A stretch of 64,000 bases of DNA from Hymenobacter sp. BT730. GTDB taxonomy: Bacteria > Bacteroidota > Bacteroidia > Cytophagales > Hymenobacteraceae. Position 1 is the stretch's first letter, and every line of letters starts with the position of its first letter. The DNA lies in assembly GCF_030542105.1 (NCBI RefSeq), contig NZ_JAUOFB010000001.1, positions 372,001 to 436,000 on the forward strand. The letters are read 5' to 3'. Shown here piece after piece: positions 1 to 64,000 of the stretch. The notes under the pieces are model-generated. The model did not search any database, had not been told where the DNA came from, and was given only the letters and a program-made list of their open reading frames with translations. The position numbers were made by a program, and so were the translations under genes.

Positions 1-1
1 G

Positions 2-454
2 ATTATGGAAAGCGAGAAAGTAAGCCTGAGCACCGCCGACCGCAAAATCTACGATGAAGGCATTAAGGACATGCGCTCCTTCACTGACTATGCTCCCTGG
101 GGCGTGCTCCTGATGGTGTCTTTGTCCCTAGGCGTGGGTACCATGGTAGGCTGGCAGCGCATTGTAAAAACCATTGGTGAGCGGATTGGTAAAGAGCACC
201 TGACCTATGCGCAGGGCGCCTCCTCCGAGCTGGTAGCGGCCAGCATGATTGGTATCTCTACCTGGGCAGGCCTGCCGGCTTCTACCACCCACGTCTTGTC
301 CTCGGCCATTGCCGGTTCTATGGTGGCCAACCGTGGCATCAAGAACCTGAATCCTCAAATGGTGCGCAATATTGCCCTGGCCTGGGTGCTGACCCTGCCG
401 GTTACCATGTTCCTCTCGGGGGGCCTGTTTCTCTTGTTCCGGGCACTGATGTAG
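2..454 (+). CDS. PiT-family inorganic phosphate transporter, C-terminal part
   Basis: This is the last ~150 residues of an inner-membrane phosphate permease of the PiT family, which imports phosphate with a cation. The reading frame is open to the left edge, so the true start lies outside the window and the ATG at 5 is internal. Visible are a hydrophobic segment around residues 31-50 (counted from that ATG), the PiT repeat signature PASTTH at 91-96 followed by a small-residue helix, and a final hydrophobic helix ending in LFRALM. A strong hairpin terminator follows directly. Family assignment rests on the PASTTH repeat and the membrane pattern. Whether H+ or Na+ is the coupling ion cannot be told. 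Confidence 0.85.
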   Translation: MMESEKVSLSTADRKIYDEGIKDMRSFTDYAPWGVLLMVSLSLGVGTMVGWQRIVKTIGERIGKEHLTYAQGASSELVAASMIGISTWAGLPASTTHVLSSAIAGSMVANRGIKNLNPQMVRNIALAWVLTLPVTMFLSGGLFLLFRALM

Positions 455-479
455 GCAACTGCCACTCTTGAATAAGCAC

Positions 480-513
480 AAAAAAGCCACCTCTTGCGGG
501 GTGGCTTTTTTGT
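480..513 (+). terminator. Rho-independent terminator after the phosphate transporter
   Basis: GCCACC (486-491) and GGTGGC (500-505) form a stem around an 8-nt loop, extended by an A-run on the left that pairs with the T-run on the right. It lies 26 nt after the transporter stop codon. Confidence 0.9.
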
Positions 514-604
514 TTTCCGGCTTAGCCAGACTATTCTGGACTATTGCACTAGCAATTGAATTTTACTGGATTCCGGCCAACGAAACGTGCGGAAAATTAG
601 CCAC

Positions 605-633
605 TTATCCACTTATCCACAGGGGATAAGTGG
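605..633. other. Outlying DnaA-box-like cluster and hairpin
   Basis: Two overlapping 9-mers, TTATCCACT (605-613) and TTATCCACA (613-621, an exact match to the TTATNCACA consensus), are followed by an inverted copy. CCACTTATCC (609-618) and GGATAAGTGG (624-633) make a 10-bp stem with a 5-nt loop and then CTTTTTG. It may be an outlying part of the origin seen at about 1.85-2.3 kb, a terminator, or both. Confidence 0.5.
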
Positions 634-653
634 CTTTTTGTGGAAAACTCTGC

Positions 654-1139
654 CTACGAAGGCCACTGCACTTCCAGGTCCTCGTTGATAAACACCCCGA
701 AGTTGATAAACTGCAGCTGGTCCTCATCAAAGTAAAGGTCAATCATTTCCTTTTCATAGGAAAGGCGTACTTCGCCGGTATCCATCTTCTCTATTTCGCT
801 GTGGGCAAAGCCATTTGCCTTCATCAGGTCCTGAATTTCCTGTTGGCTTTTGCCATGAATGGCTTCGCCGAACAGGCGCATGCCGGGGTTATCGGTTTCA
901 ATGCAGCTGAGGCGGTAATCGTCTTCGCGGTCGAAGTACAGGGAGTAGCCTTCGTCCAGGTAGTTCCAGGCCTGGTGCTCAAACTCGTCGTCGTCGTCTG
1001 ATTCCTCAATTTCTTCGGGCTCGCCCATCAGCACGCGCACCTGATCCATGCTGGCGCCAAATTTCAGCGGACCCATTCCAACGCCAAGGGTAATTTCATT
1101 TTCGTCGATGCTGCTGGGGCTTTGGTTGGGCGTATTCAT
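654..1139 (-). CDS. Conserved hypothetical acidic protein
   Basis: A 161-residue cytosolic protein of unknown function. I chose the ATG at 1139 because the preceding 43 residues of the open frame are basic and unlike the rest, while the protein from here begins with a short polar tail and then a folded-looking domain (ITLGVGMGPLKFG). No signal peptide, membrane helix or catalytic motif is visible. The chain is acidic, with a run of aspartates near residues 45-52. The text MGEPEEIEE resembles proteins with an SMI1-like or immunity-like fold only loosely, so no function is given. It lies between the phosphate transporter and a DUF4385 gene, both separated by gaps, so operon membership is not indicated. 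Confidence 0.7.
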   Translation of the reverse strand: MNTPNQSPSSIDENEITLGVGMGPLKFGASMDQVRVLMGEPEEIEESDDDDEFEHQAWNYLDEGYSLYFDREDDYRLSCIETDNPGMRLFGEAIHGKSQQEIQDLMKANGFAHSEIEKMDTGEVRLSYEKEMIDLYFDEDQLQFINFGVFINEDLEVQWPS

Positions 1140-1245
1140 AGCGAGAGTTGATTGTTTGGGAGGTTTGTGGCGTAAAGGTAGACAATGGAGCGGCACCCCG
1201 GAGGTCTTTCGCCGGGCTTGCTTACGCCGGGGCGGGCAGAGGGGT

Positions 1246-1737
1246 TTACTTTCCGTACTGTGTCTCAAAAGCGGCCCGCTGCCGCACGTACTCGGGGTGT
1301 AGGCGGGCCTCGTCCCACTTTAGCTTGAAGATGCGCGCAGCGGCCGCCTTTTCGGGGTCCTCAGGGGCACGGGGCAGCTCGGCCCGGCCGTGCGCTCCAC
1401 TCTGGCCTTTCTTATCGGCGGGTACCGGCCCCTCGTATTTCTTGCCGCCGCGGTGGTTGGCGTAGCGCCGGGCCCGGGTGTAGCCCATCTGCAGAAACTT
1501 GCGGGCCATATCGGCTCCCACAAAGTCTTCGGCTTTCAGATAATCCAGGAACAGGCCAAAGATGTGCTCCGACGATTCCCGGGCCAGCTCCGGCGTGCGA
1601 AAGCGCCAGTGCGGAAGTATCTCGCTTTTGTAAGGCTGTACCAGCAGCACGCCCTGCTCACCCTTGCCCACCCGGTACAGCTCCGGGTGCTGGCGAAAAT
1701 CGGTGTGTTGAAAATCCTGGTCGTAGTTGAAAGGCAT
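1246..1737 (-). CDS. DUF4385 family protein
   Basis: A 163-residue protein matching the DUF4385 family, whose biochemical role is unknown. The ATG at 1737 gives the expected N-terminus (MPFNYDQDFQ). Recognisable family text includes FRQHPELYRVGKGEQGVLLV near residues 15-34, a segment ILPHWRF, and a basic stretch MGYTRARRYANHRGGKKY around 84-101. The last two are nearly invariant in the family as I remember it. The C-terminal third is rich in Lys, Arg and Glu. It has no signal peptide or membrane segment, so it is probably cytosolic. The non-coding origin-like block begins about 100 nt upstream of its start. Confidence 0.85.
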   Translation of the reverse strand: MPFNYDQDFQHTDFRQHPELYRVGKGEQGVLLVQPYKSEILPHWRFRTPELARESSEHIFGLFLDYLKAEDFVGADMARKFLQMGYTRARRYANHRGGKKYEGPVPADKKGQSGAHGRAELPRAPEDPEKAAAARIFKLKWDEARLHPEYVRQRAAFETQYGK

Positions 1738-1849
1738 GGCGGCGTGGAAAGCTGACTGCCTGCTATACGCCAAGCGGCGGCAGAAGTAGCCCAACCCCAA
1801 ACCCATTTTCTGCGCGCCACATTTTTTTGGCCGGCCCAGAGTTTTCCAC

Positions 1850-2300
1850 TCAGTTAATAACTTTTTAAAAGTCTTTTTTTAAATATTCTTTTTTAATCCC
1901 CATCGTTAGGGCAGTGGATAAGTGGATAAGCGAAAATAGTTATTCACAGGCTGAAAACTTGTGCACAAGTCCACCCTTATACACCCACAATCCACAGCCA
2001 ATGTGGATTGTAAATAACTGATTTATAAATTATTGTTTTATTTATTAACAATCCACAGGCTTATCCACGAATCCACAATTCACACTTACCCCCCTATGTG
2101 GATTAGCGTATTCCACAGGCCGAGTTATCCACCCTTATCCACCATCGGTTTTGGCTGTGCTGAGCCGCACACACGCAAAAAAACTTATCCGCAATTTCTC
2201 CACGTGTTATCCCCACGTTGCCACACCATTATCCACAGATTTCCTCCCGGCCCCACTGGCCCGTGGATAACCCTGTGGAATACGGTTTAGCTATAAGAGG
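1850..2300. other. Candidate chromosomal replication origin (oriC)
   Basis: A gene-free block holding many 9-mers at or close to the DnaA-box consensus TTATNCACA. Forward copies: TTATTCACA 1940-1948, TTATACACC 1977-1985, TTATCCACG 2061-2069, TTATCCACC 2125-2133 and 2135-2143, TTATCCGCA 2185-2193, TTATCCCCA 2207-2215, TTATCCACA 2229-2237. Reverse copies: AGTGGATAA 1913-1921 and 1921-1929, CGTGGATAA 2262-2270. Several further ATCCACA or TGTGGAT half-matches lie between them, including the inverted pair 1988-1996/2002-2010. AT-rich tracts that could be the unwinding element lie at about 1852-1895 and 2011-2048. mnmG (gidA), often beside bacterial origins, is 3 kb away. dnaA is not in the window. 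Assignment is inferred from this pattern alone. Confidence 0.7.
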
Positions 2301-2407
2301 AAAACCTGCTCTGTTACTTCCCAGAAGGGAAAACGGGTGTGGATAGCTTAAGCAGGAGAGTTGATAACCCAGCCGGACGCGGCGGAAAACCAGCTGCGGG
2401 CCAGTCA

Positions 2408-2445
2408 TAAAAAAACCGCCGACTCCCGGGAGCCGGCGGTTCTAA
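2408..2445 (-). terminator. Terminator of the Ig-like lipoprotein gene
   Basis: CCGCCG and CGGCGG flank an inner CTCCCGGGAG stem; the A-run on the left becomes a U-run on the minus-strand transcript. It lies about 20 nt past the stop codon of the gene ending at 2464. Confidence 0.85.
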
Positions 2446-2463
2446 AAGGCGAAAAGGCTACCG

Positions 2464-4077
2464 TTAGAAGCTCACGCGGATGTCTTCCACCTCCCAGTTA
2501 GCGCGCACCTGAATAGGCTGCGGATAGATGAAGACAGGCTCCGGTACCTGGCGCAATTGCGGGTCGCCGGCCTGCCAGCGGCCGTCCCCGTTAGCATCCA
2601 CCAGCACCCGAATTCGGTAGCTACCGGGTGCCAGGTTATCGAAGCGAAAAGTCTTAGGCGAAAGCAGGGAGCGAACCAGGTTACCTTTCTCATCCAGCAG
2701 CTGCAACTCAAAACGGCGTTTGGGGGCGGTTTGCACCGTGCCGGCTACCGTGCCGGTAGTAGACTGCTCCGTGAGAACAAAGCGCATGGGACGTAGGCGT
2801 AGGCTTTGGCCGGTTACGCTTTGCACCACCGTGCTATCCAATAATAGCGTCACGTAGTTGCGGGCGCGGGTGTTCAGTGCCACGGTGAGCTGGGTGCGGT
2901 CGGGGCTTAGGACAATGTTAGCGGGCTGGAGGGGGCGGCGCGTGGTAGAGTCCTCTACCAGTACGCCAACAGGCTTTTTCGGCTCCAGTCGTAGTGGTTC
3001 CGAGAATTTTATCACAATCTGCCCCTGGCGGTATACCTCCTTGGCATTCCCTTCAATTGTCCAGGGTAGGCCAGCGCTGGCAGTAGGGGGAGCCGGCGCA
3101 AACTTCACATTCACGGTATCCCGGGCTGTATTGCCGGCACTGTCTGTAGCTGCCAGCAGGTAACGGCCCGCCTGCAGCGCGGCCGTCTGGTATAAGTTTA
3201 CCCGCTTGCCGGCTTCTGCCACCTGCAGTAATTCCGGGGCCACGGCATTGCCCGCCAGCGCGGAAAGGGCCGCCGTACGTACACCTTCATTATAGGAAAC
3301 AGCAAAGCGGCCCGTTTCTGCTTTTTGGGAAAGAATAATAGGCGGGCGGGAATCCGGGCGGGTAAGCAGGAGTTGCACTGAATCGATGCCCGGGCGCACA
3401 GTCAGCATCTCGGGCAGATAGGCTATTTTCTCCCCTTCTTCGTAGCGGCTGGTTTGGTTTTTATCGGCCAAGGCAAAAAGCCGAAAGCGCCCTTCTTTCA
3501 AATTGCGCAGGGTAAATTGGCCTTCCTTGTCGGTACGGGCCAGGTAGTAAGGGCGGCCGCGCCGGATGTTGGCTGTATCAGCTTCTGGGTACAGTACCAC
3601 CGACACATCAGCGGCCGGGGCTTGGGTCAGCAGGTCGCGCACGCTTCCCTTCACCGAGCCAGAATCCAGGGCAGCACCGGTACTGAAACTCAGGATAACA
3701 TCCGTAGCCGGATTGCTTTCCGTGATATCGGAAATAGCTTCGCGGAAGTTGAAGGAATAGGTAGTGTTGGGCTCGAAAGGCTTCTCGAACTGCAGTTCAA
3801 TGGCATTGCGCTCCTCGCGCACCTTGTACTTGTTCGCTTCGGAAAGCAGGGGGGCTACCAGCAGGTTTTTGGTGAGGTCCTTCACCTGCACCGGCTCCGA
3901 AAACTCCAGCCGAATGGTGCGCCCGGTTACGTTCACGGCGCGGTCGGTGGGCTGGGTGCTGACCAGCTTAGGCGGCACGGTATCACGGGCGCCGCCCTCC
4001 GGCGAGCTGATAGCCGCGCAACCGCTGAGCACGGTTCCGACAAGAAAAAACAGGGGCAAGTAAGCGCGGGCTGGCAT
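2464..4077 (-). CDS. Ig-like domain lipoprotein
   Basis: A 537-residue exported lipoprotein. A signal peptide ends at a lipobox LSGC with Cys20. Residues ~34-133 look like a bacterial Ig-like domain of the Big_5 (SbsA-like) type: PPKLVSTQPTDRAVNV, then LEFSEPV, then an FNF...DITESNP segment. A carboxypeptidase-regulatory-like beta sandwich follows around 138-235 (GSVKGSV...). A second FSEPLRLEP segment near 355-365 suggests another Ig-like repeat, and the C-terminal FELQLLDEKGNL segment another small beta domain. Such proteins are common in Bacteroidota and are thought to sit at the outer membrane, but the partner or substrate is unknown. It is transcribed alone, with a terminator just after it. 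Confidence 0.85.
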   Translation of the reverse strand: MPARAYLPLFFLVGTVLSGCAAISSPEGGARDTVPPKLVSTQPTDRAVNVTGRTIRLEFSEPVQVKDLTKNLLVAPLLSEANKYKVREERNAIELQFEKPFEPNTTYSFNFREAISDITESNPATDVILSFSTGAALDSGSVKGSVRDLLTQAPAADVSVVLYPEADTANIRRGRPYYLARTDKEGQFTLRNLKEGRFRLFALADKNQTSRYEEGEKIAYLPEMLTVRPGIDSVQLLLTRPDSRPPIILSQKAETGRFAVSYNEGVRTAALSALAGNAVAPELLQVAEAGKRVNLYQTAALQAGRYLLAATDSAGNTARDTVNVKFAPAPPTASAGLPWTIEGNAKEVYRQGQIVIKFSEPLRLEPKKPVGVLVEDSTTRRPLQPANIVLSPDRTQLTVALNTRARNYVTLLLDSTVVQSVTGQSLRLRPMRFVLTEQSTTGTVAGTVQTAPKRRFELQLLDEKGNLVRSLLSPKTFRFDNLAPGSYRIRVLVDANGDGRWQAGDPQLRQVPEPVFIYPQPIQVRANWEVEDIRVSF

Positions 4078-4227
4078 GGCAGGCTACAACGTGAAACGGC
4101 CGGCAATATCGGAACCGGAAACCACATGCTGCCGCGGAAGCCGAAGCAGCGGGTCTCCCCTCCCCTCCTGCCGTTCCCGCCTACAGCGGGAGCAGTCTTA
4201 CGCAAAACCAGGAAAAGCGGGCGGCCG

Positions 4228-5121
4228 TTAGCGCCGACTTGCTACGTAAATCAGGCTGGAGTACTGGTTTTCGTTATCGGCCGCGTACTGATTAGAGGCA
4301 TAGCCGGTGCGCAACACGCTCAGCATCCCTTTCCCCTTGCCCGACTGATGCTTCTCGCTGAGCATGCTCACATAGTAGGCATCCAGCGGCATAGGCAACG
4401 TCTGGCGCAGCTGCAGCTTATGCTTTTTAAGCAGCAGGGCCATGGTTTTGGGGCTGAAATGATACAGGTGGCGGGGCACATCATAGGCAGCCCAATCTTG
4501 CTTGTAGTGCTGCGCATCGAAGCTTTCCACGTTGGGTACGGCAATGATGAGCACACCATCGGGCTTCAGCAGGCCGATGAGCTGGTCCAGCGTTTCGTTC
4601 AGCGTGTGCACGTGCTCCAGCACGTGCCAGAGAGTAATAGCGTCAAAAGAACCGGCTCCCAGAGAGCTTAGGCTCTCACTGCCTACGGGCTGACCCACGC
4701 GGCGCGTGGCTTCCTCGCGGGCGCGGGCGTTGGGCTCGTAGCCGGCCACCTGCCAGCCTTTGCGCTTGGCAGCGGCCAGGAAATGCCCGGTGCCGCAGCC
4801 ATAATCCAGCAACTTGCCCCGGCGCGGCGCCAAGTGGTTTAGCAACGACACCTTGCGGCGCATGGTAAACATGCGCGCCAGCCGGTATACCTGGTTGATG
4901 ACGCCGGCCGCTGTGCTATTGTGCGACACGTAAGCATCCGACTCATAGTAGCGGCCAATGCCCTGGGCATCGGGCCGGGGGTTAGTGAACTGGAACGTGC
5001 AGGCCTCGCACTGCACAATAGCAAAGCTTTCCTGGCTCACCGATTTGTCTTCCACCACCAGCTTATTGCGAAAGCTGCTCTTCCCGCAAACCGGGCACTT
5101 CTCCAGACGTTCGTACAGCAC
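4228..5121 (-). CDS. Class I SAM-dependent methyltransferase with N-terminal zinc ribbon
   Basis: A 297-residue methyltransferase that uses S-adenosylmethionine; the substrate is unknown. The start is a GTG at 5121. Residues 9-41 form a CxxC...CxxC zinc ribbon (C9, C12, C38, C41). The Rossmann core has motif I DYGCGTGHF at 106-114, an acidic motif II near VAGYEP, and a LWHVLEHVH segment typical of UbiE/Methyltransf_11-like enzymes. The ribbon followed by such a domain is seen in enzymes acting on sugars, lipids or nucleotides in surface biosynthesis, but no sugar genes are nearby. It lies between mnmG and the Ig-like lipoprotein gene, and all three are on the minus strand with gaps between them. 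Confidence 0.85.
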   Translation of the reverse strand: MLYERLEKCPVCGKSSFRNKLVVEDKSVSQESFAIVQCEACTFQFTNPRPDAQGIGRYYESDAYVSHNSTAAGVINQVYRLARMFTMRRKVSLLNHLAPRRGKLLDYGCGTGHFLAAAKRKGWQVAGYEPNARAREEATRRVGQPVGSESLSSLGAGSFDAITLWHVLEHVHTLNETLDQLIGLLKPDGVLIIAVPNVESFDAQHYKQDWAAYDVPRHLYHFSPKTMALLLKKHKLQLRQTLPMPLDAYYVSMLSEKHQSGKGKGMLSVLRTGYASNQYAADNENQYSSLIYVASRR

Positions 5122-5199
5122 GCTTTTTTCTTCTGAATTCTACAGGGTTGAATAGCAACGGAAGCCAGCTCCTGCCCTATTCAGTAGGCAAAGTTCTAA

Positions 5200-5270
5200 A
5201 AAACAAATTCTGAATCCCGACCAGCAAGAAGAGTAACTCAACTGCCCGGTCGGGATTCAGAATTCAAAAA
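5200..5270 (-). terminator. Long-stem terminator after mnmG
   Basis: A perfect 17-bp inverted repeat: 5206-5222 pairs with 5248-5264, with a 25-nt loop. On the minus strand the second arm is followed by TTTGTTTTTTAG, so it should stop mnmG transcripts about 12 nt after the stop codon. Confidence 0.8.
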
Positions 5271-5276
5271 TCGGCA

Positions 5277-7145
5277 TTATTTCCCTAGGTATACCATCAA
5301 TACCGAAATATCGGCCGGCGTAACCCCGCTGATGCGGGCCGCCTGACCAATAGTTTCGGGCTGCACGCGCAGCAGCTTTTCGCGGGCCTCATAGGAAAGC
5401 GCCGGCATTTGCTTGTAGTCCAGCCGGCCCTGTATCACGAAGTTTTCCAGCTCCTGCATGCGGCCGGCCTGCTGGTGTTCCTTCTCAATGTAGGTTTCGT
5501 ACTTGATGCGGATGATGGCTTGCTCCAGCGAGTCGGCGCGGAAGGGAGCCAGGGCCAGCGTGAGCGTAGGCAAGGTGCGTGTGAGGTCTGCCAGCTCAAT
5601 ATTGGGGCGGCGCAGCAGGTTTACGGCACGGGTTTTCTCGTGAATGGTGGCCGAACCCAGCTCTTCCAGCAGCCCGTTGATTTCGGCGGGTTCAATGGCA
5701 TGCTGCTGCAGCAACTCTACTATCCCAGCCGTCTCGCGCTCCTTCTGGCGTACCAGCTCCATACGCTCTTCCGAGGCCAGCCCTAAGGCAAAGCCCAGCG
5801 GCGTGAGGCGCAGGTCGGCGTTGTCCTGGCGCAGCAAAATGCGGTGCTCGGCGCGACTGGTGAACATGCGGTAGGGCTCGTCGGTGCCTTTGTTGACCAG
5901 GTCATCAATGAGCACCCCAATGTAGGCTTCGCTGCGCTTCAGGATAAAAGGCTCCTTACCGTGCACCCGGTTGTGGGCATTAATTCCCGCCATCAAACCC
6001 TGACACGCCGCTTCCTCGTAGCCCGTGGTGCCGTTGATCTGGCCCGCGAAATAGAGGTTTTTGATGCGCTTGGTTTCCAGCGTGAGCTGCAGCTGCGTAG
6101 GCGGGAAGAAGTCGTACTCAATGGCGTAGCCCGGGCGGAACATCTTTGCGTTTTCGAAGCCGGCAATTTTGCGCAGGGCGCGGTACTGCACGTCCTCAGG
6201 CAAGGAAGAGCTAAAGCCGTTTACATATACCTCTACCGTGCTCCAGCCTTCAGGCTCTACAAAAATCTGGTGGCGGTCCTTATCCGCAAAGCGGTTGATT
6301 TTATCCTCTACCGAAGGGCAATAGCGCGGCCCTAAACCCTTGATGCGGCCCTGGAACATGGGGGACTTCTCGAAACCTTCTTTCAGGATTTCGTGCACCT
6401 CCGGGTTGGTGTAAGTAATGTAGCAGGGGCGCTGCTTGGGCAGCGTGGGAGTATCCAGATAAGAGAACTTGCTCGGCACTTCGTCGCCGGGCTGCTCCTC
6501 CATTTTGGAGTAGTCCAGGGAGCGGCCATCCACGCGGGGTGGGGTGCCGGTTTTCATGCGTCCGGCTTCAAAGCCCAGCTGAATCAGCTGCTCCGTAATG
6601 CCGGTGCTGCCTTTCTCGGCCGCGCGGCCGCCACCAAACTGCTTCTCCCCAATGTGAATAAGTCCATTCAGGAACGTGCCATTCGTCAGCACCACTGATT
6701 TGCCCCGGAATTCGATGCCCAGCGCGGTTTTTACGCCCACTACGGTTTCATCTTCCACTACCAGGCCGGTAACGGCTTCCTGCCAGAAGTCCACGTTGGG
6801 GGTTTGCTCCAGGGTCATGCGCCACTCTTCGGCAAAGCGCATCCGGTCACTTTGCGCCCGCGGGCTCCACATGGCGGGGCCTTTGGAGCGGTTCAGCATC
6901 CGGAATTGAATCATGGTTTTGTCGGTGATGATGCCCGACTGCCCGCCCAGCGCGTCCACCTCGCGCACAATCTGCCCTTTGGCCACCCCGCCCATGGCCG
7001 GGTTACACGACATCTGCGCAATGGTGTTCATGTTCATCGTTACCAGCAGCACCTTGGACCCCAGGTTGGCAGCCGCGGCAGCGGCCTCACAACCGGCGTG
7101 GCCGGCTCCTACTACAATAACATCGTACTCTTCTTGCTGAAACAT
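5277..7145 (-). CDS. mnmG: tRNA uridine-5-carboxymethylaminomethyl synthesis enzyme MnmG (GidA)
   Basis: A 622-residue FAD enzyme that with MnmE installs the carboxymethylaminomethyl group on U34 of certain tRNAs. I use the ATG at 7145; an in-frame TTG three codons earlier is possible. The N-terminal dinucleotide motif GAGHAG is at 13-18, followed by SCNPAMGGVAKG near 46-56 and the GPAMWSPRAQ segment at 89-98. The FAD-binding AGQINGTTGYEEAA lies in the middle third, and the C-terminal tRNA-binding helical domain is complete (ends VLMVYLGK). Length is normal for the family. It is monocistronic, with its own long terminator. Genes of this family often lie near oriC, which fits the DnaA-box block 3 kb away. 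Confidence 0.97.
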   Translation of the reverse strand: MFQQEEYDVIVVGAGHAGCEAAAAAANLGSKVLLVTMNMNTIAQMSCNPAMGGVAKGQIVREVDALGGQSGIITDKTMIQFRMLNRSKGPAMWSPRAQSDRMRFAEEWRMTLEQTPNVDFWQEAVTGLVVEDETVVGVKTALGIEFRGKSVVLTNGTFLNGLIHIGEKQFGGGRAAEKGSTGITEQLIQLGFEAGRMKTGTPPRVDGRSLDYSKMEEQPGDEVPSKFSYLDTPTLPKQRPCYITYTNPEVHEILKEGFEKSPMFQGRIKGLGPRYCPSVEDKINRFADKDRHQIFVEPEGWSTVEVYVNGFSSSLPEDVQYRALRKIAGFENAKMFRPGYAIEYDFFPPTQLQLTLETKRIKNLYFAGQINGTTGYEEAACQGLMAGINAHNRVHGKEPFILKRSEAYIGVLIDDLVNKGTDEPYRMFTSRAEHRILLRQDNADLRLTPLGFALGLASEERMELVRQKERETAGIVELLQQHAIEPAEINGLLEELGSATIHEKTRAVNLLRRPNIELADLTRTLPTLTLALAPFRADSLEQAIIRIKYETYIEKEHQQAGRMQELENFVIQGRLDYKQMPALSYEAREKLLRVQPETIGQAARISGVTPADISVLMVYLGK

Positions 7146-7162
7146 GGCGGGCAAACAGTAGC

Positions 7163-7180
7163 GCGAAGCTCCAGCTTCGC
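7163..7180 (-). promoter_or_regulatory. Hairpin in the mnmG 5' untranslated region
   Basis: GCGAAGC (7163-7169) and GCTTCGC (7174-7180) form a 7-bp stem with the 4-nt loop TCCA, 17 nt before the mnmG start. It could affect translation or mRNA stability, but no switch partner was found. Confidence 0.3.
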
Positions 7181-7354
7181 ACGTCGGTGAACTAACAGTT
7201 CGGGGGTAACATCAAGGGCTAGGCCGGGCGTTCAATCAGGCGCTGGCTGGAGCTTAGCGCGGTATACATCAAACAGAAAACGCCCACGGTTGGGCAGGCG
7301 CTGCTTTAGGAAATCATGATTAGAAAGCCGGCCGCAACACGCTCAAAACGTGCG

Positions 7355-7362
7355 CAAAGATA
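7355..7362 (-). promoter_or_regulatory. Possible -7 promoter box for mnmG
   Basis: On the minus strand this reads TATCTTTG, matching the Bacteroidota -7 consensus TAnnTTTG. No TTG is found at the expected -33 distance, and the implied untranslated leader would be about 200 nt, so support is modest. Confidence 0.3.
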
Positions 7363-7393
7363 CGCAGTCAGCGGCTTTTTTCGCAGGGGTGGT

Positions 7394-8122
7394 TTACTCG
7401 TCGGAATGGCTGTCGGGTTCCTCCTCCGGCATGGCCCGCAATAGCTCATCTGATTGCCGGGCTACTTCCGCCCAGGAAAAGGCCCGCCACCGGCCACTTT
7501 GGGAGTCATAAACCTGCGTGGCGGCCGGGCAGGGAAACAGTTTGTAGTCGAATTTGGGATACTGGTGCACCATGTAGCCCGGATAATAATAGTGGTACTG
7601 CCGCTGCTGCGCTACGTTCAGTTTAAGCAGCATCAGGTACTTGCCCAGGCTGTATTTGCGGTACTCAGGATGATAGAAATTCATGATGCCGGCCATACTC
7701 CGCACCCCGCTGTCGAAAATGCCCAAGGCAATGAGCTGGCCTCCGTCCCGGATTTCGATTACCTCCGTGGTGAATACATTGTGCGTGGCCCCGGCCAGCA
7801 AGAAGGCTTCTATTGTGGGTGGCGCATCAAAGGTGATGCTGTTGCGGTAGAGGGCATACAGGGTCTCGTATTCCTCGGTAAGGCGAAACGATTGGATGGT
7901 GGTAGTGAACCGCTCATTGAGCCGTAACAGCCGCCGTTGCTGAGGGCCATACTGCACCCGGGATAGTACCAGCCGGAGCCAATGGGCCGTGTAAAGCTCA
8001 TTTTCAATGGGCAGGAAATGACAGGTGAACAGGTCCTGGTGCATGCGGTAATACCCCTGACCCAGATAAAAATCCAGCGCTTCGCCGGGAATAAACAAAG
8101 GGGAATGCGGGGTAGCAGCCAT
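7394..8122 (-). CDS. Arginyl/leucyl-tRNA-protein transferase-like protein (ATE C-terminal domain)
   Basis: A 242-residue protein resembling the C-terminal (GNAT-fold) half of N-end-rule aminoacyl-tRNA-protein transferases (ATE1/Bpt). Visible family-like text is GYYRMHQDLF near residues 23-32, a Y..LY...RN segment near 88-93, and the core SMAGIMNFYHPEYRKYSLGKYLMLLKL followed by YYYPGYMVHQ. These enzymes transfer an amino acid from tRNA to a protein N-terminus and mark it for degradation. The N-terminal cysteine motif of full-length ATE/Bpt proteins is not present, so activity on the usual substrates is uncertain. The start is ATG 8122. It is monocistronic, with a 240-nt gap to mnmG. Confidence 0.7.
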   Translation of the reverse strand: MAATPHSPLFIPGEALDFYLGQGYYRMHQDLFTCHFLPIENELYTAHWLRLVLSRVQYGPQQRRLLRLNERFTTTIQSFRLTEEYETLYALYRNSITFDAPPTIEAFLLAGATHNVFTTEVIEIRDGGQLIALGIFDSGVRSMAGIMNFYHPEYRKYSLGKYLMLLKLNVAQQRQYHYYYPGYMVHQYPKFDYKLFPCPAATQVYDSQSGRWRAFSWAEVARQSDELLRAMPEEEPDSHSDE

Positions 8123-8265
8123 AGGGCACTCAGGAGGTCACACCAACCAGTATTAACATAAAACGGCGCAAAGTTCAGCAGGATATAGGCTCCTATGCTA
8201 CCTCGGCAGCCATAAAAAACGCCCGTACTGAGCACGGGCGTCTGTAATTCTGGAAAGCGGATGGG

Positions 8266-8751
8266 TTAGAAAGTGCGCAGCGAAAGGCAGTCGTCTTCTT
8301 TTTTGCGCATAGCCGTTTGACTCAGCAGGTCTTTGTCTTGGTAGCCCAACAGGTGCAACACGCCGTGAATCATTACGCGGTGCAACTCATCCTTGAAGGG
8401 TACACCCATTTTCGCGGCGTTTTCGCGCACCCGCTCTACTGATATAAACACGTCACCTTCAATAATATCGGCATCATCGGCATTGTCGAAGGTGATGACA
8501 TCAGTATAGGTGTCGTGGTCGAGGTACTCCACGTTCACGCGGTGCAGATACTCGTCGGAGCAGAAGATGTAGGTAAGCTGCACAATTTCGTGCTCGTGCA
8601 CCGCAGCCACCCGTTCAATCCAGGAGGTCAGCGCTTCGGCATCACCCAGCTCAAAATCAACATCTTCTACTAGGAATTCGATGCCGTGGGTTTCGCGCCC
8701 GCGGGTATCGTCATCGTGGTCTTCTTCGTGCTCGGGGGGCAAGGAGTTCAT
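8266..8751 (-). CDS. ybeY: Endoribonuclease YbeY (rRNA maturation factor)
   Basis: A 161-residue metal-dependent endoribonuclease involved in 16S rRNA 3'-end maturation and ribosome quality control. The metal site reads HGVLHLLGYQD, with H129 and H133 as ligands and D139 where E. coli has a third His; I recall Asp here as usual in Bacteroidota. An RVNVEYLDHDTYTDVITF segment (71-88) matches the family substrate face. The first ~20 residues are a polar extension (EEDHDDD). The ATG overlaps the stop codon of the upstream ATPase gene by 4 nt (8748-8751), so the two are translationally coupled. Confidence 0.93.
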   Translation of the reverse strand: MNSLPPEHEEDHDDDTRGRETHGIEFLVEDVDFELGDAEALTSWIERVAAVHEHEIVQLTYIFCSDEYLHRVNVEYLDHDTYTDVITFDNADDADIIEGDVFISVERVRENAAKMGVPFKDELHRVMIHGVLHLLGYQDKDLLSQTAMRKKEDDCLSLRTF

Positions 8752-9209
8752 GCCGCGTTGTGGTCAGTGGCGGAAGAGGTAGTCGTGGAGTCTTCACCAT
8801 CAGCTTCCGGTACCAGATGGAACGTGAGCTGCACGTGGCGGCCATCTTTGCTGAATTCTACTTCATCGGCTAGGTGGCGGATGAGGAAAATACCGCGGCC
8901 CCCGGGGTTTTCCAGGTTTTCCGGGGCGGTAGGGTCCAGCAGATTGGTATAGTCAAAGCCTTCGCCCTGGTCTTCTACCTCAAACTTTACCTTGTCCTGC
9001 CCCATCTGCAACGACAGGAAAACGTTCTTATCCTTATCGAATTTGTTGCCATGGCGAATGGCGTTATTGACGGCCTCCGTCACGGCAACCATGATGTTGC
9101 CGTAGATATCGTCCTCAATGTTAAAGGTATCCTTCGAGTTGTCGATGAAACTCTCTACCACACGGATATTCTCAACGAGCGAAGGAATCTGAATTTTTAC
9201 CTGCTTCAT
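8748..9209 (-). CDS. RsbW/SpoIIAB-like anti-sigma regulatory ATPase
   Basis: A 153-residue GHKL ATPase domain protein. The N box is EAVNNAIRHGN (45-55), the G1 box DQGEGF (80-85) and the G2 box GGRGIFLI (103-110). Family members are serine kinases that bind sigma factors or STAS anti-anti-sigma proteins in partner-switching systems. No STAS or PP2C gene is adjacent, so the partner is unknown. The last ~20 residues are Ser/Thr/Asp-rich and probably disordered. It lies between the large DUF4175 gene (44-nt gap) and ybeY (4-nt overlap), suggesting one transcript. Confidence 0.88.
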   Translation of the reverse strand: MKQVKIQIPSLVENIRVVESFIDNSKDTFNIEDDIYGNIMVAVTEAVNNAIRHGNKFDKDKNVFLSLQMGQDKVKFEVEDQGEGFDYTNLLDPTAPENLENPGGRGIFLIRHLADEVEFSKDGRHVQLTFHLVPEADGEDSTTTSSATDHNAA

Positions 9210-9253
9210 AAAAAGGGGAAGGGACGCGGAAGGGGGGTAAATTTAGCGAGACG

Positions 9254-12200
9254 CTATTTCATTTTCTGAAAATATTCACTCACCTCCCGTTGGTAGTACG
9301 GAGTGAGGGCCGGGGGCACTGTCCGAAGCAGTTCCGTTTGCCGCTCTTTCTGCCGTTTGTAGCGCTCGAAAGCAGGCGGAAAAACCGGCGGACGGTTCTG
9401 AGCGGTCTGCGCTTCCCGCTTATCATCCTGGTCCCGCTCCCGGGCCGATTTCTCGGCTTCCAGCAGGCGGGTCAGGATTTGACGCTGACGCATAACCGTT
9501 TGCTCCGTTAGCCGCTTGTTTACGAGGTCCGTCTCGGTTTGTTCCATCATTTTTTTCACATCCCCTAGGTTTCCTCCACCCTGCTGGCCTTTTCCTTCCT
9601 TGCCGCCCTGCTGCATTTTCTCCAGCTCTTTCAGGGCTTCGCGCAGCATTTGCTGCTGGGCCGCCAGCTTGGCCAGGTCTTCGGAGAGGCCCCGGCCGGT
9701 TTTGCCGCTTTGCTGTAGCTGCTGAATCTGCTGATTGAGCTGTTGCTGCATCTTGCCCAACTGGCCCTCGCCGGCCTGGTTGCCTTTCTTCTTTTTCTTG
9801 CCGGGCTTGCCGCCACTCTGCTGTTGCTGCTGGGCCTGGCGCTGCTGGTCCTGCATCTGTTTCAGGGCGTCGTTCAGCATCAGGGCTAGGTTGTTCATGC
9901 TGGTCATGGCCTGCTGCTGATGGGCGGTGGCACGGGCTACGTCGCGCTGCCGGATCTGGTCCATGGCCTCGTCCATGCGGCCGTTCATCTCTCCTACCTC
10001 GCGGGTAACAAAGCTTTGGAGCTGGAAAACGCGCTTAGCCAGGGCGTAAAGCGAGTCCTGCACCACGCGGGCATCGTCCTTGAGCTTGCGCTGCTGCTGG
10101 CCCAGCTGCACGAAGCGCGGGTCCTGCTGATCTACGGTGCGGAATTGCTTCATCAGTCCCTCCTGATCGAAGGATAGCTTCAGGAGGTTCTCAAGGATGT
10201 CGCGCAGGTCATCAATGTTTTCCTGCTGCTGGTCTGACTCCTCCTCGCTCATTTGCTGCTCCATCTGCTGGGCCATCTGCTGCATTTGCTGGGCGGCCTG
10301 CTTCTGGTTCTGACTGGCTTTCTGGTTCTGGTTTTTGCCCAGCTGCTCCTGGCTTTGCTGCATCTGCTCGTCTACCTGCTGCTGCTGGGGCTGCATGTCG
10401 TCGGCGCCATTCTCGTTGTTGAGCTGGTCGTCCATCTTCTTGAGCTCGTCCAGGTTTTTCTGCACCTCGTCAAACTGCTGCTGCTTTTCGGCCTGCTCCT
10501 GCTTGAGCTGCTCGTTTTTGGCTTTCTGTTCCTGGTTGCTGAGCTTGTTTTCGGGGTTGTTCTTGTCGTTCTGCTCAGTTTTCTCGGCCAGCTGCTGCTC
10601 TTCCTTGGCCAGCTGCTGCAGCTTTTCCAGGGTTTGCTCCTGCTTTTGCTCAAACTGCAGCTGCTTGAACATTTCCAGCGCCCGCTCCAGCTCTTTCTGC
10701 AGGGTATTTTCCTTGTTTTCTAGCTTTTGCATGAGCTGCTGCATTTCCAGCTGGTTCTGGTCCTGCTTCTGGTCCAGCAGCTTCTGCAGCTCATCGTAGA
10801 GCTTTTTGGTTTCGGGGTCCAGCAGGGAGTCCATCAGCTTTTTCAGCTCCTCGGCTTTTTCGGCCAGCTCCTGGCTTTTGGGGTCCAGCTCATTCTGCTT
10901 CTGATTCAGCTCATCAAAGAGCTTTTTCATGTCGGCAATCTGGTCGTCCATCTGCTGCTTCTGGGCCAGCATATCCTGCAGCTGCTTGCGGTCCTGAAAG
11001 TTCAGGTCGCGCTTCACCTTCAGCTTGTCCTCCGCCTTGGCCAGCTCCCGCTCCAGCTTTTTCGACTGCTCCGCCGAGCGGCTCAGCTGGCTCTGCACCG
11101 ATTTCGACTGGGCACTCAGCTGCTGCTGCAACTCAGAGCGCGAAGGCAGCTTAAACTCCGCCGCCCGGCTCCGGGCAGATTTAGGCCCGTGCACGCCGTC
11201 GTTATCCCACACCTGCACATAGTATTCCAGCCGGTCGCCGGGCTTCATGCCTACCGGCCGCAAATCCCACTGGTAAGCGTACACCTGGGCCGGGCCGCTT
11301 TGCAGCGGTAGGGCGCGCGTTTGGTAGCTGACATTGGGCCGCGCTTTGGAAAGCACGCGGTAGTGCAGCTGCAGGCGCGTGAGGCCATAATCGTCGCGCA
11401 CGGTGCCGCCCAGCGCCAGGTAGCGCAGGGAAGTGGTATCGGGGAAGGTTTCCAGGGTGATATCGGGCACTTGGTCCGGAATGGCCGTGAGCTGGTACTG
11501 AATAGGGTCGCGGTTGAGGCTGGCGGCATTTTGCAGGCGCACGGCATACTCCTGCGAACGAAGCACGCGCCGCGTCACCCGGAACTGGTCATCATCGGCC
11601 TGGGCCGTAACCGTTTCTTCGGGGTTTTTAAAGAGCAGCTGGAGCTGGTCGGTAGCGGCGGTAGAAAACTCCCAGCGCACCGTGCTGCCCTCGGGAACCG
11701 TCAGGTTGCCGGTGTTCTGCACCGTTTCGCTGGCTTTGTTGAGGTAGCCGGGGTAGGTAATCTGCACGGTAAAGTCGCGCAGGTTGGGGCGCTCCTGCAC
11801 CGTCAGGGCATACTCATCGGAGGTAAACCCCGCGGCGGCCAGCTGGAAATCCACGGAGCGCTGCAGCTGCTGAAACTGGTAGGTAAACCGGTTGCCGGCT
11901 TCTTTCTGCAGGTGCCGTTCCCGGCCCGCGTACTGAATGCTGATTTCATTTGGCAGGGCCTCCCCTTCTACGGTTACTTCCAGCTTGAAATCTTCGCCCT
12001 TAAAGGCTTTCAGATTCTTGTTTTCGACTACAAAGCGGAAAGGCGCCGGCGGCGAGTAGGTGCGGCGGTAGTGCAGAATGCGGTTCGTGCCCTGCACAAA
12101 CAGGCTGGGATAAACCAGGAGCAGGAGCACCACCACGCCGGCCGGCACGGCCACATACTTCCACAGCGGCCGGGTCTGGGATTTGATATTGATGCCTTCG

Positions 12201-12673
12201 GCGAATTCCAGCCCGGTAAGCTGGGCGGCACGCTGGTCCAGACTGGCGGCAATCAGGGCGTTTTCACGTGCCTGGCCCTGCAGCTGCAGGGCGTTAAGCA
12301 GCTTATCCTGCACCTGGGGGAATAGCTCCCCTACGCGCAGGGCGGCTTGCTCATCAGACAGCAGGCGGCGCAGGTTGGTAAGGGCTGCCAGCGGCTGCCA
12401 GATCCAATGCACAAAGGCGTAAGCAGCTAAGCCCAGAAACCCGAACAGCAGCCCGCCCCGCACCCAGGTGGGCAGGTACAGAAAGTACTCCAGCAGGTTG
12501 AAAACCAGGAAAAGCGTGAGCAGCAGGCCGCCCGCTACCAGCGCGCCACGCACCAGTAGATTGAGATAAAACTTGCGCTTAAAGGCCTCCAGCTGCGTGA
12601 GCACCTGGGCCAGGGCTCCCGCCTGGGCGGCCGTCGGTTTTGCTACCGACCCGATTTCTTTCTCCACCAGCAT
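9254..12673 (-). CDS. DUF4175-like large membrane protein with Gln-rich coiled coil
   Basis: A 1139-residue membrane protein of unknown function. Two hydrophobic helices lie around residues 38-95 and a third near 170-190. A beta-rich extracytoplasmic region follows (about 195-500), including segments like YPGYLNKASETVQNTG and FKLPSRSELQQQL. Residues ~510-990 are an extraordinarily Gln/Glu/Lys-rich coiled coil, and the C-terminus is basic. The N-terminal helices plus long Q-rich region match the DUF4175 family of Bacteroidota. A structural or envelope-associated role is plausible but unproven. It is the first gene of the probable transcript with the RsbW-like ATPase and ybeY. Confidence 0.8.
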   Translation of the reverse strand: MLVEKEIGSVAKPTAAQAGALAQVLTQLEAFKRKFYLNLLVRGALVAGGLLLTLFLVFNLLEYFLYLPTWVRGGLLFGFLGLAAYAFVHWIWQPLAALTNLRRLLSDEQAALRVGELFPQVQDKLLNALQLQGQARENALIAASLDQRAAQLTGLEFAEGINIKSQTRPLWKYVAVPAGVVVLLLLVYPSLFVQGTNRILHYRRTYSPPAPFRFVVENKNLKAFKGEDFKLEVTVEGEALPNEISIQYAGRERHLQKEAGNRFTYQFQQLQRSVDFQLAAAGFTSDEYALTVQERPNLRDFTVQITYPGYLNKASETVQNTGNLTVPEGSTVRWEFSTAATDQLQLLFKNPEETVTAQADDDQFRVTRRVLRSQEYAVRLQNAASLNRDPIQYQLTAIPDQVPDITLETFPDTTSLRYLALGGTVRDDYGLTRLQLHYRVLSKARPNVSYQTRALPLQSGPAQVYAYQWDLRPVGMKPGDRLEYYVQVWDNDGVHGPKSARSRAAEFKLPSRSELQQQLSAQSKSVQSQLSRSAEQSKKLERELAKAEDKLKVKRDLNFQDRKQLQDMLAQKQQMDDQIADMKKLFDELNQKQNELDPKSQELAEKAEELKKLMDSLLDPETKKLYDELQKLLDQKQDQNQLEMQQLMQKLENKENTLQKELERALEMFKQLQFEQKQEQTLEKLQQLAKEEQQLAEKTEQNDKNNPENKLSNQEQKAKNEQLKQEQAEKQQQFDEVQKNLDELKKMDDQLNNENGADDMQPQQQQVDEQMQQSQEQLGKNQNQKASQNQKQAAQQMQQMAQQMEQQMSEEESDQQQENIDDLRDILENLLKLSFDQEGLMKQFRTVDQQDPRFVQLGQQQRKLKDDARVVQDSLYALAKRVFQLQSFVTREVGEMNGRMDEAMDQIRQRDVARATAHQQQAMTSMNNLALMLNDALKQMQDQQRQAQQQQQSGGKPGKKKKKGNQAGEGQLGKMQQQLNQQIQQLQQSGKTGRGLSEDLAKLAAQQQMLREALKELEKMQQGGKEGKGQQGGGNLGDVKKMMEQTETDLVNKRLTEQTVMRQRQILTRLLEAEKSARERDQDDKREAQTAQNRPPVFPPAFERYKRQKERQTELLRTVPPALTPYYQREVSEYFQKMK

Positions 12674-12777
12674 AAAAACACGCCTGTTCAGGACCGGACA
12701 AGATACGGATTATCAGCACGGCCGGCTTATCCGGCGGCCCTTAGCTCAACGACAACATCCCGGCCGGTATTTGTTCC

Positions 12778-13545
12778 CTAGCGCAACTCTACCAACGCCG
12801 GGCAGTGGTCGGAATGAACCGCATCGGTTAACAGACCCGCCCCGCTGATGCGCGGTTGCAGCGCCTGATCTACTAATAAATGATCGAGGCGCCAGCCCAC
12901 GTTACGGGCGCGGGCTCCGCTGCGGTACGTCCACCAGGAATAGTGGCCGGGGGCGTCGCCGTGCACGTGGCGAAAGGAGTCAGTAAAGCCATCGGCCAAG
13001 AAGGCGGCAAACCAGGCCCGCTCTTCCGGCGTGAAGCCGGGGCTGTTCTGGTTGGCTTTGGGGTTGTGCAGGTCCAGGCCCTGCTGGCAACAGTTGAAGT
13101 CGCCGGCAATAACCAGCGGGGGCGTGCCAGCGGCGCGCAATTGGGTTACATACTCGCGGAAAAACCGCAGCCACTCCAGCTTGAACGACTGCCGCTCCGG
13201 ACCGCTGGTGCCCGAGGGCATGTACACGTTCAGCACCGAGAAGTCTTCAAAATCCAGGCGCAGCACGCGCCCCTCGCAGTCATACAGCGGGATTTCGCAG
13301 CCCGTGGCTACGTGCCGGGGCTTTTGCTTGCTGAAGGTGGCCACGCCGCTGTAGCCGGGCTTTTCGGCCGGGTGCTGGTATACGTGGTAGCCCAAGGCCT
13401 CAAACCCTGACACATCCAGCGGCTCGCGCCCTGCCTTGATTTCCTGCAGGCACAGCACGTCCGGGTCGGTTTGCTGCACCCAGTCGAGCAGGCCTTTGCT
13501 GAGGGCTGAACGTAGCCCGTTGACGTTGTAGGAGAGAATTTTCAA
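12778..13545 (-). CDS. xth: Exodeoxyribonuclease III
   Basis: A 255-residue exonuclease III/AP endonuclease that acts at abasic sites and 3' blocked ends in base excision repair. All family motifs are present: SYNVNGLR (4-11), LQEIK (33-37) with the metal-binding Glu, GDFNCC in the middle, and the C-terminal SDHCPALVEL with the catalytic Asp-His pair. Only a TTG at 13545 is available at the expected start (MKILSYNVNG), with no in-frame ATG nearby, so a TTG start is assigned. It is monocistronic. A degenerate copy of the ~100-bp inverted repeat found again at 35.4 kb lies just upstream. Confidence 0.95.
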   Translation of the reverse strand: MKILSYNVNGLRSALSKGLLDWVQQTDPDVLCLQEIKAGREPLDVSGFEALGYHVYQHPAEKPGYSGVATFSKQKPRHVATGCEIPLYDCEGRVLRLDFEDFSVLNVYMPSGTSGPERQSFKLEWLRFFREYVTQLRAAGTPPLVIAGDFNCCQQGLDLHNPKANQNSPGFTPEERAWFAAFLADGFTDSFRHVHGDAPGHYSWWTYRSGARARNVGWRLDHLLVDQALQPRISGAGLLTDAVHSDHCPALVELR

Positions 13546-13581
13546 GAAAGAAGAACTTGAAATGGCTTATAGAAGAACGTT

Positions 13582-13682
13582 TGTCATCATGAGCTCAGCG
13601 AAGGATCTTATGCCAATTGAACGACCATCGTTACAACAACTCGCCCTAACTTGATAAAGTCCTTCGCAAGCTCAGGATGACA
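13582..13682. repeat. Imperfect inverted repeat, Hymenobacter-type element, copy 1
   Basis: The left arm at 13582-13611 (TGTCATCATGAGC...) and the right arm at about 13654-13682 (...AAGCTCAGGATGACA) are imperfect inverted copies of each other. They match the arms of the perfect copy at 35438-35539. The middle ~40 nt is unrelated. It lies upstream of xth and downstream of the small gene ending at 13720. Size and structure suggest a non-autonomous or REP-like element. Confidence 0.75.
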
Positions 13683-13719
13683 GTATAGCTAAAGGTGACA
13701 GATGTATGAGGAAGCCTTA

Positions 13720-14082
13720 CTACTCTTCGCGCAGGAAAGCATCAAAATACTCCAGCATATGCCATTTCAGCATGCGCTCCTGCTCTTTCAGGGTGGAGAA
13801 AGGCACCGGACGGATGAGCTTGTAGTGCGGCCAGCCTTCCTCATCAACGCTTTCCTGCTCGTAATAGCCCGACAGGCTGAAGAGGCGGCAGGTGGCAATA
13901 TGCATTAGGTCCTGCTTTTGCTCTTTGGTGAAGGGGCCAGCACCCTGGCCTAGCTCCTGCACGCCAATAAGTAGCAGCAAGGCATTCAGGTCGGGCTTTT
14001 TGCCGAAACGCTCGCGCATCTGGTTCATTAGCTCCCACCAGCGCTGCTCAAACTGCGCTTCGGTTTCCTCGGGGTTCAGCAT
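13720..14082 (-). CDS. Conserved hypothetical protein
   Basis: A 120-residue cytosolic protein, unrecognised beyond looking conserved-type for Bacteroidota. It is helical and Trp/Tyr-rich (FEQRWWELMNQMRERFG at 11-27; GYYEQESVDEEGWPHYK at about 72-88), with no membrane segment, metal motif or signal peptide. The start ATG 14082 lies 3 nt after the stop codon of the upstream carboxymuconolactone-decarboxylase-like gene (14086-14466), so the two are very probably one operon. This suggests a shared redox or stress task, but no function can be assigned. Confidence 0.75.
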   Translation of the reverse strand: MLNPEETEAQFEQRWWELMNQMRERFGKKPDLNALLLLIGVQELGQGAGPFTKEQKQDLMHIATCRLFSLSGYYEQESVDEEGWPHYKLIRPVPFSTLKEQERMLKWHMLEYFDAFLREE

Positions 14083-14085
14083 GTC

Positions 14086-14466
14086 TTAGGCAGTGTGCTC
14101 AGCATGGGGTGGTACGGGCGCAGCAGACTCTTCTTTCAAGGCTTCCCAGTACTCCACGGCGCGGCGGAAATGGGGAATGACAATGCTGCCGCCGATGAGG
14201 TTGGCAATGGCGAAGACCTCATACAACTGCTCGTCGGTGATGCCTTCTTCGTAGCATTTGCCCAAGTGATACTTGATGCAGTCGTCGCAGCGCAACACCA
14301 TGGAGCAGGCCAGGCCCAGCATTTCCTTGGTTTTCACGTCCAAGGCACCTTCCTGATAAGTGTTCGTATCGAGGTTGAAAAAACGCTTGATGACCTTGTT
14401 ATCGGCCGCCATGATTTTTTCATTCATCCGCTGGCGGTAGTCGTTAAATTCAGAGACGAGGCTCAT
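14086..14466 (-). CDS. Carboxymuconolactone decarboxylase/AhpD-like protein
   Basis: A 126-residue all-helical protein of the CMD/AhpD-like superfamily. The ATG at 14466 gives the normal start (MSLVSEFNDYRQRM); longer frames add a non-homologous tail. The redox motif CDDC in LRCDDCIKYHLGKCYEEG around residues 58-75 matches the CxxC-xx-H arrangement of peroxidase-type members, which reduce hydroperoxides or pass electrons, rather than true decarboxylases. A conserved GGSIVIPHFRRAV helix follows. The partner and substrate are not visible. It is cotranscribed with the downstream 120-residue gene. Confidence 0.88.
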   Translation of the reverse strand: MSLVSEFNDYRQRMNEKIMAADNKVIKRFFNLDTNTYQEGALDVKTKEMLGLACSMVLRCDDCIKYHLGKCYEEGITDEQLYEVFAIANLIGGSIVIPHFRRAVEYWEALKEESAAPVPPHAEHTA

Positions 14467-14609
14467 ATAAATCAAATTGTAAAAACGATGTGAAGATGGT
14501 AACACGAAAGTAGGGACAAATGCTTCGTGGGCTGTGAAAGAATTAGAGCAGTTGGGAGCCATTTCCTACCTTCCCAACCTTGTTATCACGCTTATATAGT
14601 ATTGCTATT

Positions 14610-15314
14610 ATGCCCTTACCTGCTATCTGGCACGACTTCGTTTCCCTCGTTTTTCCGCGCGTATGCCTGGCCTGCGCTGATTCCCTGGCCCGGGGCGAAG
14701 AGCACATCTGCACCAGTTGCCGCACCGAGCTTCCCTACACCGATTATCATTTGCTGCCTGCTGATGCGAATCCACTGGCCCGGCGCTTCTGGGGCAAAGT
14801 GCCCGTGCGCTATGCCTTTAGTTATCTGCGCTTTCTACAACACGGCCGCGTACAGCACCTGCTGCATCAGCTTAAGTACCAGGGTCAGCAGGAAGTGGGC
14901 TTAGTACTGGGCCGCTGGTATGGCTATGAGCTGGCCGAAAAAGGCTTTACGCAGGAGTTTGATCTTATTATCCCAGTGCCGCTGCATCCGCGCAAGCTGG
15001 CCAAGCGTGGCTACAACCAAGCCGACTGCTTTGCTGAAGGCTTAGCACAGGGCCTGCAGGTACCATGGCTGCCCAACGTATTGCGCCGCACGGAGCATAC
15101 CAGCTCCCAAACCCGTAAAAACCGTGTGGAGCGTTGGGAGAATGTGGCCTCAGTATTTGAAGTGCCCAATCCAGCTGCTTTGTCGGGGCTACACGTTTTA
15201 CTGGTGGATGATGTACTAACTACGGGTGCGACCCTGGAAGCCTGCGCTGTTATGCTTTTAGCTGCCGGTTGCCGGGAGGTGAGTATTGCTACCATTGCTA
15301 CAGCCGACCGTTAA
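14610..15314 (+). CDS. comF: ComF family phosphoribosyltransferase-like protein
   Basis: A 234-residue protein of the ComF/GntX family, linked to natural DNA uptake or nucleotide handling in other bacteria. A zinc ribbon of four cysteines (C19, C22, C34, C37) precedes a phosphoribosyltransferase domain. The PRPP-binding signature VLLVDDVLTTGAT is at 196-208, and KRGYNQADCFAEGL near 132-145 is the family-specific segment. The ATG at 14610 gives the usual start; an upstream TTG is less likely. It is divergent from the AhpD-like gene and convergent with gldJ, sharing a bidirectional terminator. Confidence 0.9.
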   Translation: MPLPAIWHDFVSLVFPRVCLACADSLARGEEHICTSCRTELPYTDYHLLPADANPLARRFWGKVPVRYAFSYLRFLQHGRVQHLLHQLKYQGQQEVGLVLGRWYGYELAEKGFTQEFDLIIPVPLHPRKLAKRGYNQADCFAEGLAQGLQVPWLPNVLRRTEHTSSQTRKNRVERWENVASVFEVPNPAALSGLHVLLVDDVLTTGATLEACAVMLLAAGCREVSIATIATADR

Positions 15315-15324
15315 GCAAGACAAA

Positions 15325-15357
15325 CAAAAAAGCCGCTCCTTTTCAGGAGCGGCTTCT
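15325..15357. terminator. Bidirectional terminator between comF and gldJ
   Basis: AGCCGCTCCT (15331-15340) and AGGAGCGGCT (15345-15354) form a 10-bp stem with a 4-nt loop. The A-run at 15325-15330 gives a strong U-run for minus-strand (gldJ) transcripts; the plus side is weaker (TCTTGC). Confidence 0.85.
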
Positions 15358-15381
15358 TGCCTAAGCGTTAGCTTCGAAATA

Positions 15382-16644
15382 TTACTTGTTCGAACCAGCG
15401 TTAATCATAGCGCAGCGGAAACCGATAGCAGCGGTAGCCGAGTCCTGAGCCATGAAGCGGCGCGTGCCGGGCGACAGCCAGTAGGCTACGTCTTTCCACG
15501 AACCACCTTTGTATACGCGTACCTCGTCATCGATAAGCGACTGGTAGCCCTTCTTGTCGTAGCCTTCTGCCTTATCGAGGTAACCGTTCCGACGGAAGGG
15601 GTTCAGATCTTCCTCATCCTGGAACGACAGCGGACGGTAGATATCCTGCACCCACTCGTTCACGTTGCCGGCCATATTGTACAGGCCATAGTCGTTTGGT
15701 GGGTAAGCATAGATGTATTCCGTAATCATGGCGCCATCGTTCAGGCTACCGGCAATACCGGCGTAGTCACCGCGGCCGCGCTTGAAGTTAGCCAGGAACT
15801 GGCCCTGCTTCTTGCCATACGGATTCCGCATCTGGCGACCATCCCAAGGATAGATACGCTTGTTTTCCTGGTTTTCGTTGCCAGCCTCCTGCGTGCCGAT
15901 GAGGGCCTGAGCAGCATATTCCCATTCAGCTTCGGTGGGGAGGCGGTAGTTTGGTAGGGTATTACCGTTTTCAATAGAAATCTTGGCAGCACCGGTTCCT
16001 TCCGCACCGGCATCAGCAGGAGCCGCGGCATCGCCACCTTTCTTCTTGCCGAACAGTTTGAAGCCACCTTTCTTAGCGGTGCCGTCGCCTGTACCTACAC
16101 CCGCCAGCTTCTCATTCACCTTAGCAGTACGCCAAGTGCAGAAGTCGTTGGCCTGGAGCCAGCTTACGCCCACCACGGGGAAGTAGCGGAAACCGGGGTA
16201 ACGCAGGTAGTAATCCACATAGGGGTCGTTGAACGACAGCTCACGGGCCCATACAGTGGTGTCGGGCAGTGCCGACTGATAGAATTCTTCCGCCGAGTCT
16301 TTACGGACATAGTGCAAATACTCCAGCCAGTGAATGTTGGCCACCTCGGCTTCATCCATGTAGAAGGAAGCAATGGTTACCGTCCGCTCAATGTTGTCGC
16401 GGGTCATGGCTACGTCTTCTTCAGCAGAGCCCAGTACCGTACGACCACCTTCGATGAAGACCAGACCAGGACCTTCAGGAATGCCCTGATAATCAGCCAC
16501 CTTCATGCCTTGTTCGGTATTGTATTCCAGGCCGGTGGTAGAGCTGTACTTACCCGGTTTAGTGCTAGTAGGTGGCCCACCTTTGCAGGAAGCCAGCGCA
16601 ACGGCTCCTACAGCAGCGTAGCGCAGGTACTTAGAGAAATTCAT
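15382..16644 (-). CDS. gldJ: Gliding motility lipoprotein GldJ-like (SUMF1/FGE domain)
   Basis: A 420-residue lipoprotein with signal peptide and lipobox ALASC (Cys20), starting at ATG 16644. The rest is a formylglycine-generating-enzyme-like (SUMF1) fold: PGLVFIEGGRTVLGS, SFYMDEAEVANIHWLEYL, PVVGVSW, LPTEAEWEYAA, MAGNVNEWVQDIYRP and VYKGGSWKD...GFRCAM. In Bacteroidota, GldJ and GldK share this fold and support gliding and type IX secretion. The N-terminal text resembles GldJ more, and no gldL/gldM/gldN follow. A Gly/Ala/Lys-rich insert (about 195-225) interrupts the domain. The PorP/SprF-like gene lies just upstream. Confidence 0.78.
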   Translation of the reverse strand: MNFSKYLRYAAVGAVALASCKGGPPTSTKPGKYSSTTGLEYNTEQGMKVADYQGIPEGPGLVFIEGGRTVLGSAEEDVAMTRDNIERTVTIASFYMDEAEVANIHWLEYLHYVRKDSAEEFYQSALPDTTVWARELSFNDPYVDYYLRYPGFRYFPVVGVSWLQANDFCTWRTAKVNEKLAGVGTGDGTAKKGGFKLFGKKKGGDAAAPADAGAEGTGAAKISIENGNTLPNYRLPTEAEWEYAAQALIGTQEAGNENQENKRIYPWDGRQMRNPYGKKQGQFLANFKRGRGDYAGIAGSLNDGAMITEYIYAYPPNDYGLYNMAGNVNEWVQDIYRPLSFQDEEDLNPFRRNGYLDKAEGYDKKGYQSLIDDEVRVYKGGSWKDVAYWLSPGTRRFMAQDSATAAIGFRCAMINAGSNK

Positions 16645-16713
16645 AGCGGTAGCGGAAATACCTGAGAAGAAAAGAGTTGTAAGAAGGCAATTCGAGTGCA
16701 ATAATACAAAAAC

Positions 16714-17769
16714 TCAGAAGGCCGGACAAGGAAGCAAGCGGTAATTTTTACGGCTGATACGGCGGCGAGCCGCTGCCAGCTTATCCACCTGCTCCAGCAC
16801 CAGTACAATTTCGTGAGCACCGCCCGCGCCCAGATTTCTACTGCCCAGCTCTACATCGTGACTATATCCTACGCGAAAGCCAGAGAGCTGCACGCCCGCT
16901 ACCACGGCCAGCACCGATGCCGGGCGCGGTGCCCCGGGCAGCGGAATGCCCCGGTACAGCAGGCCCATGGTGATGGGAGTAACAGTTCCGTACAACCCAA
17001 CCTCTGCCCGTTGCGACGCGCCCTGACGGGTATACGACACTGTAGGCGAAAGGCTGATTTCGCGGTAGGTCTGTTTAACGGTGGACTCTGAAAAAAAGTG
17101 CTTTACGCCGCCAGTAAATGTTGCGCGCATGGGCAGGCGCCCCTGGGCCTGATTTCCCAGATTGGGTTGATTGAGGTGATAAAGGGCTAAACCAGCCCAG
17201 CTCTGGCGGTTATAGAGCAATCCACCCACTCCCACGCTTAGGTAATGCACCGGGTCAAACGGCACCGGTTCGGCGCTGGGGCCGGTCAATAAACCGTCGT
17301 CGGAGAGCTGGTCGCCGAACACCAGGTTGCTGTAGCTGATGCGCTGGGAACCGTAGGTGAGCTGGGCGCCGGCGCTCAGGTGCACTTCCTCACTCAGGCG
17401 GGCATGGTAGGCATAGAGGGCGGCGGCTTCCAGGCGGGTGTAGCCTACGGCCCCCAGCCGGTCCATGTTCACGAGCAGGCCTACGGCGTTACGCTGCTTT
17501 TCGAAGCGGTAATCAGCGCCCAGGTGCGTGGTCTGGAAGGAACCCGCCAGGGAGGGGAACTGCTCCCGGTAAGCCAGGGAAACGCCGTAGTCGTGCTGTA
17601 GGCCCGTGAAAGCCGGGTTCAGATGCAGACGGGTGGCATAGGATTGGGAGAAGTACAGGTCCTGGGCCTGCGCTTGTTCCCCTGCGCCTAGCAGCAGTAG
17701 GCCCACGCCCAGCCCGACTGCCAAACGGCGTCCGGGAAAGCAGGGGCGTACCAATCGTTGAAAGCGCAT
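16714..17769 (-). CDS. PorP/SprF family type IX secretion-associated outer-membrane protein
   Basis: A 351-residue beta-barrel-like outer-membrane protein. The ATG at 17769 gives a basic N-terminus, a hydrophobic core and a signal cleavage after AQAQ. The mature start DLYFSQSYATRLHLNPAFTGL is the hallmark of the PorP/SprF family, whose members work with type IX secretion or hold surface adhesins. Regular alternating strands run to the end. It is upstream of gldJ (69-nt gap, same strand), an arrangement reminiscent of porP next to the FGE-fold lipoprotein porK. The core genes porL, porM and porN are absent here. Confidence 0.87.
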   Translation of the reverse strand: MRFQRLVRPCFPGRRLAVGLGVGLLLLGAGEQAQAQDLYFSQSYATRLHLNPAFTGLQHDYGVSLAYREQFPSLAGSFQTTHLGADYRFEKQRNAVGLLVNMDRLGAVGYTRLEAAALYAYHARLSEEVHLSAGAQLTYGSQRISYSNLVFGDQLSDDGLLTGPSAEPVPFDPVHYLSVGVGGLLYNRQSWAGLALYHLNQPNLGNQAQGRLPMRATFTGGVKHFFSESTVKQTYREISLSPTVSYTRQGASQRAEVGLYGTVTPITMGLLYRGIPLPGAPRPASVLAVVAGVQLSGFRVGYSHDVELGSRNLGAGGAHEIVLVLEQVDKLAAARRRISRKNYRLLPCPAF

Positions 17770-17934
17770 ACTGGGGGTGCTAAACGAGGCTGGCCCGCAA
17801 TTTGGTGCGAGACGAAGGCATCGAGGCCTCGAAAATGGCAAAATCCCGGCATCTTTACCGATATAGCTCTGGTGAGGTGCTGGCACCAAACCGGGCCTAA
17901 GGCGCGTTCTTCTTTTTTCTTCCCTCCTACCGTT

Positions 17935-20900
17935 ATGCGTAAGTTCCTGTTAGGTCTGCTGATTTTCGTGGTGGTGCTGGTGGCCGCTATTGCTCTGGCG
18001 CCGGTGCTGTTCAAAGACAAGCTCAAGCAAGTGCTGGATAAGCAGCTGGCTGAGCGGGTAGCCGCACGTGTGGAGTATCAGCCTGAAAATGTGAGCTTAA
18101 GCCTGCTGCGCTCCTTTCCGGACCTGGCTCTGAGTATTGATGAGCTGCGCATTATTGGGCAGGATTCTTTCGCCCGCGATACGCTGGCTTACCTGCCCTC
18201 CTTCCGGGTGGGGCTGGACTTGATGAGCGTGGTGCGCGGCGACGAAATCAAAATCAAATCGGTGCAGCTGGATGAGCCCGACATCAGTTTGCGGGTGCTG
18301 AAAAGCGGCCGCGCCAACTGGGATATTTTTATTTCCGACTCGGCGGCCGCTACCCAGGGCAAGGATACCAGCCAGGTGAAAGTGGCCATCAAAGGCTGGG
18401 AAATTAACAACGGCCACCTGCGCTACGAGGACCTGAGCATTCCGTTTGCCATGCAGGCCCGCCACGTAAATCACACTGGCTCCGGCGACTTCGCCCAGAA
18501 TATCTTCGATATGGACTCGAAGACTACGGCCGACGGCTTTACGATGAACTACGATGGGGTGAACTACCTCGAAAATACCAAGCTGGACGCCGCCGTGACC
18601 ATGGGCATGGACCTGGGCAAGTTCCTGTTCACCTTCAAGGAAAACCAGGTGCGCCTCAATGACTTCCCCTTCTCCTTCGCCGGTAAAGTGGGTCTGCCGA
18701 ATGACACAGACATCACCTACGACATGACCTTTAAAGCCCTGGAAACCGACTTCAAGAACATTCTGAGTCTGGTGCCGGGCGTGTTTACCGAGAAGTTCAA
18801 GGACATTCAGACCAGCGGTAAAATGGCCTTCAATGGCTATCTGAAAGGCGTGCAGAACGACGTGAAGATGCCCGGCTACGGCGTGAACCTGCAGGTAAAC
18901 AACGGCATGTTCAAGTATCCCGATCTGCCCCAGGCTGCCCGCAACATCAACGTGGATATGGTGGTGGACAACCCCTCCGGCTTCACCAACAATATGAAAG
19001 TGAACGTGAAGCAGTTTCACCTGGACCTGGGCACGAACCCGATTGACGGCAACGTGGCCATCGACGGGCTGGAGCCCATGAAGGTAGACGGCCGCGTGAA
19101 AGCCAACGTGGACCTGGCCGAAATGCTGAAAGTGTACCCTGTGAAAGATTTGCTGATGCGCGGCAAGCTGTTCGTAGATGGTACGGCCAAAGGCATCTAC
19201 TCCAAAACCCAGATGCCCGTGGTACAGGCCAAGTTGAACCTGACCAACGGCTACGTGAAGAGCAAGCAGTTCCCGGCTCCCATCGAAAACCTGACGCTGA
19301 ATGGCACCGTGGTCAACGCCACCGGCCAGCCCAACGACACGCGCATCAACATTCCCCAGTTTAAAATGCTGCTGGATGGCGAGCCGCTGGAAGGCCGCAT
19401 TGCCCTGCAGAACATCGACAAGCCCCTGTTCGACACCGATGTGCGTGGCACCGTGGACCTGACCAAGCTCACCAAAATATTCCCGCTGGAAGGCATGACC
19501 GTGACCGGCCGCCTGAACGGCAACGTAGCCGCCAAAGGCAGCATGGCCGATGTGGAAGCCGAGCGGTACCAGAATGTGGTAGCCTCGGGCACCGTGAATG
19601 CCAACAACGTCACCTACAAGAGCAAAGACCTGCCCCAGGGCGTGAAAATCAGCCGCGCCACGGCCACCTTCAACAACAACCAGATTGTGTTGAAAGACAT
19701 GCAGGGCTTTGTCGGCACCTCGGATATTGCCGCTTCGGGCGTTATCAGCAACTATTTGGGCTACCTGTTCACGCCGGGCCAGTCCCTGAAAGGCAACCTG
19801 ACGGTGAACAGCCGCCGCTTTAATGTGAACGAGTGGATGGTGGACGAGGTAACGGCCAAGCCCACTACAGGCGCCGTAGCGGCCACCAAATCCCCCGCCA
19901 CCGCTACCAAGGCCGATGGCGTGCTGCAGATTCCCAAGTTCTTCGACCTGACGCTGAACACCAATGTGGGCACCATTGTGTACGATAACCTGAAGCTGGA
20001 AAATGCTAAAGGCACCGTAACCGTGCGCGACGAAGCCGTGCGCCTGAACGGTCTTACCTTCAATACCCTGGGCGGTGCCTTTGCTACCAACGGCAGCTAC
20101 AGCAGCAAAAACCTGGCGCATCCCAAGTTCGATTTCGGCCTGAACATCAAGAACCTGAACTTCCAGAATGCTTTCCAGGCATTTACCTCCATCAAGAAGT
20201 TTGTGCCCCTGGCCCAGCAGATTGAAGGTATTTTCTCCACCAACTTCAACGTGAGCGGGGAAATGGGACAGGATATGATGCCGGTTTACAGCTCGCTCAC
20301 AGGCAAGGGTGTGTTCGAAATTATTCGGGCCGCCTTGGGCAACTCGCCGGTGATGAATAAAATCAGCGCCCTTACCCAGCTGCAGGAGCTCAAGAAGTTT
20401 GCCGTCGAAAACAAAGATGTGGCGGCCGAAATGCTCAACGGTAACTTCATTGTGAAACCCTTCGATTTCAACGTGGGGCAGATGAAGCTCACGGTGGGTG
20501 GCTCTAGCAACGTAGATGGTAACTTAGAGTACGTAACGGCTATTGATGTGCCCACAGGCAAACTGGGTAATCAGCTCAACAGCAAGCTCACTCAGCTCAC
20601 GGGCGTGCAGGACATCAAAGGCACGGAACGGGTAACCTTGGGCATCAAGATAGGTGGCTCCATGGCCGACCCCAAAGTGGCCCTGAGCAGCGGCAGCGTG
20701 AAAGGCCAGGCCAAAGACATAGCCAAAAGCTTGGTGACCAGTGTAGTGGAATCGAAGGTGAGTGACGCCAAAAACAAGCTGCTGGCCAAAGCCGGCCTGC
20801 AGCAGGACAGCGTGAAGCGCAGCCTGGCCGACCAAAAGCAAGCGGTGGAAGACCGCGCCCGGCTGGAAATAGAGAAAAAGCGCTTAGAAACCGAAGCCCG

Positions 20901-21009
20901 GCTGAAAACCCAGGCCAAAGAAAAGCTGGGCAATATCCTGTTTGGTAAGCCCAAAGCGGTGCCCACGCCTGCCCCCGAGCCCGCTAAAGCGGATACTACC
21001 AAGTCATAG
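17935..21009 (+). CDS. AsmA-like family protein
   Basis: A 1024-residue envelope protein of the AsmA/YhdP/TamB-like class. The ATG at 17935 starts a short cytoplasmic tip and one membrane helix (LLGLLIFVVVLVAAIALAPVLF), followed by VEYQPENVSLSLLRSFPDLALSIDEL, a typical AsmA N-terminal segment. A very long beta-rich periplasmic region follows. It has AsmA-type C-terminal text (GKGVFEIIRAALGNSPVMNKISAL at about 845-870) and ends in a charged helical tail (DQKQAVEDRARLEIEKKR) and a Pro/Ala-rich tip. Family members are believed to bridge the periplasm and carry phospholipids to the outer membrane. It is divergent from the PorP/SprF gene. Confidence 0.88.
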   Translation: MRKFLLGLLIFVVVLVAAIALAPVLFKDKLKQVLDKQLAERVAARVEYQPENVSLSLLRSFPDLALSIDELRIIGQDSFARDTLAYLPSFRVGLDLMSVVRGDEIKIKSVQLDEPDISLRVLKSGRANWDIFISDSAAATQGKDTSQVKVAIKGWEINNGHLRYEDLSIPFAMQARHVNHTGSGDFAQNIFDMDSKTTADGFTMNYDGVNYLENTKLDAAVTMGMDLGKFLFTFKENQVRLNDFPFSFAGKVGLPNDTDITYDMTFKALETDFKNILSLVPGVFTEKFKDIQTSGKMAFNGYLKGVQNDVKMPGYGVNLQVNNGMFKYPDLPQAARNINVDMVVDNPSGFTNNMKVNVKQFHLDLGTNPIDGNVAIDGLEPMKVDGRVKANVDLAEMLKVYPVKDLLMRGKLFVDGTAKGIYSKTQMPVVQAKLNLTNGYVKSKQFPAPIENLTLNGTVVNATGQPNDTRINIPQFKMLLDGEPLEGRIALQNIDKPLFDTDVRGTVDLTKLTKIFPLEGMTVTGRLNGNVAAKGSMADVEAERYQNVVASGTVNANNVTYKSKDLPQGVKISRATATFNNNQIVLKDMQGFVGTSDIAASGVISNYLGYLFTPGQSLKGNLTVNSRRFNVNEWMVDEVTAKPTTGAVAATKSPATATKADGVLQIPKFFDLTLNTNVGTIVYDNLKLENAKGTVTVRDEAVRLNGLTFNTLGGAFATNGSYSSKNLAHPKFDFGLNIKNLNFQNAFQAFTSIKKFVPLAQQIEGIFSTNFNVSGEMGQDMMPVYSSLTGKGVFEIIRAALGNSPVMNKISALTQLQELKKFAVENKDVAAEMLNGNFIVKPFDFNVGQMKLTVGGSSNVDGNLEYVTAIDVPTGKLGNQLNSKLTQLTGVQDIKGTERVTLGIKIGGSMADPKVALSSGSVKGQAKDIAKSLVTSVVESKVSDAKNKLLAKAGLQQDSVKRSLADQKQAVEDRARLEIEKKRLETEARLKTQAKEKLGNILFGKPKAVPTPAPEPAKADTTKS

Positions 21010-21143
21010 GATGAAGGAAAGAGCAATATAATTTTGCGTAGGAACGTTTCCGGTCAATATGCGGTATAATACTTGCTCTTGGCCGATGAGGTACTGGCTT
21101 TTGAGCAGAGTACCGTAGCTTTCCCTTCCTGCTAACTTCTTAT

Positions 21144-21941
21144 ATGAAAATTTTCCGACTGATTCCGCTGGCTCTGGCCGGCGCGCTGGCACTGTCCGGC
21201 TGTGCAAATGACTCTGATAACACCCCGGCTGTAGCTCAGATGCGCGTGCTGCTGGTCGATGCTCCCGGCGACTATAAAGCCGTGAACATCGACCTGAAAA
21301 ACGTGCAGGTGAATGTAACCGGAACTACTGGCGAGGATGGCTGGCAAACCCTGGACCAGGTAGGAGTTGCTCGCTATAACCTGCTGGACTATGTAAATGG
21401 CCGTGCCGCCGTTATTGCTGGTAGCACGTTCCCGGCCGGGCACATTGAGCAGATTCGTCTGGTGCTGGGCGAGAACAATACCCTGACGCTGAAAGACGGC
21501 ACCGTAGTAGCTCTGAAAACCCCCAGCGGCCAGACTTCTGGCCTGAAGGTGAAACTGAATACGGATCTGGAAGAAGGCGTTACCTACAACATTGTCCTCG
21601 ACTTTGACGTGGCCAAGTCCATTGTAGAGCGTGGCAATGGCGAGTACAACCTCAAGCCGGTTATCCGGGCAGTAGCCTTGGCCTCGGCCGGTGCTATCCG
21701 GGGAACGGTAGATCCAGCTGCGGCGCATCCGCAGGTGTTGGCTATCCGCACGGCCGGTGGCGCAGCTGATACTCTAAGCACCTACCCCGATAATGGTGGT
21801 GGCTTCCTGATTCCCGGCGTATCAGCCGGCACCTACCGCGTAGAGTTTAAAACCTCGGCACCCTACAGCAATGCTGAGAAAGCCGACGTAGTGGTAACCA
21901 ATGACCATACTACTGACTTGGGTATCATCACCCTGAACTAA
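21144..21941 (+). CDS. DUF4382 domain lipoprotein
   Basis: A 265-residue lipoprotein with signal peptide and lipobox ALSGC (Cys20). Residues ~32-180 form a DUF4382 domain: MRVLLVDAPGDYKAVNIDLKNVQV, then DQVGVARYNLLDYVNG, then LVLGENNTLTLKDG. The C-terminal ~80 residues (AGAIRGTVDPA...GTYRVEFKT) are a carboxypeptidase-regulatory-like beta sandwich. Both parts are frequent in Bacteroidota surface lipoproteins of unknown function. It is followed by a strong bidirectional terminator and stands alone as a transcript. Confidence 0.88.
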   Translation: MKIFRLIPLALAGALALSGCANDSDNTPAVAQMRVLLVDAPGDYKAVNIDLKNVQVNVTGTTGEDGWQTLDQVGVARYNLLDYVNGRAAVIAGSTFPAGHIEQIRLVLGENNTLTLKDGTVVALKTPSGQTSGLKVKLNTDLEEGVTYNIVLDFDVAKSIVERGNGEYNLKPVIRAVALASAGAIRGTVDPAAAHPQVLAIRTAGGAADTLSTYPDNGGGFLIPGVSAGTYRVEFKTSAPYSNAEKADVVVTNDHTTDLGIITLN

Positions 21942-21955
21942 TCCGGATTTGTTAT

Positions 21956-21992
21956 AAAAAAAGCCCGCTGCGCAGTGCAGCGGGCTTTTTTT
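21956..21992. terminator. Bidirectional terminator between DUF4382 and DinB genes
   Basis: Seven A (21956-21962), GCCCGCTGC (21963-21971), a 5-nt loop, GCAGCGGGC (21977-21985) and seven T (21986-21992). It is symmetric and serves both convergent genes. Confidence 0.95.
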
Positions 21993-22010
21993 ATGGCTGG
22001 TAGGAAGAGT

Positions 22011-22508
22011 TTACAAGCTGAGGGTGGGCTGGCCAGCGGCCGTCAGTTCGCGGCAATAGGTAATAAAATCAGTGTTGATGGGCTCCAGCCCATTTTCGCG
22101 CAGGCGCAGGGCCACTTGGGCGCGGTGATAGTTGGCATGTACCGGCACATGGGTAAAAATGTCTGATACCTGGCTGACGTAAGATTCGCCCGCGGAGTTG
22201 GTATAAGCAATCTGTCGGTTCATCTCCGGCTCGTCAGCTTTGCTGATCAGCTGCTGCAGGTGTTTGGAGGTCTGCTGGTGCAGCGCGTGGCACTGAGCCA
22301 AGGTATGCTCCTGCCAGACTGTAACGGGGCTTTTGGTGGCCGTCAGCCGGCCAATCCAGATGGCCTGGGCGTTGAGCACGTGACTGAACAGACGCAGGCA
22401 CACGGCCGGGATTTCCTGTCCGGAGGCTTCAATTTCGTCTAAACGGCGCAGCAGCGTATCATTGGCCCACACGTTGTAGGCCGCCAGTTTTTCTATGGTA
22501 CTTATCAT
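22011..22508 (-). CDS. DinB family putative metal-dependent protein
   Basis: A 165-residue four-helix bundle of the DinB/YfiT-like superfamily. The presumed metal ligands are H43 (in LFSHVLNAQAIWIGRL), H124 and H128 (in HVPVHANYHRAQV), the typical spacing. Relatives act as thiol-dependent transferases or damage-response proteins, but most are uncharacterised. The start ATG 22508 gives the usual short N-terminal helix (YNVWANDTLLRRL). It is single, convergent with the DUF4382 gene, and its substrate is unknown. Confidence 0.88.
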   Translation of the reverse strand: MISTIEKLAAYNVWANDTLLRRLDEIEASGQEIPAVCLRLFSHVLNAQAIWIGRLTATKSPVTVWQEHTLAQCHALHQQTSKHLQQLISKADEPEMNRQIAYTNSAGESYVSQVSDIFTHVPVHANYHRAQVALRLRENGLEPINTDFITYCRELTAAGQPTLSL

Positions 22509-22601
22509 GCAGGTAATTTGTAGGCAAAGGCAGAGAAAGCAGCAGTTGCCGCTCTGGTAGCCGGGTTGAGCGCCTAGGCTACCAGAGGGAGCTGCGTAGG
22601 G

Positions 22602-23072
22602 TTAGCGCGCATCTTCCCAAACCAGCTTCTCATTGGTTCGGTTTTTTTCAAAATCGGGGCAGCGGCCGTCGCCGCGGCCAGTGATGCCCCCGTCGGGCTG
22701 GCAAATTACTTTGCCTTTGGCATCGTAAAGGGTGGTAAACTGGTCGCAGCAGGGGGCGCTTTGGTAATAAACCGTCTGGCCGTTAAATGTGTAGCTTAGA
22801 ATTCGGGCCCGGGGGTTCTGGGGCTTGTCGGCCTGCAGGGCGCTGATTTTCTTTTGCAGCCAGGCTGGGCGTGCCGTGGTGTCGAAACTCACGGTTGCAG
22901 CGTCGGGTTTGGGTTCAGTGGTAGGATTGGCCACTGGGGCTGGCGTGGAAGACCCATAAACCGGGCCAGCTGTATCATCGGTGGGCGTGGTTACGGCCAC
23001 CTTGCGCTGACACGCGCTGGTGCTGAGCAGCGTAGCCGCGAACAAAGGAGCAAAAGAGAAAAGAAGACGCAT
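22602..23072 (-). CDS. DUF6970-like lipoprotein
   Basis: A 156-residue exported lipoprotein: the N-terminal hydrophobic stretch ends at a lipobox-like STSAC (Cys21). A low-complexity linker rich in Thr/Pro/Ala follows to about residue 65. The folded C-terminal part has a PAWLQKKISAL helix and the segment PCCDQFTTLYDAKGKVICQP followed by DGGITGRGDGRCPDF, which I recognise as DUF6970-type. The three or four cysteines suggest disulfides in the periplasm. The function is unknown. The neighbours are unrelated. Confidence 0.8.
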   Translation of the reverse strand: MRLLFSFAPLFAATLLSTSACQRKVAVTTPTDDTAGPVYGSSTPAPVANPTTEPKPDAATVSFDTTARPAWLQKKISALQADKPQNPRARILSYTFNGQTVYYQSAPCCDQFTTLYDAKGKVICQPDGGITGRGDGRCPDFEKNRTNEKLVWEDAR

Positions 23073-23187
23073 AGCAGACAGGAATAAGGGCGCGAAAGTA
23101 ACAGGCAGATTGCAAAGACAAGGCCACTGGCGTCCGGAATACTGCTTACGCTGCCAAGGCCCGCCTAGTTCTCAAGTCATACCCGGG

Positions 23188-23583
23188 TTAGAAGCCCACC
23201 CATAAAGCCCACAGCCGGGGGCCAAAAATAAGTCCTCCCACTACCAATGCCCCCAGCGCTACCACGAGCACGGCACCCGCTGCAATATCCTTGGCGCGAC
23301 CTGCCAACGGGTGATACTGGGGCGACACTAAGTCAACAATAGCCTCTACGGCGGTATTCAGTAACTCGGCACTCCAAACAGCGCCTACGGCCAGCGCTAC
23401 CAGGGCCCACTCCCACCGTGCCAGGTGGAAGTAAAAACCTAAGGCCACCACGGCGACGGTAGCTCCCGCATGAAACTGCAGATGCAACTCCGTGGCCAGA
23501 GCCATGCGCACCCCCCGAAAGGCATGGCCAAAGCTGGCGGCACGCTGCCGCACAGCCCGAAAACGCTGCGGCCGACTAGCCAC
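23188..23583 (-). CDS. dgkA: Diacylglycerol/undecaprenol kinase family membrane protein
   Basis: A 131-residue integral membrane lipid kinase of the DgkA family, which phosphorylates diacylglycerol or undecaprenol using ATP. Three membrane helices are visible (about residues 45-60, 58-75 and 100-122). The catalytic and metal-binding motif ELLNTAVEAIVDL is near residues 70-82. The start is a GTG at 23583, overlapping the end of the upstream acetyltransferase gene by 8 nt, so the two are translationally coupled. Specificity (diacylglycerol or undecaprenol) cannot be decided from sequence. Confidence 0.87.
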   Translation of the reverse strand: MASRPQRFRAVRQRAASFGHAFRGVRMALATELHLQFHAGATVAVVALGFYFHLARWEWALVALAVGAVWSAELLNTAVEAIVDLVSPQYHPLAGRAKDIAAGAVLVVALGALVVGGLIFGPRLWALWVGF

Positions 23584-24172
23584 GGGCGTCGAACTCCTGA
23601 AAAACCGTCATACGCAGTGTATCCCACTCCGCTTTCAGAATGCTGAAGTACACGGAGTCACGGCGGCGGCCGCCTTGCGTTATCATATGGCTGCGCAAAA
23701 TCCCTTCTTCTGTGGCTCCCATGCGGCGCATCGCCTCGCGGGACTTCCAGTTCAGCGCATCAGTTTTTAACTCTACCCGTTCACAGCCTAATTCCCCAAA
23801 AGCATATTTCAGCAGCAGGTGTTTGGCAGCACGGTTGAGGCCGGTGCGCTGGTAGTCAGCTCCTAACCATGTCCAGCCAATCTCCAGGCGTTGGTCGAGT
23901 AGAGCAAGGTTGCCGTAGCTGGTGCTGCCTACCACCCGGCCGCTTTGCTTATCTATAATGGCAAAGGGGTAGCGCACACCTTTTTTTCGGTCGCGCAAGG
24001 CTTTGGTCAGGTAGCTGGCCAGCCCAACCGCGTCGCCGGGGTTCGGGTCCACCGTAAAGCGCCAGATTTCCGGGTCGAAAATAACGGCTTTCAGGTCCTC
24101 GAAATCCGTCAGCTCCAGAGGACGGAGCCGCACCCGGTCGTTTTCGAGGGTAATACAGCGCGTAAAATCCAT
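23576..24172 (-). CDS. GNAT family N-acetyltransferase (RimJ/RimL-like)
   Basis: A 198-residue acetyl-CoA-dependent acetyltransferase. The N-terminal strand set (VRLRPLELTDFEDLKAV) and the Q/R-x-x-G-x-G/A-like acetyl-CoA loop, here in YQRTGLNRAAKHLLLKYAFGELGCERVELKTDALN, match RimJ/RimL-type GNATs, some of which modify protein N-termini or small molecules. The substrate is unknown. The start ATG 24172 is well supported. Its stop overlaps the diacylglycerol-kinase-like start by 8 nt. Confidence 0.88.
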   Translation of the reverse strand: MDFTRCITLENDRVRLRPLELTDFEDLKAVIFDPEIWRFTVDPNPGDAVGLASYLTKALRDRKKGVRYPFAIIDKQSGRVVGSTSYGNLALLDQRLEIGWTWLGADYQRTGLNRAAKHLLLKYAFGELGCERVELKTDALNWKSREAMRRMGATEEGILRSHMITQGGRRRDSVYFSILKAEWDTLRMTVFQEFDARG

Positions 24173-24209
24173 GAGGTATGGGAATGAGAAGGCAAAGATG
24201 CCGGGAAAA

Positions 24210-24250
24210 ATGAAAAGCCGCTACCCTGGTTGGGAGTAGCGGCTTTTCAG
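24210..24250 (-). terminator. Terminator of fumC
   Basis: GAAAAGCCGCTAC (24212-24224) and GTAGCGGCTTTTC (24236-24248) form a 13-bp stem with an 11-nt loop. On the minus strand it is followed by ATTTTTCC. It lies just after the fumC stop. Confidence 0.85.
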
Positions 24251-24301
24251 GAGACTAGGAAGTCATGCAGAGGCACAACCGAAGCATGATGTCCTAAATG
24301 C

Positions 24302-25708
24302 TTACTTCTGAATCTCGCCTACCATGTCTTCGGGCTTCAGCCATTCATTAAACTGCTCCTCGGTGAGGTAGCCTAGCTGCAGGGCTGTTTCCTTGAGGGT
24401 AGAGCCGTTTTTGTGAGCGGTCTGGGCAATTTCAGCTGCCTTGTAGTAGCCAATGTGCGGGTTCAGAGCCGTTACCAGCATCAAAGATGAATCCACGTGC
24501 TTCTTAATGTTGGCTTCCAGCGGTTCTATCCCGGTGGCGCACTTGTCGTTGAACGACACGCATACGTCACCAATCAAGCGGGCCGAGTGCAGGAAGTTGT
24601 AGATCATCATGGGCTTAAACACGTTCAGCTCGAAGTGGCCGTTCATGCCTCCAATGTTGATGGCTACGTCATTGCCCATTACCTGCGCGGCTACCATGGT
24701 CATAGCCTCACACTGAGTGGGGTTCACTTTGCCGGGCATAATGCTGGAGCCGGGCTCGTTGTCAGGAATGTGTAGCTCGCCAATGCCGGCACGCGGCCCT
24801 GAGGCCAGTAGGCGGATGTCATTGGCAATCTTCATCAGCGAAGCGGCTACTGTTTTCAGTGCGCCATGGGCTTCCACAATAGCGTCGTGCGCGGCCAGAG
24901 CCTCAAACTTGTTTTCGGCCGTGATGAAAGGCAGGCCGGTAAGGTCCGCAATGTGTTTAGCCACGTTCTCCGAGTAGCCGGGAGGCGTGTTGATGCCGGT
25001 ACCTACGGCCGTGCCGCCCAGCGCCAGCTCGGAAAGGTGCGCCAGCGTATTCTTGATGGCGCGCAGGCCATGGTCGAGCTGCGACACGTAGCCCGAAAAC
25101 TCCTGCCCTACCGTGAGCGGCGTAGCGTCCATCAGGTGGGTGCGGCCGATTTTCACGATGTGCATGTACTGCGCTGACTTTGCTTTCAGCGTGTCGCGCA
25201 GCTTCTCAATACCGGGGATGGTTACTTCCACCAGAATCTTGTAGGCCGCAATGTGCATGGCCGTAGGGAAGGTGTCGTTGGAGCTTTGTGACTTGTTTAC
25301 GTCGTCATTGGGCGCCAGGAACTTCTTCTCATCCAGGAGGTGGCCGCCGTTGAGCACGTGGCCACGGTAGGCAATTACCTCATTGACGTTCATGTTGCTC
25401 TGCGTGCCTGAGCCGGTTTGCCACACCACCAGCGGAAACTCCTTATCCAGCTTGCCTTCCAGAATTTCATCGGCCACGCGGCCAATTAACTCAGCTTTTT
25501 CGGCGGTCAGAATACCAGCGTCGCGGTTGGTAAGGGCGGCGGCTTTCTTCAGGTAAGCAAAGGCACGGATAATTTCCTTGGGCATCCGGTTGATGTCCTG
25601 GGCAATCTGGAAGTTGTCGATGGAGCGCTGGGTTTGGGCGCCGTAGTAGGCGTCCTGCGGCACCTGCACGGTGCCCATGGTGTCTTTCTCCTGGCGGAAC
25701 TGGGTCAT
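24302..25708 (-). CDS. fumC: Class II fumarate hydratase
   Basis: A 468-residue tetrameric fumarase catalysing fumarate + water to malate in the TCA cycle. The ATG at 25708 gives the normal start ([17 protein letters not shown]). Signatures are [18 protein letters not shown] in the [10 protein letters not shown] context, [17 protein letters not shown] and the loop [13 protein letters not shown] holding the catalytic serine. Length matches the class II family. A candidate promoter lies about 100 nt upstream. Transcription ends at the 24210-24250 hairpin. Confidence 0.96.
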
Positions 25709-25807
25709 AACGCTATGGGGTGAGAAGGAAATGAGATAACAGAGAACAGGCCAGCCAGCCGAAAAGCAGCGCATGGGGATGCGTAGCACGGTAGGGTAGC
25801 TGCGCGG

Positions 25808-25815
25808 CAAAAGTA
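25808..25815 (-). promoter_or_regulatory. Possible -7 box for fumC
   Basis: On the minus strand it reads TACTTTTG, matching TAnnTTTG. No clean TTG is present at the -33 distance. The implied leader is about 95 nt. Confidence 0.3.
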
Positions 25816-25961
25816 CACAACGCCCGGGAGCCCAGGGCGCTCTGCCGCGAAAACTCTGTTGGCTGCCGTAGCGGCCGGATAACAGCCGGTAGCCGGGAGG
25901 CTGCGTACACAGAAATCCTGCTACGTGCTACTCTCCTGTCACTTCTACTTTGTTCAGCGCT

Positions 25962-26327
25962 ATGAGTACCATCAAAAAAGTAATTGAAGTACTGGCCAGC
26001 TCCGAGAAAAGCTTCGAAGATGCCCTGCAGCGCGCCCTCACCGAGGCCAGCACCACAGTGAAAGGCATCCAGTCCATCTACATCAAAAACCAGAGTTGCC
26101 GGGTGCGCGACAATAAAATTGTGGAGTATCGCATCACCGCTAAAATTAGCTTTGAGGTGATGCACAAGTGGGTGCCCGGGCACACAACGGCCACCAACGA
26201 GGCTATAGGGTCTGGCATGCCTGACTATAGCGGCGTAGAAGTAAAAACCCACCCCGATGAACCACTAGAGGTGAAGCCCGGAGGCAGTGCTACCACGCCT
26301 GCCAGCGGTGGTGGCTACAGTGGCTAA
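25962..26327 (+). CDS. Dodecin family protein with C-terminal extension
   Basis: A 121-residue protein whose first ~68 residues are a dodecin: KKVIEVLASSEKSFEDALQRALTEA, then a central strand YIKNQSCRVRDNKIVEYRITAKISFEV. Dodecins form 12-subunit shells that store flavins or related molecules. Ordinary dodecins end about here. This one continues for ~50 residues with PDYSGVEVKTHPDEPLEV and a Gly-rich tail (SGGGYSG), probably flexible. The start ATG 25962 is preferred over a TTG 12 nt earlier. It is convergent with the anti-sigma gene (ends 12 nt apart) and divergent from fumC. Confidence 0.8.
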   Translation: MSTIKKVIEVLASSEKSFEDALQRALTEASTTVKGIQSIYIKNQSCRVRDNKIVEYRITAKISFEVMHKWVPGHTTATNEAIGSGMPDYSGVEVKTHPDEPLEVKPGGSATTPASGGGYSG

Positions 26328-26338
26328 CATTCGGCAGC

Positions 26339-27682
26339 CTAACGGTTATCGAACCGGAAAATAATGTTTACCTGAGCCTTGTGGGCAATGCGCTGCCCGT
26401 TTACCACCGCCGGGTACCAGGTCGGGCCTTCCTTCAGCAGCCGGATGGCTTCCGCATCATGTTCATCGGTGAGGTGCTCGGCCACTTTAATGTCCTGTAG
26501 TGAGCCATCGGCCCCTACCGTGAACCGTAGCTTCACAATGATTTTGGCACTGTACGTGCTGCCGGGCGGGTCTTTTTCCGGATAGCGAATCTCGCGCTCT
26601 ACATACTCATTGAAGGCAGCAAAGCCACCCGCCGGCATGGGTGCAATATTGGGAATAGTGGGCATTTTGGTGGCACGGCCCCGGCCTTCGGGTACCACGG
26701 CCCCGGGGGTGGCGCTGGTTAAGGGCGTCATGGCCAAGTCCAGAGTAGAGTCCGGCCCCAGAATGCGCTCCGCATCCCGGTAACCCGCCGACATAAACGT
26801 CAGGCTCTCTACACCAGCAGGCACCAGCAAGTCAAAGCTGCCATCAGCGTTGGTGGTATTCCGCACAGTTGTACCGGTAGCCTGTACCACCACGCCGGGC
26901 AGGGCTTTGCCGGTAGGCCCATCAGTCAGGCGGCCGCGAATATGACGAGCGGGCCGGGCTACGGAGTCAGGCTTTCGGGTATCCGGGGAAGAGGCTATGG
27001 GTGCTTTTTCGGTGGTTTGGCGTGCGGCTGTTCCTGAGTCGGCCGCTTTGGGTGCAAAGCCTGCACTATCCGGCTTTGGGTTAGCTGCAGCAACCTGTTG
27101 GCGAGGGCTGGCAACCGGAGCAGTTGGCACGTTGCGCAGCTTGGCCCGCATGGTTCTCACATAGCGGGTAGGACGCACTTTTGCTTTTACCTTATCCACT
27201 GGCCTGCTAACCGGCTGTATTATCTCCTTTTCTTCCCGGGCCTGTGCAACTACCGGGGGCGCAGGTATTTCCGCGGCTTTTGGCAATATAGTCGGGCTTG
27301 TAGTGGCTGGGGCAGGCACAGAAGCTGATTCCGGCCGGGGCTGCGGGCGCATCCAGAAAAAAGTGCCGGCTATGACCAGTACCAGGATGGCGGCCGCAGC
27401 CTGCAGCCACATACTGCCCATGGGGCGCCCTACGGCACCTGCCCCTACGCGCGCTTGCAGGCGTTGGTGCAGTTCCGTGAGGGCCTGATCTGTAGTAGCG
27501 GCATCGGTCTGGGAAAGGCCCTCCAGGATATCAGCGCATTGCTGGCACTCCAGGGTATGGGCCTCTATGGCATGTTGCTGCGCCGGAGGTATATCTCCGG
27601 CTATATAACGCCGTAGCAGCTCCGCAGACAAATGCCGGGCAGGTGCAGGGTGAGCTGATGAGGCGGCGCTATGAGGATGCAT
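26339..27682 (-). CDS. Anti-sigma factor fused to carboxypeptidase-regulatory-like and TonB-type domains
   Basis: A 447-residue single-pass inner-membrane protein. The cytoplasmic N-terminus has an anti-sigma zinc-finger motif H42-C46-C49 (HTLECQQC). A membrane helix follows at ~92-111, then a Pro/Ala/Lys-rich periplasmic linker (~112-245), a carboxypeptidase-regulatory-like sandwich (248-318) and a TonB C-terminal-like domain (~355-445, ending VNIIFRF). Its ATG (27682) lies inside the end of the ECF sigma gene, a 14-nt overlap, so the pair is coupled. The cytoplasmic part should hold the sigma factor, and the periplasmic part could sense or contact outer-membrane proteins. The architecture is unusual. 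Confidence 0.82.
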   Translation of the reverse strand: MHPHSAASSAHPAPARHLSAELLRRYIAGDIPPAQQHAIEAHTLECQQCADILEGLSQTDAATTDQALTELHQRLQARVGAGAVGRPMGSMWLQAAAAILVLVIAGTFFWMRPQPRPESASVPAPATTSPTILPKAAEIPAPPVVAQAREEKEIIQPVSRPVDKVKAKVRPTRYVRTMRAKLRNVPTAPVASPRQQVAAANPKPDSAGFAPKAADSGTAARQTTEKAPIASSPDTRKPDSVARPARHIRGRLTDGPTGKALPGVVVQATGTTVRNTTNADGSFDLLVPAGVESLTFMSAGYRDAERILGPDSTLDLAMTPLTSATPGAVVPEGRGRATKMPTIPNIAPMPAGGFAAFNEYVEREIRYPEKDPPGSTYSAKIIVKLRFTVGADGSLQDIKVAEHLTDEHDAEAIRLLKEGPTWYPAVVNGQRIAHKAQVNIIFRFDNR

Positions 27683-28298
27683 TGAAGGAAGAAGGTGATT
27701 CAAGGTGGCGGCGCAGATTACGCTTCCCGTTCTGGATATGGCTTTTTACTGCATTCAGGTCGTATCCTGTTTCAGTAGCAATGTCGCGGTAGCATTTATT
27801 TTCGAGGTAAAACAGCCTCAGGCACTGTTGCTGGCCCAAAGGAAGCTCGGTCAGCGCCTGTTCCAGGGCTTGCAGGCGCTCCTCCGTAAGGAGGGCTTCA
27901 TCAGGGTCATCGACTGCCTGATGCCGCGCCATCACCAATTCCATATCGGAGGCATCAGAAAAGTGCAACAACAGGCTGCCGCCACTATCCGGGCCGGTGC
28001 GCTTACGGGCGCGTAGCACCATCAGGCAATGGTTGCGGGCAGTGGTACTCAGCCAGGCGGGAAAGTTGCTTACCTCGTGCTGACGGAGCGTATCCACCAG
28101 CTTTTCAAAGAGCTGCATCACGGCATCCTTGGCATCTTCCTCGTCCTGCAGGTAGCGCCGGCAGATAGCAAATACCTCTGTTATGTAGCGCTCATACAGC
28201 GCACCCAAGTCGGCTACGTCGCCCTGTTGGCGGTAGCGCAGCAGCAGCTCCTCATCGGAGAGAGCGGCAGGCAGCTTAGGGCGACGTTTAAACCACAT
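27669..28298 (-). CDS. ECF-type RNA polymerase sigma factor
   Basis: A 209-residue sigma-70 family factor of the extracytoplasmic-function class. Region 2 is around residues 30-95 (LGALYERYITEVFAICRRYLQDEEDAKDAVMQLFEKL). Region 4 is at ~150-195 with the helix-turn-helix NKCYRDIATETGYDLNAVKSHIQNGKRNLR. Region 3 is lacking, as in the class. It is translationally coupled to the anti-sigma gene, the standard sigma/anti-sigma pair. The start is ATG 28298. The target regulon cannot be read from here; autoregulation would be usual. Confidence 0.93.
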   Translation of the reverse strand: MWFKRRPKLPAALSDEELLLRYRQQGDVADLGALYERYITEVFAICRRYLQDEEDAKDAVMQLFEKLVDTLRQHEVSNFPAWLSTTARNHCLMVLRARKRTGPDSGGSLLLHFSDASDMELVMARHQAVDDPDEALLTEERLQALEQALTELPLGQQQCLRLFYLENKCYRDIATETGYDLNAVKSHIQNGKRNLRRHLESPSSFNASS

Positions 28299-28805
28299 GG
28301 GGAGAGGAATACTACGGAGAAGCCGGGAAGCTACGGCTTCCCTGCCTTAAGATACGGGGTCTGCAATTTATATATCCGTTAAAAGCCGGGCTGCCACGCG
28401 GGCCAGGCTCTTTCCTGAAAACAATTGCGTTGCCGTGTGGAATCTGATACCAACTGGCATCAGTCAGAAAACACTTCTTCTATGGGATTAAGTTACCTGC
28501 CTGTCAGAATGTTACTGGCACCCCCGCGACCGTGCTTGGTGCCCGCTGATTTCATGCTGGAAATATACTCGGTAGCTGCCCACCCGGAGTTGCCTGCGAG
28601 GCAGCAACTGCACCTGAAAATAAAAGACTCTCCGCGGTGAAAGTATAGGGGCGGGCCAGGTCTGCTACTCACCGGCCCAGCCAGGGCAGCCAGCTGTTTG
28701 CAGACGGCTGGAGCTACTGTCCTTGTTCCGTCTGGTCTGCCCCGAGCACCGTTGCGCTTTCCTATTCCCGATTGCTAGTGTATAATTCCCTAATATTTAA
28801 AATAC
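28299..28805. other. Intergenic region without a convincing gene
   Basis: About 500 nt upstream of the ECF sigma gene and before the terminator at 28807. A short hairpin GGGAAGC-TAC-GGCTTCCC (about 28324-28341) lies near the sigma start, and the right end (28775-28802) is AT-rich. A 71-codon frame at 28425-28640 needs a TTG start and has no coding signature, so it is not called. Confidence 0.5.
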
Positions 28806-28806
28806 G

Positions 28807-28842
28807 CAAAAGCCCCGCTGAACTGTCAGCGGGGCTTTTTGC
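28807..28842 (-). terminator. Terminator of the outer-membrane barrel gene
   Basis: GCAAAAGCCCCGCTGA and TCAGCGGGGCTTTTTGC arms with a short ACTG loop; the A-run on the left gives U residues on the minus transcript. It lies 25 nt past the stop. Confidence 0.88.
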
Positions 28843-28866
28843 ATCTATAAAAAAGCTAAGCGGTGC

Positions 28867-29637
28867 TTAGAAAGAGTAGTTAAGCGAGGCTTTGATAACG
28901 CGGTTCTGCGCATCGAAGCGGTTGTTCTTATCGAGGGTGGACAGGCCGTAATCATAGCCGGCGCTGATGCCCAGGCCCATATCCGACTGGTAGCCTAAGC
29001 CACCTACTACCCCAAAATCGACGGGGCGAAACTGGTCTTTCACGTCAAAATCATGCTGATAAGCGGAGAAGCCCAGAGCACCGGCCTGCAGCCGTACTTT
29101 GTTGCTAAGTAAAAATGATGCCTGAGGGCCGGCATAGAGATAGAAACCGGGCGTGAGGTAGGCCTTCATCAGCAGCGGCACATCCAGATAAGCCATGCGG
29201 GAAGTAGCTGTTACACGGGCATTCAGGAAGTCAAACTGCTCAAAAGGAATTTTTCCCGAGAGCTTCATGCCTTTTTCAGAGTACAGCACGCCCGGCTCAA
29301 TAGCAAAATGCTCGCCCAAGGGCAGTGTGGCGTACAGACCCGCATGAAAGCCAGGCTTCAATTCTTTCGTAACCGCTCCCTCCGAGTAATCGGCCAGGTC
29401 CATTACGCTTTTTACTGCATCACCTGACCAGTCGGCTATGTTCACACCGGCTTTAATGCCCAGCTGTACGCCTTTGGTGTTAGAGGCAGAAGATGTGGAA
29501 TAGGTAGTGCGGGTAGGGGTGCGGCCGGTATAAGCGGGTACGCGGTGGGTTTGCACCTGAGCCTGAGCCAGGTTGCCGAAGGCCGAAAACAAAAGGGTAG
29601 CCGCGGCCAGGCGGCCGAAAAGTCGCTTCAAAATCAT
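28867..29637 (-). CDS. Porin-family outer-membrane beta-barrel protein
   Basis: A 256-residue small outer-membrane barrel of the OMP_b-brl_2 (porin family) type common in Bacteroidota. The ATG at 29637 begins a signal peptide (LLFSAFGNLAQAQ). GVQLGIKAGVNIADWSGD starts the barrel, with alternating strands such as GFHAGLYATLPLGEHFAIEPGVLYSEKGMKL. The chain ends in VIKASLNYSF, with the terminal Phe typical of barrels recognised by BAM. It has no large pore-specific features, and its cargo is unknown. It is monocistronic with its own terminator. Confidence 0.87.
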   Translation of the reverse strand: MILKRLFGRLAAATLLFSAFGNLAQAQVQTHRVPAYTGRTPTRTTYSTSSASNTKGVQLGIKAGVNIADWSGDAVKSVMDLADYSEGAVTKELKPGFHAGLYATLPLGEHFAIEPGVLYSEKGMKLSGKIPFEQFDFLNARVTATSRMAYLDVPLLMKAYLTPGFYLYAGPQASFLLSNKVRLQAGALGFSAYQHDFDVKDQFRPVDFGVVGGLGYQSDMGLGISAGYDYGLSTLDKNNRFDAQNRVIKASLNYSF

Positions 29638-29864
29638 GGCAGTAAAAATCAGGAGTGCGGAGGAAGAATAAGGACCGGCAACCACAGTGCGCGCTACGGG
29701 CCATCCGGCTTCTGAACGGTACTATTACAAAACCGTGCCAGTTATTTACAGTCCAGAATAACGATTTATTTAATGATTGATAATCAAAATATTACAGATA
29801 ATAACCGGTGTTTAATAACACCAAATAGAGCATAGTAAGGCTGTTTTTTGAAGCAGCTGGATAG

Positions 29865-30839
29865 TTATTCCGGGCGGGCGGCAGAGCGCAGTGTATCGGT
29901 AGGAGCGGGGGCTACGGGCAAGCTGTCGGGCAGGGCCGCCGGGCGCGGCATGGGGGCTATTTTGGGAATGGGCTTTTTAGCCGGTTTGGGCTTGCGGGCC
30001 GCCGTGGCCTTGGTTGGGCTCTTCTTTTTGGCCGCGGCGGCTTTTGCGGCCGCGGCCTCGGCCTTCAGCTTGGCAATGCGCCGCTCCAGGTTCTCGAGCA
30101 TGTATTGTGCATCGGACTTAAACTGGGGTTCCGTGAACAGGGCCACGGCCAGCTGCGCCTCGTGGCGGGCTTTGGGCAGCTGGTGCAGCTCTATATAATC
30201 GTAAGCTAGGTTGAAATGGGCCAGGGCGTAGTTCTTGCGCAGGGAAATGGTATGCTCAAAGGCCGCCGCGCTGGCTTTAAACTGGCCCAGCCGCATGTAG
30301 GCGTAGCCCAGAGCATAATAGGACAGGTAGTCGCCGTAGCCGTGCTTATGGGCTGCTTCATAATGCTGCACCATCAGCGGGAAAAGGTTGTCTTCGGTGC
30401 GGCCGGGCTCGGCACAGCCGCACTGCTGCACCTCAAAATAGTAGTCGGCCAGGCCTTTATCCAGCTTATAGTTATCGGGATACTTTTGGTAAAGCCCTTC
30501 CAGGATGTTGCGCACGGGAAAGAAAAAGGCCAGTGTATCGGTGCGGGCCAGCACCCGGATGGAGTCTAGCGGCTGCGTGAGCGAGAGGTTGCGGAAAGCA
30601 AACCGGCGGTAGTTCAGGTGCCGGCTATGGTATTGCAGGGCCAGCTCCGCCGCCTTGAGCGCTACGGCCGGCCGCTTATGCTCGGGGTCAAAGTTTTGCA
30701 GCAGCACAAAGGCCGACTCGTACTTGCGCTCCAACACCAGCTGATTGGCGCGTTGGAGCACAATAGATTCGCCCTGCGCCCACGCGCCGGCCACTGGCAG
30801 TAGCCAGCTCAACCAAAACAACACTCCAAAACGCATCAT
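29865..30839 (-). CDS. Secreted tetratricopeptide-like protein
   Basis: A 324-residue protein with a signal peptide (LFWLSWLLPVAGAWAQG) starting at ATG 30839; a second Met follows directly. The middle carries TPR-like helical repeats, clearest at LSYYALGYAYMRLGQFKASAAAFEHTISL (near 190-220) followed by YALAHFNLAYDYIELHQLPKARHEAQLAV. A CGC motif sits near residue 138. The last ~80 residues are Ala/Lys/Pro-rich and probably disordered. It likely acts as a periplasmic scaffold; no partner gene is adjacent. It is divergent from the aromatic amino acid operon. Confidence 0.75.
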   Translation of the reverse strand: MMRFGVLFWLSWLLPVAGAWAQGESIVLQRANQLVLERKYESAFVLLQNFDPEHKRPAVALKAAELALQYHSRHLNYRRFAFRNLSLTQPLDSIRVLARTDTLAFFFPVRNILEGLYQKYPDNYKLDKGLADYYFEVQQCGCAEPGRTEDNLFPLMVQHYEAAHKHGYGDYLSYYALGYAYMRLGQFKASAAAFEHTISLRKNYALAHFNLAYDYIELHQLPKARHEAQLAVALFTEPQFKSDAQYMLENLERRIAKLKAEAAAAKAAAAKKKSPTKATAARKPKPAKKPIPKIAPMPRPAALPDSLPVAPAPTDTLRSAARPE

Positions 30840-30936
30840 GCAAGAGAATAGCGAGGCAAGATACAGCCCCGGCCGCATTCAGGGCATAAACCGGGCTGGC
30901 CCCCGGCGAAGGTCATCGAAAACTGCCCCTAATGCC

Positions 30937-30966
30937 TTGCATTTCCAAAATCCTTGGCTAGCTTTG
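30937..30966 (+). promoter_or_regulatory. Promoter of the aromatic amino acid operon
   Basis: TTG (30937-30939), a 19-nt spacer and TAGCTTTG (30959-30966) match exactly the Bacteroidota consensus TTG-N19-TAnnTTTG. The predicted transcript starts about 30970-30974, leaving a ~15-nt leader before the first leader peptide. Confidence 0.85.
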
Positions 30967-30988
30967 GTCAACAACCCCCTTGCAGATC

Positions 30989-31048
30989 ATGCCTACGCGC
31001 GCGGCCCGTTTCTATTTTAGCTACTATTTCTACTACGGCAAACCGTAG
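30989..31048 (+). CDS. Phe/Tyr leader peptide 1 of the aromatic operon
   Basis: A 19-codon reading frame (ATG 30989, TAG 31046-31048) encoding a peptide with the core FYFSYYFYY: eight of nine consecutive residues are Phe or Tyr (3 Phe, 5 Tyr). It lies between a consensus promoter and a Rho-independent terminator, upstream of prephenate dehydratase. This is the form of an attenuation leader whose translation rate reads charged tRNA-Phe and tRNA-Tyr. The 3' end of the frame lies in its own hairpin CTACGG-CAAA-CCGTAG (31033-31048). It has no strong Shine-Dalgarno, as is normal in this phylum. The frame is too short for ordinary gene finders. Confidence 0.85.
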   Translation: MPTRAARFYFSYYFYYGKP

Positions 31049-31052
31049 CAGC

Positions 31053-31097
31053 GAGGCCCCTGTTTGTAGCATCATCCCACAAACTCATGCAAGCCTC
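31053..31097 (+). promoter_or_regulatory. Antiterminator hairpin of attenuator 1
   Basis: GAGGC (31053-31057) can pair with GCCTC (31093-31097), and GTTTGT (31062-31067) with ACAAAC (31079-31084), giving an interrupted stem. It uses the 5' arm of the terminator at 31091-31117, so the two structures exclude each other. A ribosome held on the aromatic codons (31010-31036) would leave 31053 onward free; one at the stop codon would cover GAGGC. Confidence 0.7.
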
Positions 31098-31117
31098 CCT
31101 ACCCGGAGGCTTTTTTT
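31091..31117 (+). terminator. Attenuator terminator 1
   Basis: AAGCCTCC (31091-31098) and GGAGGCTT (31105-31112) form an 8-bp stem with a 6-nt loop, followed by T to 31117. It ends transcription after leader peptide 1 unless the antiterminator forms. Confidence 0.88.
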
Positions 31118-31134
31118 ACGCCCCTTCTGACTCC

Positions 31135-31221
31135 ATGCGTTCCGACACTGCTCCTTTCTGCTTCTTCTTTAGCTACTACTTCTATTACCGGAAGCAGCGG
31201 GGCCCCTTTTGCATGTTCTAA
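31135..31221 (+). CDS. Phe/Tyr leader peptide 2 of the aromatic operon
   Basis: A 28-codon frame (ATG 31135, TAA 31219-31221) encoding a peptide with the core FCFFFSYYFYY: residues 8-18 hold 5 Phe and 4 Tyr, and two more Phe occur at 25 and 28. The core shares FSYYFYY and much nucleotide sequence with leader 1, so it looks like a duplicate that has lost the first stop codon. Its frame runs through the 5' arm of the second antiterminator (GGGGCCC 31199-31205). It lies between attenuator terminator 1 and terminator 2. Confidence 0.83.
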   Translation: MRSDTAPFCFFFSYYFYYRKQRGPFCMF

Positions 31222-31253
31222 CCACTCAGAATGCAGCAACTACCCAGGGCCCC
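31199..31253 (+). promoter_or_regulatory. Antiterminator hairpin of attenuator 2
   Basis: GGGGCCC (31199-31205) pairs perfectly with GGGCCCC (31247-31253), reinforced by TGCAT (31210-31214) with ATGCA (31231-31235). It takes up the 5' arm of the terminator at 31246-31276. The 5' arm starts 10 nt after the last Tyr codon of the leader core. Confidence 0.68.
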
Positions 31254-31276
31254 GCAACCGCGCCGGCCCTTTTTTA
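31246..31276 (+). terminator. Attenuator terminator 2
   Basis: AGGGCC (31246-31251) and GGCCCT (31265-31270) with a 13-nt loop that can form an inner GC pair, followed by TTTTTATTT. It ends 22 nt before the pheA start codon. Confidence 0.8.
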
Positions 31277-31298
31277 TTTCCGTTTTCGTTGAGTACTC

Positions 31299-32129
31299 AT
31301 GCCGCATACCATTGCCATTCAGGGTTTCGAAGGTAGCTTCCACCAGATAGCTGCCCGGCACTATTTCGGCCCTGCTGCCCTGACTTCGCCGTGCGCCACG
31401 TTTGGAGAAGTAGTGCGCCAGGTAGCCAGCGGCACGGCACCCTATGGCCTGATGGCCATTGAAAACTCTATTGCTGGCAGCATTCTGCCCAACTATAACC
31501 TGCTGCGCCAAGCCAATCTGCGCGTAACCGGCGAGGTGTACCTGCAGATCCGGCAGCACCTGATGGCATTGCCTGGCCAGCAGCTGGCCGATATACAGGA
31601 GGTGCATTCCCACCCCATGGCCTTGCTGCAGTGCGCCGACTTCCTGAACCAGCACGGCCACTGGCGGCTGGTAGAAACCGAGGATACGGCTCTGAGTGCC
31701 CAGCGCATTCAGGAAGGGCTGCGCATGGGCACGGCCGCCGTAGCCGGCAAGCTGGCCGCCGAGCTGTTTGGGCTGGAGATTCTGGAGAAGGATATTCATT
31801 CCGAAAAGAAAAACTATACCCGCTTTCTGGCAGTGGTGCGGCCCGAAAATGCCACGGCCGTGGAGCAGCCGAACAAAGCCTCGGTGTACTTCCACACCAC
31901 CCACGCGCAGGGCAGCCTGGCCCAGGTGCTGGTCCGGATTGCCGGGCAGGGCATCAACCTCTCCAAGCTTCAGTCCTTCCCCATTCCGGCCAAAACCTGG
32001 CATTACTACTTTCACGCCGACCTGGAGTTTGACGACCCGGCCCAGCTGGAAGCCGCACTCCGGGAAATAAAGCCCGTGACGGAAGGGCTGGAGGTGCTGG
32101 GCGTGTATCACAAAGGTGCCACCCACTGA
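31299..32129 (+). CDS. pheA: Prephenate dehydratase
   Basis: A 276-residue enzyme that converts prephenate to phenylpyruvate, the committed step to phenylalanine. The catalytic domain (residues 1-180) holds GFEGSFHQIAARHYF near the start, APYGLMAIENSIAGSI around 46-61 and the hallmark NYTRF near 170-174. The C-terminal ~85 residues form an ACT domain (ASVYFHTTHAQGSLAQVL...GINLSKLQSFPI), which binds Phe for feedback inhibition. There is no fused chorismate mutase; that activity is in the last gene of the operon. It is the first structural gene after the two attenuators. Confidence 0.96.
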   Translation: MPHTIAIQGFEGSFHQIAARHYFGPAALTSPCATFGEVVRQVASGTAPYGLMAIENSIAGSILPNYNLLRQANLRVTGEVYLQIRQHLMALPGQQLADIQEVHSHPMALLQCADFLNQHGHWRLVETEDTALSAQRIQEGLRMGTAAVAGKLAAELFGLEILEKDIHSEKKNYTRFLAVVRPENATAVEQPNKASVYFHTTHAQGSLAQVLVRIAGQGINLSKLQSFPIPAKTWHYYFHADLEFDDPAQLEAALREIKPVTEGLEVLGVYHKGATH

Positions 32130-32143
32130 TAGCCAGTTCTTCC

Positions 32144-32176
32144 GGCTGAAATCAGCCAAAGCAGAATGCTTTTTTA
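32144..32176 (+). promoter_or_regulatory. Weak hairpins between pheA and the aminotransferase gene
   Basis: GGCTGA (32144-32149) and TCAGCC (32152-32157), then AGCA-GAA-TGCT followed by TTTTTT. It could cause partial termination or processing inside the operon; no leader frame accompanies it. Confidence 0.35.
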
Positions 32177-32197
32177 TCATCACCAATTACTGACTCC

Positions 32198-33391
32198 ATG
32201 CAAGTTTCCGTAGCCAGCCGCCTCCACCACACGCAGGAGTATTACTTCTCTCAGAAGCTGCGCGAAATTGATGGGCTGAATAAGGCCGGCGCGCCGGTTA
32301 TTAACCTGGGGATTGGCAGTCCGGATATGCCGCCGCATCCCCGCGTTATTGCGGCGCTTACTACCGCGGCCCAACTGCCCAACACCCACGCCTACCAGAA
32401 CTATAAAGGCGTGCCGGTCCTGCGCCAGGCTATGGCCAATTGGTACCAGCGGTTCTACGGCGTGGTGCTGAACCCGGAGGCGGAAGTGCTGCCGCTGCTG
32501 GGCTCCAAGGAAGGCATCATCCACATCAGCATGACGTTTCTGGAAGCCGGCGACGAAGTGCTGATTCCGAACCCCGGCTACCCGGCCTACCGCGCCGCCG
32601 CCCAGCTCAGCGGCGCCATCCCCGTGGACTACGACCTGACCGCCGCCAACCACTGGCTGCCCGACCTGGAGGCGCTGGCCCAACAGGACTTGAGCCGCGT
32701 GAAGCTGATGTGGGTGAACTACCCGCACATGCCCACCGGCACCCCGCCCGATGCAGCTTTTTTTGCCCGTTTGGTGGCATTTGCCACAGCCCACGATATT
32801 CTTCTGGTGCACGACAACCCCTACAGCTTCATTCTCAACCAGGACCCGCCGCAGAGTTTGCTGGCCGTGCCGGGGGCGCGGGAAGTGGTGCTGGAGCTGA
32901 ACTCCTTGAGCAAGTCGCACAACATGGCGGGCTGGCGCGTGGGCATGCTCCTGGGCCGCGCCGATTTGCTGCAGGAAGTGCTGCGCTTCAAGAGCAACCT
33001 CGATTCGGGGATGTTTCTGCCGGTGCAGCTGGCGGCCATCGAAGCCCTGCAGCTGGATGAAAGCTGGTACGCGGAGCTGAACGCCCATTATGCCGCCCGC
33101 CGGGAGTTGGTGTTTGAGCTGCTGGAAACCATCGGCTGCAGCTTTACCCGCCAGCAGGTGGGCTTGTTTGTGTGGGCGGCTATTCCGGCCGGGTATGCGG
33201 ATGGCTTCGCGCTGAGCGACGAGCTACTGCACACGGCGCGGGTATTCCTCACGCCCGGCGGCATTTTTGGTACGAATGGCAGCGGCTTTATTCGGGTGAG
33301 TTTATGCCAGACCACGGAGGTGCTGCAGGCTGCCCTAGGGCGCATACGCGCGGCCCGGGTTCAACCCTCTTTTACTACTTCGGATTCATGA
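32198..33391 (+). CDS. Pyridoxal-phosphate aminotransferase (aspartate/aromatic type)
   Basis: A 397-residue class I/II aminotransferase. The PLP lysine is K239 in SLSKSHNMAGWRVG. The substrate-binding NPGYPAYRAAAQLSG and the VNYPHMPTG segment in place of the usual NPNNPTG are also visible. Its position between prephenate dehydratase and prephenate dehydrogenase implies it aminates phenylpyruvate and 4-hydroxyphenylpyruvate to Phe and Tyr. Related enzymes also act on aspartate or methionine precursors, so specificity is inferred from context. Its stop overlaps the tyrA start (ATGA, 33388-33391). Confidence 0.9.
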   Translation: MQVSVASRLHHTQEYYFSQKLREIDGLNKAGAPVINLGIGSPDMPPHPRVIAALTTAAQLPNTHAYQNYKGVPVLRQAMANWYQRFYGVVLNPEAEVLPLLGSKEGIIHISMTFLEAGDEVLIPNPGYPAYRAAAQLSGAIPVDYDLTAANHWLPDLEALAQQDLSRVKLMWVNYPHMPTGTPPDAAFFARLVAFATAHDILLVHDNPYSFILNQDPPQSLLAVPGAREVVLELNSLSKSHNMAGWRVGMLLGRADLLQEVLRFKSNLDSGMFLPVQLAAIEALQLDESWYAELNAHYAARRELVFELLETIGCSFTRQQVGLFVWAAIPAGYADGFALSDELLHTARVFLTPGGIFGTNGSGFIRVSLCQTTEVLQAALGRIRAARVQPSFTTSDS

Positions 33392-34233
33392 AAACTGTAA
33401 CTATCATCGGTATCGGGCTTATTGGCGGCTCACTGGCCATCAGCCTCCGGCAGAAAGGATTAGCCAGCCACATTATTGGGGTAGACCACAGCCCCGAAAA
33501 TCTGCAGCAGGCCCAGCAGCTACAGCTGATTGACGAAGGCACTACGGACCTGATCAGCGCCGTGCGTCGGGCTGACCTGGTGGTAGTGGCCGTGCCCATG
33601 GATGCTATGCTCACGGTGCTGCCCCAGGTTTTGGATGCGGTAGAAAACCAGGTGGTTATCGATGTGGGTTCTACCAAATCTATGCTGCTGGCCGCCGTGG
33701 CCGGGCACCCCAGGCGCGGCCGTTTTGTGGCCGTACACCCCATGGCCGGCACCGAATACTCCGGCCCGGAAGCCGCCGTGCCGGAGCTGTTCACCGACAA
33801 AACTCTGGTTATCTGCGACGCGGAACAAAGTGATGCTGATGCCGTGGCGCAGGTGCAAACCCTATTCGAGCAGCTGCAGATGAACATTGAGTACCTCGAT
33901 GCCGCGGCCCACGACCTGCACACGGCGTACGTGTCGCACATTTCGCATATCACGTCTTTTGCCCTGGCCCTCACCGTATTAGAAAAGGAAAAAGAAGAGC
34001 AGCAGATTTTTGCCCTGGCCAGCGGGGGCTTCGCCTCCACCGTGCGGCTGGCCAAAAGCTCGCCCGATATGTGGGTGCCCATCTTCCGCCAGAACCGCGT
34101 GAACGTGCTCGATGTACTCGATGAGCACATTCACCAGTTGCAGCACCTGCGCCAGCTCATTGCCCAGGAAGACTACGCCGCCGTGTACCAACAGATCCAG
34201 CAAGCCAACCTCATTACGAAAATTCTGAAGTAA
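33388..34233 (+). CDS. tyrA: Prephenate dehydrogenase
   Basis: A 281-residue NAD(P)-dependent enzyme that oxidatively decarboxylates prephenate to 4-hydroxyphenylpyruvate for tyrosine. The nucleotide-binding GIGLIGGSL is at residues 8-16. The motif HPMAGTE near 117-123 and DLHTAYVSHISHITSFALAL near 175-195 carry the substrate-binding histidines. The ATG at 33388 overlaps the aminotransferase stop by 4 nt; longer in-frame starts lie inside that gene and are rejected. No ACT domain is present, so feedback by Tyr may be weak or act through the operon's attenuators. Confidence 0.95.
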   Translation: MKTVTIIGIGLIGGSLAISLRQKGLASHIIGVDHSPENLQQAQQLQLIDEGTTDLISAVRRADLVVVAVPMDAMLTVLPQVLDAVENQVVIDVGSTKSMLLAAVAGHPRRGRFVAVHPMAGTEYSGPEAAVPELFTDKTLVICDAEQSDADAVAQVQTLFEQLQMNIEYLDAAAHDLHTAYVSHISHITSFALALTVLEKEKEEQQIFALASGGFASTVRLAKSSPDMWVPIFRQNRVNVLDVLDEHIHQLQHLRQLIAQEDYAAVYQQIQQANLITKILK

Positions 34234-34241
34234 TGTCGGGA

Positions 34242-34275
34242 CTAGTTTCCCTCCTCAGATGAGGAGGGGAACTAG
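34242..34275 (+). promoter_or_regulatory. Long intercistronic hairpin tyrA-DAHP synthase
   Basis: Bases 34242-34257 pair with 34260-34275: 16 pairs with one G-U wobble and almost no loop. No T-run follows, so it is probably an mRNA-processing or stabilising element rather than a terminator. Confidence 0.5.
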
Positions 34276-34327
34276 CTCTAAACGCATTGACAGTACTCCC
34301 CGCAAAAACTTAAAACAGCCATACATC

Positions 34328-35401
34328 ATGCAATCTGCCCTTTTCAACCGCCAGCCCGACGATAAGCCTTACCTGATTTCCGGGCCCTGCTCCGCCGAAA
34401 CCGAAGAGCAGGTCCTGGATACCTGCCAGCGCCTGGCCGCCACCGGCAAGGTGCAGGCCCTGCGCGCCGGCATCTGGAAACCCCGCACCAAGCCCGGCGG
34501 CTTCGAGGGCGTGGGTACCAAAGGACTACCCTGGCTCAAGAAAGCCAGTGAGCTGACCGGCCTTCCCATTGCCGTGGAAGTGGCCACCGCCAAGCACGTG
34601 GAAGACTGCCTGGCTTTCGGCGTGGATATTCTGTGGGTGGGCGCCCGCACCACCGGCAATCCGTTTTCGGTGCAGGAAATTGCCAATGTGCTGCGCGGCG
34701 TGCAGGTACCGGTGCTGGTCAAAAACCCCATTCACCCGGAGCTGGAACTGTGGGTGGGTGCCGTGGAGCGCCTGCAAAAGGCCGGGCTGGAAAAAGTGGG
34801 CCTGATTCACCGCGGCTTCAGCAGCTACGGCAACACCGACTACCGCAACGCGCCCATGTGGCACCTGCCCATCGAAATGAAGCGGCGCCATCCGGAAATG
34901 CCGCTGCTTTGCGACCCCAGCCACATCTGCGGCCGCCGCGATACGCTCTTCGCCGTGGCCCAGCAGGCCCTCAATCTGGGCTTCGATGGCAACATGATTG
35001 AAAGCCACCAGGACCCCGACGCGGCCTGGAGCGACGCCAAGCAGCAGATTACTCCCGAGGTGCTAAAGGACATGATTCAGGACCTGGTGTGGCGCCACGA
35101 AACCACTAATCAGCGCGAGTTCCTGACGGCCCTGGCCAGCCTGCGCGAGCAAATTAACCAGCTCGATGCTGAAATTATTCAGCTGCTGGGTCGCCGCATG
35201 GGTGTAGCCGAGAAAATAGGGGAGTACAAAAAGGAAAATGATATTACTATTCTGCAAACCAGCCGCTGGAATGAGGTACTGGAGCGCGCCCAGCGTCAGG
35301 GCACGTCCGTGGGCCTTACGCCGGAGTTTGTAGAGCAGTATTTCGCCGCTGTGCACCTGGAATCCATCAACCGCCAAAACGCCGTGATGAATCGGGAATA
35401 A
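34328..35401 (+). CDS. Bifunctional DAHP synthase (AroA-beta type)/chorismate mutase
   Basis: A 357-residue two-domain enzyme. Residues ~15-255 are a 3-deoxy-7-phosphoheptulonate synthase of the short (KDO8P-synthase-like) type: ISGPCSAETEEQV, RAGIWKPRTKPGGFEGVG, LWVGARTTGNPFSVQEIA, CDPSHICGRRD. Residues ~262-350 are a class II chorismate mutase (LREQINQLDAEIIQLLGRRMGVAEKIGEYKK). It thus catalyses the first step of the shikimate pathway and the chorismate-to-prephenate step feeding pheA and tyrA. The ATG at 34328 is chosen because the upstream 23 codons lie in the hairpin and spacer. It is the last gene of the operon. Confidence 0.95.
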   Translation: MQSALFNRQPDDKPYLISGPCSAETEEQVLDTCQRLAATGKVQALRAGIWKPRTKPGGFEGVGTKGLPWLKKASELTGLPIAVEVATAKHVEDCLAFGVDILWVGARTTGNPFSVQEIANVLRGVQVPVLVKNPIHPELELWVGAVERLQKAGLEKVGLIHRGFSSYGNTDYRNAPMWHLPIEMKRRHPEMPLLCDPSHICGRRDTLFAVAQQALNLGFDGNMIESHQDPDAAWSDAKQQITPEVLKDMIQDLVWRHETTNQREFLTALASLREQINQLDAEIIQLLGRRMGVAEKIGEYKKENDITILQTSRWNEVLERAQRQGTSVGLTPEFVEQYFAAVHLESINRQNAVMNRE

Positions 35402-35437
35402 AGCGCCTCTCTTGTCATAAATCACTCACACTTCTCC

Positions 35438-35539
35438 TGTCATCCTGAGCTTTGCGAAGGACCTTCTGCCGTAAGCACAAGTCGCTATTACGCTTGTCGT
35501 TTAGCCGTGAGAAGGTCCTTCGCAAAGCTCAGGATGACA
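35438..35539. repeat. Perfect 30-bp inverted repeat element, copy 2
   Basis: The arms 35438-35467 and 35510-35539 are perfect inverted copies (30 bp, starting TGTCATCCTGAGC) with a 42-nt centre. It matches the degenerate copy at 13582-13682. It lies between the aromatic operon and the acyltransferase gene and could also serve as a terminator for the operon. Confidence 0.85.
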
Positions 35540-35627
35540 ACTGTTTTTGAGGGAGCTGAAAGAGAGAGTGAAAGCCGCCGTTTTCACGGTTGCTTGTTGC
35601 TGATGGGGATTTGCCGTACTTGGGCCT

Positions 35628-37034
35628 ATGCTCTTTTATACCGTTATGAAACCGCTGGTGCAGGTAGCACTGCGCGTGTTTTTTCGTAAGCTCGAAGTCC
35701 GTAATCCACAGCGGCTGCAAATGCCGGGCCCGTTGATGATTACCGGCAACCATCCCAACACGCTGATGGACCCTTTGGTGGTAGCCGTAAACCGCCGGGA
35801 GCCCATAGCCTTTCTGGCGAAGAGCACTTTCTTTCAAAACCCCATCCTGCGGCGTATTATGGAGTCCGGCAACTCCATTCCCATTTACCGCCGGCAGGAT
35901 GCCGAAACCGGAGAAGGCGGCGCCAGTCCGGAGGAAGTAGCCGCCCGCAACGAAGCCTCCTTCGGCCGGTGCTTTGATTATCTGGGCCAGGGCGGCACGG
36001 TGATGATTTTTCCGGAAGGCACCAGCGTATCAGAGCGTAAGCTACGGCCGCTGAAAACCGGGGCAGCCCGCATTGCGCTGGGCACCGAGGCCCGCTATAA
36101 CTTTCAGCTGGGACTGCACGTGCTGCCGCTGGGTATTAACTATTTCGACCCCCAGCGTTTCCGCTCCGATGTCTTCATCAATGTGGGCCAGCCTATTCGG
36201 GTGGCAGATTATGCCGATGCTTACCATCAGGACCCCGTGGCCGCCGCCGACCAGCTGACGGAGGAAATTCGGCTCCGTATGGAAGTGCGCCTCGTCATTA
36301 CCCGCGACGCCGCCGAGGACGCGCTGGCCCGGCAGGTGGAGCGCACCTTCGGCGACCATCTCAACCCCGATGACGACCCCACCACACTCTACGACAACTT
36401 CCAGCTGAGCCGCACGCTGCAGCAGGCCATTCTCTATTTCGAGCAGCACGCGCCCGCCCACCTCACGGAAGTGCGCCGGCAACTGACCACGTATCTGTCC
36501 CAACTGCACAACTTCAAGCTTACCGATGAAGCGCTGGAAGCCGGGCAGCAGAATAAAGGTACCCGCTTTTCCCGCGCCGCCACCACGGCCGTCCGCCTTA
36601 TTCTGGGGCTGCCGCTGTACCTGTACGGGGTCATTAATAACTACATTCCCTACATCATTCCCTCGCTGATTGCGCGCCGGGCCACGCAGGATATAGCCTT
36701 TCTGGCACCCATTATGATGGTCACGGGCATGCTCACCTTCAGCCTGGGGTACATGGCCCAAACGGCGCTGGTGCACCACTTCACGCAGGACTGGCGCTGG
36801 ACCACCCTCTACGCCCTGAGCCTGGCCCCGGCGGGCTTTTTTGCCCTGAACTACTGGGGAAATCTGGCAAGCCGGGTACGGCGCCTGCGGGCCTTGCAGC
36901 TTTTTCGGCGGCAGCGGCCGGCCATGGAAGCGCTACTACAGCAGCGTAACGCTATTATGCAGCTGCTGAACGAAGCCCGGGTGGCGTATCTGGCTGCTAA
37001 AGCCAGTCAGAAAGGCGAGGCTACTACCGGCTGA
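35628..37034 (+). CDS. Lysophospholipid acyltransferase family protein (PlsC-like)
   Basis: A 468-residue membrane acyltransferase of the glycerolipid (1-acyl-glycerol-3-phosphate) family. The catalytic motif NHPNTLMDP carries H42 and D48, and FPEGTS at 128-133 is the acceptor-binding motif. After the ~260-residue catalytic domain comes a helical segment. At about 320-420 there are two or three strongly hydrophobic helices (LILGLPLYLYGVINNYIPYIIPSL, PIMMVTGMLTFSLGYMA, LYALSLAPAGFFALNYWG), longer than minimal PlsC. It acts at the inner membrane; the acyl acceptor may be a phospholipid or an ornithine-type lipid. Confidence 0.88.
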   Translation: MLFYTVMKPLVQVALRVFFRKLEVRNPQRLQMPGPLMITGNHPNTLMDPLVVAVNRREPIAFLAKSTFFQNPILRRIMESGNSIPIYRRQDAETGEGGASPEEVAARNEASFGRCFDYLGQGGTVMIFPEGTSVSERKLRPLKTGAARIALGTEARYNFQLGLHVLPLGINYFDPQRFRSDVFINVGQPIRVADYADAYHQDPVAAADQLTEEIRLRMEVRLVITRDAAEDALARQVERTFGDHLNPDDDPTTLYDNFQLSRTLQQAILYFEQHAPAHLTEVRRQLTTYLSQLHNFKLTDEALEAGQQNKGTRFSRAATTAVRLILGLPLYLYGVINNYIPYIIPSLIARRATQDIAFLAPIMMVTGMLTFSLGYMAQTALVHHFTQDWRWTTLYALSLAPAGFFALNYWGNLASRVRRLRALQLFRRQRPAMEALLQQRNAIMQLLNEARVAYLAAKASQKGEATTG

Positions 37035-37620
37035 TTTTAGCGCCCAGACCCAGGGTCAGGATTTCTGCCGGGCTTAAGGTTTTGTTGGAAAGCAGACTCA
37101 CCAGGTACAAGTCATTGGTGCTGAGCTCAGCATAGGCACTGGTCCGCCGCCAGCCCTGCGCTGCCGCGCCCACATACGTAAGACGCGGCCCTACAAAAGC
37201 CCCCACCCGCACAGCCGAGGACCACCAGTAGTATCCTTTAGTAGGATAGCGGCCGGTAGACTGACTGGTGAGAAAAAAGCGCCGGCCCAAGGTGTAGTTC
37301 AACATGCCGCCCACCGTAAGCGGACTTACCCGCAGGTGCTGCCCCAGCTTGGGGGAGAAGGGTATATAAGTGGTTTTGAGCGTGATAATGCCCAGGGCCG
37401 GCCCACCGGCCAGCCGCCGCGGTACAAAGCCTACCAGCACCTCGGGCTCCAGCTGCTGCCGGGCCAGCCGGTAGCCGCCGCCCACGGCCACCGTGCCAAT
37501 GCCGCCGCCTATCTGCACCGTGAGAAAAAACGGACCCGCGCCGGGTATAGGCTCCTGGGCCTGGGCCAGCAGGGGAAACAGGGCGGCCGCCAGGGCACCG
37601 GCTTTAGCGCACCTTAGCAT
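37024..37620 (-). CDS. Small outer-membrane protein, paralogue A of a duplicated pair
   Basis: A 198-residue protein with a signal peptide ending about AQAQ and a glycine-rich, alternating strand pattern (FFLTVQIGGGIGTVAVGGGY) suggesting a small outer-membrane barrel of unknown type. It shares a full-length layout with the gene at 38534-39148: [78 protein letters not shown]. The family is not recognised by name. Its start overlaps the end of its upstream phosphoesterase gene by 17 nt, so it is translationally coupled. The stop lies 10 nt inside the convergent acyltransferase gene. Confidence 0.78.
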   Translation of the reverse strand: MLRCAKAGALAAALFPLLAQAQEPIPGAGPFFLTVQIGGGIGTVAVGGGYRLARQQLEPEVLVGFVPRRLAGGPALGIITLKTTYIPFSPKLGQHLRVSPLTVGGMLNYTLGRRFFLTSQSTGRYPTKGYYWWSSAVRVGAFVGPRLTYVGAAAQGWRRTSAYAELSTNDLYLVSLLSNKTLSPAEILTLGLGAKISR

Positions 37621-38446
37621 AGCTGATAGTTTCTAAACGGAAGTAGCGTTGTCCCCACAAGGTCAGAACATGGTAGCGCCGCTTCTTCAGGGGATAAGCC
37701 GTGAGGTAGGTAAGCCCATCATGAAAGGGCTGCCCGGCCGTGAAGCGGTGAATGTGCGCGCCCAGGTGCAGGGCCACTTGCGGGTGGCGGCGCAGCAGTT
37801 GGGTGTAGGGTTGCACCAGCTTAGGGTCAAAATCAGCATCGTTAGGCGGCACATGGCTGATGACCACGGTGCGGGCAATGCCGGTGGTATCCGCCAGTTG
37901 CTGCCCGAGCCATTCCAGGTCGGGGACGCGGCCGTTAAAGCCATACTCGCGGCCATTGGTATCCAGGCAGATAAAGCGCGTGCCTTGATATACAAACGAG
38001 TAATTCAGCGGACCAAAATGTTTCTGATAAGCCGCGCGGCCGTTGCCCAGCTCATCGTGGTTGCCGATGACGGTGAGGTAGGGTACGTGCAGCTTTTGCA
38101 GCCGACGGTGTATCCAGTGCATTTCACGCCCCAGCCCGAAATCAGAAATGTCCCCGGCAATAGCCACAAAGTCGATGCGCGGCTGCTGGTTTACGCTGGC
38201 CACGAAGTCTTCCGTTTCATCATAAAACCGCTGCGAGTCGCCTACCAATACAAAACGCACCGTGTCGCCGTGGTGGGAAGGGGGCTGGGCAGCCAGTCGG
38301 GCTAAGTTGCGGCTGGTCTGGTACTGCTCATCGGCTGGTGCATAGGCTTGGTTGGGGCTGGATTCCAGCAGGCTGCACCCCATCAGCCAGCTACCGGCCA
38401 CCAGCGCTCCGCCCACTCTTCTTACATGTTGACTGCTACTGCGCAT
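37604..38446 (-). CDS. Metallophosphoesterase lipoprotein, paralogue A
   Basis: A 280-residue exported lipoprotein with lipobox LMGC (Cys24) and a calcineurin-like phosphoesterase fold. Metal-binding segments are GDSQRF (the first motif, with Gln where His is usual), [22 protein letters not shown] and HLGAHIHRF. It should hydrolyse a phosphoester in the periplasm or at the outer membrane; the substrate is unknown. It is closely related to the gene at 39148-39975 and is coupled to the downstream small outer-membrane protein. The two-gene unit is present twice in tandem. Confidence 0.87.
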   Translation of the reverse strand: MRSSSQHVRRVGGALVAGSWLMGCSLLESSPNQAYAPADEQYQTSRNLARLAAQPPSHHGDTVRFVLVGDSQRFYDETEDFVASVNQQPRIDFVAIAGDISDFGLGREMHWIHRRLQKLHVPYLTVIGNHDELGNGRAAYQKHFGPLNYSFVYQGTRFICLDTNGREYGFNGRVPDLEWLGQQLADTTGIARTVVISHVPPNDADFDPKLVQPYTQLLRRHPQVALHLGAHIHRFTAGQPFHDGLTYLTAYPLKKRRYHVLTLWGQRYFRLETISYAKVR

Positions 38447-38533
38447 ATCTCTAGCCCGGGATGCTGCCGGCGCGGGATAAATAGCCGGCAGAACTCGCTA
38501 AACCAATTCAGACCCACCGGATTATCCGGATCG

Positions 38534-39148
38534 TTATAAATTCATTTTCAGGCCGATAGCCAGCGTTAGAAGCTGGGACGGCCGCAGGCTATGGCGGTTG
38601 GTGAGGTAGCTGTGCAGGTATAAGTCATTCGTACCCAGTTCATAATAGAAAGCCAGGGAGCGGCTATGGTCTGACGAGGTGGGCCAGGCCGTGTAGGCAA
38701 TACTGCTGCCCAGCAACGGGCCGTAGCGCAGCGTGCGCGAAAACCAGTAGTAGTCATCGGGATACTGGTTCGGTTCGCCTGGGTTTTGCAAGCCAATAGT
38801 ATAGCTGCCATAGGCACCCACCGTCAGGGGTGTCAGCTGCCAATCCGCCGTCAGTGGCAGGCGCACCGGCGAGTAAGATGCTTTCAGCGTTACAATGGTG
38901 AGCTTAGAGCCAGCGTGCCGTTTCGGCACGTAACCCACCAAAACATCTGTGCTGACCCGCTTATGCCAGTAGCTGTAGCCGGCGCCGGCGGCCACCATGC
39001 CAATGCCCCCCCCGGTTTGCAACAGCAAATGGCGCGGGTGAAACCAGTGTTTGGCAGTAGGCGCACCCGCCGAATCGGGGGGCGCGACCGGGGTAGCCAG
39101 GGAGCCCAGCGGCACGGCCAGCAGCAAAAACAAGAACAGCGCCCGCAT
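38534..39148 (-). CDS. Small outer-membrane protein, paralogue B
   Basis: A 204-residue exported protein, signal peptide about residues 1-18, with alternating beta strands. Homologous throughout to the 37024-37620 product, it shares the TNDLYL and [18 protein letters not shown] segments and the C-terminal [22 protein letters not shown]. It is not recognised as a named family. Its ATG overlaps the upstream phosphoesterase stop by one nucleotide (TGATG). It probably partners the phosphoesterase at the outer membrane, inferred only from linkage kept in both copies. Confidence 0.78.
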
Positions 39149-39975
39149 CAGAAAGCAATTGTTTTAAGGCGGAACTGCTTCTGGCCCCACACCGTGAGTA
39201 CTACATACTGGCGTTTCTCAAAAGCGAAGGAGTTGATATAGGTCACGCCATCATCAAAGGGCTGGCCAATATGGAAATCGTGGCGGTGGCCATTCAGCTC
39301 AAATACCAGCCGCGGGGCGTTGCGCAATGCAGCTGTATAGGCCGGGCGCAGGGTCGGATCAAAGTCGGGGTCTTCCGGAGGTACGTGCGACATCACCACC
39401 TGGCGCTGCACGCCCACCGTATCAGCCAGCTGCTGCTCTACCCAGGGCACATCCGGAATGCGGCCATTGAAGTTGTACTCGCGCCCGTTGGTATCCGTCA
39501 TGATAAAGCGGGTGCCGGCGTAAGTAAACGTGTAGTTCAGGGGGCCGAATATTTCCTGGTAGGCGGCACGGCCGTTGGCTACCTGGTCGTGGTTGCCGAT
39601 GACGGTGAGATAGGGCACGCGCAGCTTGCTCAGCTTTTCATTTACCCAGCGCATTTCGCGGCTCAGGCCGAAATCGGAAATATCCCCGGCCACCATCACG
39701 AAGGAAATGCCCGGCTGTTGGTTTACGCTTTCCACAAAATCATCGGCCTGCTCATAAAAACGCTGGGAGTCGCCGGTAAAAACAAACCGCAGCGTGTCGC
39801 CGGGTGGCAGGGTTTGCTGCTCCAGGCGCGCCAGGTTTTTGCGCGTGAGGTGGCTTTCTTCGGCCGGAGCCCGGTGGTCGTTGGGACTGAACTCCACCCA
39901 CTCACAGCCGGCCAGGGAAAGGAGCAGGGTGCCCAGAAGAAATCGAATAGAAAAAGTAGAGAAGAAAGATGTCAT
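39148..39975 (-). CDS. Metallophosphoesterase lipoprotein, paralogue B
   Basis: A 275-residue lipoprotein with lipobox LAGC (Cys24) and the same calcineurin-like motifs as its tandem neighbour: [35 protein letters not shown] and ELNGHRHDF. Sequence between the motifs is also closely shared (IVNQQP-type and RYYF-type segments). The start ATG is at 39975, and a short gap separates it from divergent radA. Substrate unknown. Together with the following gene it is the second copy of the duplicated unit. Confidence 0.87.
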
Positions 39976-40194
39976 AATTGCGCCTCAAGAGCCAAAACAA
40001 AAGCGCTACTCGCCCCGCTGAAAAACCAGACCAGGACTTATACGAACAACTACCGGCACGGGTAGTTTGGGGCCCTGGTAATTTGGTAGGAGGTGCTTTG
40101 GCCGCGGCTTTCTAGGCTGCCGGTAAAAGGTGTTTCTTGTCAAACTTTTTTGCCCTGCTGCGCATTCTTGTTATTTCCCCTTGAGCTTTCCCGA

Positions 40195-41580
40195 ATGGCC
40201 AAACTAAAGACCCTTTATTTCTGCCAGAACTGCGGAGCGCAATCCGTGAAGTGGATTGGCCGCTGCCCCTCCTGCGGCGAGTGGAATACCTACGTGGAGG
40301 AAGTGGTGCAGAAAGAAGACACCCAGGCGGCCGGCTCCTGGAAAACCCCGGCCGCTGCCAGTACCACCAAAGTATCCAAGCCGCGCCCCGTCAGTGAGAT
40401 ACATTATGAAGAAGAGCCCCGCATCATTACCCACGATGGCGAGCTAAACCGTGTGCTGGGTGGTGGCTTAGTGCCCGGCTCCCTGGTGCTCATCGGCGGC
40501 GAGCCCGGCATCGGCAAAAGCACCCTGATGCTGCAAATTGCCATGCAGCTGCGGCAGCTGAAAGTGCTGTATGTGTCGGGCGAGGAAAGTGAGCAGCAGA
40601 TTAAGATGCGCGCCGAGCGCCTCATCGGCGACCAGCACCCAGGCTGCTATATCCTTACCGAAACTAACACCCAGAATATCTTCAAGCAGATAGACCAGCT
40701 GCAGCCCAACATCGTGGTCATCGACTCCATTCAAACGCTGCATTCGGGGCTGGTAGAGTCGGGGGCGGGCTCCGTGAGCCAGGTGCGGGAGTGCACCCAG
40801 GAGCTGCTGAAATACGCCAAGGAAACCGGCGTACCAGTCTTGCTCATCGGCCACATCACCAAAGACGGCTCCATTGCCGGCCCCAAGATTCTGGAGCACA
40901 TGGTAGATACTGTGCTGCAGTTTGAGGGCGACCGGCACCTCTCGTACCGCATTCTACGCACCATCAAAAACCGCTTCGGATCTACTTCGGAGCTGGGTAT
41001 TTATGAGATGCAGGGCTCAGGACTGCGGCAGGTGAGCAACCCCTCGGAAATTCTGCTTTCGCAGCGCACCGAGACGCTGAGTGGCATGGCCATTGGGGCA
41101 ACGCTGGAAGGCAACCGCCCGCTCCTGGTAGAAGTGCAGGCTCTGGTAACGCCCGCCACCTACGGCACGCCCCAGCGCAGCAGCACCGGCTTTGATGCCA
41201 AGCGCCTGCAGATGCTGCTGGCCGTGCTGGAGAAGCGCAGCGGTCTGCGCCTGGGTCAGCACGACGTGTTCCTGAACATTGCCGGCGGCCTGCGCCTCGA
41301 CGACCCTGCCCTGGACCTGGCCGTATGCGCGGCCGTAGTTTCCTCGCTGAATGATATTCCGCTGTCCGGCGAGACCTGTCTGGCAGCTGAGGTAGGGCTG
41401 AGCGGCGAAATCCGGGCGGTGAGCCGGCTGGATCAGCGTCTGTCCGAAGCGGAAAAGCTAGGCTTTGGGGAAATGTATATCTCCCAGTTTAATGCCCGGG
41501 GGCTTGATCTGGGCCGATTCGGCATCCGCGTGCACCCGGTGGGACGTCTGGATGAGGTGCTCAGTGGTTTATTTGGGTAA
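40195..41580 (+). CDS. radA: DNA repair protein RadA
   Basis: A 461-residue RecA-like ATPase that helps process recombination intermediates and branch migration. Parts in order: the zinc finger C10-C13-C24-C27, Walker A GEPGIGKST at 102-110, Walker B VVIDSIQTL in the middle, the RadA-specific KNRFG motif near 260, and a C-terminal Lon-protease-like domain (GGLRLDDPALDLAV) lacking protease activity. The ATG at 40195 gives the family N-terminus (MAKLKTLYFCQNCG); upstream starts are longer than the family. Monocistronic. Confidence 0.97.
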   Translation: MAKLKTLYFCQNCGAQSVKWIGRCPSCGEWNTYVEEVVQKEDTQAAGSWKTPAAASTTKVSKPRPVSEIHYEEEPRIITHDGELNRVLGGGLVPGSLVLIGGEPGIGKSTLMLQIAMQLRQLKVLYVSGEESEQQIKMRAERLIGDQHPGCYILTETNTQNIFKQIDQLQPNIVVIDSIQTLHSGLVESGAGSVSQVRECTQELLKYAKETGVPVLLIGHITKDGSIAGPKILEHMVDTVLQFEGDRHLSYRILRTIKNRFGSTSELGIYEMQGSGLRQVSNPSEILLSQRTETLSGMAIGATLEGNRPLLVEVQALVTPATYGTPQRSSTGFDAKRLQMLLAVLEKRSGLRLGQHDVFLNIAGGLRLDDPALDLAVCAAVVSSLNDIPLSGETCLAAEVGLSGEIRAVSRLDQRLSEAEKLGFGEMYISQFNARGLDLGRFGIRVHPVGRLDEVLSGLFG

Positions 41581-41679
41581 AAACCGGCAAACAGCCGCGT
41601 AGGCAAGAGGTTACAAAAAAAGTGACATTGCTGATAGGACTTTCTCAACCCAAATGCCTTATCTTCGGTATCTAAATTG

Positions 41680-41740
41680 ACTTTTCCCGCGAAAAATCAG
41701 AGAGTGTGCCATCCGGGCCTGGGCAGATTCGCGGGAAAGT
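41680..41740. other. Inverted repeat upstream of the TlpA-like gene
   Basis: ACTTTTCCCGCGAA (41680-41693) and TTCGCGGGAAAGT (41728-41740) pair over 12-13 bases around a 34-nt loop. It may be an operator or mRNA structure before the gene at 41792. No promoter box of the TAnnTTTG type was found beside it. Confidence 0.35.
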
Positions 41741-41791
41741 TCAGTTTAAGCTCCTTGTTGTAAGCGCCGTACTACCCCGATATACGTTCTA

Positions 41792-43243
41792 ATGGCATTC
41801 TCCTTCCGCATAGCTGCCAGCTGTTTGGTAGCGGCGCTTCTGGCGCCGCTGGCTAGCTGGGCCCAGGGCACCGTCACGCTCACCGGTAAAATCAGCAACC
41901 AAAGCAGTGATACCATTGCCATTTCGGTGCGCGATAATCCCTTGCAGGCCAATGAGCAGCTGACCTACGCCCGCGTCGACAGCAAAGGCGAGTTCCGGCT
42001 GGCTCTGAAAGTTGACGGCCCCACCCGCGCCGACCTGGTGTACGGTGACGATGTAACAGCGCTGTTTGTAGAGCCCGGCAATGCGTTAGAAATCAAGTTT
42101 AAAGGGTCCGATATGGCGGGCTCCATCCGCTTTAAAGGCAAAGGGGCGGAGGCCAACACCTTCCTCTCGGAAATGGATGAGCGGTTTGTGGAAAATGATG
42201 GTTTTCAGGTGCTGCCGGAAAATATCATGCTTTACGAGCCCGGCTTCCTGGATTTTCTGAGCTACCGCCGGAAGGCAGAAGATAAATTTCTGGAGGAAAA
42301 TGAAGAAGGTCTGTCGCAAGCCTTCATCAACTACGTAAAGGCCGAAATTGCCTATACCTATGCCAACGACCGGCTGACTTTCCAGGACCTGCGTGAGCAG
42401 GTAGTAGCCACCGAAGGGCGCCTGAAAATGTCGCCTACTTATTATGATTTCCTGAAGGAGCCGAAGCTGATTAATGAGGCCTCGGCGGTGCAGAACGAAA
42501 TGTATCAGGAGTTCCTGCTCAACTATATTCACTACGAGGCACAGAGCCAGAGCCACCAGCGCTCCGACCCTGATTTTTACCAGGTGTGCTACGAGCTGGC
42601 TAAAGAGAAGCTTTCTGGTGCTGCCCGGCCGCTGGTACTGGGGCGCATCATGCAGGAGTCATTCCGCTTCGGCCACATCAAACTTTCTCAGGCCATGCTC
42701 AGCGACTTCCGCTCGCTGCCGGAGTCGGGCAAGTATCTGCCCGCCCTTCAGGCCGATTTTGATGCGCACAAGTCCTTTTCCATTGGGGCGCAGGCACCTG
42801 ATTTCAAGCTGGTTACTGCTAAGGGGGACTCCGTTTCCCTGCGCAGCTTTGCCGGCAAGCTGGTGTATATCAATTTCTGGAAAACCACCAGCGGCCTGTG
42901 TCTGCGGGATTTGCCCTATGCACAAGACCTGGCTAAGAAGTTTGAAGGCAAAAACATTGTGTTCCTCAATATTGCCTTTGATGAAAACGAGCCGGCCTGG
43001 CGCCAGCTGGTAGTTAGCAAGAAGCTGCCCGGCGTGCACGTGCGTGCTTCCGGCGGTCTGCGCTCGGCCCTGGCCCGCGCCTACGCTTTGGATAACGTGC
43101 CCAGCTACATGCTGCTGGCGGAGGATGGTACCTTCCTGAATACCAAGCCTAAACGCCTCAGTAGCCACGCTGCCGTAGAGGAAATCAAGGAGTCTTTTGG
43201 TAAGGCCGCGCTATACACCAGCACTGCTGAAATCAAGAAATAA
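41792..43243 (+). CDS. TlpA-like thioredoxin-fold protein with one missing active-site cysteine
   Basis: A 483-residue exported protein with signal peptide (cleavage near SWAQ). The N-terminal ~130 residues look like the DUF4369 domain found before periplasmic TlpA/AhpC proteins in Bacteroidota. A helical region follows, and the last ~150 residues are thioredoxin-like: IGAQAPDFKLVTAKGDSVSL, then VYINFWKTTSGLC, then a cis-Pro in NVPSYML. The usual WCxxC here reads TSGLC: position 367 is Ser and only C370 remains. It is therefore unlikely to act as a standard disulfide reductase. The terminator at 43268 follows. Confidence 0.85.
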   Translation: MAFSFRIAASCLVAALLAPLASWAQGTVTLTGKISNQSSDTIAISVRDNPLQANEQLTYARVDSKGEFRLALKVDGPTRADLVYGDDVTALFVEPGNALEIKFKGSDMAGSIRFKGKGAEANTFLSEMDERFVENDGFQVLPENIMLYEPGFLDFLSYRRKAEDKFLEENEEGLSQAFINYVKAEIAYTYANDRLTFQDLREQVVATEGRLKMSPTYYDFLKEPKLINEASAVQNEMYQEFLLNYIHYEAQSQSHQRSDPDFYQVCYELAKEKLSGAARPLVLGRIMQESFRFGHIKLSQAMLSDFRSLPESGKYLPALQADFDAHKSFSIGAQAPDFKLVTAKGDSVSLRSFAGKLVYINFWKTTSGLCLRDLPYAQDLAKKFEGKNIVFLNIAFDENEPAWRQLVVSKKLPGVHVRASGGLRSALARAYALDNVPSYMLLAEDGTFLNTKPKRLSSHAAVEEIKESFGKAALYTSTAEIKK

Positions 43244-43267
43244 CGGTTGGCCATCGGGCCTCCGCAA

Positions 43268-43301
43268 ACGCCTTCCGACGTAGTTGGAAGGCGTTTTTTA
43301 T
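43268..43301 (+). terminator. Terminator after the TlpA-like gene
   Basis: ACGCCTTCC and GGAAGGCGT (9-bp stem, 9-nt loop) followed by TTTTTTATA; 25 nt after the stop codon. Confidence 0.9.
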
Positions 43302-43420
43302 AATCCGTATTTCAGAAGGTCCGGGTCTTGTGCCCATAACCTTCGGCAGCTGGTAAGGGTTATGAGGGCTGAAAACGGAGTGGCCCGGCTTTGCGCTGCA
43401 TTCCCGACCTTTACCCGCCT

Positions 43421-44440
43421 ATGCGCTCCACCGTTCTTGATGGCCTGAATTTCCTGTCGAAGCTGACCCCGCGCCGTGCGCTGAATACGGCGCAGGTAGT
43501 GGGCGGCTATGCCCTGAGCAAGCTTACGGGCAAGGCCCGGCACTGGGGGCTGCCGCTGGCGCTTTCCTTTGAGCCCACCACCAGCTGCAACCTGCGCTGC
43601 CCGGAGTGCCCCAGCGGGCTGCGTTCCTTCACGCGCCCCACCGGCATGCTACCCGATGACCTGTTCAAGCGCACCATTGATGAGGTAGCCTCCCGGCTCT
43701 GGTACCTGATTTTCTACTTTCAGGGCGAGCCTTATCTGCACCCACATTTCCTGGAGTTGGTGAAATACGCCGCCGATAAAGGCATTTACACGGCCACCAG
43801 CACCAACGCCCACTACCTCAACGACCAGAACGCCCGTCGCACCGTGGAGTCCGGCCTCGACCGGCTGATTATCTCCCTGGATGGCACCACACAGGAGGTC
43901 TATCAGCAATACCGCGTGGGCGGTAAGCTGGACAAGGTGCTGGAAGGCACGAAGAACATTATCAAGTGGCGCAAAGAGCTGAAATCGACCACGCCGCGAG
44001 TAGTGTTTCAGTTTCTGGTAGTGCGCCCCAACGAGCATCAAATGGAAGATGCCAAAGCGCTGGCCAAAGATTTGGGCGTGGATGACGTGTGGTTTAAAAC
44101 CGCCCAGATCTACGACTACGCCCAAGGCTCCCCGCTCATCCCCACTATCGACTACTATTCCCGCTACGAGAACAACAACGGCACCTGGAGCATCAAGAAC
44201 AAGCTGCTGAATCACTGCTGGAAAATGTGGCACAGCTGCGTGATTACCTGGGACGGGCTGGTGGTGCCCTGCTGCTTTGATAAAGACGCCGAGTACCGCC
44301 TCGGTGACCTGCAGCAGCAAACCTTCCGGGGCCTGTGGCACGGCCCCAAATACCAACAGTTCCGTGCCTCATTACTGAAGGGGCGTGACCAGATTGAGAT
44401 GTGCCGCAACTGCACTGAAGGTACGCGCGTGTGGGGCTGA
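43421..44440 (+). CDS. Radical SAM protein with SPASM-like C-terminal domain
   Basis: A 339-residue radical S-adenosylmethionine enzyme. The canonical iron-sulfur motif CNLRCPEC gives C56, C60 and C63 (CxxxCxxC). A SPASM-like region follows in the C-terminal quarter with cysteines in NHCWKMWHSC, VPCC and MCRNC. Related enzymes modify ribosomally made peptides, or act in cofactor or oligosaccharide synthesis. No precursor-peptide gene was found beside it. The ATG at 43421 is chosen over a TTG ten codons earlier. It is followed by an MscS gene after a 73-nt gap. Confidence 0.87.
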   Translation: MRSTVLDGLNFLSKLTPRRALNTAQVVGGYALSKLTGKARHWGLPLALSFEPTTSCNLRCPECPSGLRSFTRPTGMLPDDLFKRTIDEVASRLWYLIFYFQGEPYLHPHFLELVKYAADKGIYTATSTNAHYLNDQNARRTVESGLDRLIISLDGTTQEVYQQYRVGGKLDKVLEGTKNIIKWRKELKSTTPRVVFQFLVVRPNEHQMEDAKALAKDLGVDDVWFKTAQIYDYAQGSPLIPTIDYYSRYENNNGTWSIKNKLLNHCWKMWHSCVITWDGLVVPCCFDKDAEYRLGDLQQQTFRGLWHGPKYQQFRASLLKGRDQIEMCRNCTEGTRVWG

Positions 44441-44513
44441 TTCTTGCCGGCCGGCTGCCACTTTTTGCCGCGCTGCTTCGTATGAGGGCGGATAGAACTG
44501 TCTGAACCACCGT

Positions 44514-45386
44514 ATGCTTGAAGTAAACAAGGCTTTTTCCCTGTTAGGGACAAAGCTGCTTTCCTGGTTTCGCCAGGGTGTGATGCTGTTGCCCAATGTG
44601 CTGATTGGGGCCGTTGTTTTAGTTATCACCTTTTTTGTAGCGCGGCTGGTGCGCCGGCTGGTGGCCGATGTGCTGAAGCGGGTTTCGCACAGCGAGGCTA
44701 TCAACGATTTAGTATCGGCAGTAGCCTACCTGGTTACGCTGCTGCTGGGCGTATTCTTTGTGCTGGGTATTCTGAACCTGGATAAAACCGTTACCTCCCT
44801 GCTGGCGGGCGTCGGGATTATTGGCCTGGCCCTGGGCTTTGCCTTTCAGGACATTGCCGCCAACTTCATTGCCGGCGTTATCATTGCCATTCAGCGGCCC
44901 TTTAATGTGGGAGATACGGTGCAGACTACTACCTTTTTTGGGGTGGTAGAGCACATCAGCCTCCGCACCGTGGAAATCCGGCAGGTAACAGGGGAGTTAG
45001 TGCGTGTGCCCAACAAAAGCGTGTTTGAGAATGCCCTGATTAACTTCTCGGCCAACCGTTTCCGCCGCGTGGATATTGATGGCGGCGTACGGCACGACTC
45101 CGACCTGGAACACGTGCGCCAGGTAGCTCTGGAAGCTATTTCTCAATTGCCGCATTTGGCGCCGGACAAACCAGTGCAGCTCATGTTTACCGCCTTCACC
45201 AATGATGCTGTCACCTTTCAGCTGCGCTTTTGGATTCTGCACTCCAAGCAGATTGAATACGTAGGGGCCAAAAGCGACGCCATTATTGCCCTGAAGCGGG
45301 CCTTTGACGAGGCCGATATTTCCCTGGCCGGGCCCGACAGCAGTTCGGCGGCCGCCTCCAAGGAAAAGAAAACGGCCCAGCAGTAA
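44514..45386 (+). CDS. Mechanosensitive ion channel of the MscS family
   Basis: A 290-residue small-conductance mechanosensitive channel that releases osmolytes under hypo-osmotic stress. Three membrane helices lie at about residues 22-45, 62-86 and 92-125. The third contains the glycine/alanine-rich pore line GVGIIGLALGFAFQDIAANFIAG. The beta domain follows (RPFNVGDTVQ, VRVPNKSVFENALINF), and the C-terminus is polar with Ala/Ser. Its stop codon lies inside a perfect 19-bp palindrome shared with the convergent neighbour. Confidence 0.93.
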   Translation: MLEVNKAFSLLGTKLLSWFRQGVMLLPNVLIGAVVLVITFFVARLVRRLVADVLKRVSHSEAINDLVSAVAYLVTLLLGVFFVLGILNLDKTVTSLLAGVGIIGLALGFAFQDIAANFIAGVIIAIQRPFNVGDTVQTTTFFGVVEHISLRTVEIRQVTGELVRVPNKSVFENALINFSANRFRRVDIDGGVRHDSDLEHVRQVALEAISQLPHLAPDKPVQLMFTAFTNDAVTFQLRFWILHSKQIEYVGAKSDAIIALKRAFDEADISLAGPDSSSAAASKEKKTAQQ

Positions 45387-45425
45387 ACGATTAGCGCGCA
45401 GCTTTGGCTGCGCGCTAATCGTTTA
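45384..45425. terminator. Perfect 19-bp palindromic terminator overlapping two stop codons
   Basis: Bases 45384-45402 pair perfectly with 45407-45425 around the loop TTTG. The plus-strand stop TAA (45384-45386) and the minus-strand stop (45423-45425) form the outer ends of the stem. No long T-run follows on either side. Confidence 0.75.
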
Positions 45426-46718
45426 GTATACCCAGGGATAGAGGTCTGGGGGCGTGTGCTCGTCGGCGTGGATGGGCAGCGGGTGCAGGGCTTTGGTTTT
45501 ATCCAGGAACAGAAACGCGTCGTAACGCTCCGGCAGGATGGAGGGCACATAGTTGCCAAACCGCTCAAACTGCGGGCGGTATACTACGCCAATAGCCCGG
45601 TGACCAATGGGCTGCTGCAGAATAGGCAGCGGGCTTAGCTCCGCCGATAACAGCAAGGCATTTTCGCCGTTAAGCTGCTGGTGCAGCAGATTTTCCCAGG
45701 AGCCCGCCGGGGCCTCGGGCACAGGCATTTTTTCCGGAGTAGCGCCCCACTTTTTACCCGCCACTACGGAGCCCTGGTAGGAGCCAAAGCCCACGGCAAA
45801 CACCTTGTTGCGGCCATACTTCTCACGGGCCAGCTGGCCTACGTTCACGGAGCCGTCGCGGGGCATATCGGTATAGCGCGCGTCCCCGATGTGCGTGTTG
45901 TGCTCCCAGATAATGGCTTTGCTGTCGGGGCCGTGCAGGTCAAGCAGGCGGGTGAGGGTTTCCATCATGTGCTGGTCGCGCACGTTCCAGGAGGCCGAGC
46001 CGCCCTGAATCATGGCGCGGTAGTAGCGCTCGGCATTCACAGCCACCAGCGCATTCTGCTCAGCGTTGAATTTCTGCTCCCGGGCCAGCAGGCCACCAGG
46101 GGTCTGTGCCGAAATCTGCTTGCGCAGGGCCTGCAGCATTTCCGTCACTTCATCCTCGCAGTCCTGGCGCACATAGGCTACGGACTCGGCGTATTCCTGC
46201 GGGTCGTTGCCGAAAGGCTCAAAGCAGCGGAACGCCCGGTGCGCGGCCTCTACCGCGCCGTCGCCCTGCTTTTCCACGTACCGCATAATCTCCTGCAAGG
46301 AGTCCCAGAGGCTGTACACATCCAGCCCGTAAAAGCCAATGCGCTGCTCCGCAGGAACCTTGCGGTTGAACTGGTGCAGCCAATCCACCAGCGCCGAAAT
46401 TTCCCAGTTGCCCCACATCCAGGTGGGCCAGCGGTTAAAGGTCTGGAGCAGGCGGGAGGCCGAGCCGTAGGTTACTTCGTCCTGCTTAATGGCCGCATTC
46501 ACCTCAAAGCAGTCAGGCCAGTCACCTTCCACGGCAATAAACTGAAAGCCTTTTTCCTTGATAAGCCGCTTGCTCAGGGCAGTGCGCCAAGTGTAATACT
46601 CATGCGTTCCATGGGAGGCCTCCCCCAGCAGCACAATACGGGCATCACCAACGGCTTCCAGCAAAGGGTCTAGGTTGGCGGTGGAATGCAGCGGATGGGT
46701 AGGGAGGAGAGTCTTCAT
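45423..46718 (-). CDS. Erythromycin esterase family protein
   Basis: A 432-residue hydrolase of the erythromycin-esterase superfamily. The ATG at 46718 gives MKTLLPTHPL. Core motifs are VLLGEASHGTHEYY (near 28-41) with catalytic-type Glu and His, and FIAVEGDWPDCFEVN (~62-76). Further on are GFYGLDVYSLWDS and IIWEHNTHIGDARYTDM, carrying the second conserved histidine. The C-terminal half includes RAIGVVYRPQFERFGNYVPS, typical of chromosomal members. Most environmental homologues are not resistance determinants, and the natural substrate is unknown. It is convergent with mscS. Confidence 0.88.
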   Translation of the reverse strand: MKTLLPTHPLHSTANLDPLLEAVGDARIVLLGEASHGTHEYYTWRTALSKRLIKEKGFQFIAVEGDWPDCFEVNAAIKQDEVTYGSASRLLQTFNRWPTWMWGNWEISALVDWLHQFNRKVPAEQRIGFYGLDVYSLWDSLQEIMRYVEKQGDGAVEAAHRAFRCFEPFGNDPQEYAESVAYVRQDCEDEVTEMLQALRKQISAQTPGGLLAREQKFNAEQNALVAVNAERYYRAMIQGGSASWNVRDQHMMETLTRLLDLHGPDSKAIIWEHNTHIGDARYTDMPRDGSVNVGQLAREKYGRNKVFAVGFGSYQGSVVAGKKWGATPEKMPVPEAPAGSWENLLHQQLNGENALLLSAELSPLPILQQPIGHRAIGVVYRPQFERFGNYVPSILPERYDAFLFLDKTKALHPLPIHADEHTPPDLYPWVY

Positions 46719-46748
46719 GGTTGAGGTTGACTGGGGCGGAAACAAGCA

Positions 46749-46777
46749 AGTGCGCTGCAACGGGGTTGCAGCGCACT
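46749..46777 (-). terminator. Terminator of the 113-residue gene
   Basis: AGTGCGCTGCAA and TTGCAGCGCACT form a 12-bp stem with the loop CGGGG. On the minus strand it is followed by TGCTTGTTTCC. It lies 30 nt past the stop of the gene ending at 46807. Confidence 0.65.
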
Positions 46778-46806
46778 CGGTCAGACATCAGACTAGGCTG
46801 ACGAGC

Positions 46807-47148
46807 TTATTTGTGGCTCTTGTCCAGGTTTTTGCCCAGATCTTCTACCTGCTTCAGGAATTCTAGGGCGTCGGTGTCGCCGTAGGTGCCGTAAGCGGAG
46901 GAAATAGTGCCGCGCACACCATCGGAGGTTTCCAGGGCGTACAGAATAGACATATCATCGGGGTTGCTTTCGCCCTCAAAGCGGTAAAAGTCTACAATGG
47001 TTACCTGGTCGGGGGCATAGCTTTTAGCAGATTCTTCACTAATCGTGTGCAGCCGGCCATCGGTTACGCGGAAGTCGGCGGTAAAGCCTTCACTGTTGAG
47101 GCGTTTTTCCACGTTGATGAGGGACCGTTCTTCTTCTTTGTCTTGCAT
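46807..47148 (-). CDS. Small conserved Bacteroidota protein of unknown function
   Basis: A 113-residue acidic cytosolic protein from ATG 47148; 20 upstream residues of the open frame are hydrophobic and not used. The text FRVTDGRLHTISEES...DFYRFEGESNPDDMSILYALE matches a small family of Bacteroidota proteins that databases often name phosphoribosylpyrophosphate synthetase. It has none of the motifs or the size of that enzyme, so the name should not be used. The actual role is unknown. It stands alone between the erythromycin-esterase-like gene and a small membrane protein gene. Confidence 0.75.
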   Translation of the reverse strand: MQDKEEERSLINVEKRLNSEGFTADFRVTDGRLHTISEESAKSYAPDQVTIVDFYRFEGESNPDDMSILYALETSDGVRGTISSAYGTYGDTDALEFLKQVEDLGKNLDKSHK

Positions 47149-47197
47149 GGGAAAGGGCGTTTGGTATGTAGGGAGAGCAAAAGCGAAGGGAAAAGAA

Positions 47198-47234
47198 AAT
47201 CCCCGCATCGGCTATACGTAGCCAATGCGGGGAC
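47198..47234 (-). terminator. Terminator of the small Cys-rich membrane protein gene
   Basis: TCCCCGCAT and ATGCGGGGA outer stem with an inner GGCTA/TAGCC stem around TACG. On the minus strand it is followed by TTTTCTTTTCCC. Confidence 0.75.
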
Positions 47235-47264
47235 AGGTTGTTTTAAATCTAGGGTAGTCGGCTG

Positions 47265-47462
47265 TTACCGGGCCGCCTGGCGGCTGGCCGCGGCCTCAAT
47301 GGTTTTTTGCAGGCGGTCTACATCAATAACCGAGCAGGCGCTGCCGCATCCTTTGGCGCAACCCTGAGCGGTTTTATCGAAGAAGGCGCGCCAGAAGATG
47401 CGGCCTACATAAAAGGCGGCGCCGGCAAAAAGCAGGGCTATGATGAGGTATTGTATCCACAT
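47265..47462 (-). CDS. Small Cys-rich single-span membrane protein (FeoB-associated-like)
   Basis: A 65-residue protein: an N-terminal membrane helix (MWIQYLIIALLFAGAAFYVGR, residues 1-21), a short basic loop, then CAKGCGSAC (three cysteines) and a polar helix. It resembles the FeoB-associated Cys-rich membrane proteins, which have the same helix plus Cys-Gly motif, but no feoA/feoB is nearby. The ATG at 47462 is used because longer starts add a non-matching basic segment that overlaps the next gene. It lies 34 nt after the inositol phosphatase gene on the same strand. Confidence 0.7.
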   Translation of the reverse strand: MWIQYLIIALLFAGAAFYVGRIFWRAFFDKTAQGCAKGCGSACSVIDVDRLQKTIEAAASRQAAR

Positions 47463-47496
47463 GATGGTCACAAAACTACGAAGCCAAAGAAAAAGT

Positions 47497-48324
47497 TTAG
47501 GCAGGCGTGTGCGCCGGCCAGTATTCCCCAATTACCTCCTGCATCTCGGCGTGGACGGCGGTATTGGAGGCTACTACTTCCCGTCCGAAGATGGGGTCAC
47601 CGTCGTGTAGGAACTGCGTGACGTGGCCGCCCGCCTCGCGCACCAGCAGAATACCGGCAGCTACGTCGTATGAGTTAATGTTGAACTCGAAATACCCATC
47701 AAAGCGGCCAGCAGCTACCCATGCCAGGTCGATGGCGGCGGAGCCTACGCGGCGCACACCGTTGGTGCGGCGCATAAACTCCTTCAGGATGGGTAAGTAG
47801 GTGTCGATGCGGTTGAAGTTGCTGTAGGGGAAGCCCGTGGCAATGAGGGAGTGGTTCAGGTCCTGGGTGGTGGAAACCCGGATGGGCTGCTCATTGCAGA
47901 AGGCCCCGCCGCCGCGCACGGCCCGGAAGCATTCCTTTTGATTGACTTCGTAAATCACCCCAATCACCAACTCAGCGCCTTGCATCAAAGCAACGCTCAC
48001 AGAGTAGATAGGCAGGCCGTGGATGAAGTTAGTAGTGCCGTCCAGGGGGTCAATAATCCAGGTCAGCTCGGTGCCGGCGCTGGTGGCCTGGCTGCTGCCG
48101 CCGGTGGTGCCTTCCTCAGTAATGAAGCCAGCCTCAGGCAGTAGCTCCCGCAAGCCAGCAACCAGCAGCTTTTCCGCTTCCTGATCTACGTAGGAGACCA
48201 TATCGTGCAGGCCTTTGTGCTGGATGCGGCCCCGGTCGAAGGTGGCGGCTTCCTGATGAATGAACTGGCCGGCCCGGCGGGCTACCTCGGCTACTTGGAG
48301 GCTAAGTTGGTTGAAATCAATCAT
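47497..48324 (-). CDS. Inositol monophosphatase family protein
   Basis: A 275-residue Mg-dependent phosphatase of the IMPase/SuhB family. The metal-binding motifs are FITEEGT (Glu), WIIDPLDGTTNFIHGLP (near 86-102) and the C-terminal RRVGSAAIDLAWVAAGRFDGYFE. It could act on inositol phosphate or related sugar phosphates, or as a SuhB-like RNA-polymerase-associated factor; sequence does not decide. The ATG at 48324 overlaps the upstream gene's stop by 4 nt, so translation is coupled. It is part of the rsmI-lnt operon. Confidence 0.9.
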   Translation of the reverse strand: MIDFNQLSLQVAEVARRAGQFIHQEAATFDRGRIQHKGLHDMVSYVDQEAEKLLVAGLRELLPEAGFITEEGTTGGSSQATSAGTELTWIIDPLDGTTNFIHGLPIYSVSVALMQGAELVIGVIYEVNQKECFRAVRGGGAFCNEQPIRVSTTQDLNHSLIATGFPYSNFNRIDTYLPILKEFMRRTNGVRRVGSAAIDLAWVAAGRFDGYFEFNINSYDVAAGILLVREAGGHVTQFLHDGDPIFGREVVASNTAVHAEMQEVIGEYWPAHTPA

Positions 48325-48671
48325 AGTTTTTGTGTGGGTGAAAAGGCTCCCCATTCGTTGTTTACAAGCTTTTCAAACTGGCCCCACTGCGGCTGGTTTT
48401 CTGCCCGCCCCTTTACGCGGACTGGCGTTATCCAATCCTGCTGACAATCCTCTAACGGGTCTGCAATGAATTGCCAGTCAGAGGATGTCACTCCATATTC
48501 TTTAGCAGTAGCTTCCGCATCGGCGACTTTTTCAAACCAATAGTCCCATAAAGAGCCGCTGTCCTCTAGCGTGTTATAGCCAAATAAGTAAACGCCATTG
48601 TCTCCATCGGCATGAATCATTAGCCGCACTACTTCCGACGTTGGCGCTGCCACTTGGGCTATTTTTCTCAT
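48321..48671 (-). CDS. Hypothetical protein in the lnt operon
   Basis: A 116-residue protein of unknown function, from ATG 48671; the longer frame lies inside lnt and is discarded. The sequence is acidic with several tryptophans (LWDYWFEKVADAEATAKEYGV, DWITPV), which would suit a small immunity-like or regulatory fold, but no family is recognised. It overlaps the lnt stop by 4 nt (48668-48671) and its own stop overlaps the inositol phosphatase start by 4 nt. It is thus tightly coupled between two conserved genes. Confidence 0.72.
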   Translation of the reverse strand: MRKIAQVAAPTSEVVRLMIHADGDNGVYLFGYNTLEDSGSLWDYWFEKVADAEATAKEYGVTSSDWQFIADPLEDCQQDWITPVRVKGRAENQPQWGQFEKLVNNEWGAFSPTQKL

Positions 48672-50344
48672 GAGGCAAAGCGCCGGTTGAGGGCGCGCAC
48701 CAGCGTGAAGACCAACAGCAATACCGCCAGCACCTGACAGGCCGGGCCAATCAGCTCGCCGTAGCGGACGTAGAACGTCAGCTCCTCGTTTAGGTGCACG
48801 GTGGCGCGGCTCACGGCCTGCACCCACCAGCCGGTTTGCTGGGTGATTTCACCTTTCTGGTTGATGAAGCCCGATATGCCGGTATTGGCGGAGCGGGCAA
48901 TGTCGCGGCGAGTTTCGATGGCGCGCAGCGTGGCGTACTGCAGGTGCTGCAAATGGCCGGGTGAGTCGGACCACCAGCCGTCGTTGGTGATAATGCCAAT
49001 AAGCGTAGCGCCGCCTTTCACGTATTCGCCCACAAAGTCGCCGTACACTGACTCGTAGCAGATAACGGGGGCCAGGCGCAGATTGGGCGTTTTGGTCTGG
49101 TACACGGTACGCTCGGGCTGCGAGCCCAGGCCGCCGGCCGTGCCGCCCAAATCAATAACAAAGGCGGACAACCAATGAGGCACGCCCTCCACGCCCGGCA
49201 CCAGCCGCGACTTGTGGTAGAACTCCGGCGGGCCGACAGGCCCGGGGAAATGCACGGCCGCGTTGAAGATATCGTAGTAGCCCAGGTCCTCGCGGAAGCG
49301 GGCCGTGGAGCTGGCTTCTTCCTTGGAGCGGTAGCGGCCCACGCTAGTCAGGCCCGTCACCAGCTCTACGCCGGGGTGCTGACCGAGCCACTGCCGGATG
49401 CGCTGAATTTTCAGGTTGCCATCGAAAGAATCCTCGAAGTAAGTTTCATCGAGGGAGGTTTCGGGCCACAGCACCAGCCTGGTTTGCGGGGTTAGGTTTT
49501 TCTCGGTGAGGGTGAGCAGGCGCATGAGCTGCTCGTCGTAGGAAATGAAGTTGGCCCCGCTCTCAAACTTCTCGTTGTAGGGGTCTACGTTAGGCTGAAT
49601 GACCAGCACCTCAGCGGTAGCGCCTTTTTCCTGGTAGCTGCGGCCGATAATGGACGACAGGCTAATAGGGAGGATAATAGCTAAGACCGGCCACGCCCAG
49701 CGGAAACGGCCCTGCCCAAAGGTCCAGGGAGCTACACCATCACGGCCAAACCAAGCCCAGAATACCAGGATGTTCACGGCCCAGATCCAAACGGAGCCGC
49801 CCAGAAAGCCGGTGTACTCGTACCACTGCACCCACTGATTGGCCTGCGCAAAGCCGTTGCCCAGCGTCAGCCAGGGCCAGGTGAGAAACCAGTGCAGGTG
49901 TAATTGCTCGAAGGCAATCCAGTAAACCGGTAGAGAAAGATAGCCCAACGTAGGGCCGAGGCGCTTCTTGGTGTGGTAGAACGCCATAACCGGCGCACTC
50001 ATCATCAACGCATTGCAGACTACGGCCGTGATGCCGCCGCCCAACGTGCTGTAGCTTACCCAGTAAGTGGTGAAGGCATTCCAGAGAACTAGCACCAGGT
50101 ATGTGTAGCGCCACACCTTCCAGCCGCTTGCGCCGCGCTGCACCAGCAACTGCTCCATACGCAGGTAGGGTACCCAGGCCACCAGCAGCAACAGGGCCAG
50201 GGCGGCGGGGTGCACCGGCCAGCCCAGCCACAGCAGGCCGGCGCTCAAAAAAGCTAGCAAGCTGGGCAGCCAATAGGCCCAGCCAGTTACGGCCGACGGC
50301 GCAAGGGCAGCGGGAGCAGGAGCAAGGGTAGGGTTATTCGGCAC
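48668..50344 (-). CDS. lnt: Apolipoprotein N-acyltransferase
   Basis: A 558-residue inner-membrane enzyme that adds the third acyl chain to lipoproteins. It starts with a GTG at 50344. The N-terminal half has several membrane helices (from WLPSLLAFLSAGLLWLGW). The C-terminal nitrilase-like domain has the catalytic triad: Glu in LVLWPETSLDE (near residue 292), a downstream Lys in the FYHKSRLVPGVEG segment, and Cys in VICYESVYGDF (near 430). Length is normal. It overlaps rsmI by 11 nt. It fits the many lipoproteins in the window. Confidence 0.95.
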   Translation of the reverse strand: MPNNPTLAPAPAALAPSAVTGWAYWLPSLLAFLSAGLLWLGWPVHPAALALLLLVAWVPYLRMEQLLVQRGASGWKVWRYTYLVLVLWNAFTTYWVSYSTLGGGITAVVCNALMMSAPVMAFYHTKKRLGPTLGYLSLPVYWIAFEQLHLHWFLTWPWLTLGNGFAQANQWVQWYEYTGFLGGSVWIWAVNILVFWAWFGRDGVAPWTFGQGRFRWAWPVLAIILPISLSSIIGRSYQEKGATAEVLVIQPNVDPYNEKFESGANFISYDEQLMRLLTLTEKNLTPQTRLVLWPETSLDETYFEDSFDGNLKIQRIRQWLGQHPGVELVTGLTSVGRYRSKEEASSTARFREDLGYYDIFNAAVHFPGPVGPPEFYHKSRLVPGVEGVPHWLSAFVIDLGGTAGGLGSQPERTVYQTKTPNLRLAPVICYESVYGDFVGEYVKGGATLIGIITNDGWWSDSPGHLQHLQYATLRAIETRRDIARSANTGISGFINQKGEITQQTGWWVQAVSRATVHLNEELTFYVRYGELIGPACQVLAVLLLVFTLVRALNRRFAS

Positions 50345-51068
50345 GATGGTCTTCTTTATAACGGTCTTCTTTGATGCGTTCCTCCTTCAGGCCCTGCACC
50401 ACCAGCACAATTTCGCCTTTGATGGCGGAGCGGCCCGCAAACTCGGCGGCCAGCTCAGCTAGGGGAGCCGTCACGGTTTCCTCAAACAGTTTGGTCAGCT
50501 CCCGGCTCACGGAGGCGGGGCGCTCCGGACCCAGCACTTCAGCCAGCTGCTCCAGCGTTTTTACAATCCGGTGCGGCGACTCGTAAAAAATCATAGTGCG
50601 GGTTTCGGCGGCTAGTTCTTTGAGGCGGGTCTGGCGGCCTTTTTTTACCGGCAGAAAGCCTTCAAACGTGAACCGTTCGGCTCCGAACCCGGATTTCAGC
50701 AGGGCGGGCACAAAGGCTGTGGCGCCCGGCAGGCACTCCACCTTCAGGCCCCGGGCCAGGCACTCGCGCACCAACAAAAAGCCCGGGTCAGAAATTCCGG
50801 GGGTGCCGGCATCCGATACCAGGGCCATTCGCTCGCCTTTTTCCAGCTTTTCCAGCAGGCGCTGCACCTGCTGGTGTTCGTTGTGGAGGTGGTAGCTGAG
50901 CATGGGCTTTTTCAGGCCCAGGTGTTGCATCAGGCGGCCGCTGGTGCGGGTATCTTCGGCCAGTACGGTGTCTACCTCACCCAGAATGCGAATGGCCCGG
51001 AGGGTAATATCCTCCAGGTTGCCGATGGGCGTAGGAACCAGGTACAGAACGGTAGGCGTATCAGACAT
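50334..51068 (-). CDS. rsmI: 16S rRNA (cytidine1402-2'-O)-methyltransferase RsmI
   Basis: A 244-residue tetrapyrrole-methylase-fold enzyme that 2'-O-methylates C1402 of 16S rRNA. Features are YLVPTPIGNLEDITLRAIRIL at 9-29, EDTRTSGRLMQHL near 39-51, LVSDAGTPGISDPGFLLV (the SAM-binding signature) and IFYESPHRI in the C-terminal half. The start ATG 51068 lies only 5 nt from a perfect -7 box, so the transcript may have almost no leader. It is the first gene of the operon with lnt, the small hypothetical gene and the inositol phosphatase. Confidence 0.95.
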   Translation of the reverse strand: MSDTPTVLYLVPTPIGNLEDITLRAIRILGEVDTVLAEDTRTSGRLMQHLGLKKPMLSYHLHNEHQQVQRLLEKLEKGERMALVSDAGTPGISDPGFLLVRECLARGLKVECLPGATAFVPALLKSGFGAERFTFEGFLPVKKGRQTRLKELAAETRTMIFYESPHRIVKTLEQLAEVLGPERPASVSRELTKLFEETVTAPLAELAAEFAGRSAIKGEIVLVVQGLKEERIKEDRYKEDHRAE

Positions 51069-51073
51069 AAAGG

Positions 51074-51081
51074 CAAAGGTA
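51074..51081 (-). promoter_or_regulatory. -7 promoter box directly before rsmI
   Basis: The minus strand reads TACCTTTG, matching TAnnTTTG, 5 nt before the rsmI ATG. No clear TTG lies at the -33 distance. If used, the mRNA would be leaderless or nearly so. Confidence 0.4.
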
Positions 51082-51142
51082 CGGAGGGGGTAGCTAGGGC
51101 TTTGCGCCGTGGGCGGACTACTTACGCCAGGGCCGCCCGATG

Positions 51143-51397
51143 CTAAGCAGGAGTGCCTTTATATTCCTCGGCCAGCTTATCAATAGCGGCGGCCAGTTGC
51201 CGGTCTTTTTCCGTCACGATGTTGCCAGCGTCGTGGGTGCGGAGCCGGAACGTAACCACGTTATACTCATTGCTCCACCAAGGATGGTGGTTCTGGTACT
51301 CGGCTTCCTCGGCTACATCGGTCATGAAGCTGAAGGCCGTTTGGAAGTCTTTGAATCGAAACGTGCGGGTGAGGGCGTTGTCTTGTTCAGTCCACAT
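51143..51397 (-). CDS. phhB: Pterin-4a-carbinolamine dehydratase
   Basis: An 84-residue 4a-hydroxytetrahydrobiopterin dehydratase, which recycles the oxidised pterin made by aromatic amino acid hydroxylases. The signature EYQNHHPWWSNEYNVVTFRLRTHDAG (residues 33-58) contains the catalytic histidines. The length is typical of bacterial members. No hydroxylase gene is adjacent; in some bacteria these proteins also act in molybdenum cofactor or folate metabolism. It is single, with ATG at 51397. Confidence 0.92.
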   Translation of the reverse strand: MWTEQDNALTRTFRFKDFQTAFSFMTDVAEEAEYQNHHPWWSNEYNVVTFRLRTHDAGNIVTEKDRQLAAAIDKLAEEYKGTPA

Positions 51398-51515
51398 AAA
51401 CAGGGCAGAGGGAAGGGTGGAAGGAGAGCCGGAAGTAGTGTTTAAAATACGGGCTATCCTATACCCGCAGCCAATGGGCCTCGTAAAAATCCGGACACCG
51501 TAATCTACGCTTTCT

Positions 51516-51773
51516 ATGCCCTTGCACCGTTTGTTAGATCAAAAGCTTAGTAAAGTCTACGAGCCTTCTTCCCGGATTGATGACGTGTTTAAAGGCTACG
51601 ACATCACCTTTATTACCAATGAGTACGGCGAGCCGGTCACGCTGTTCTTCGGTAAGCGCCGGCCCGATGGCGCTATTGCCGGCGAGCGGTATACGCGCAC
51701 CATCAAGCGCAAGCCCGGCAGCCAGGAGGTAACGCACAGCCATTGGGATTTGCGGGGCAAGATTATGCGCTAG
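51516..51773 (+). CDS. Small conserved hypothetical protein
   Basis: An 85-residue basic protein of unknown function. The sequence MPLHRLLDQKLSKVYEP...GYDITFITNEYGEPVTLFFGKRR looks like a small all-beta fold, ending in a basic strand (RTIKRKPGSQEVTHSHWDLRGK). It has no signal peptide or metal motif. It is convergent with the NADAR gene: the two stop codons share the palindrome CTAG (51770-51773). Confidence 0.65.
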   Translation: MPLHRLLDQKLSKVYEPSSRIDDVFKGYDITFITNEYGEPVTLFFGKRRPDGAIAGERYTRTIKRKPGSQEVTHSHWDLRGKIMR

Positions 51774-52336
51774 CGGCTGAGCTGGGCCCGAACTTCCATC
51801 AGGGCAAAGCCCAGCAGGTTAAGGCCGGGCCACTCGGCGGGGTTAGCTGCCTGCGGATGATCCTGCGCCAGCCCAATACCCCATATAGCGTCTACCGGGC
51901 TGGCTTCCACTAACACCCGCTGGCCTGTATCCAAAAGGAATGTGCGTAACGCCGGATGCTGGCTGAATTTGGCCAAGTTTCCTTGCACTACTATTTCAAA
52001 GCGGGCGGCATCCCAAGGCCCTTCCTCAAAATTTTGTACTTGGCGGCCCAGGGTTTTGGCTTCATGAGGATGAGAGGCGCCCAAGATGGCTTGTCGGGTA
52101 GCTTCATCCTGAAACAGTCGCGCTTTTTCGGCCATCATGTAGTGCTCGGTGGTAGCGTAGGTATGGCCATCTAGAGTGAAGGGCGCCCGATACCACTGAC
52201 TAAAGCACTCTTTGCCCACGGCAGCTCCGGGTCTTCCGGTATGCCCCCAGAAAAAAAGGTACTTCACGGGCTGCCCCTGCCTGATGTAATCTAATAGTGA
52301 TTCGATGGAGCGAACAGAGGCAAGAGCAGCAGCCAT
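51770..52336 (-). CDS. NADAR family protein (YbiA-like)
   Basis: A 188-residue NADAR (NAD- and ADP-ribose-associated) protein of the YbiA type, N-glycosidases that remove riboflavin-pathway intermediates or act on ADP-ribosylated molecules. Recognisable text is VKYLFFWGH, FSQWYRAPFTLDGHTYATTEHYMMAEKARLFQD (around residues 45-78) and IWGIGLAQDH near 155-164. The ATG at 52336 was chosen because the frame upstream is Ser-rich and not homologous. It is followed on the other strand by two unusual acidic genes. Function in this organism is inferred from the family only. Confidence 0.9.
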   Translation of the reverse strand: MAAALASVRSIESLLDYIRQGQPVKYLFFWGHTGRPGAAVGKECFSQWYRAPFTLDGHTYATTEHYMMAEKARLFQDEATRQAILGASHPHEAKTLGRQVQNFEEGPWDAARFEIVVQGNLAKFSQHPALRTFLLDTGQRVLVEASPVDAIWGIGLAQDHPQAANPAEWPGLNLLGFALMEVRAQLSR

Positions 52337-52454
52337 AAAGGAAAATGAAGGCGGCGTTGGGTTCGGGGGCCACCTCTCTTCAAACCTAAACCTAATTACG
52401 AAAACCACAGTACACTTTCTTGAATGAATTCCCATTCCACCTGCTGATCTTTCT

Positions 52455-52958
52455 ATGGCAACCGACCACAACAACCGCCCCATACGCGTTATAAACGACG
52501 ATACCACCGATGAAGAGCTGGCTGCCGGCCATATCATTCCCGGGGCAAACCCACCTAAAAACGAAGATGCCCGCGGAGGCTTCGGCAACCGCGACGGCAA
52601 AGAAGGCTTTGGCACCGACAGCGGCAGTGGCAGCACGTCGCTTTCCGTGAATGAGAATGCCGATAAAACCGAGCCGCCAGCGGATAACATCCGCACCACC
52701 GATGCTTTCCGCCCCGACCGGCCCAACCAGGATGTTCCCGCTGACGATGACCCCGAGCTGGAATCGCGCCGGCCGGTAGATGAGCTGGATGCCGACGACG
52801 CCCGTCCCGGCCGCGACGAAATGCAGAACCCCAACTCCCGCGTGGGCATGGACCAGATGGAGCCCCGCCCCACCGGAACCAACGCCGACCTCGCCCGCCA
52901 AGGCACTAATGCCGACCTGACTGACCCCAACGCCACCGATACGGCTATTGATCAGTAA
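52455..52958 (+). CDS. Disordered acidic protein
   Basis: A 167-residue protein that is Asp-, Pro-, Asn- and Arg-rich and low in hydrophobic residues, so almost certainly intrinsically disordered. Short repeats occur: GTNADLA and GTNADLT, and several R-P-x-D motifs. No signal peptide or membrane segment was found. It may be a stress or desiccation protein, or a DNA-mimicking or chaperone-like chain; none is established. Codon use looks like its neighbours. It is followed by a strong terminator and a second disordered small gene. Confidence 0.6.
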   Translation: MATDHNNRPIRVINDDTTDEELAAGHIIPGANPPKNEDARGGFGNRDGKEGFGTDSGSGSTSLSVNENADKTEPPADNIRTTDAFRPDRPNQDVPADDDPELESRRPVDELDADDARPGRDEMQNPNSRVGMDQMEPRPTGTNADLARQGTNADLTDPNATDTAIDQ

Positions 52959-52966
52959 AGATTTCT

Positions 52967-53009
52967 CCCGGCTCCGCACCCACTGCGGGTGCGGAGCCGG
53001 GCTTTTTTT
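52967..53009 (+). terminator. Terminator after the disordered acidic gene
   Basis: CCCGGCTCCGCACCC and GGGTGCGGAGCCGGG form a 15-bp stem with a 5-nt loop, followed by seven T. Confidence 0.93.
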
Positions 53010-53033
53010 ATTCACTTTTAACGGAAACGCGCC

Positions 53034-53255
53034 ATGCCTTATAAGAGCAATAGCACCAACCAGCAGTCGAAGGAGAACCACGGCAACCCCGCCGGCGCCG
53101 GCCAGCCCAAAGCTGAGTCCTTGCCGGTAAATCAGCTGGATCCAGATTTGGAGGATCGGTTGGAACAGGAAGCCGCCGATGCGCCTCAGCGTCATCCCAA
53201 CCGCAACCTCGACAAGCCCGATATCGACAAACCCGCCTACGGCGGCGGACATTAG
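53034..53255 (+). CDS. Small disordered hydrophilic protein
   Basis: A 73-residue very hydrophilic protein (Asn-, Pro-, Asp-rich) without hydrophobic core: NQQSKENHGNPAGAGQPKAE, then DPDLEDRLEQEAADAPQRHPN and a DKPDIDKPAYGGGH end. Unrecognised. It resembles the preceding acidic protein in style only. It lies between two strong terminators, so it is transcribed on its own. A promoter was not identified. Confidence 0.6.
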   Translation: MPYKSNSTNQQSKENHGNPAGAGQPKAESLPVNQLDPDLEDRLEQEAADAPQRHPNRNLDKPDIDKPAYGGGH

Positions 53256-53282
53256 CCGTCGGCTTACGTAACGCCTACATAC

Positions 53283-53313
53283 AAGCACTGCCCCGCCGGG
53301 CAGTGCTTTTTTT
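53283..53313 (+). terminator. Terminator after the 73-residue gene
   Basis: AAGCACTGCCC and GGGCAGTGCTT (11-bp stem, loop CGCC) followed by TTTTT. Confidence 0.93.
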
Positions 53314-53383
53314 GCCTATACTACCGGCCCAGACACTACGCCCGCTACCTGAAAGTCGTTCGTTAACCTTGCCCTCAACTGCT

Positions 53384-54088
53384 ATGGCCCGCTTTGTTAC
53401 CACTGATGTGCATGGCTGCCTGCGCACCCTGCGCCGCGCCCTGGAAGAAGTCGTTCTGTTTTCGCCCCGCGACGAGCTCTATGTGCTGGGCGACTACGTG
53501 AACAAAGGCCCCGACAGCAAAGGTGTGCTCGACTACCTCATGCAACTGCGGGCCCGCGGGTTAGAGGTGCACTGCCTGCGTGGCAACCACGACCAGGAGC
53601 TGTTGGATGCCGCGCACGGCCACATAGGAAAAACCTGGGCCTCCGCCGCCGACCGGGAACTGACCCTCAGCAGCTTTGGCGCCGCCACAGCCGCTGATAT
53701 CCCGGCAGTCTATCTGCACTGGCTCGACGCGCTGCCTTACGAATTCGAGCTGCCAGACTTTGTGCTGGTACACGCGGGCTTCGATTTTCGCGAGCCGCCG
53801 GAGCGCATGCGCCAGGACCATCATACCATGATGAATATCAAGCAATTCACCTTTGATGCCTCCCGCCTGCAGGGCAAGCGGCTGGTGCACGGCCATGTGC
53901 CCACGCCCGTAGCAGAAGTGCGGCGGCGGATAGAAGTGAAGGCCGGGGCGCTGAACCTGGACACCGGCTGCGTTTACCGCCACAACCCGGAACTTGCCCA
54001 CCTCAGCGTGCTGAACCTGGATACCCTTACGCTACACACGGTGCCTAACTGTGAAGTGCCTTACACCATTGCCAAACGGGCGTCGTAG
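53384..54088 (+). CDS. Serine/threonine-type metallophosphatase
   Basis: A 234-residue calcineurin-like phosphatase of the PP2A-like/bacterial serine-threonine or ApaH-type subfamily. The metal motifs are TDVHGCLRTL (near 7-16), GDYVNKGPDSKG (~36-47), RGNHDQELL (~65-73) and HAGFDFRE, with the late HGHVPTPVAE. Substrates could be phosphoproteins or dinucleoside polyphosphates; sequence does not decide. The ATG at 53384 gives a start close to the first catalytic strand. It is upstream of glyA on the same strand. Confidence 0.88.
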   Translation: MARFVTTDVHGCLRTLRRALEEVVLFSPRDELYVLGDYVNKGPDSKGVLDYLMQLRARGLEVHCLRGNHDQELLDAAHGHIGKTWASAADRELTLSSFGAATAADIPAVYLHWLDALPYEFELPDFVLVHAGFDFREPPERMRQDHHTMMNIKQFTFDASRLQGKRLVHGHVPTPVAEVRRRIEVKAGALNLDTGCVYRHNPELAHLSVLNLDTLTLHTVPNCEVPYTIAKRAS

Positions 54089-54115
54089 CCCGTTTAGCTC
54101 GTAGCCACCACCCAG

Positions 54116-54146
54116 TTGGCAGTTCCCAACCCCCGCCGTACCTTTG
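54116..54146 (+). promoter_or_regulatory. Promoter immediately before glyA
   Basis: TTG (54116-54118), a 20-nt spacer and TACCTTTG (54139-54146) fit the Bacteroidota consensus. The glyA ATG follows 5 nt later, so the leader would be a few nt at most. Confidence 0.6.
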
Positions 54147-54151
54147 AACCT

Positions 54152-55444
54152 ATGGAAACCCACGCCCCCATCATTGCCCGAGACACGGTTATCTTTGATT
54201 TAATCTGTCAGGAAAAAGAACGTCAGACGCATGGCATCGAGCTGATTGCCTCCGAGAACTATGTTTCGGAGCAGGTGATGCAGGCGCAGGGCTCTATTCT
54301 GACCAACAAATACGCCGAGGGCCTGCCCGGCAAGCGCTACTACGGCGGCTGCGAAATCGTTGACCAGATTGAGCAGCTGGCCATTGATCGGGCCAAGGAG
54401 CTGTTTGGCGTGGAGTGGGTGAACGTGCAGCCGCACTCCGGCGCGCAGGCCAATGCCGCCGTAATGCTGGCGGTGCTGCAGCCCGGCGACAAAATCCTGG
54501 GTTTCGACCTTTCCCACGGTGGCCACCTCACGCATGGCTCGCCGGTAAACTTTTCCGGTAAGCTCTACAAGCCGTCTTTCTATGGTGTAGAGCCCGAAAC
54601 CGGCCTCATCGACTGGCAGAAGGTAAAAGAAACCGCCAAGCGCGAGCAGCCCAAGCTCATCATCTGTGGGGCCTCGGCGTACTCCCGCGACTGGGACTAC
54701 AAAGCCCTGCGCGAAGCAGCCGATGAGGTAGGCGCGCTGCTGCTGGCCGATATTTCGCACCCCTCCGGCCTCATTGCCAAGGGCTTGCTGAATAACCCCT
54801 TCGAGCACTGCCACATTGTAACCACCACCACGCATAAAACCCTGCGCGGCCCGCGCGGCGGCCTCATTATGCTGGGCAAGGACTTCGAAAACCCCTTCGG
54901 CCTGAAAACACCAAAAGGCGACATTCGCATGATGTCGGCCTTGCTGGACTCGGGCGTATTCCCCGGCACGCAGGGTGGCCCGCTGGAGCACGTTATTGGT
55001 GCTAAGGCCGTAGCCTTCGGCGAGTGTCTGTCCGATGCGTACACTGACTACACCCAACAAGTAATCCGCAACGCTCAGGCTTTGGCCAAAGGCTTTGTAG
55101 ACCGTGGTTATCAGATTATCTCCGGTGGCACCGATAACCACCTGATGCTGATTGATCTGCGTAGCAAAGGCCTCACGGGCAAGCTGGCGGAAAACACGCT
55201 CGTCAAGGCCGATATCACCATCAACAAAAACATGGTGCCCTTTGATGATAAGTCGCCCTTTGTGACCAGCGGCATGCGGATCGGCTCGGCCGCCGTTACT
55301 ACCCGCGGCCTGAAAGAGGCCGATATGAGCCGTATTGTGGAGTTTATTGATGATGTGCTGATGCACCACGACAATGATACCCACCTGGGGCAGGTGCGCC
55401 GGCAGATAAATGAGTGGATGCAGCAGTTTCCGCTGTTTGCTTAG
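54152..55444 (+). CDS. glyA: Serine hydroxymethyltransferase
   Basis: A 430-residue PLP enzyme that interconverts serine and glycine while loading one-carbon units onto tetrahydrofolate. Key segments are [20 protein letters not shown] (near 30-49), ADISHPSG and the PLP-lysine motif [14 protein letters not shown] with K229. Length is normal. The ATG at 54152 is chosen; the promoter's -7 box is only 5 nt upstream. It is followed by tatC after a 73-nt gap. Confidence 0.97.
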
Positions 55445-55517
55445 CTGAGCTGGATGGCTAGCTAAGCGAGGCAGGAAAAGGGAGAGGGGTAAACCCGCTC
55501 CTGACTTTCCTTCGTTT

Positions 55518-56435
55518 ATGTCTGCACACGGCCAGTCATTCCTTATTCAGAATTTCCTTTTTTCAGTGAATCAGCCTCAATTACAACCGGGACAGACGTT
55601 GGGCGACCAGCACGAAATGTCCTTCATCGACCACCTGGAGGCCTTGCGGTGGCACATCATCCGGGCCGCTATTGCGGTAGTGGTTTTCACTACCGCTGCT
55701 TTTTTCGCTAAGGATTTTCTGTTTCACGACCTGATTCTGGGCCCCTCGCGCCCCGATTTCTGGACGTACCGTATGTTCTGCAAGTTTGGAGCCTGGGTAG
55801 GAGCCCCCGACCTGTGCATCGATAAAATCGGGTTTGTGATTCAGAACCGGGAGATGAGCGGGCAGCTTACCATGCATATCAGTACCTCCTTTATGGTGGG
55901 GCTGGTGCTGGGGTTCCCGTATTTATTCTGGGAGCTGTGGCGCTTTATCAAGCCCGGCCTGTACCCGCACGAGCGGAATAACTCCCAGGGGGCAGTGTTC
56001 TTCGTATCTGTGCTGTTTATGCTCGGGCTGCTCTTTGGGTATTACATTGCCGCGCCCCTCAGCATCAACTTCCTGGCGGGCTACGTGGTAGATCCTACCA
56101 TTGAAAACCAGATTGACATGCAGAGCTATATCTCCACGCTCACTACCATGTCTATGTCCTGTGCCTTTGTGTTTGAGCTGCCCATGATTGTGTTCTTCCT
56201 GGCGAAAGCCGGGTTGATTACGCCCGAAATCATGCGGGTATACCGCAAACATGCTATTGTGGTGATTCTGGTGGTAGCGGCTATTATCACGCCACCCGAT
56301 GTTTCGGCGCAGATTATCGTTACTATTCCCATTCTGCTGCTTTATGAGCTAAGCATTAACATTGCCCGCGTGGTGCGCCGCAATGATACCGCCCGCCTTA
56401 ATGCCAAGCTGGCTGAAAACCAGGGAGTAGCCTGA
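55518..56435 (+). CDS. tatC: Twin-arginine translocase subunit TatC
   Basis: A polytopic inner-membrane protein that recognises twin-arginine signal peptides and exports folded proteins. The family core starts at MSFIDHLEALRWHIIRA (residue 34, ATG 55617), so an alternative start there is likely; the longer 305-residue form from ATG 55518 is given. Six helices are visible, including the FPYLFWELWRFIKPGLYPHER motif (FxExxxFxxPGL) near 133-153 and the later IITPPDVSAQ segment near the end. tatA/tatB are not in the window. It is between glyA and rpiB on the same strand. Confidence 0.93.
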   Translation: MSAHGQSFLIQNFLFSVNQPQLQPGQTLGDQHEMSFIDHLEALRWHIIRAAIAVVVFTTAAFFAKDFLFHDLILGPSRPDFWTYRMFCKFGAWVGAPDLCIDKIGFVIQNREMSGQLTMHISTSFMVGLVLGFPYLFWELWRFIKPGLYPHERNNSQGAVFFVSVLFMLGLLFGYYIAAPLSINFLAGYVVDPTIENQIDMQSYISTLTTMSMSCAFVFELPMIVFFLAKAGLITPEIMRVYRKHAIVVILVVAAIITPPDVSAQIIVTIPILLLYELSINIARVVRRNDTARLNAKLAENQGVA

Positions 56436-56469
56436 TTTCCTGTCTTCACCTTCCTTTCTGACTTTCGCT

Positions 56470-56898
56470 ATGAACCTTGCCATCGGCTCCGACCACGCCG
56501 GCTTTGAGTACAAGCAAATGCTGCTTTCGTGGCTGCGTGATAACGGCTACGAGGTAGAAGACTTCGGGACCTATTCTGCTGACTCCGTAGATTACCCTGA
56601 CTTTGTGCACCCGCTGGCCAGTGCTGTGGAGGAGGGCGAGTTTAAGCAGGGTATTTTGGTCTGCGGCTCCGCAAACGGGGTGGCCATTACGGCCAATAAG
56701 CACCGGGGCGTGCGGGCAGCCATTGCCTGGGAACCTGAAATTTCCCGGCTGGCTCGCCAGCATAATGATGCCAATGTTATCTGCATCCCAGCCCGTTTCA
56801 TTAGCGAGGAGCAGGCCCGTGCCATTGTCAGTGAGTTTCTGAACACGGCCTTTGAAGGTGGCCGCCACCAGACGCGGGTAAATAAAATCAACTGCTAA
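56470..56898 (+). CDS. rpiB: Ribose-5-phosphate isomerase B
   Basis: A 142-residue isomerase interconverting ribulose 5-phosphate and ribose 5-phosphate (LacA/RpiB family). The start is GSDHAGFEYK (7-16), and the catalytic cysteine lies in VCGSANGVAITANK near residue 65; the Cys-Gly-Ser-x-Asn-Gly form is usual in this phylum. Length is normal. It is 34 nt after tatC, so probably one transcript with glyA-tatC. The downstream palindrome (56944-56997) separates it from the convergent membrane protein gene. Confidence 0.94.
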   Translation: MNLAIGSDHAGFEYKQMLLSWLRDNGYEVEDFGTYSADSVDYPDFVHPLASAVEEGEFKQGILVCGSANGVAITANKHRGVRAAIAWEPEISRLARQHNDANVICIPARFISEEQARAIVSEFLNTAFEGGRHQTRVNKINC

Positions 56899-56943
56899 TG
56901 CAGCAATGAGAATTGGGCCTTTAACCTGATTTAGCGGCCGCCG

Positions 56944-56997
56944 ATAAGCCAAAGCCCCCGGCATCATACTAGTATGATGCCGGGGGCTTTGGCTTAT
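56944..56997. terminator. Perfect 54-bp palindrome, bidirectional terminator
   Basis: The 27-bp arms 56944-56970 and 56971-56997 are perfect inverted copies with no spacer (centre ACTAGT). It ends with the convergent gene's stop codon inside the right arm (56994-56996). No strong T-run follows. Confidence 0.8.
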
Positions 56998-58406
56998 TTC
57001 CGCTGATATAGCCGGGGCGTGGCCGTAAGCTGGTAGCGCCCAAACACATGGGGGGCTTTGTATTGCAGTTCCGGCATCAGCCCCTTTTGGTCAAGGATAT
57101 AGCGGGGCGGGCTGGTGGCCATGTTGCGCGTAAGCCGCACTACAGCAGCATACTCATTCAGGTGGCCAAAATCGATTTGCGACAGGTCCCAGTCGAGGTA
57201 GGGAGTGGCCAGCGGGTTCTGCAGGTAGGGGCTTCGGTCGGGGCCCAGCACCAGCAGCGGTTGGTTGTGCAGGGCAGCGTAGGTGGGGTTGGGGCGCACC
57301 GCATAGCTGGTCTCACTGGGCAGCTGCAACACCTCAGCTAGGTGCAACTGGCTCCGGTAGCGTACAGTAGCAACTACCCCAATCAGTACCAACAACAGCA
57401 GATTAGTAAGCCAGGGGCGAGGACTTTTCTGCCACAGGAATAAGCTGAAATAGGCAGTTGGAGGCAGCAGCAGCGCCAGGCTGCCGGGAGCGGTGCCGCG
57501 CGTCAGTAGCAGAATGCCCAGCGCCACCAGCAGCCAACTCAGCATCAGCTGCTGAAACTTCACCTGAAAAACCAGCCCCAGCGGGGTTGTAAATGTGCGC
57601 AGCAGGGAAAGCACAAGCACGGCTCCTGGCACAATCAGCAGCTTAAGCTGCAACTCGCGGGGCAGCCCCTCCTGCGCCGCAGCCAGCCCATAGAGCATGG
57701 GTCGCAAATGAAACTGGTTAAAGCTCGGTAAGGCATCGGCATACAGGCAAAGGGTGCCTACCACTGCATACGGAAACAAAAAGCCGCACACCAGCAGCAG
57801 AAAGCTGCGGAAAGAGTTGGCGGCAAAGATGATAACGGCAAACAGACCCACCAGCAGAAACAGCGCCAGGGGCAGAAAGGCCAGGGCGGCCATACCAATT
57901 AGAAACCCGGCCCGGAACAGGCGGCGGTTATCGTAGCCTTCCCGTAGGGTGGGGAGCAGGGCACTTAGGGCATACACAACGCCGGTTTGCCCCAGCAGTA
58001 ATGGGGAAAGCGTGTCCAGGTCGGTGGTGATGCTGCCCAGCAGCAAGTAGGTAAGGGCAGCCAAATAGCCCCGCTCCGGGTGTACGCCGCTTCGGTTGAG
58101 CACAAAGTTAAGGCGCAGAGCCTGTGCCACCAGTGCCGCGAGGGCCAGAAGCCGGTACAGCCATACGGGGCGCGAGGCCACGGTATCCAACAGACCCATG
58201 AATATGGTGACCAGCGGGGCCATGCTGTCGTACAGGTCACGGTAAGGAATGGCGCCAGCATGAATTCGCTCCCCTACCAGCAGGGAGTGGAGCTCGGAGG
58301 GCGTTACTGGCAAACCTAATAGCAGCAGGGGCAGCCGCAGCCCCAGAATAAGCAGCAGCAGGGCTGCCAGCCGCGTAAGAAGCGTACTTTTGAAGAAACC
58401 TAACAA
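56994..58406 (-). CDS. Multi-span membrane protein, glycosyltransferase-like
   Basis: A 470-residue polytopic protein with about 9-11 hydrophobic segments in its first ~350 residues and a soluble C-terminal part. Early text LLVGERIHAGAIPYRDLYDSMAPL (near 42-65) resembles GT-C-type membrane glycosyltransferases (a lipid-linked sugar donor, active site on the periplasmic face), but the resemblance is short and no other confirming motif is seen. The C-terminal third reads like a small soluble domain (DWDLSQIDFGHLNEYAAVVRL). The start is a TTG at 58406. No sugar genes are adjacent. The stop lies in the 54-bp palindrome. Confidence 0.65.
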   Translation of the reverse strand: MLGFFKSTLLTRLAALLLLILGLRLPLLLLGLPVTPSELHSLLVGERIHAGAIPYRDLYDSMAPLVTIFMGLLDTVASRPVWLYRLLALAALVAQALRLNFVLNRSGVHPERGYLAALTYLLLGSITTDLDTLSPLLLGQTGVVYALSALLPTLREGYDNRRLFRAGFLIGMAALAFLPLALFLLVGLFAVIIFAANSFRSFLLLVCGFLFPYAVVGTLCLYADALPSFNQFHLRPMLYGLAAAQEGLPRELQLKLLIVPGAVLVLSLLRTFTTPLGLVFQVKFQQLMLSWLLVALGILLLTRGTAPGSLALLLPPTAYFSLFLWQKSPRPWLTNLLLLVLIGVVATVRYRSQLHLAEVLQLPSETSYAVRPNPTYAALHNQPLLVLGPDRSPYLQNPLATPYLDWDLSQIDFGHLNEYAAVVRLTRNMATSPPRYILDQKGLMPELQYKAPHVFGRYQLTATPRLYQRK

Positions 58407-58557
58407 GGAGCAGAAAGCAACAAACCGATGAATACGGCCGCCAGGTACCTACGCCGGGCGGGCCGTCCTCAAAAGTAGCACGCCGGCCGCGCACTTCGGC
58501 CGTAGCCGGCCAATAGATGCGGGGCATATCTATCAGTTTCAGAAGCCCCGAAACCCG

Positions 58558-58565
58558 TACCTTTG
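58558..58565 (+). promoter_or_regulatory. Possible -7 promoter box for rbfA
   Basis: TACCTTTG matches TAnnTTTG, 12 nt before the rbfA ATG; at the -33 distance is TTTC instead of TTTG. Moderate support. Confidence 0.4.
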
Positions 58566-58577
58566 TTTTTCTAACGT

Positions 58578-59006
58578 ATGGAAAGTAAACGACAACAGAA
58601 ATTTGCCAGCCTCTTACAGCAGGAGCTGGCCTCCGTCTTGCAGCGCGACCTGCCCCACCTGTTTCCCAGCCTGGCTCCGGGCATCAGCACCGTGCGCGTG
58701 TCGCCTGACTTAGGCGTAGCCCGCATTTACCTGAGCAGCCTGCTGGCCAACAGCGGCGAGGAAACCCTGGCCCAGGTGCGCGACAACAACAAAGCCATTC
58801 GCCAGGCCCTGGCCAAGCGCATCCGCAAACAGGTGCGCGTCATTCCCGAGCTGGTCTTCTTCCTGGATGACAGCGCGGCTTATGCCGCTCACATCGATAA
58901 GGTACTGGGGGAATTGAGCATTCCTCCGCCGCCATCGGAAGACGATACCGAACACCAGACTAACCCCAAGCGCCCGAAGCTTTTCGCCGACGAGGACGAG
59001 GAGTAG
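58578..59006 (+). CDS. rbfA: Ribosome-binding factor A
   Basis: A 142-residue KH-fold protein that helps mature the 30S subunit. The core reads KRQQKFASLLQQELASVLQ at the start, ISTVRVSPDLGVARIYLS (near 36-53), then RKQVRVIPELVFFLDDSAAYAAHIDKVL. The C-terminal tail is acidic and Pro-rich, longer than minimal RbfA, probably disordered. It has its own possible promoter (58558) and is divergent from the large membrane protein gene. A SAM-dependent methyltransferase gene follows. Confidence 0.94.
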   Translation: MESKRQQKFASLLQQELASVLQRDLPHLFPSLAPGISTVRVSPDLGVARIYLSSLLANSGEETLAQVRDNNKAIRQALAKRIRKQVRVIPELVFFLDDSAAYAAHIDKVLGELSIPPPPSEDDTEHQTNPKRPKLFADEDEE

Positions 59007-59120
59007 GTTATCCATTGCCCGTAATGAAGTGGTCAGCGGCCGGTTGAAAATTTCTCCACCGGCCGATGCACAAACGGGCTACGGATAACGCCAGAATATC
59101 AACTGCCAACGGACAACCCC

Positions 59121-59930
59121 TTGCATTACGACCCGATTAAACGCACCCTGGGCGAAGTATTTAACCGCACGCCCTGGCTCCGCCGCCTGTTTTATCACCT
59201 GCTTGATTTGCTGCTGCTGCGTACCTGGCACGTGCATAGGGAGCTGCGCCAGTGGGCGAAAGGCCGCCAGCAGGAACCTCTCGTGATTTTGGATGCGGGC
59301 TCGGGCTACGGGCAGTATACTTACTGGCTATCGGGGCTGAGCAAGCTCTGGACGATTCTGGCCGTGGATGTAAAGGAAGAGCAGGTAGCCGACTCCAACC
59401 GGTTTTTCCGGCAAATCAATCGGCCGCAGGTGCAGTTTGCCGTGCAGGACCTGGTGCTGTACCGCGAGCCGAATACCTTCGACCTGGCCCTTTCGGTGGA
59501 CGTGATGGAGCACATTCTGGAAGATGTGGAAGTATTCCGCAACATCCACGCCTCCCTCAAGGACGGCGGCATGCTGCTGATTTCGACCCCCTCTGACCAG
59601 GGCGGCTCCGACGTGCACGCCGACGACGAAACCTCCTTTATTGAGGAGCACGTGCGCGACGGCTACAACATACACGAGATTCAGCAGAAGCTGCGCACCG
59701 CGGGTTTTGAGCGTATTGAGGCCCGCTACAGCTACGGCGAGCCGGGCCAGGTTTCCTGGCGCCTGAGCATGAAGTACCCCATTCTGATGCTGGGCAAGTC
59801 GCGCCTGTTTTTCCTGGTGCTTCCTTTCTACTACCTCCTAACGTTCCCTGTTTGCCTGATTCTGAACTGGTTTGATGCCAATACCCGGCATGATTCCGGT
59901 ACCGGTCTCATTGTAAAAGCCTGGAAATAA
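59121..59930 (+). CDS. Class I SAM-dependent methyltransferase
   Basis: A 269-residue methyltransferase. The start is a TTG (59121): the family-like N-terminus HYDPIKRTLGEVF begins there and no ATG fits. Motif I is VILDAGSGYGQYTYWLSGL (~55-73), motif II acidic end AVDVKEEQVAD, and LALSVDVMEHILEDVEVF is motif IV-like. The C-terminal ~70 residues hold a hydrophobic segment (LFFLVLPFYYLLTFPVCLILNWF) suggesting membrane attachment. The substrate is unknown, possibly a lipid or quinone precursor. It stands between rbfA and the FtsX-type permease gene. Confidence 0.85.
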   Translation: MHYDPIKRTLGEVFNRTPWLRRLFYHLLDLLLLRTWHVHRELRQWAKGRQQEPLVILDAGSGYGQYTYWLSGLSKLWTILAVDVKEEQVADSNRFFRQINRPQVQFAVQDLVLYREPNTFDLALSVDVMEHILEDVEVFRNIHASLKDGGMLLISTPSDQGGSDVHADDETSFIEEHVRDGYNIHEIQQKLRTAGFERIEARYSYGEPGQVSWRLSMKYPILMLGKSRLFFLVLPFYYLLTFPVCLILNWFDANTRHDSGTGLIVKAWK

Positions 59931-60016
59931 AGCCTGGTGCACCGCCTGCTTAGCGGGAGTAACGTATCTTGCCCACTACCTCTGTCCTTTCTTCTTTCGC
60001 CTGATTTCCGCCCTGC

Positions 60017-61246
60017 ATGAACGTCGCTTTGCTCATTGCCCGGCGTTATTTTTCTTCCAAGAAGAAGCGCAACATCATCAGCATTATCTCCAATATTTCC
60101 ATGGTTGGAGTGGCCGTGGGCACTATGGCGCTTATCATTGTGCTGTCGGTGTTCAATGGGCTGGAGGACCTGGTACGCTCGCTCTACGGCAAATCCGACC
60201 CCGATCTGAAGATTACCGCCCTCAAGGGCAAGTCGTTTGAGGTAGATGCGCCGCTGCTCACGCGCCTGCGCGCCATGCCGGGCGTGGCCCTGGTAACGGA
60301 AGTAATTGAGGATAATGCCCTGCTGCGCTACCACGACCGGCAGATGGTGGTGAAGATGAAGGGCGTGAGCGACAACTTCTTCGCCCAAAGCAACATCGAC
60401 TCGGCCCTGGTGCAGGGCGACCACCGCCTGGAAAAAGAAGGCGGCGAGTATGCCCTCATTGGTGCCGGCGTGCAGCATGAGCTAAGCATAGCTCTGGATA
60501 ACCGCCTGGCGCCCCTCACGCTGCTGTACCCGCGCAATACCGGCAAGCGCACCCTTTCCTTCAACCCGGAAAATGCGTTCAACGAGCTGCCCATTCTGGC
60601 CGGCGGCGTGTTCCTCATCGAGCAGAACATCGACGACAGCTACGTTTTCGTGCCCCTGAATTTTGCGCAGAAGCTGCTGAACTACGGAGACAAGCGCACC
60701 AGCCTGGAGGTGAAAGTAAGCCAGAGCCGCACTATTGAAGAGGTAAAGGGCGAGGTGAAGGAGCTACTGGGGCCTAAATTCTCGGTGCTGGATTCTGATG
60801 AGCAGCACGTAAGCCTGCTGAAGGCCATTAAAGTGGAGAAGATGTTTGTGTTCATCACCTTCGCCTTTATTCTGCTCATTGCCTCGCTAAATATCTTCTT
60901 CTCCTTGTCGATGCTGGTCATTGACAAGCGCAAGGACGTAGCTATTCTGCAGGCTATGGGGGCCGGCCAGCGCACCATTCGGAATATTTTCCTGTTTGAA
61001 GGGGCTATTGTGGCGCAGGTAGGCGCTATTACCGGCCTGGTGATTGGGGTAACCATTTGCTGGCTGCAGCAAACTTTTCATCTGGTATCTATGGGTATGG
61101 CCACCAGCGTGGTCGATTCCTACCCCGTGAAGATGCAACTCTCTGATATTGTGTGGACCGGCGTTGCAATCATTATCATCACCATTGTTGTTTCTATCCG
61201 GCCGGCGCTTAGCGCCTCCAAGCTGGATATCAGAGACAACCTCTAA
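60017..61246 (+). CDS. FtsX-like ABC transporter permease (LolC/E-like)
   Basis: A 409-residue inner-membrane permease. One N-terminal helix (SIISNISMVGVAVGTMALIIVLSVFNGLED) is followed by a large periplasmic domain (~60-270). Three helices at the C-terminus follow the FtsX/LolE plan: ITFAFILLIASLNIFFSLSMLVIDK, then the GAIVAQVGAITGLVIGV segment, then VWTGVAIIIITIVVSIRPA. Homologues move lipoproteins from the inner membrane or act in cell division. The matching ATPase gene is not in the window. A short AT-rich region (61247-61417) separates it from the helicase gene. Confidence 0.88.
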   Translation: MNVALLIARRYFSSKKKRNIISIISNISMVGVAVGTMALIIVLSVFNGLEDLVRSLYGKSDPDLKITALKGKSFEVDAPLLTRLRAMPGVALVTEVIEDNALLRYHDRQMVVKMKGVSDNFFAQSNIDSALVQGDHRLEKEGGEYALIGAGVQHELSIALDNRLAPLTLLYPRNTGKRTLSFNPENAFNELPILAGGVFLIEQNIDDSYVFVPLNFAQKLLNYGDKRTSLEVKVSQSRTIEEVKGEVKELLGPKFSVLDSDEQHVSLLKAIKVEKMFVFITFAFILLIASLNIFFSLSMLVIDKRKDVAILQAMGAGQRTIRNIFLFEGAIVAQVGAITGLVIGVTICWLQQTFHLVSMGMATSVVDSYPVKMQLSDIVWTGVAIIIITIVVSIRPALSASKLDIRDNL

Positions 61247-61417
61247 TTCTGCCGCAAACATGTAACCTTCTTGTCTACTGTAGTAGCAAGTTGATAGACA
61301 CAGGTTGCCTATTCATCTTTTATATATAACTATTTGTAGATTAATTTTTACTTTTTAAAAGAATATCTGCTAGTTGGTATTTGTTCTTACTTTCAACGCC
61401 ATTTTTAGGCCGCCCTT
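61247..61417. other. AT-rich intergenic region before the SNF2 helicase
   Basis: About 170 nt, markedly AT-rich at 61310-61380, with the likely promoter for the helicase gene. No exact TAnnTTTG box was found; a near match around TATTTGTT (61378-61385) is not convincing. Confidence 0.4.
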
Positions 61418-64000
61418 ATGAAAGTTTCCACTTCAGAACCCTTTCAGATAGTCTACTCATTGCTGGAGCATGAGTACCTGGGCTACCTGTTTGAGTCATA
61501 TGTGGTCCAGCGTAACACACGCGGCCAATTGACCTTGCAGCACCAGAGTGTATCAGCAAAAAATGCTCCAGAATTTGCTGATGGCCTAGATGTTACCGAC
61601 TTCGAGATTGTGGCCCTCACGGACCAGATTCAGCAGGACGCCGTGATAAAGGAGTTCTGGCCCAAGAAGATTGCTACAGCTGATTTCTTCCTAAAAGTGT
61701 ACGACCCGGAAAAGGGCGACAAAGCACTGCAGGAACGCATCAGCAGCTACGTACAAAACCGCATGGGCCAGATTATGGACCGTTTGGCGGGCAAGCACGT
61801 CTTCATTATGGGCAAGGATGGCGAACCAACCTGGCACGAAATAGCCATGGCGCCGGAGCCGGCCTCCGTGCTCTTTCACTTCCGGCGTAATGACGACAAT
61901 ACCCATTATTTCCCTACCGTTCAGTACCGGGGCCAGCGCCTCGATTTCCAGTTTCGGGGAGCGGTACTGGTGTGTTGTCAACCCGCCTGGATGCTGCTGG
62001 ATGATGTGATTTATGCGTTCCGCAATGATGTGGACGGCAAAAAGCTGCAGCCTTTCCTCAACAAGAAGTTCATTGTAATTCCCCGGCAGGTAGAAGACAG
62101 CTATTTTCAGCGCTTTGTGGCCCCGCTGGTGGAGTCGTTTGACGTGCACGCCCGCGGCTTCGATATTCGCTCGGAGCGGTACGTAGCCCGGCCGCAGCTT
62201 ACTTTCTCCGATGTGCCCAGCGCCACCGTCACCACTCTGGAAGAGCCGCGCCCGCGCGGCACCCGAGGGCGGGCAGCAGCTTCTCTGACTGAAAGCGGTG
62301 GCGTGGCCACCATGGTGCAGCCTACCGAGCACATTCACTTCGACCTCTCTTTCCGCTACGGCGACCATACCGTACACAACAGCTACGACAAGCGGGTGTG
62401 CGTAAAGCTGGAAAAGAACGATGGTAGCTACATTTTCCACCGCCTGATCCGCAACCTCGACCTGGAGCAGGACATTATCCGGGAACTGCGCCAGCGCGCC
62501 CTGGAAGTGCGCAACGGCCGCGCCGTGCTGGAAAAGGCCACCGCCTTCCGCTGGCTGCACAGCTACGCGGAGGACCTGGAGCGTATGGGCTTCACGGTGC
62601 AGCAAAGCACCGAATCAGCCAAAGATTACTTCATCGGAGCCATTACCGTGCAGGTGGGCATCACTGAAACCAGTGACTGGTTTGATATCCATGGCACCGT
62701 TCGTTTTGGCGACTACGAAATACCCTTTATCCGCCTGCGTCCTTACATTCTGGGGCATCGGCACGAGTTTCGGCTGCCCAACGGGCAAATTGCCATTATA
62801 CCGGAAGAGTGGTTTACGGAGTACCTGGAGCTGTTTGCGTTTTCGGAGGAGCATCATCATTCCCTCACGCTACGCAAGCACCACGTAGCCCTGGTAAACG
62901 ACCTGCAGCACGGCAACCTGGCTACCGTAACCATGAGCCGCAAGCTGGAGCGCTTGCGCGAGTTTGAGGCGGTGGAGGATAAGCCCTTGCCCATGGGCTT
63001 TATTGGCCAACTGCGCCCTTATCAGAAAGCGGGCTACAACTGGCTGCACTTTGTGAAGGACTACCATTTTGGCGGCTGTCTGGCCGATGATATGGGTCTG
63101 GGCAAAACGGTGCAAACGTTGGCTCTGCTGCAGCACCGCAAGGAAAGTGGCGAATCCAAAGGGGCTGCCTCTCTGCTGGTAATGCCTACCTCGTTGGTAT
63201 ACAACTGGATGAGTGAGGCCTTGAAGTTCACGCCTGAGTTGCGCGTGCTGACTTATACAGGTACGTACCGCGACAAAAACGTGGAGCAGTTTCAGGACTA
63301 CGACCTGATTCTGACCAGCTACGGTATTGTGCGGCTGGATGCCGAAATGCTGAAAACGTATCAGTTCGACTACGTGATTCTGGATGAGTCGCAGGCCATC
63401 AAAAACCCTGGTTCTACTACCTCGCAGGCTGTGCGCGGCCTCCGCTCCCGCCACCGTCTCATTCTGACGGGCACACCCGTAGAGAACAGCACCATGGATT
63501 TGTGGTCGCAGATGTCATTCATCAACCCCGGCTTATTGGGCACACAGGCCTTCTTCCGTAAGGAGTTCCTAAAGCCCATTGAGAAGGAGAAGGACGAGCA
63601 CAAAACCAAGCGCCTGCACACGCTCATCAAGCCCTTTATCCTGCGCCGGCACAAGGCCCAGGTGGCCCGTGAGCTGCCCGATAAGATTGAGCACCTGAGC
63701 TACTGCACCATGACGGAGGAGCAGGCCCAGTGCTACGAGGAAACCAAGAGCTTCTACCGCAATAAAATCCTCAAAAACATTGAGGAGCACGGCACAGCCA
63801 ACACGCAGTTTATGCTACTGCAGGGCCTGACCAAGCTGCGCCAGATTGCCAACCACCCCCGCATGGCCGATGAAACCTACGAGGCCGAATCGGGGAAGCT
63901 GCGCGAGGTCATCCGCATGATCCGCAGCGTGGTAGCCGAAGGGCACAAGGTGCTGGTGTTTAGTCAGTTTGTGAAGCACCTGGATATTGTGCGGGCTTCC
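61418..64000 (+). CDS. SNF2-family DEAD/DEAH-box helicase (partial, runs off the right edge)
   Basis: An ATG at 61418 opens a frame that continues for 861 codons to the window's end, so the C-terminus is missing. The N-terminal ~540 residues are a poorly known region (YVVQRNTRGQLTLQHQ...). The helicase core follows: LRPYQKAGYNWLHF, then Walker A DDMGLGKT (residues 557-564), the DESQ box in VILDESQAIKN, SAT-like LTGTPVEN, then LRRHKAQVARELPDK and the start of the second core domain (GHKVLVFSQFVKHL). It is an ATP-driven dsDNA translocase of the Swi2/Snf2 family; bacterial members act in transcription recycling or DNA remodelling. Confidence 0.92.
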   Translation, partial: MKVSTSEPFQIVYSLLEHEYLGYLFESYVVQRNTRGQLTLQHQSVSAKNAPEFADGLDVTDFEIVALTDQIQQDAVIKEFWPKKIATADFFLKVYDPEKGDKALQERISSYVQNRMGQIMDRLAGKHVFIMGKDGEPTWHEIAMAPEPASVLFHFRRNDDNTHYFPTVQYRGQRLDFQFRGAVLVCCQPAWMLLDDVIYAFRNDVDGKKLQPFLNKKFIVIPRQVEDSYFQRFVAPLVESFDVHARGFDIRSERYVARPQLTFSDVPSATVTTLEEPRPRGTRGRAAASLTESGGVATMVQPTEHIHFDLSFRYGDHTVHNSYDKRVCVKLEKNDGSYIFHRLIRNLDLEQDIIRELRQRALEVRNGRAVLEKATAFRWLHSYAEDLERMGFTVQQSTESAKDYFIGAITVQVGITETSDWFDIHGTVRFGDYEIPFIRLRPYILGHRHEFRLPNGQIAIIPEEWFTEYLELFAFSEEHHHSLTLRKHHVALVNDLQHGNLATVTMSRKLERLREFEAVEDKPLPMGFIGQLRPYQKAGYNWLHFVKDYHFGGCLADDMGLGKTVQTLALLQHRKESGESKGAASLLVMPTSLVYNWMSEALKFTPELRVLTYTGTYRDKNVEQFQDYDLILTSYGIVRLDAEMLKTYQFDYVILDESQAIKNPGSTTSQAVRGLRSRHRLILTGTPVENSTMDLWSQMSFINPGLLGTQAFFRKEFLKPIEKEKDEHKTKRLHTLIKPFILRRHKAQVARELPDKIEHLSYCTMTEEQAQCYEETKSFYRNKILKNIEEHGTANTQFMLLQGLTKLRQIANHPRMADETYEAESGKLREVIRMIRSVVAEGHKVLVFSQFVKHLDIVRAS

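Follow-up and report, generated by a model that had tools for sequence, protein, structure and literature searches.

The pheA, his and trp operons of Proteobacteria are known to be governed by ribosome-mediated attenuators, and attenuators in Bacteroidota may reportedly also have been predicted by Lopatovskaya et al. 2010 and Vitreschak et al. (2004). The locus described here resembles the proteobacterial systems and the Rfam family RF01859 in having a leader peptide rich in codons for the product, a terminator set against an antiterminator and a biosynthetic operon downstream. It is unlike them in having two modules in series, in carrying both Phe and Tyr codons and in relying on a simple exchange between three RNA arms, A, B and C.

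Three papers, each represented here by selected portions, bear more closely on this locus. The transcriptome of Flavobacterium psychrophilum gave strong clues for leader-peptide attenuation ahead of amino-acid operons, and a structured element in the 5' region of its pheA is conserved in other Flavobacteriaceae (PMC9723704). That element belongs to the same phylum and the same gene as ours, and the portions of the account used here hold no analysis of a tandem, a peptide or Phe/Tyr codons (PMC9723704). In the long 5' UTRs of Bacteroides thetaiotaomicron, which shares its phylum with Hymenobacter, short frames were likened by the authors to attenuation leaders; the named example is not an amino-acid operon, however, and the portions used here report no test of the mechanism (PMC7366714). 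Tandem attenuators have been described for Salmonella mgtCBR, where they respond to different signals (ATP and proline) and act additively (PMC3641672). As in our case, two short frames lie in one leader mRNA and each constitutes a switch; unlike mgtCBR, our two leaders contain the same codons, possess an intrinsic terminator each and are arranged in series (PMC3641672).

An earlier sequence-only reading of the locus knew of no described double Phe/Tyr attenuator in Bacteroidota. In agreement with this, a literature search covering few subscription papers turned up neither a description of two amino-acid attenuators in series that read the same signal nor one of Phe-codon loss in leaders. Attenuation and a pheA element in Flavobacterium and leader-like frames in Bacteroides had already been reported, however, and what is new is therefore the tandem, the wide spread of the leaders and the tracking of the pathway product by their codons.

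Results

The window analysed is a 64,000-nt stretch of the genome of Hymenobacter sp. BT730. On its + strand a single promoter stands ahead of two leader frames rich in Phe and Tyr; each frame has an intrinsic terminator (B:C) and a competing upstream arm (A). Behind them lie pheA (prephenate dehydratase; 31299-32129; Pfam PF00800), a class I/II aminotransferase gene that we name aspC (32198-33391; PF00155), tyrA (prephenate dehydrogenase; 33388-34233; PF02153 and PF20463, with NF006307 above its cut-off) and a DAHP synthase-chorismate mutase fusion (DAHP/CM; 34328-35401; PF00793 and PF01817). These assignments bear out the earlier view that the operon makes Phe and Tyr, and the leader codons thus match the product of the pathway. 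The PheA protein of the window is 92% identical to that of H. lucidus, 90% to that of H. metallicola and 91% to that of H. nitidus.

Initiation signals in Bacteroidota differ from those of E. coli. A scan for E. coli-type promoters, whose consensus is that of E. coli and not of Bacteroidota, found none on the + strand of the region, and the earlier claim of one consensus promoter holds only against the Bacteroidota consensus: TTG at 30937-30939, 19 nt and TAGCTTTG at 30959-30966 form a match, which places the promoter at 30937-30966. A strict Bacteroidota-type pattern preceded leader 1 at 25 of 109 loci (0.5 on average in shuffles) and leader 2 at none of 84 (0.8 on average in shuffles). Since the pattern overlooks most leader-1 promoters, its complete lack before leader 2 argues only weakly against a promoter there.

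Leader 1 (MPTRAARFYFSYYFYYGKP and a stop codon) occupies 30989-31048 and leader 2 (MRSDTAPFCFFFSYYFYYRKQRGPFCMF and a stop codon) 31135-31221, where the sequence-only reading had placed them. The window holds 588 ATG frames of 12-44 aa, both strands counted, and these two alone have at least 7 F/Y in 10 residues, a density reached by no frame in 30 dinucleotide shuffles of the window. Leader 2 was listed from a further in-frame ATG at 31087 as well; this start, directly ahead of the terminator 1 stem, would make leader 2 longer by 16 residues (31087-31221).

Arm A1 (GCGAGGC, 31051-31057) lies directly past the leader 1 stop codon and, in the predicted fold, pairs with B1 (31091-31098) to give antiterminator 1, which has an upper hairpin at 31062-31084 (31062-31067 with 31079-31084). 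Terminator 1 (31091-31117) consists of B1, C1 (31105-31112) and a T-run to 31117. Arm A2 (GCGGGGCCC, 31197-31205), within the final codons of leader 2, is the predicted partner of B2 (31246-31255); terminator 2 (31246-31275) consists of B2, C2 (31260-31270) and a T-run to 31275. The terminator stems (31091-31112 and 31246-31270) and the arms able to prevent them, both part of the earlier reading, were thus recovered by folding, and comparative sequence upholds both them and the mutually exclusive use of B (see below). A simple consensus scan listed terminator 1 and not terminator 2.

The leaders are conserved in relatives, a point on which the earlier reading had staked itself. PheA was matched in 107 of 120 genus genomes, and upstream DNA was readable for 106 (G126 is split, and G004 was matched by a PheA fragment only). 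Each of the 106 has a Phe/Tyr leader upstream of pheA, two being present in 81 and a single one in 25, and two leaders are therefore not essential. The nearest genus group, g19, has two in 3/3 loci read, so that genus and g19 combined have a leader at 109/109 pheA loci and two at 84. Farther out, 68 of 77 chosen loci, which were selected from larger lists, usually one for each genus and with a bias to strong matches, have one or two leaders. Other genera of the family contribute 17 of 18 chosen loci with a leader (two in L144 and L146) and the class set 51 of 58 (two in L045, from Lewinella, and in L191); L195 has an extra leader-like frame without a terminator. An ATG leader was not found at L040, L042, L043, L135, L160, L162, L171, L202 or L023; the leader of L171 starts with GTG. 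Loci with other PheA types have a leader in 0/22, although these and the class set were divided post hoc, on the basis of a motif at the PheA N terminus and of the places where leaders had appeared, and L023 belongs to neither. Before any such grouping, ATG leaders were counted at 37/40 fetched same-order or same-class loci, 4/4 of L153-L156, 6/9 named genomes (L037-L045), 4/20 phylum-level loci and 0/8 of the same-order loci L023-L030. With a threshold of at least 6 F/Y in 10, the reverse strand gave no leader in any of the four locus sets and base shuffles gave 0, 0, 0.3 and 0 loci (0 for the 109 genus and g19 loci); with at least 5 in 10, the class set gave 6/58 reverse-strand loci and, in shuffles, 2.5.

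Alignment of relatives gave the pattern that the sequence-only reading had foreseen, in which Phe/Tyr positions are kept, flanks drift and terminator stems covary. In the 19-aa form of leader 1, block columns are mostly 82-100% F or Y; F and Y replace one another within the block and synonymous codons vary at most of its columns. All 84 tandem genomes have both Phe and Tyr codons in both leaders and, judged by codons, are thus not a case of two switches for different signals of the mgtCBR kind.

Trp codons are also present in 21 of 54 class-set leaders (FWNGFYFYFF types, for example), as though DAHP synthase control were responsive to Trp as well. pheA is not alone in having leader frames, since trpE and hisG of the genome of the window have them as well: a single Trp leader, MTTQLTLQAWWWPLGNSGRDNLCVR (with WWW), lies at about -231 from the trpE match (G000:C6, L158), with a GC-rich hairpin and T-run behind it that we read by eye, and a single frame ending in HHHLHGHHSSF lies at about -466 from the hisG match (G000:C7, L157). 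Among the pheA, trpE and hisG operons inspected in this genome, two leaders were seen at pheA only.

The RF01859 (Phe_leader) model scored 20.5 bits in the window and 44.8 at the best of 15 scanned loci, short of its gathering score of 55, and assignment to an Rfam family was rejected, as a permissive-threshold scan gave sub-gathering matches only. Sub-gathering matches to AaHKsRNA41 and microRNA models were seen at L011:1362-1461, L022:1-95 and L009:3545-3690; those in L011 and L022 are on both strands and may be long inverted repeats.

A terminator follows 193/193 leader frames of Hymenobacter and g19, 19/19 of the family and 53/54 of the class set, and A:B pairing of at least 5 bp is available in 192/193, 19/19 and 52 modules, respectively. 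By energy, A:B is at or beyond 95% of shuffles in 145/193, 13/19 and 46/53; by pair count, it is above 95% of shuffles in only 38/193, 2/19 and 19/53. The median distance from the aromatic block to the start of A is 14 nt for the first or only leader of Hymenobacter, 9 for leader 2, 10 in the family and 9 in the class set. Counted from where the stop codon ends, A starts at a median of +1 in Hymenobacter leader 1, -24 in leader 2 and -16 and -19 in the other sets.

Covariation scores of the terminator stems of both modules were reached by 0/500 shuffles of the alignments. Within the genus the module-1 antiterminator performed well on most measures, its score being equalled by 0/500 shuffles and its count of pairs with double changes by 100/500, while A2:B2 covaries weakly (22/500 as high). 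The structures come from the same sequences, which biases the slide control in their favour, and relatedness among rows can suffice to beat shuffles without structure; because of these caveats we added a test in which A was paired with its own B or with that of other genomes. Own A:B was better than the mean with other genomes' B in 65/74 cases for Hymenobacter leader 1, 54/72 for leader 2, 8/16 for the family and 48/52 for the class set. In 2000 permutations none was as good for leader 1, leader 2 or the class set, and the 16 family sequences gave p 0.049. Between lineages, A, B and C change together.

The switch was modelled by equilibrium folding with a ribosome footprint imposed on the RNA. 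When C was not yet made, B was paired upstream in 105/109 (module 1) and 78/84 (module 2) with the ribosome in mid-block, in 31/109 and 23/84 with the ribosome at the stop codon, and in 79/109 and 63/84 without a ribosome. At full length, the terminator formed in 109/109 and 83/84 with the ribosome at the stop codon and in 108/109 and 65/84 without one. A stalled ribosome often left B:C in place at full length: for stalls at the first, middle and last aromatic codon, respectively, the terminator still formed in 70, 47 and 98 of 109 (module 1), 56, 46 and 53 of 84 (module 2) and 16, 16 and 13 of 17 family modules. Module 1 of the window formed its terminator in every ribosome state at full length, and A:B only before C was made. 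Equilibrium folding alone accordingly fails as a proof of switching for this module and for most family modules. Since B:C often persists, the switch depends on co-transcriptional timing, and the folds support it provided that A:B forms before C is transcribed, a timing that we infer.

Loss of pheA within the genus constitutes a natural experiment. No PheA match was found at E 0.001 in 13 genus genomes, four of which (G055, G072, G083 and G090; completeness 100) keep aminotransferase-tyrA-DAHP/CM with both leaders directly in front. Summed over both leaders, Tyr codons number 10, 8, 9 and 8 in these four, compared with a mean of 8.1 (range 6-11) in the 84 pheA-bearing tandem genomes, and Phe codons 4, 3, 3 and 3, compared with a mean of 8.6 (range 5-13). 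Taken singly, leader 1 of L263 and L264 and leader 2 of L262 and L265 fall below the pheA-bearing range for Phe and the other 4/8 fall inside it. Against a consensus that we made from the sister leaders of L020, L106 and L125, L263-L265 keep Phe at 5/21 positions and Tyr at 23/30. Phe was lost from both leaders of all three, the loss in leader 1 of L265 being one of three; L262 retains three Phe in leader 1. The aminotransferase tree requires two losses of pheA, and the pheA-less tandem genomes therefore represent at least two lineages, not four. Our strongest evidence, drawn from comparison of sequences, is this tie between loss of pheA and loss of Phe codons with Tyr kept.

The remaining nine genomes (G039, G015, G042, G007, G086, G109, G117, G118 and G131) have neither a PheA match nor a close relative of the operon aminotransferase, and are possibly auxotrophs or have pathways that were not recognised. 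In eight, a DAHP/CM relative (50-68% identical) is present and the 900 nt ahead of it hold no aromatic leader, and G118 (81% complete) has only a 34% DAHP synthase match. In pheA-less genomes of other genera, an aminotransferase match of E 1e-30 or better was found in 2/22, both about 30% identical.

In the PheA tree, the deepest rows of the genus and g19 have the tandem, and rows with a single leader are confined to a few groups, with 8 changes of leader number, at least 5 of them forced by starred branches. This suggests that the tandem is ancestral in the genus and g19 and that module 2 was lost later, although the tree is a quick one with long outgroup branches and the direction of change rests on the outgroup. 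In L128 (the genome of L247), which was scored as single, an aromatic leader 2 persists; as read by eye, its stop codon is lost and the frame runs through the terminator. The tandems of L045, L144, L146 and L191 (the first terminator of the last was read by eye) probably arose separately. We rejected the idea that leader 2 generally represents a recent duplicate of leader 1, as the similarity of the two within a genome (22.5) equals that across genomes (22.1). L001, L046 and L047, the clade of the window, are an exception, with leader-leader DNA local scores of 44-49 against a mean of 22 (in the window, 31010-31066 resembles 31156-31211), and this unusual likeness suggests recent copying between modules in that clade.

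Discussion

We consider it very likely that the region upstream of pheA specifies two serial, ribosome-mediated attenuators of transcription on a single transcript, and that operon transcription is probably stopped by the leaders when Phe and Tyr are plentiful. The serial Phe/Tyr reading draws support from: (i) conservation of the codons; (ii) covariation of the terminator stems; (iii) the tracking of its own B by A and (iv) the loss of Phe in pheA-less relatives. In each module a ribosome would translate the short leader with its Phe/Tyr block. With charged tRNA-Phe and tRNA-Tyr both plentiful, it would reach the stop codon and either mask A or disrupt the antiterminator hairpin; B would then pair with C and RNA polymerase would stop. 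If either tRNA were short, the ribosome would stall on uncharged tRNA within the block, leaving A, which starts about 9-14 nt beyond, free to take B, and with A:B formed transcription would continue. Polymerase would have to pass both modules, with a separate ribosome on each, to reach pheA-aspC-tyrA-DAHP/CM. If the modules are independent, their readthrough probabilities would multiply, with less leak and a steeper response as the expected consequences.

A different view is that one module alone regulates and that the other is a copy, either redundant or in decay. The single leader in 25 of the 106 genus genomes, the lost leader 2 stop codon in L128 and the failure of A1:B1 of the window to hold at full length are all compatible with this, but both modules of the 84 tandem genomes have kept an F/Y block and a terminator, and Phe disappeared from both leaders of L263, L264 and L265 (one of three in leader 1 of L265), and we therefore regard it as unlikely. 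Still less probable, to the point that we give it very little weight, is that peptide-specific ribosome arrest or Rho acts in place of stalling that depends on charged tRNA and of intrinsic termination. Arrest of ribosomes by nascent chains is known from other systems, but at this locus the same columns show both F-Y exchange and variation among synonymous codons, T-run terminators stand behind the leaders, and Phe codons were lost where Phe synthesis was lost.

It is also possible, although we lean against it, that the two modules are not equivalent, in that an untranslated module 1 would terminate whereas an untranslated module 2 would tend to readthrough, and amino-acid shortage could thereby be told from a failure of translation. 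The placement of A relative to the stop codon is steady within each module and differs between them (median +1 versus -24), and it is chiefly module 1 that forms B:C at full length without a ribosome (108/109 versus 65/84). These counts come from equilibrium folding only, however, and they also mean that 65/84 of the second modules terminate without a ribosome; moreover, before C exists B is paired upstream at nearly the same frequency in both (79/109 versus 63/84). Two serial attenuators that read the same signal remain our favored interpretation.

Whichever way the modules divide the work, the locus offers a natural case, open to testing, in which two transcription checkpoints in series would read the same signal, with single-module sister species for comparison. 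What a second attenuator buys could be lower leak, a steeper response or protection from false signals, and in the pheA-less genomes a codon-swap experiment is already at hand. A broader scenario, which we put forward tentatively and would not ourselves wager on, is that a Phe/Tyr attenuator of pheA is old and widespread in Bacteroidota; that Hymenobacter and, apparently separately, a few other lineages made of it a serial same-signal device with two locks; that the locks fail differently without translation, such that the operon would stay closed unless Phe or Tyr were truly short; and that loss of a pathway product leads evolution to re-tune the device. That the leader is so widespread suggests ribosome-mediated attenuation as a main means by which Bacteroidota control their aromatic amino-acid synthesis.
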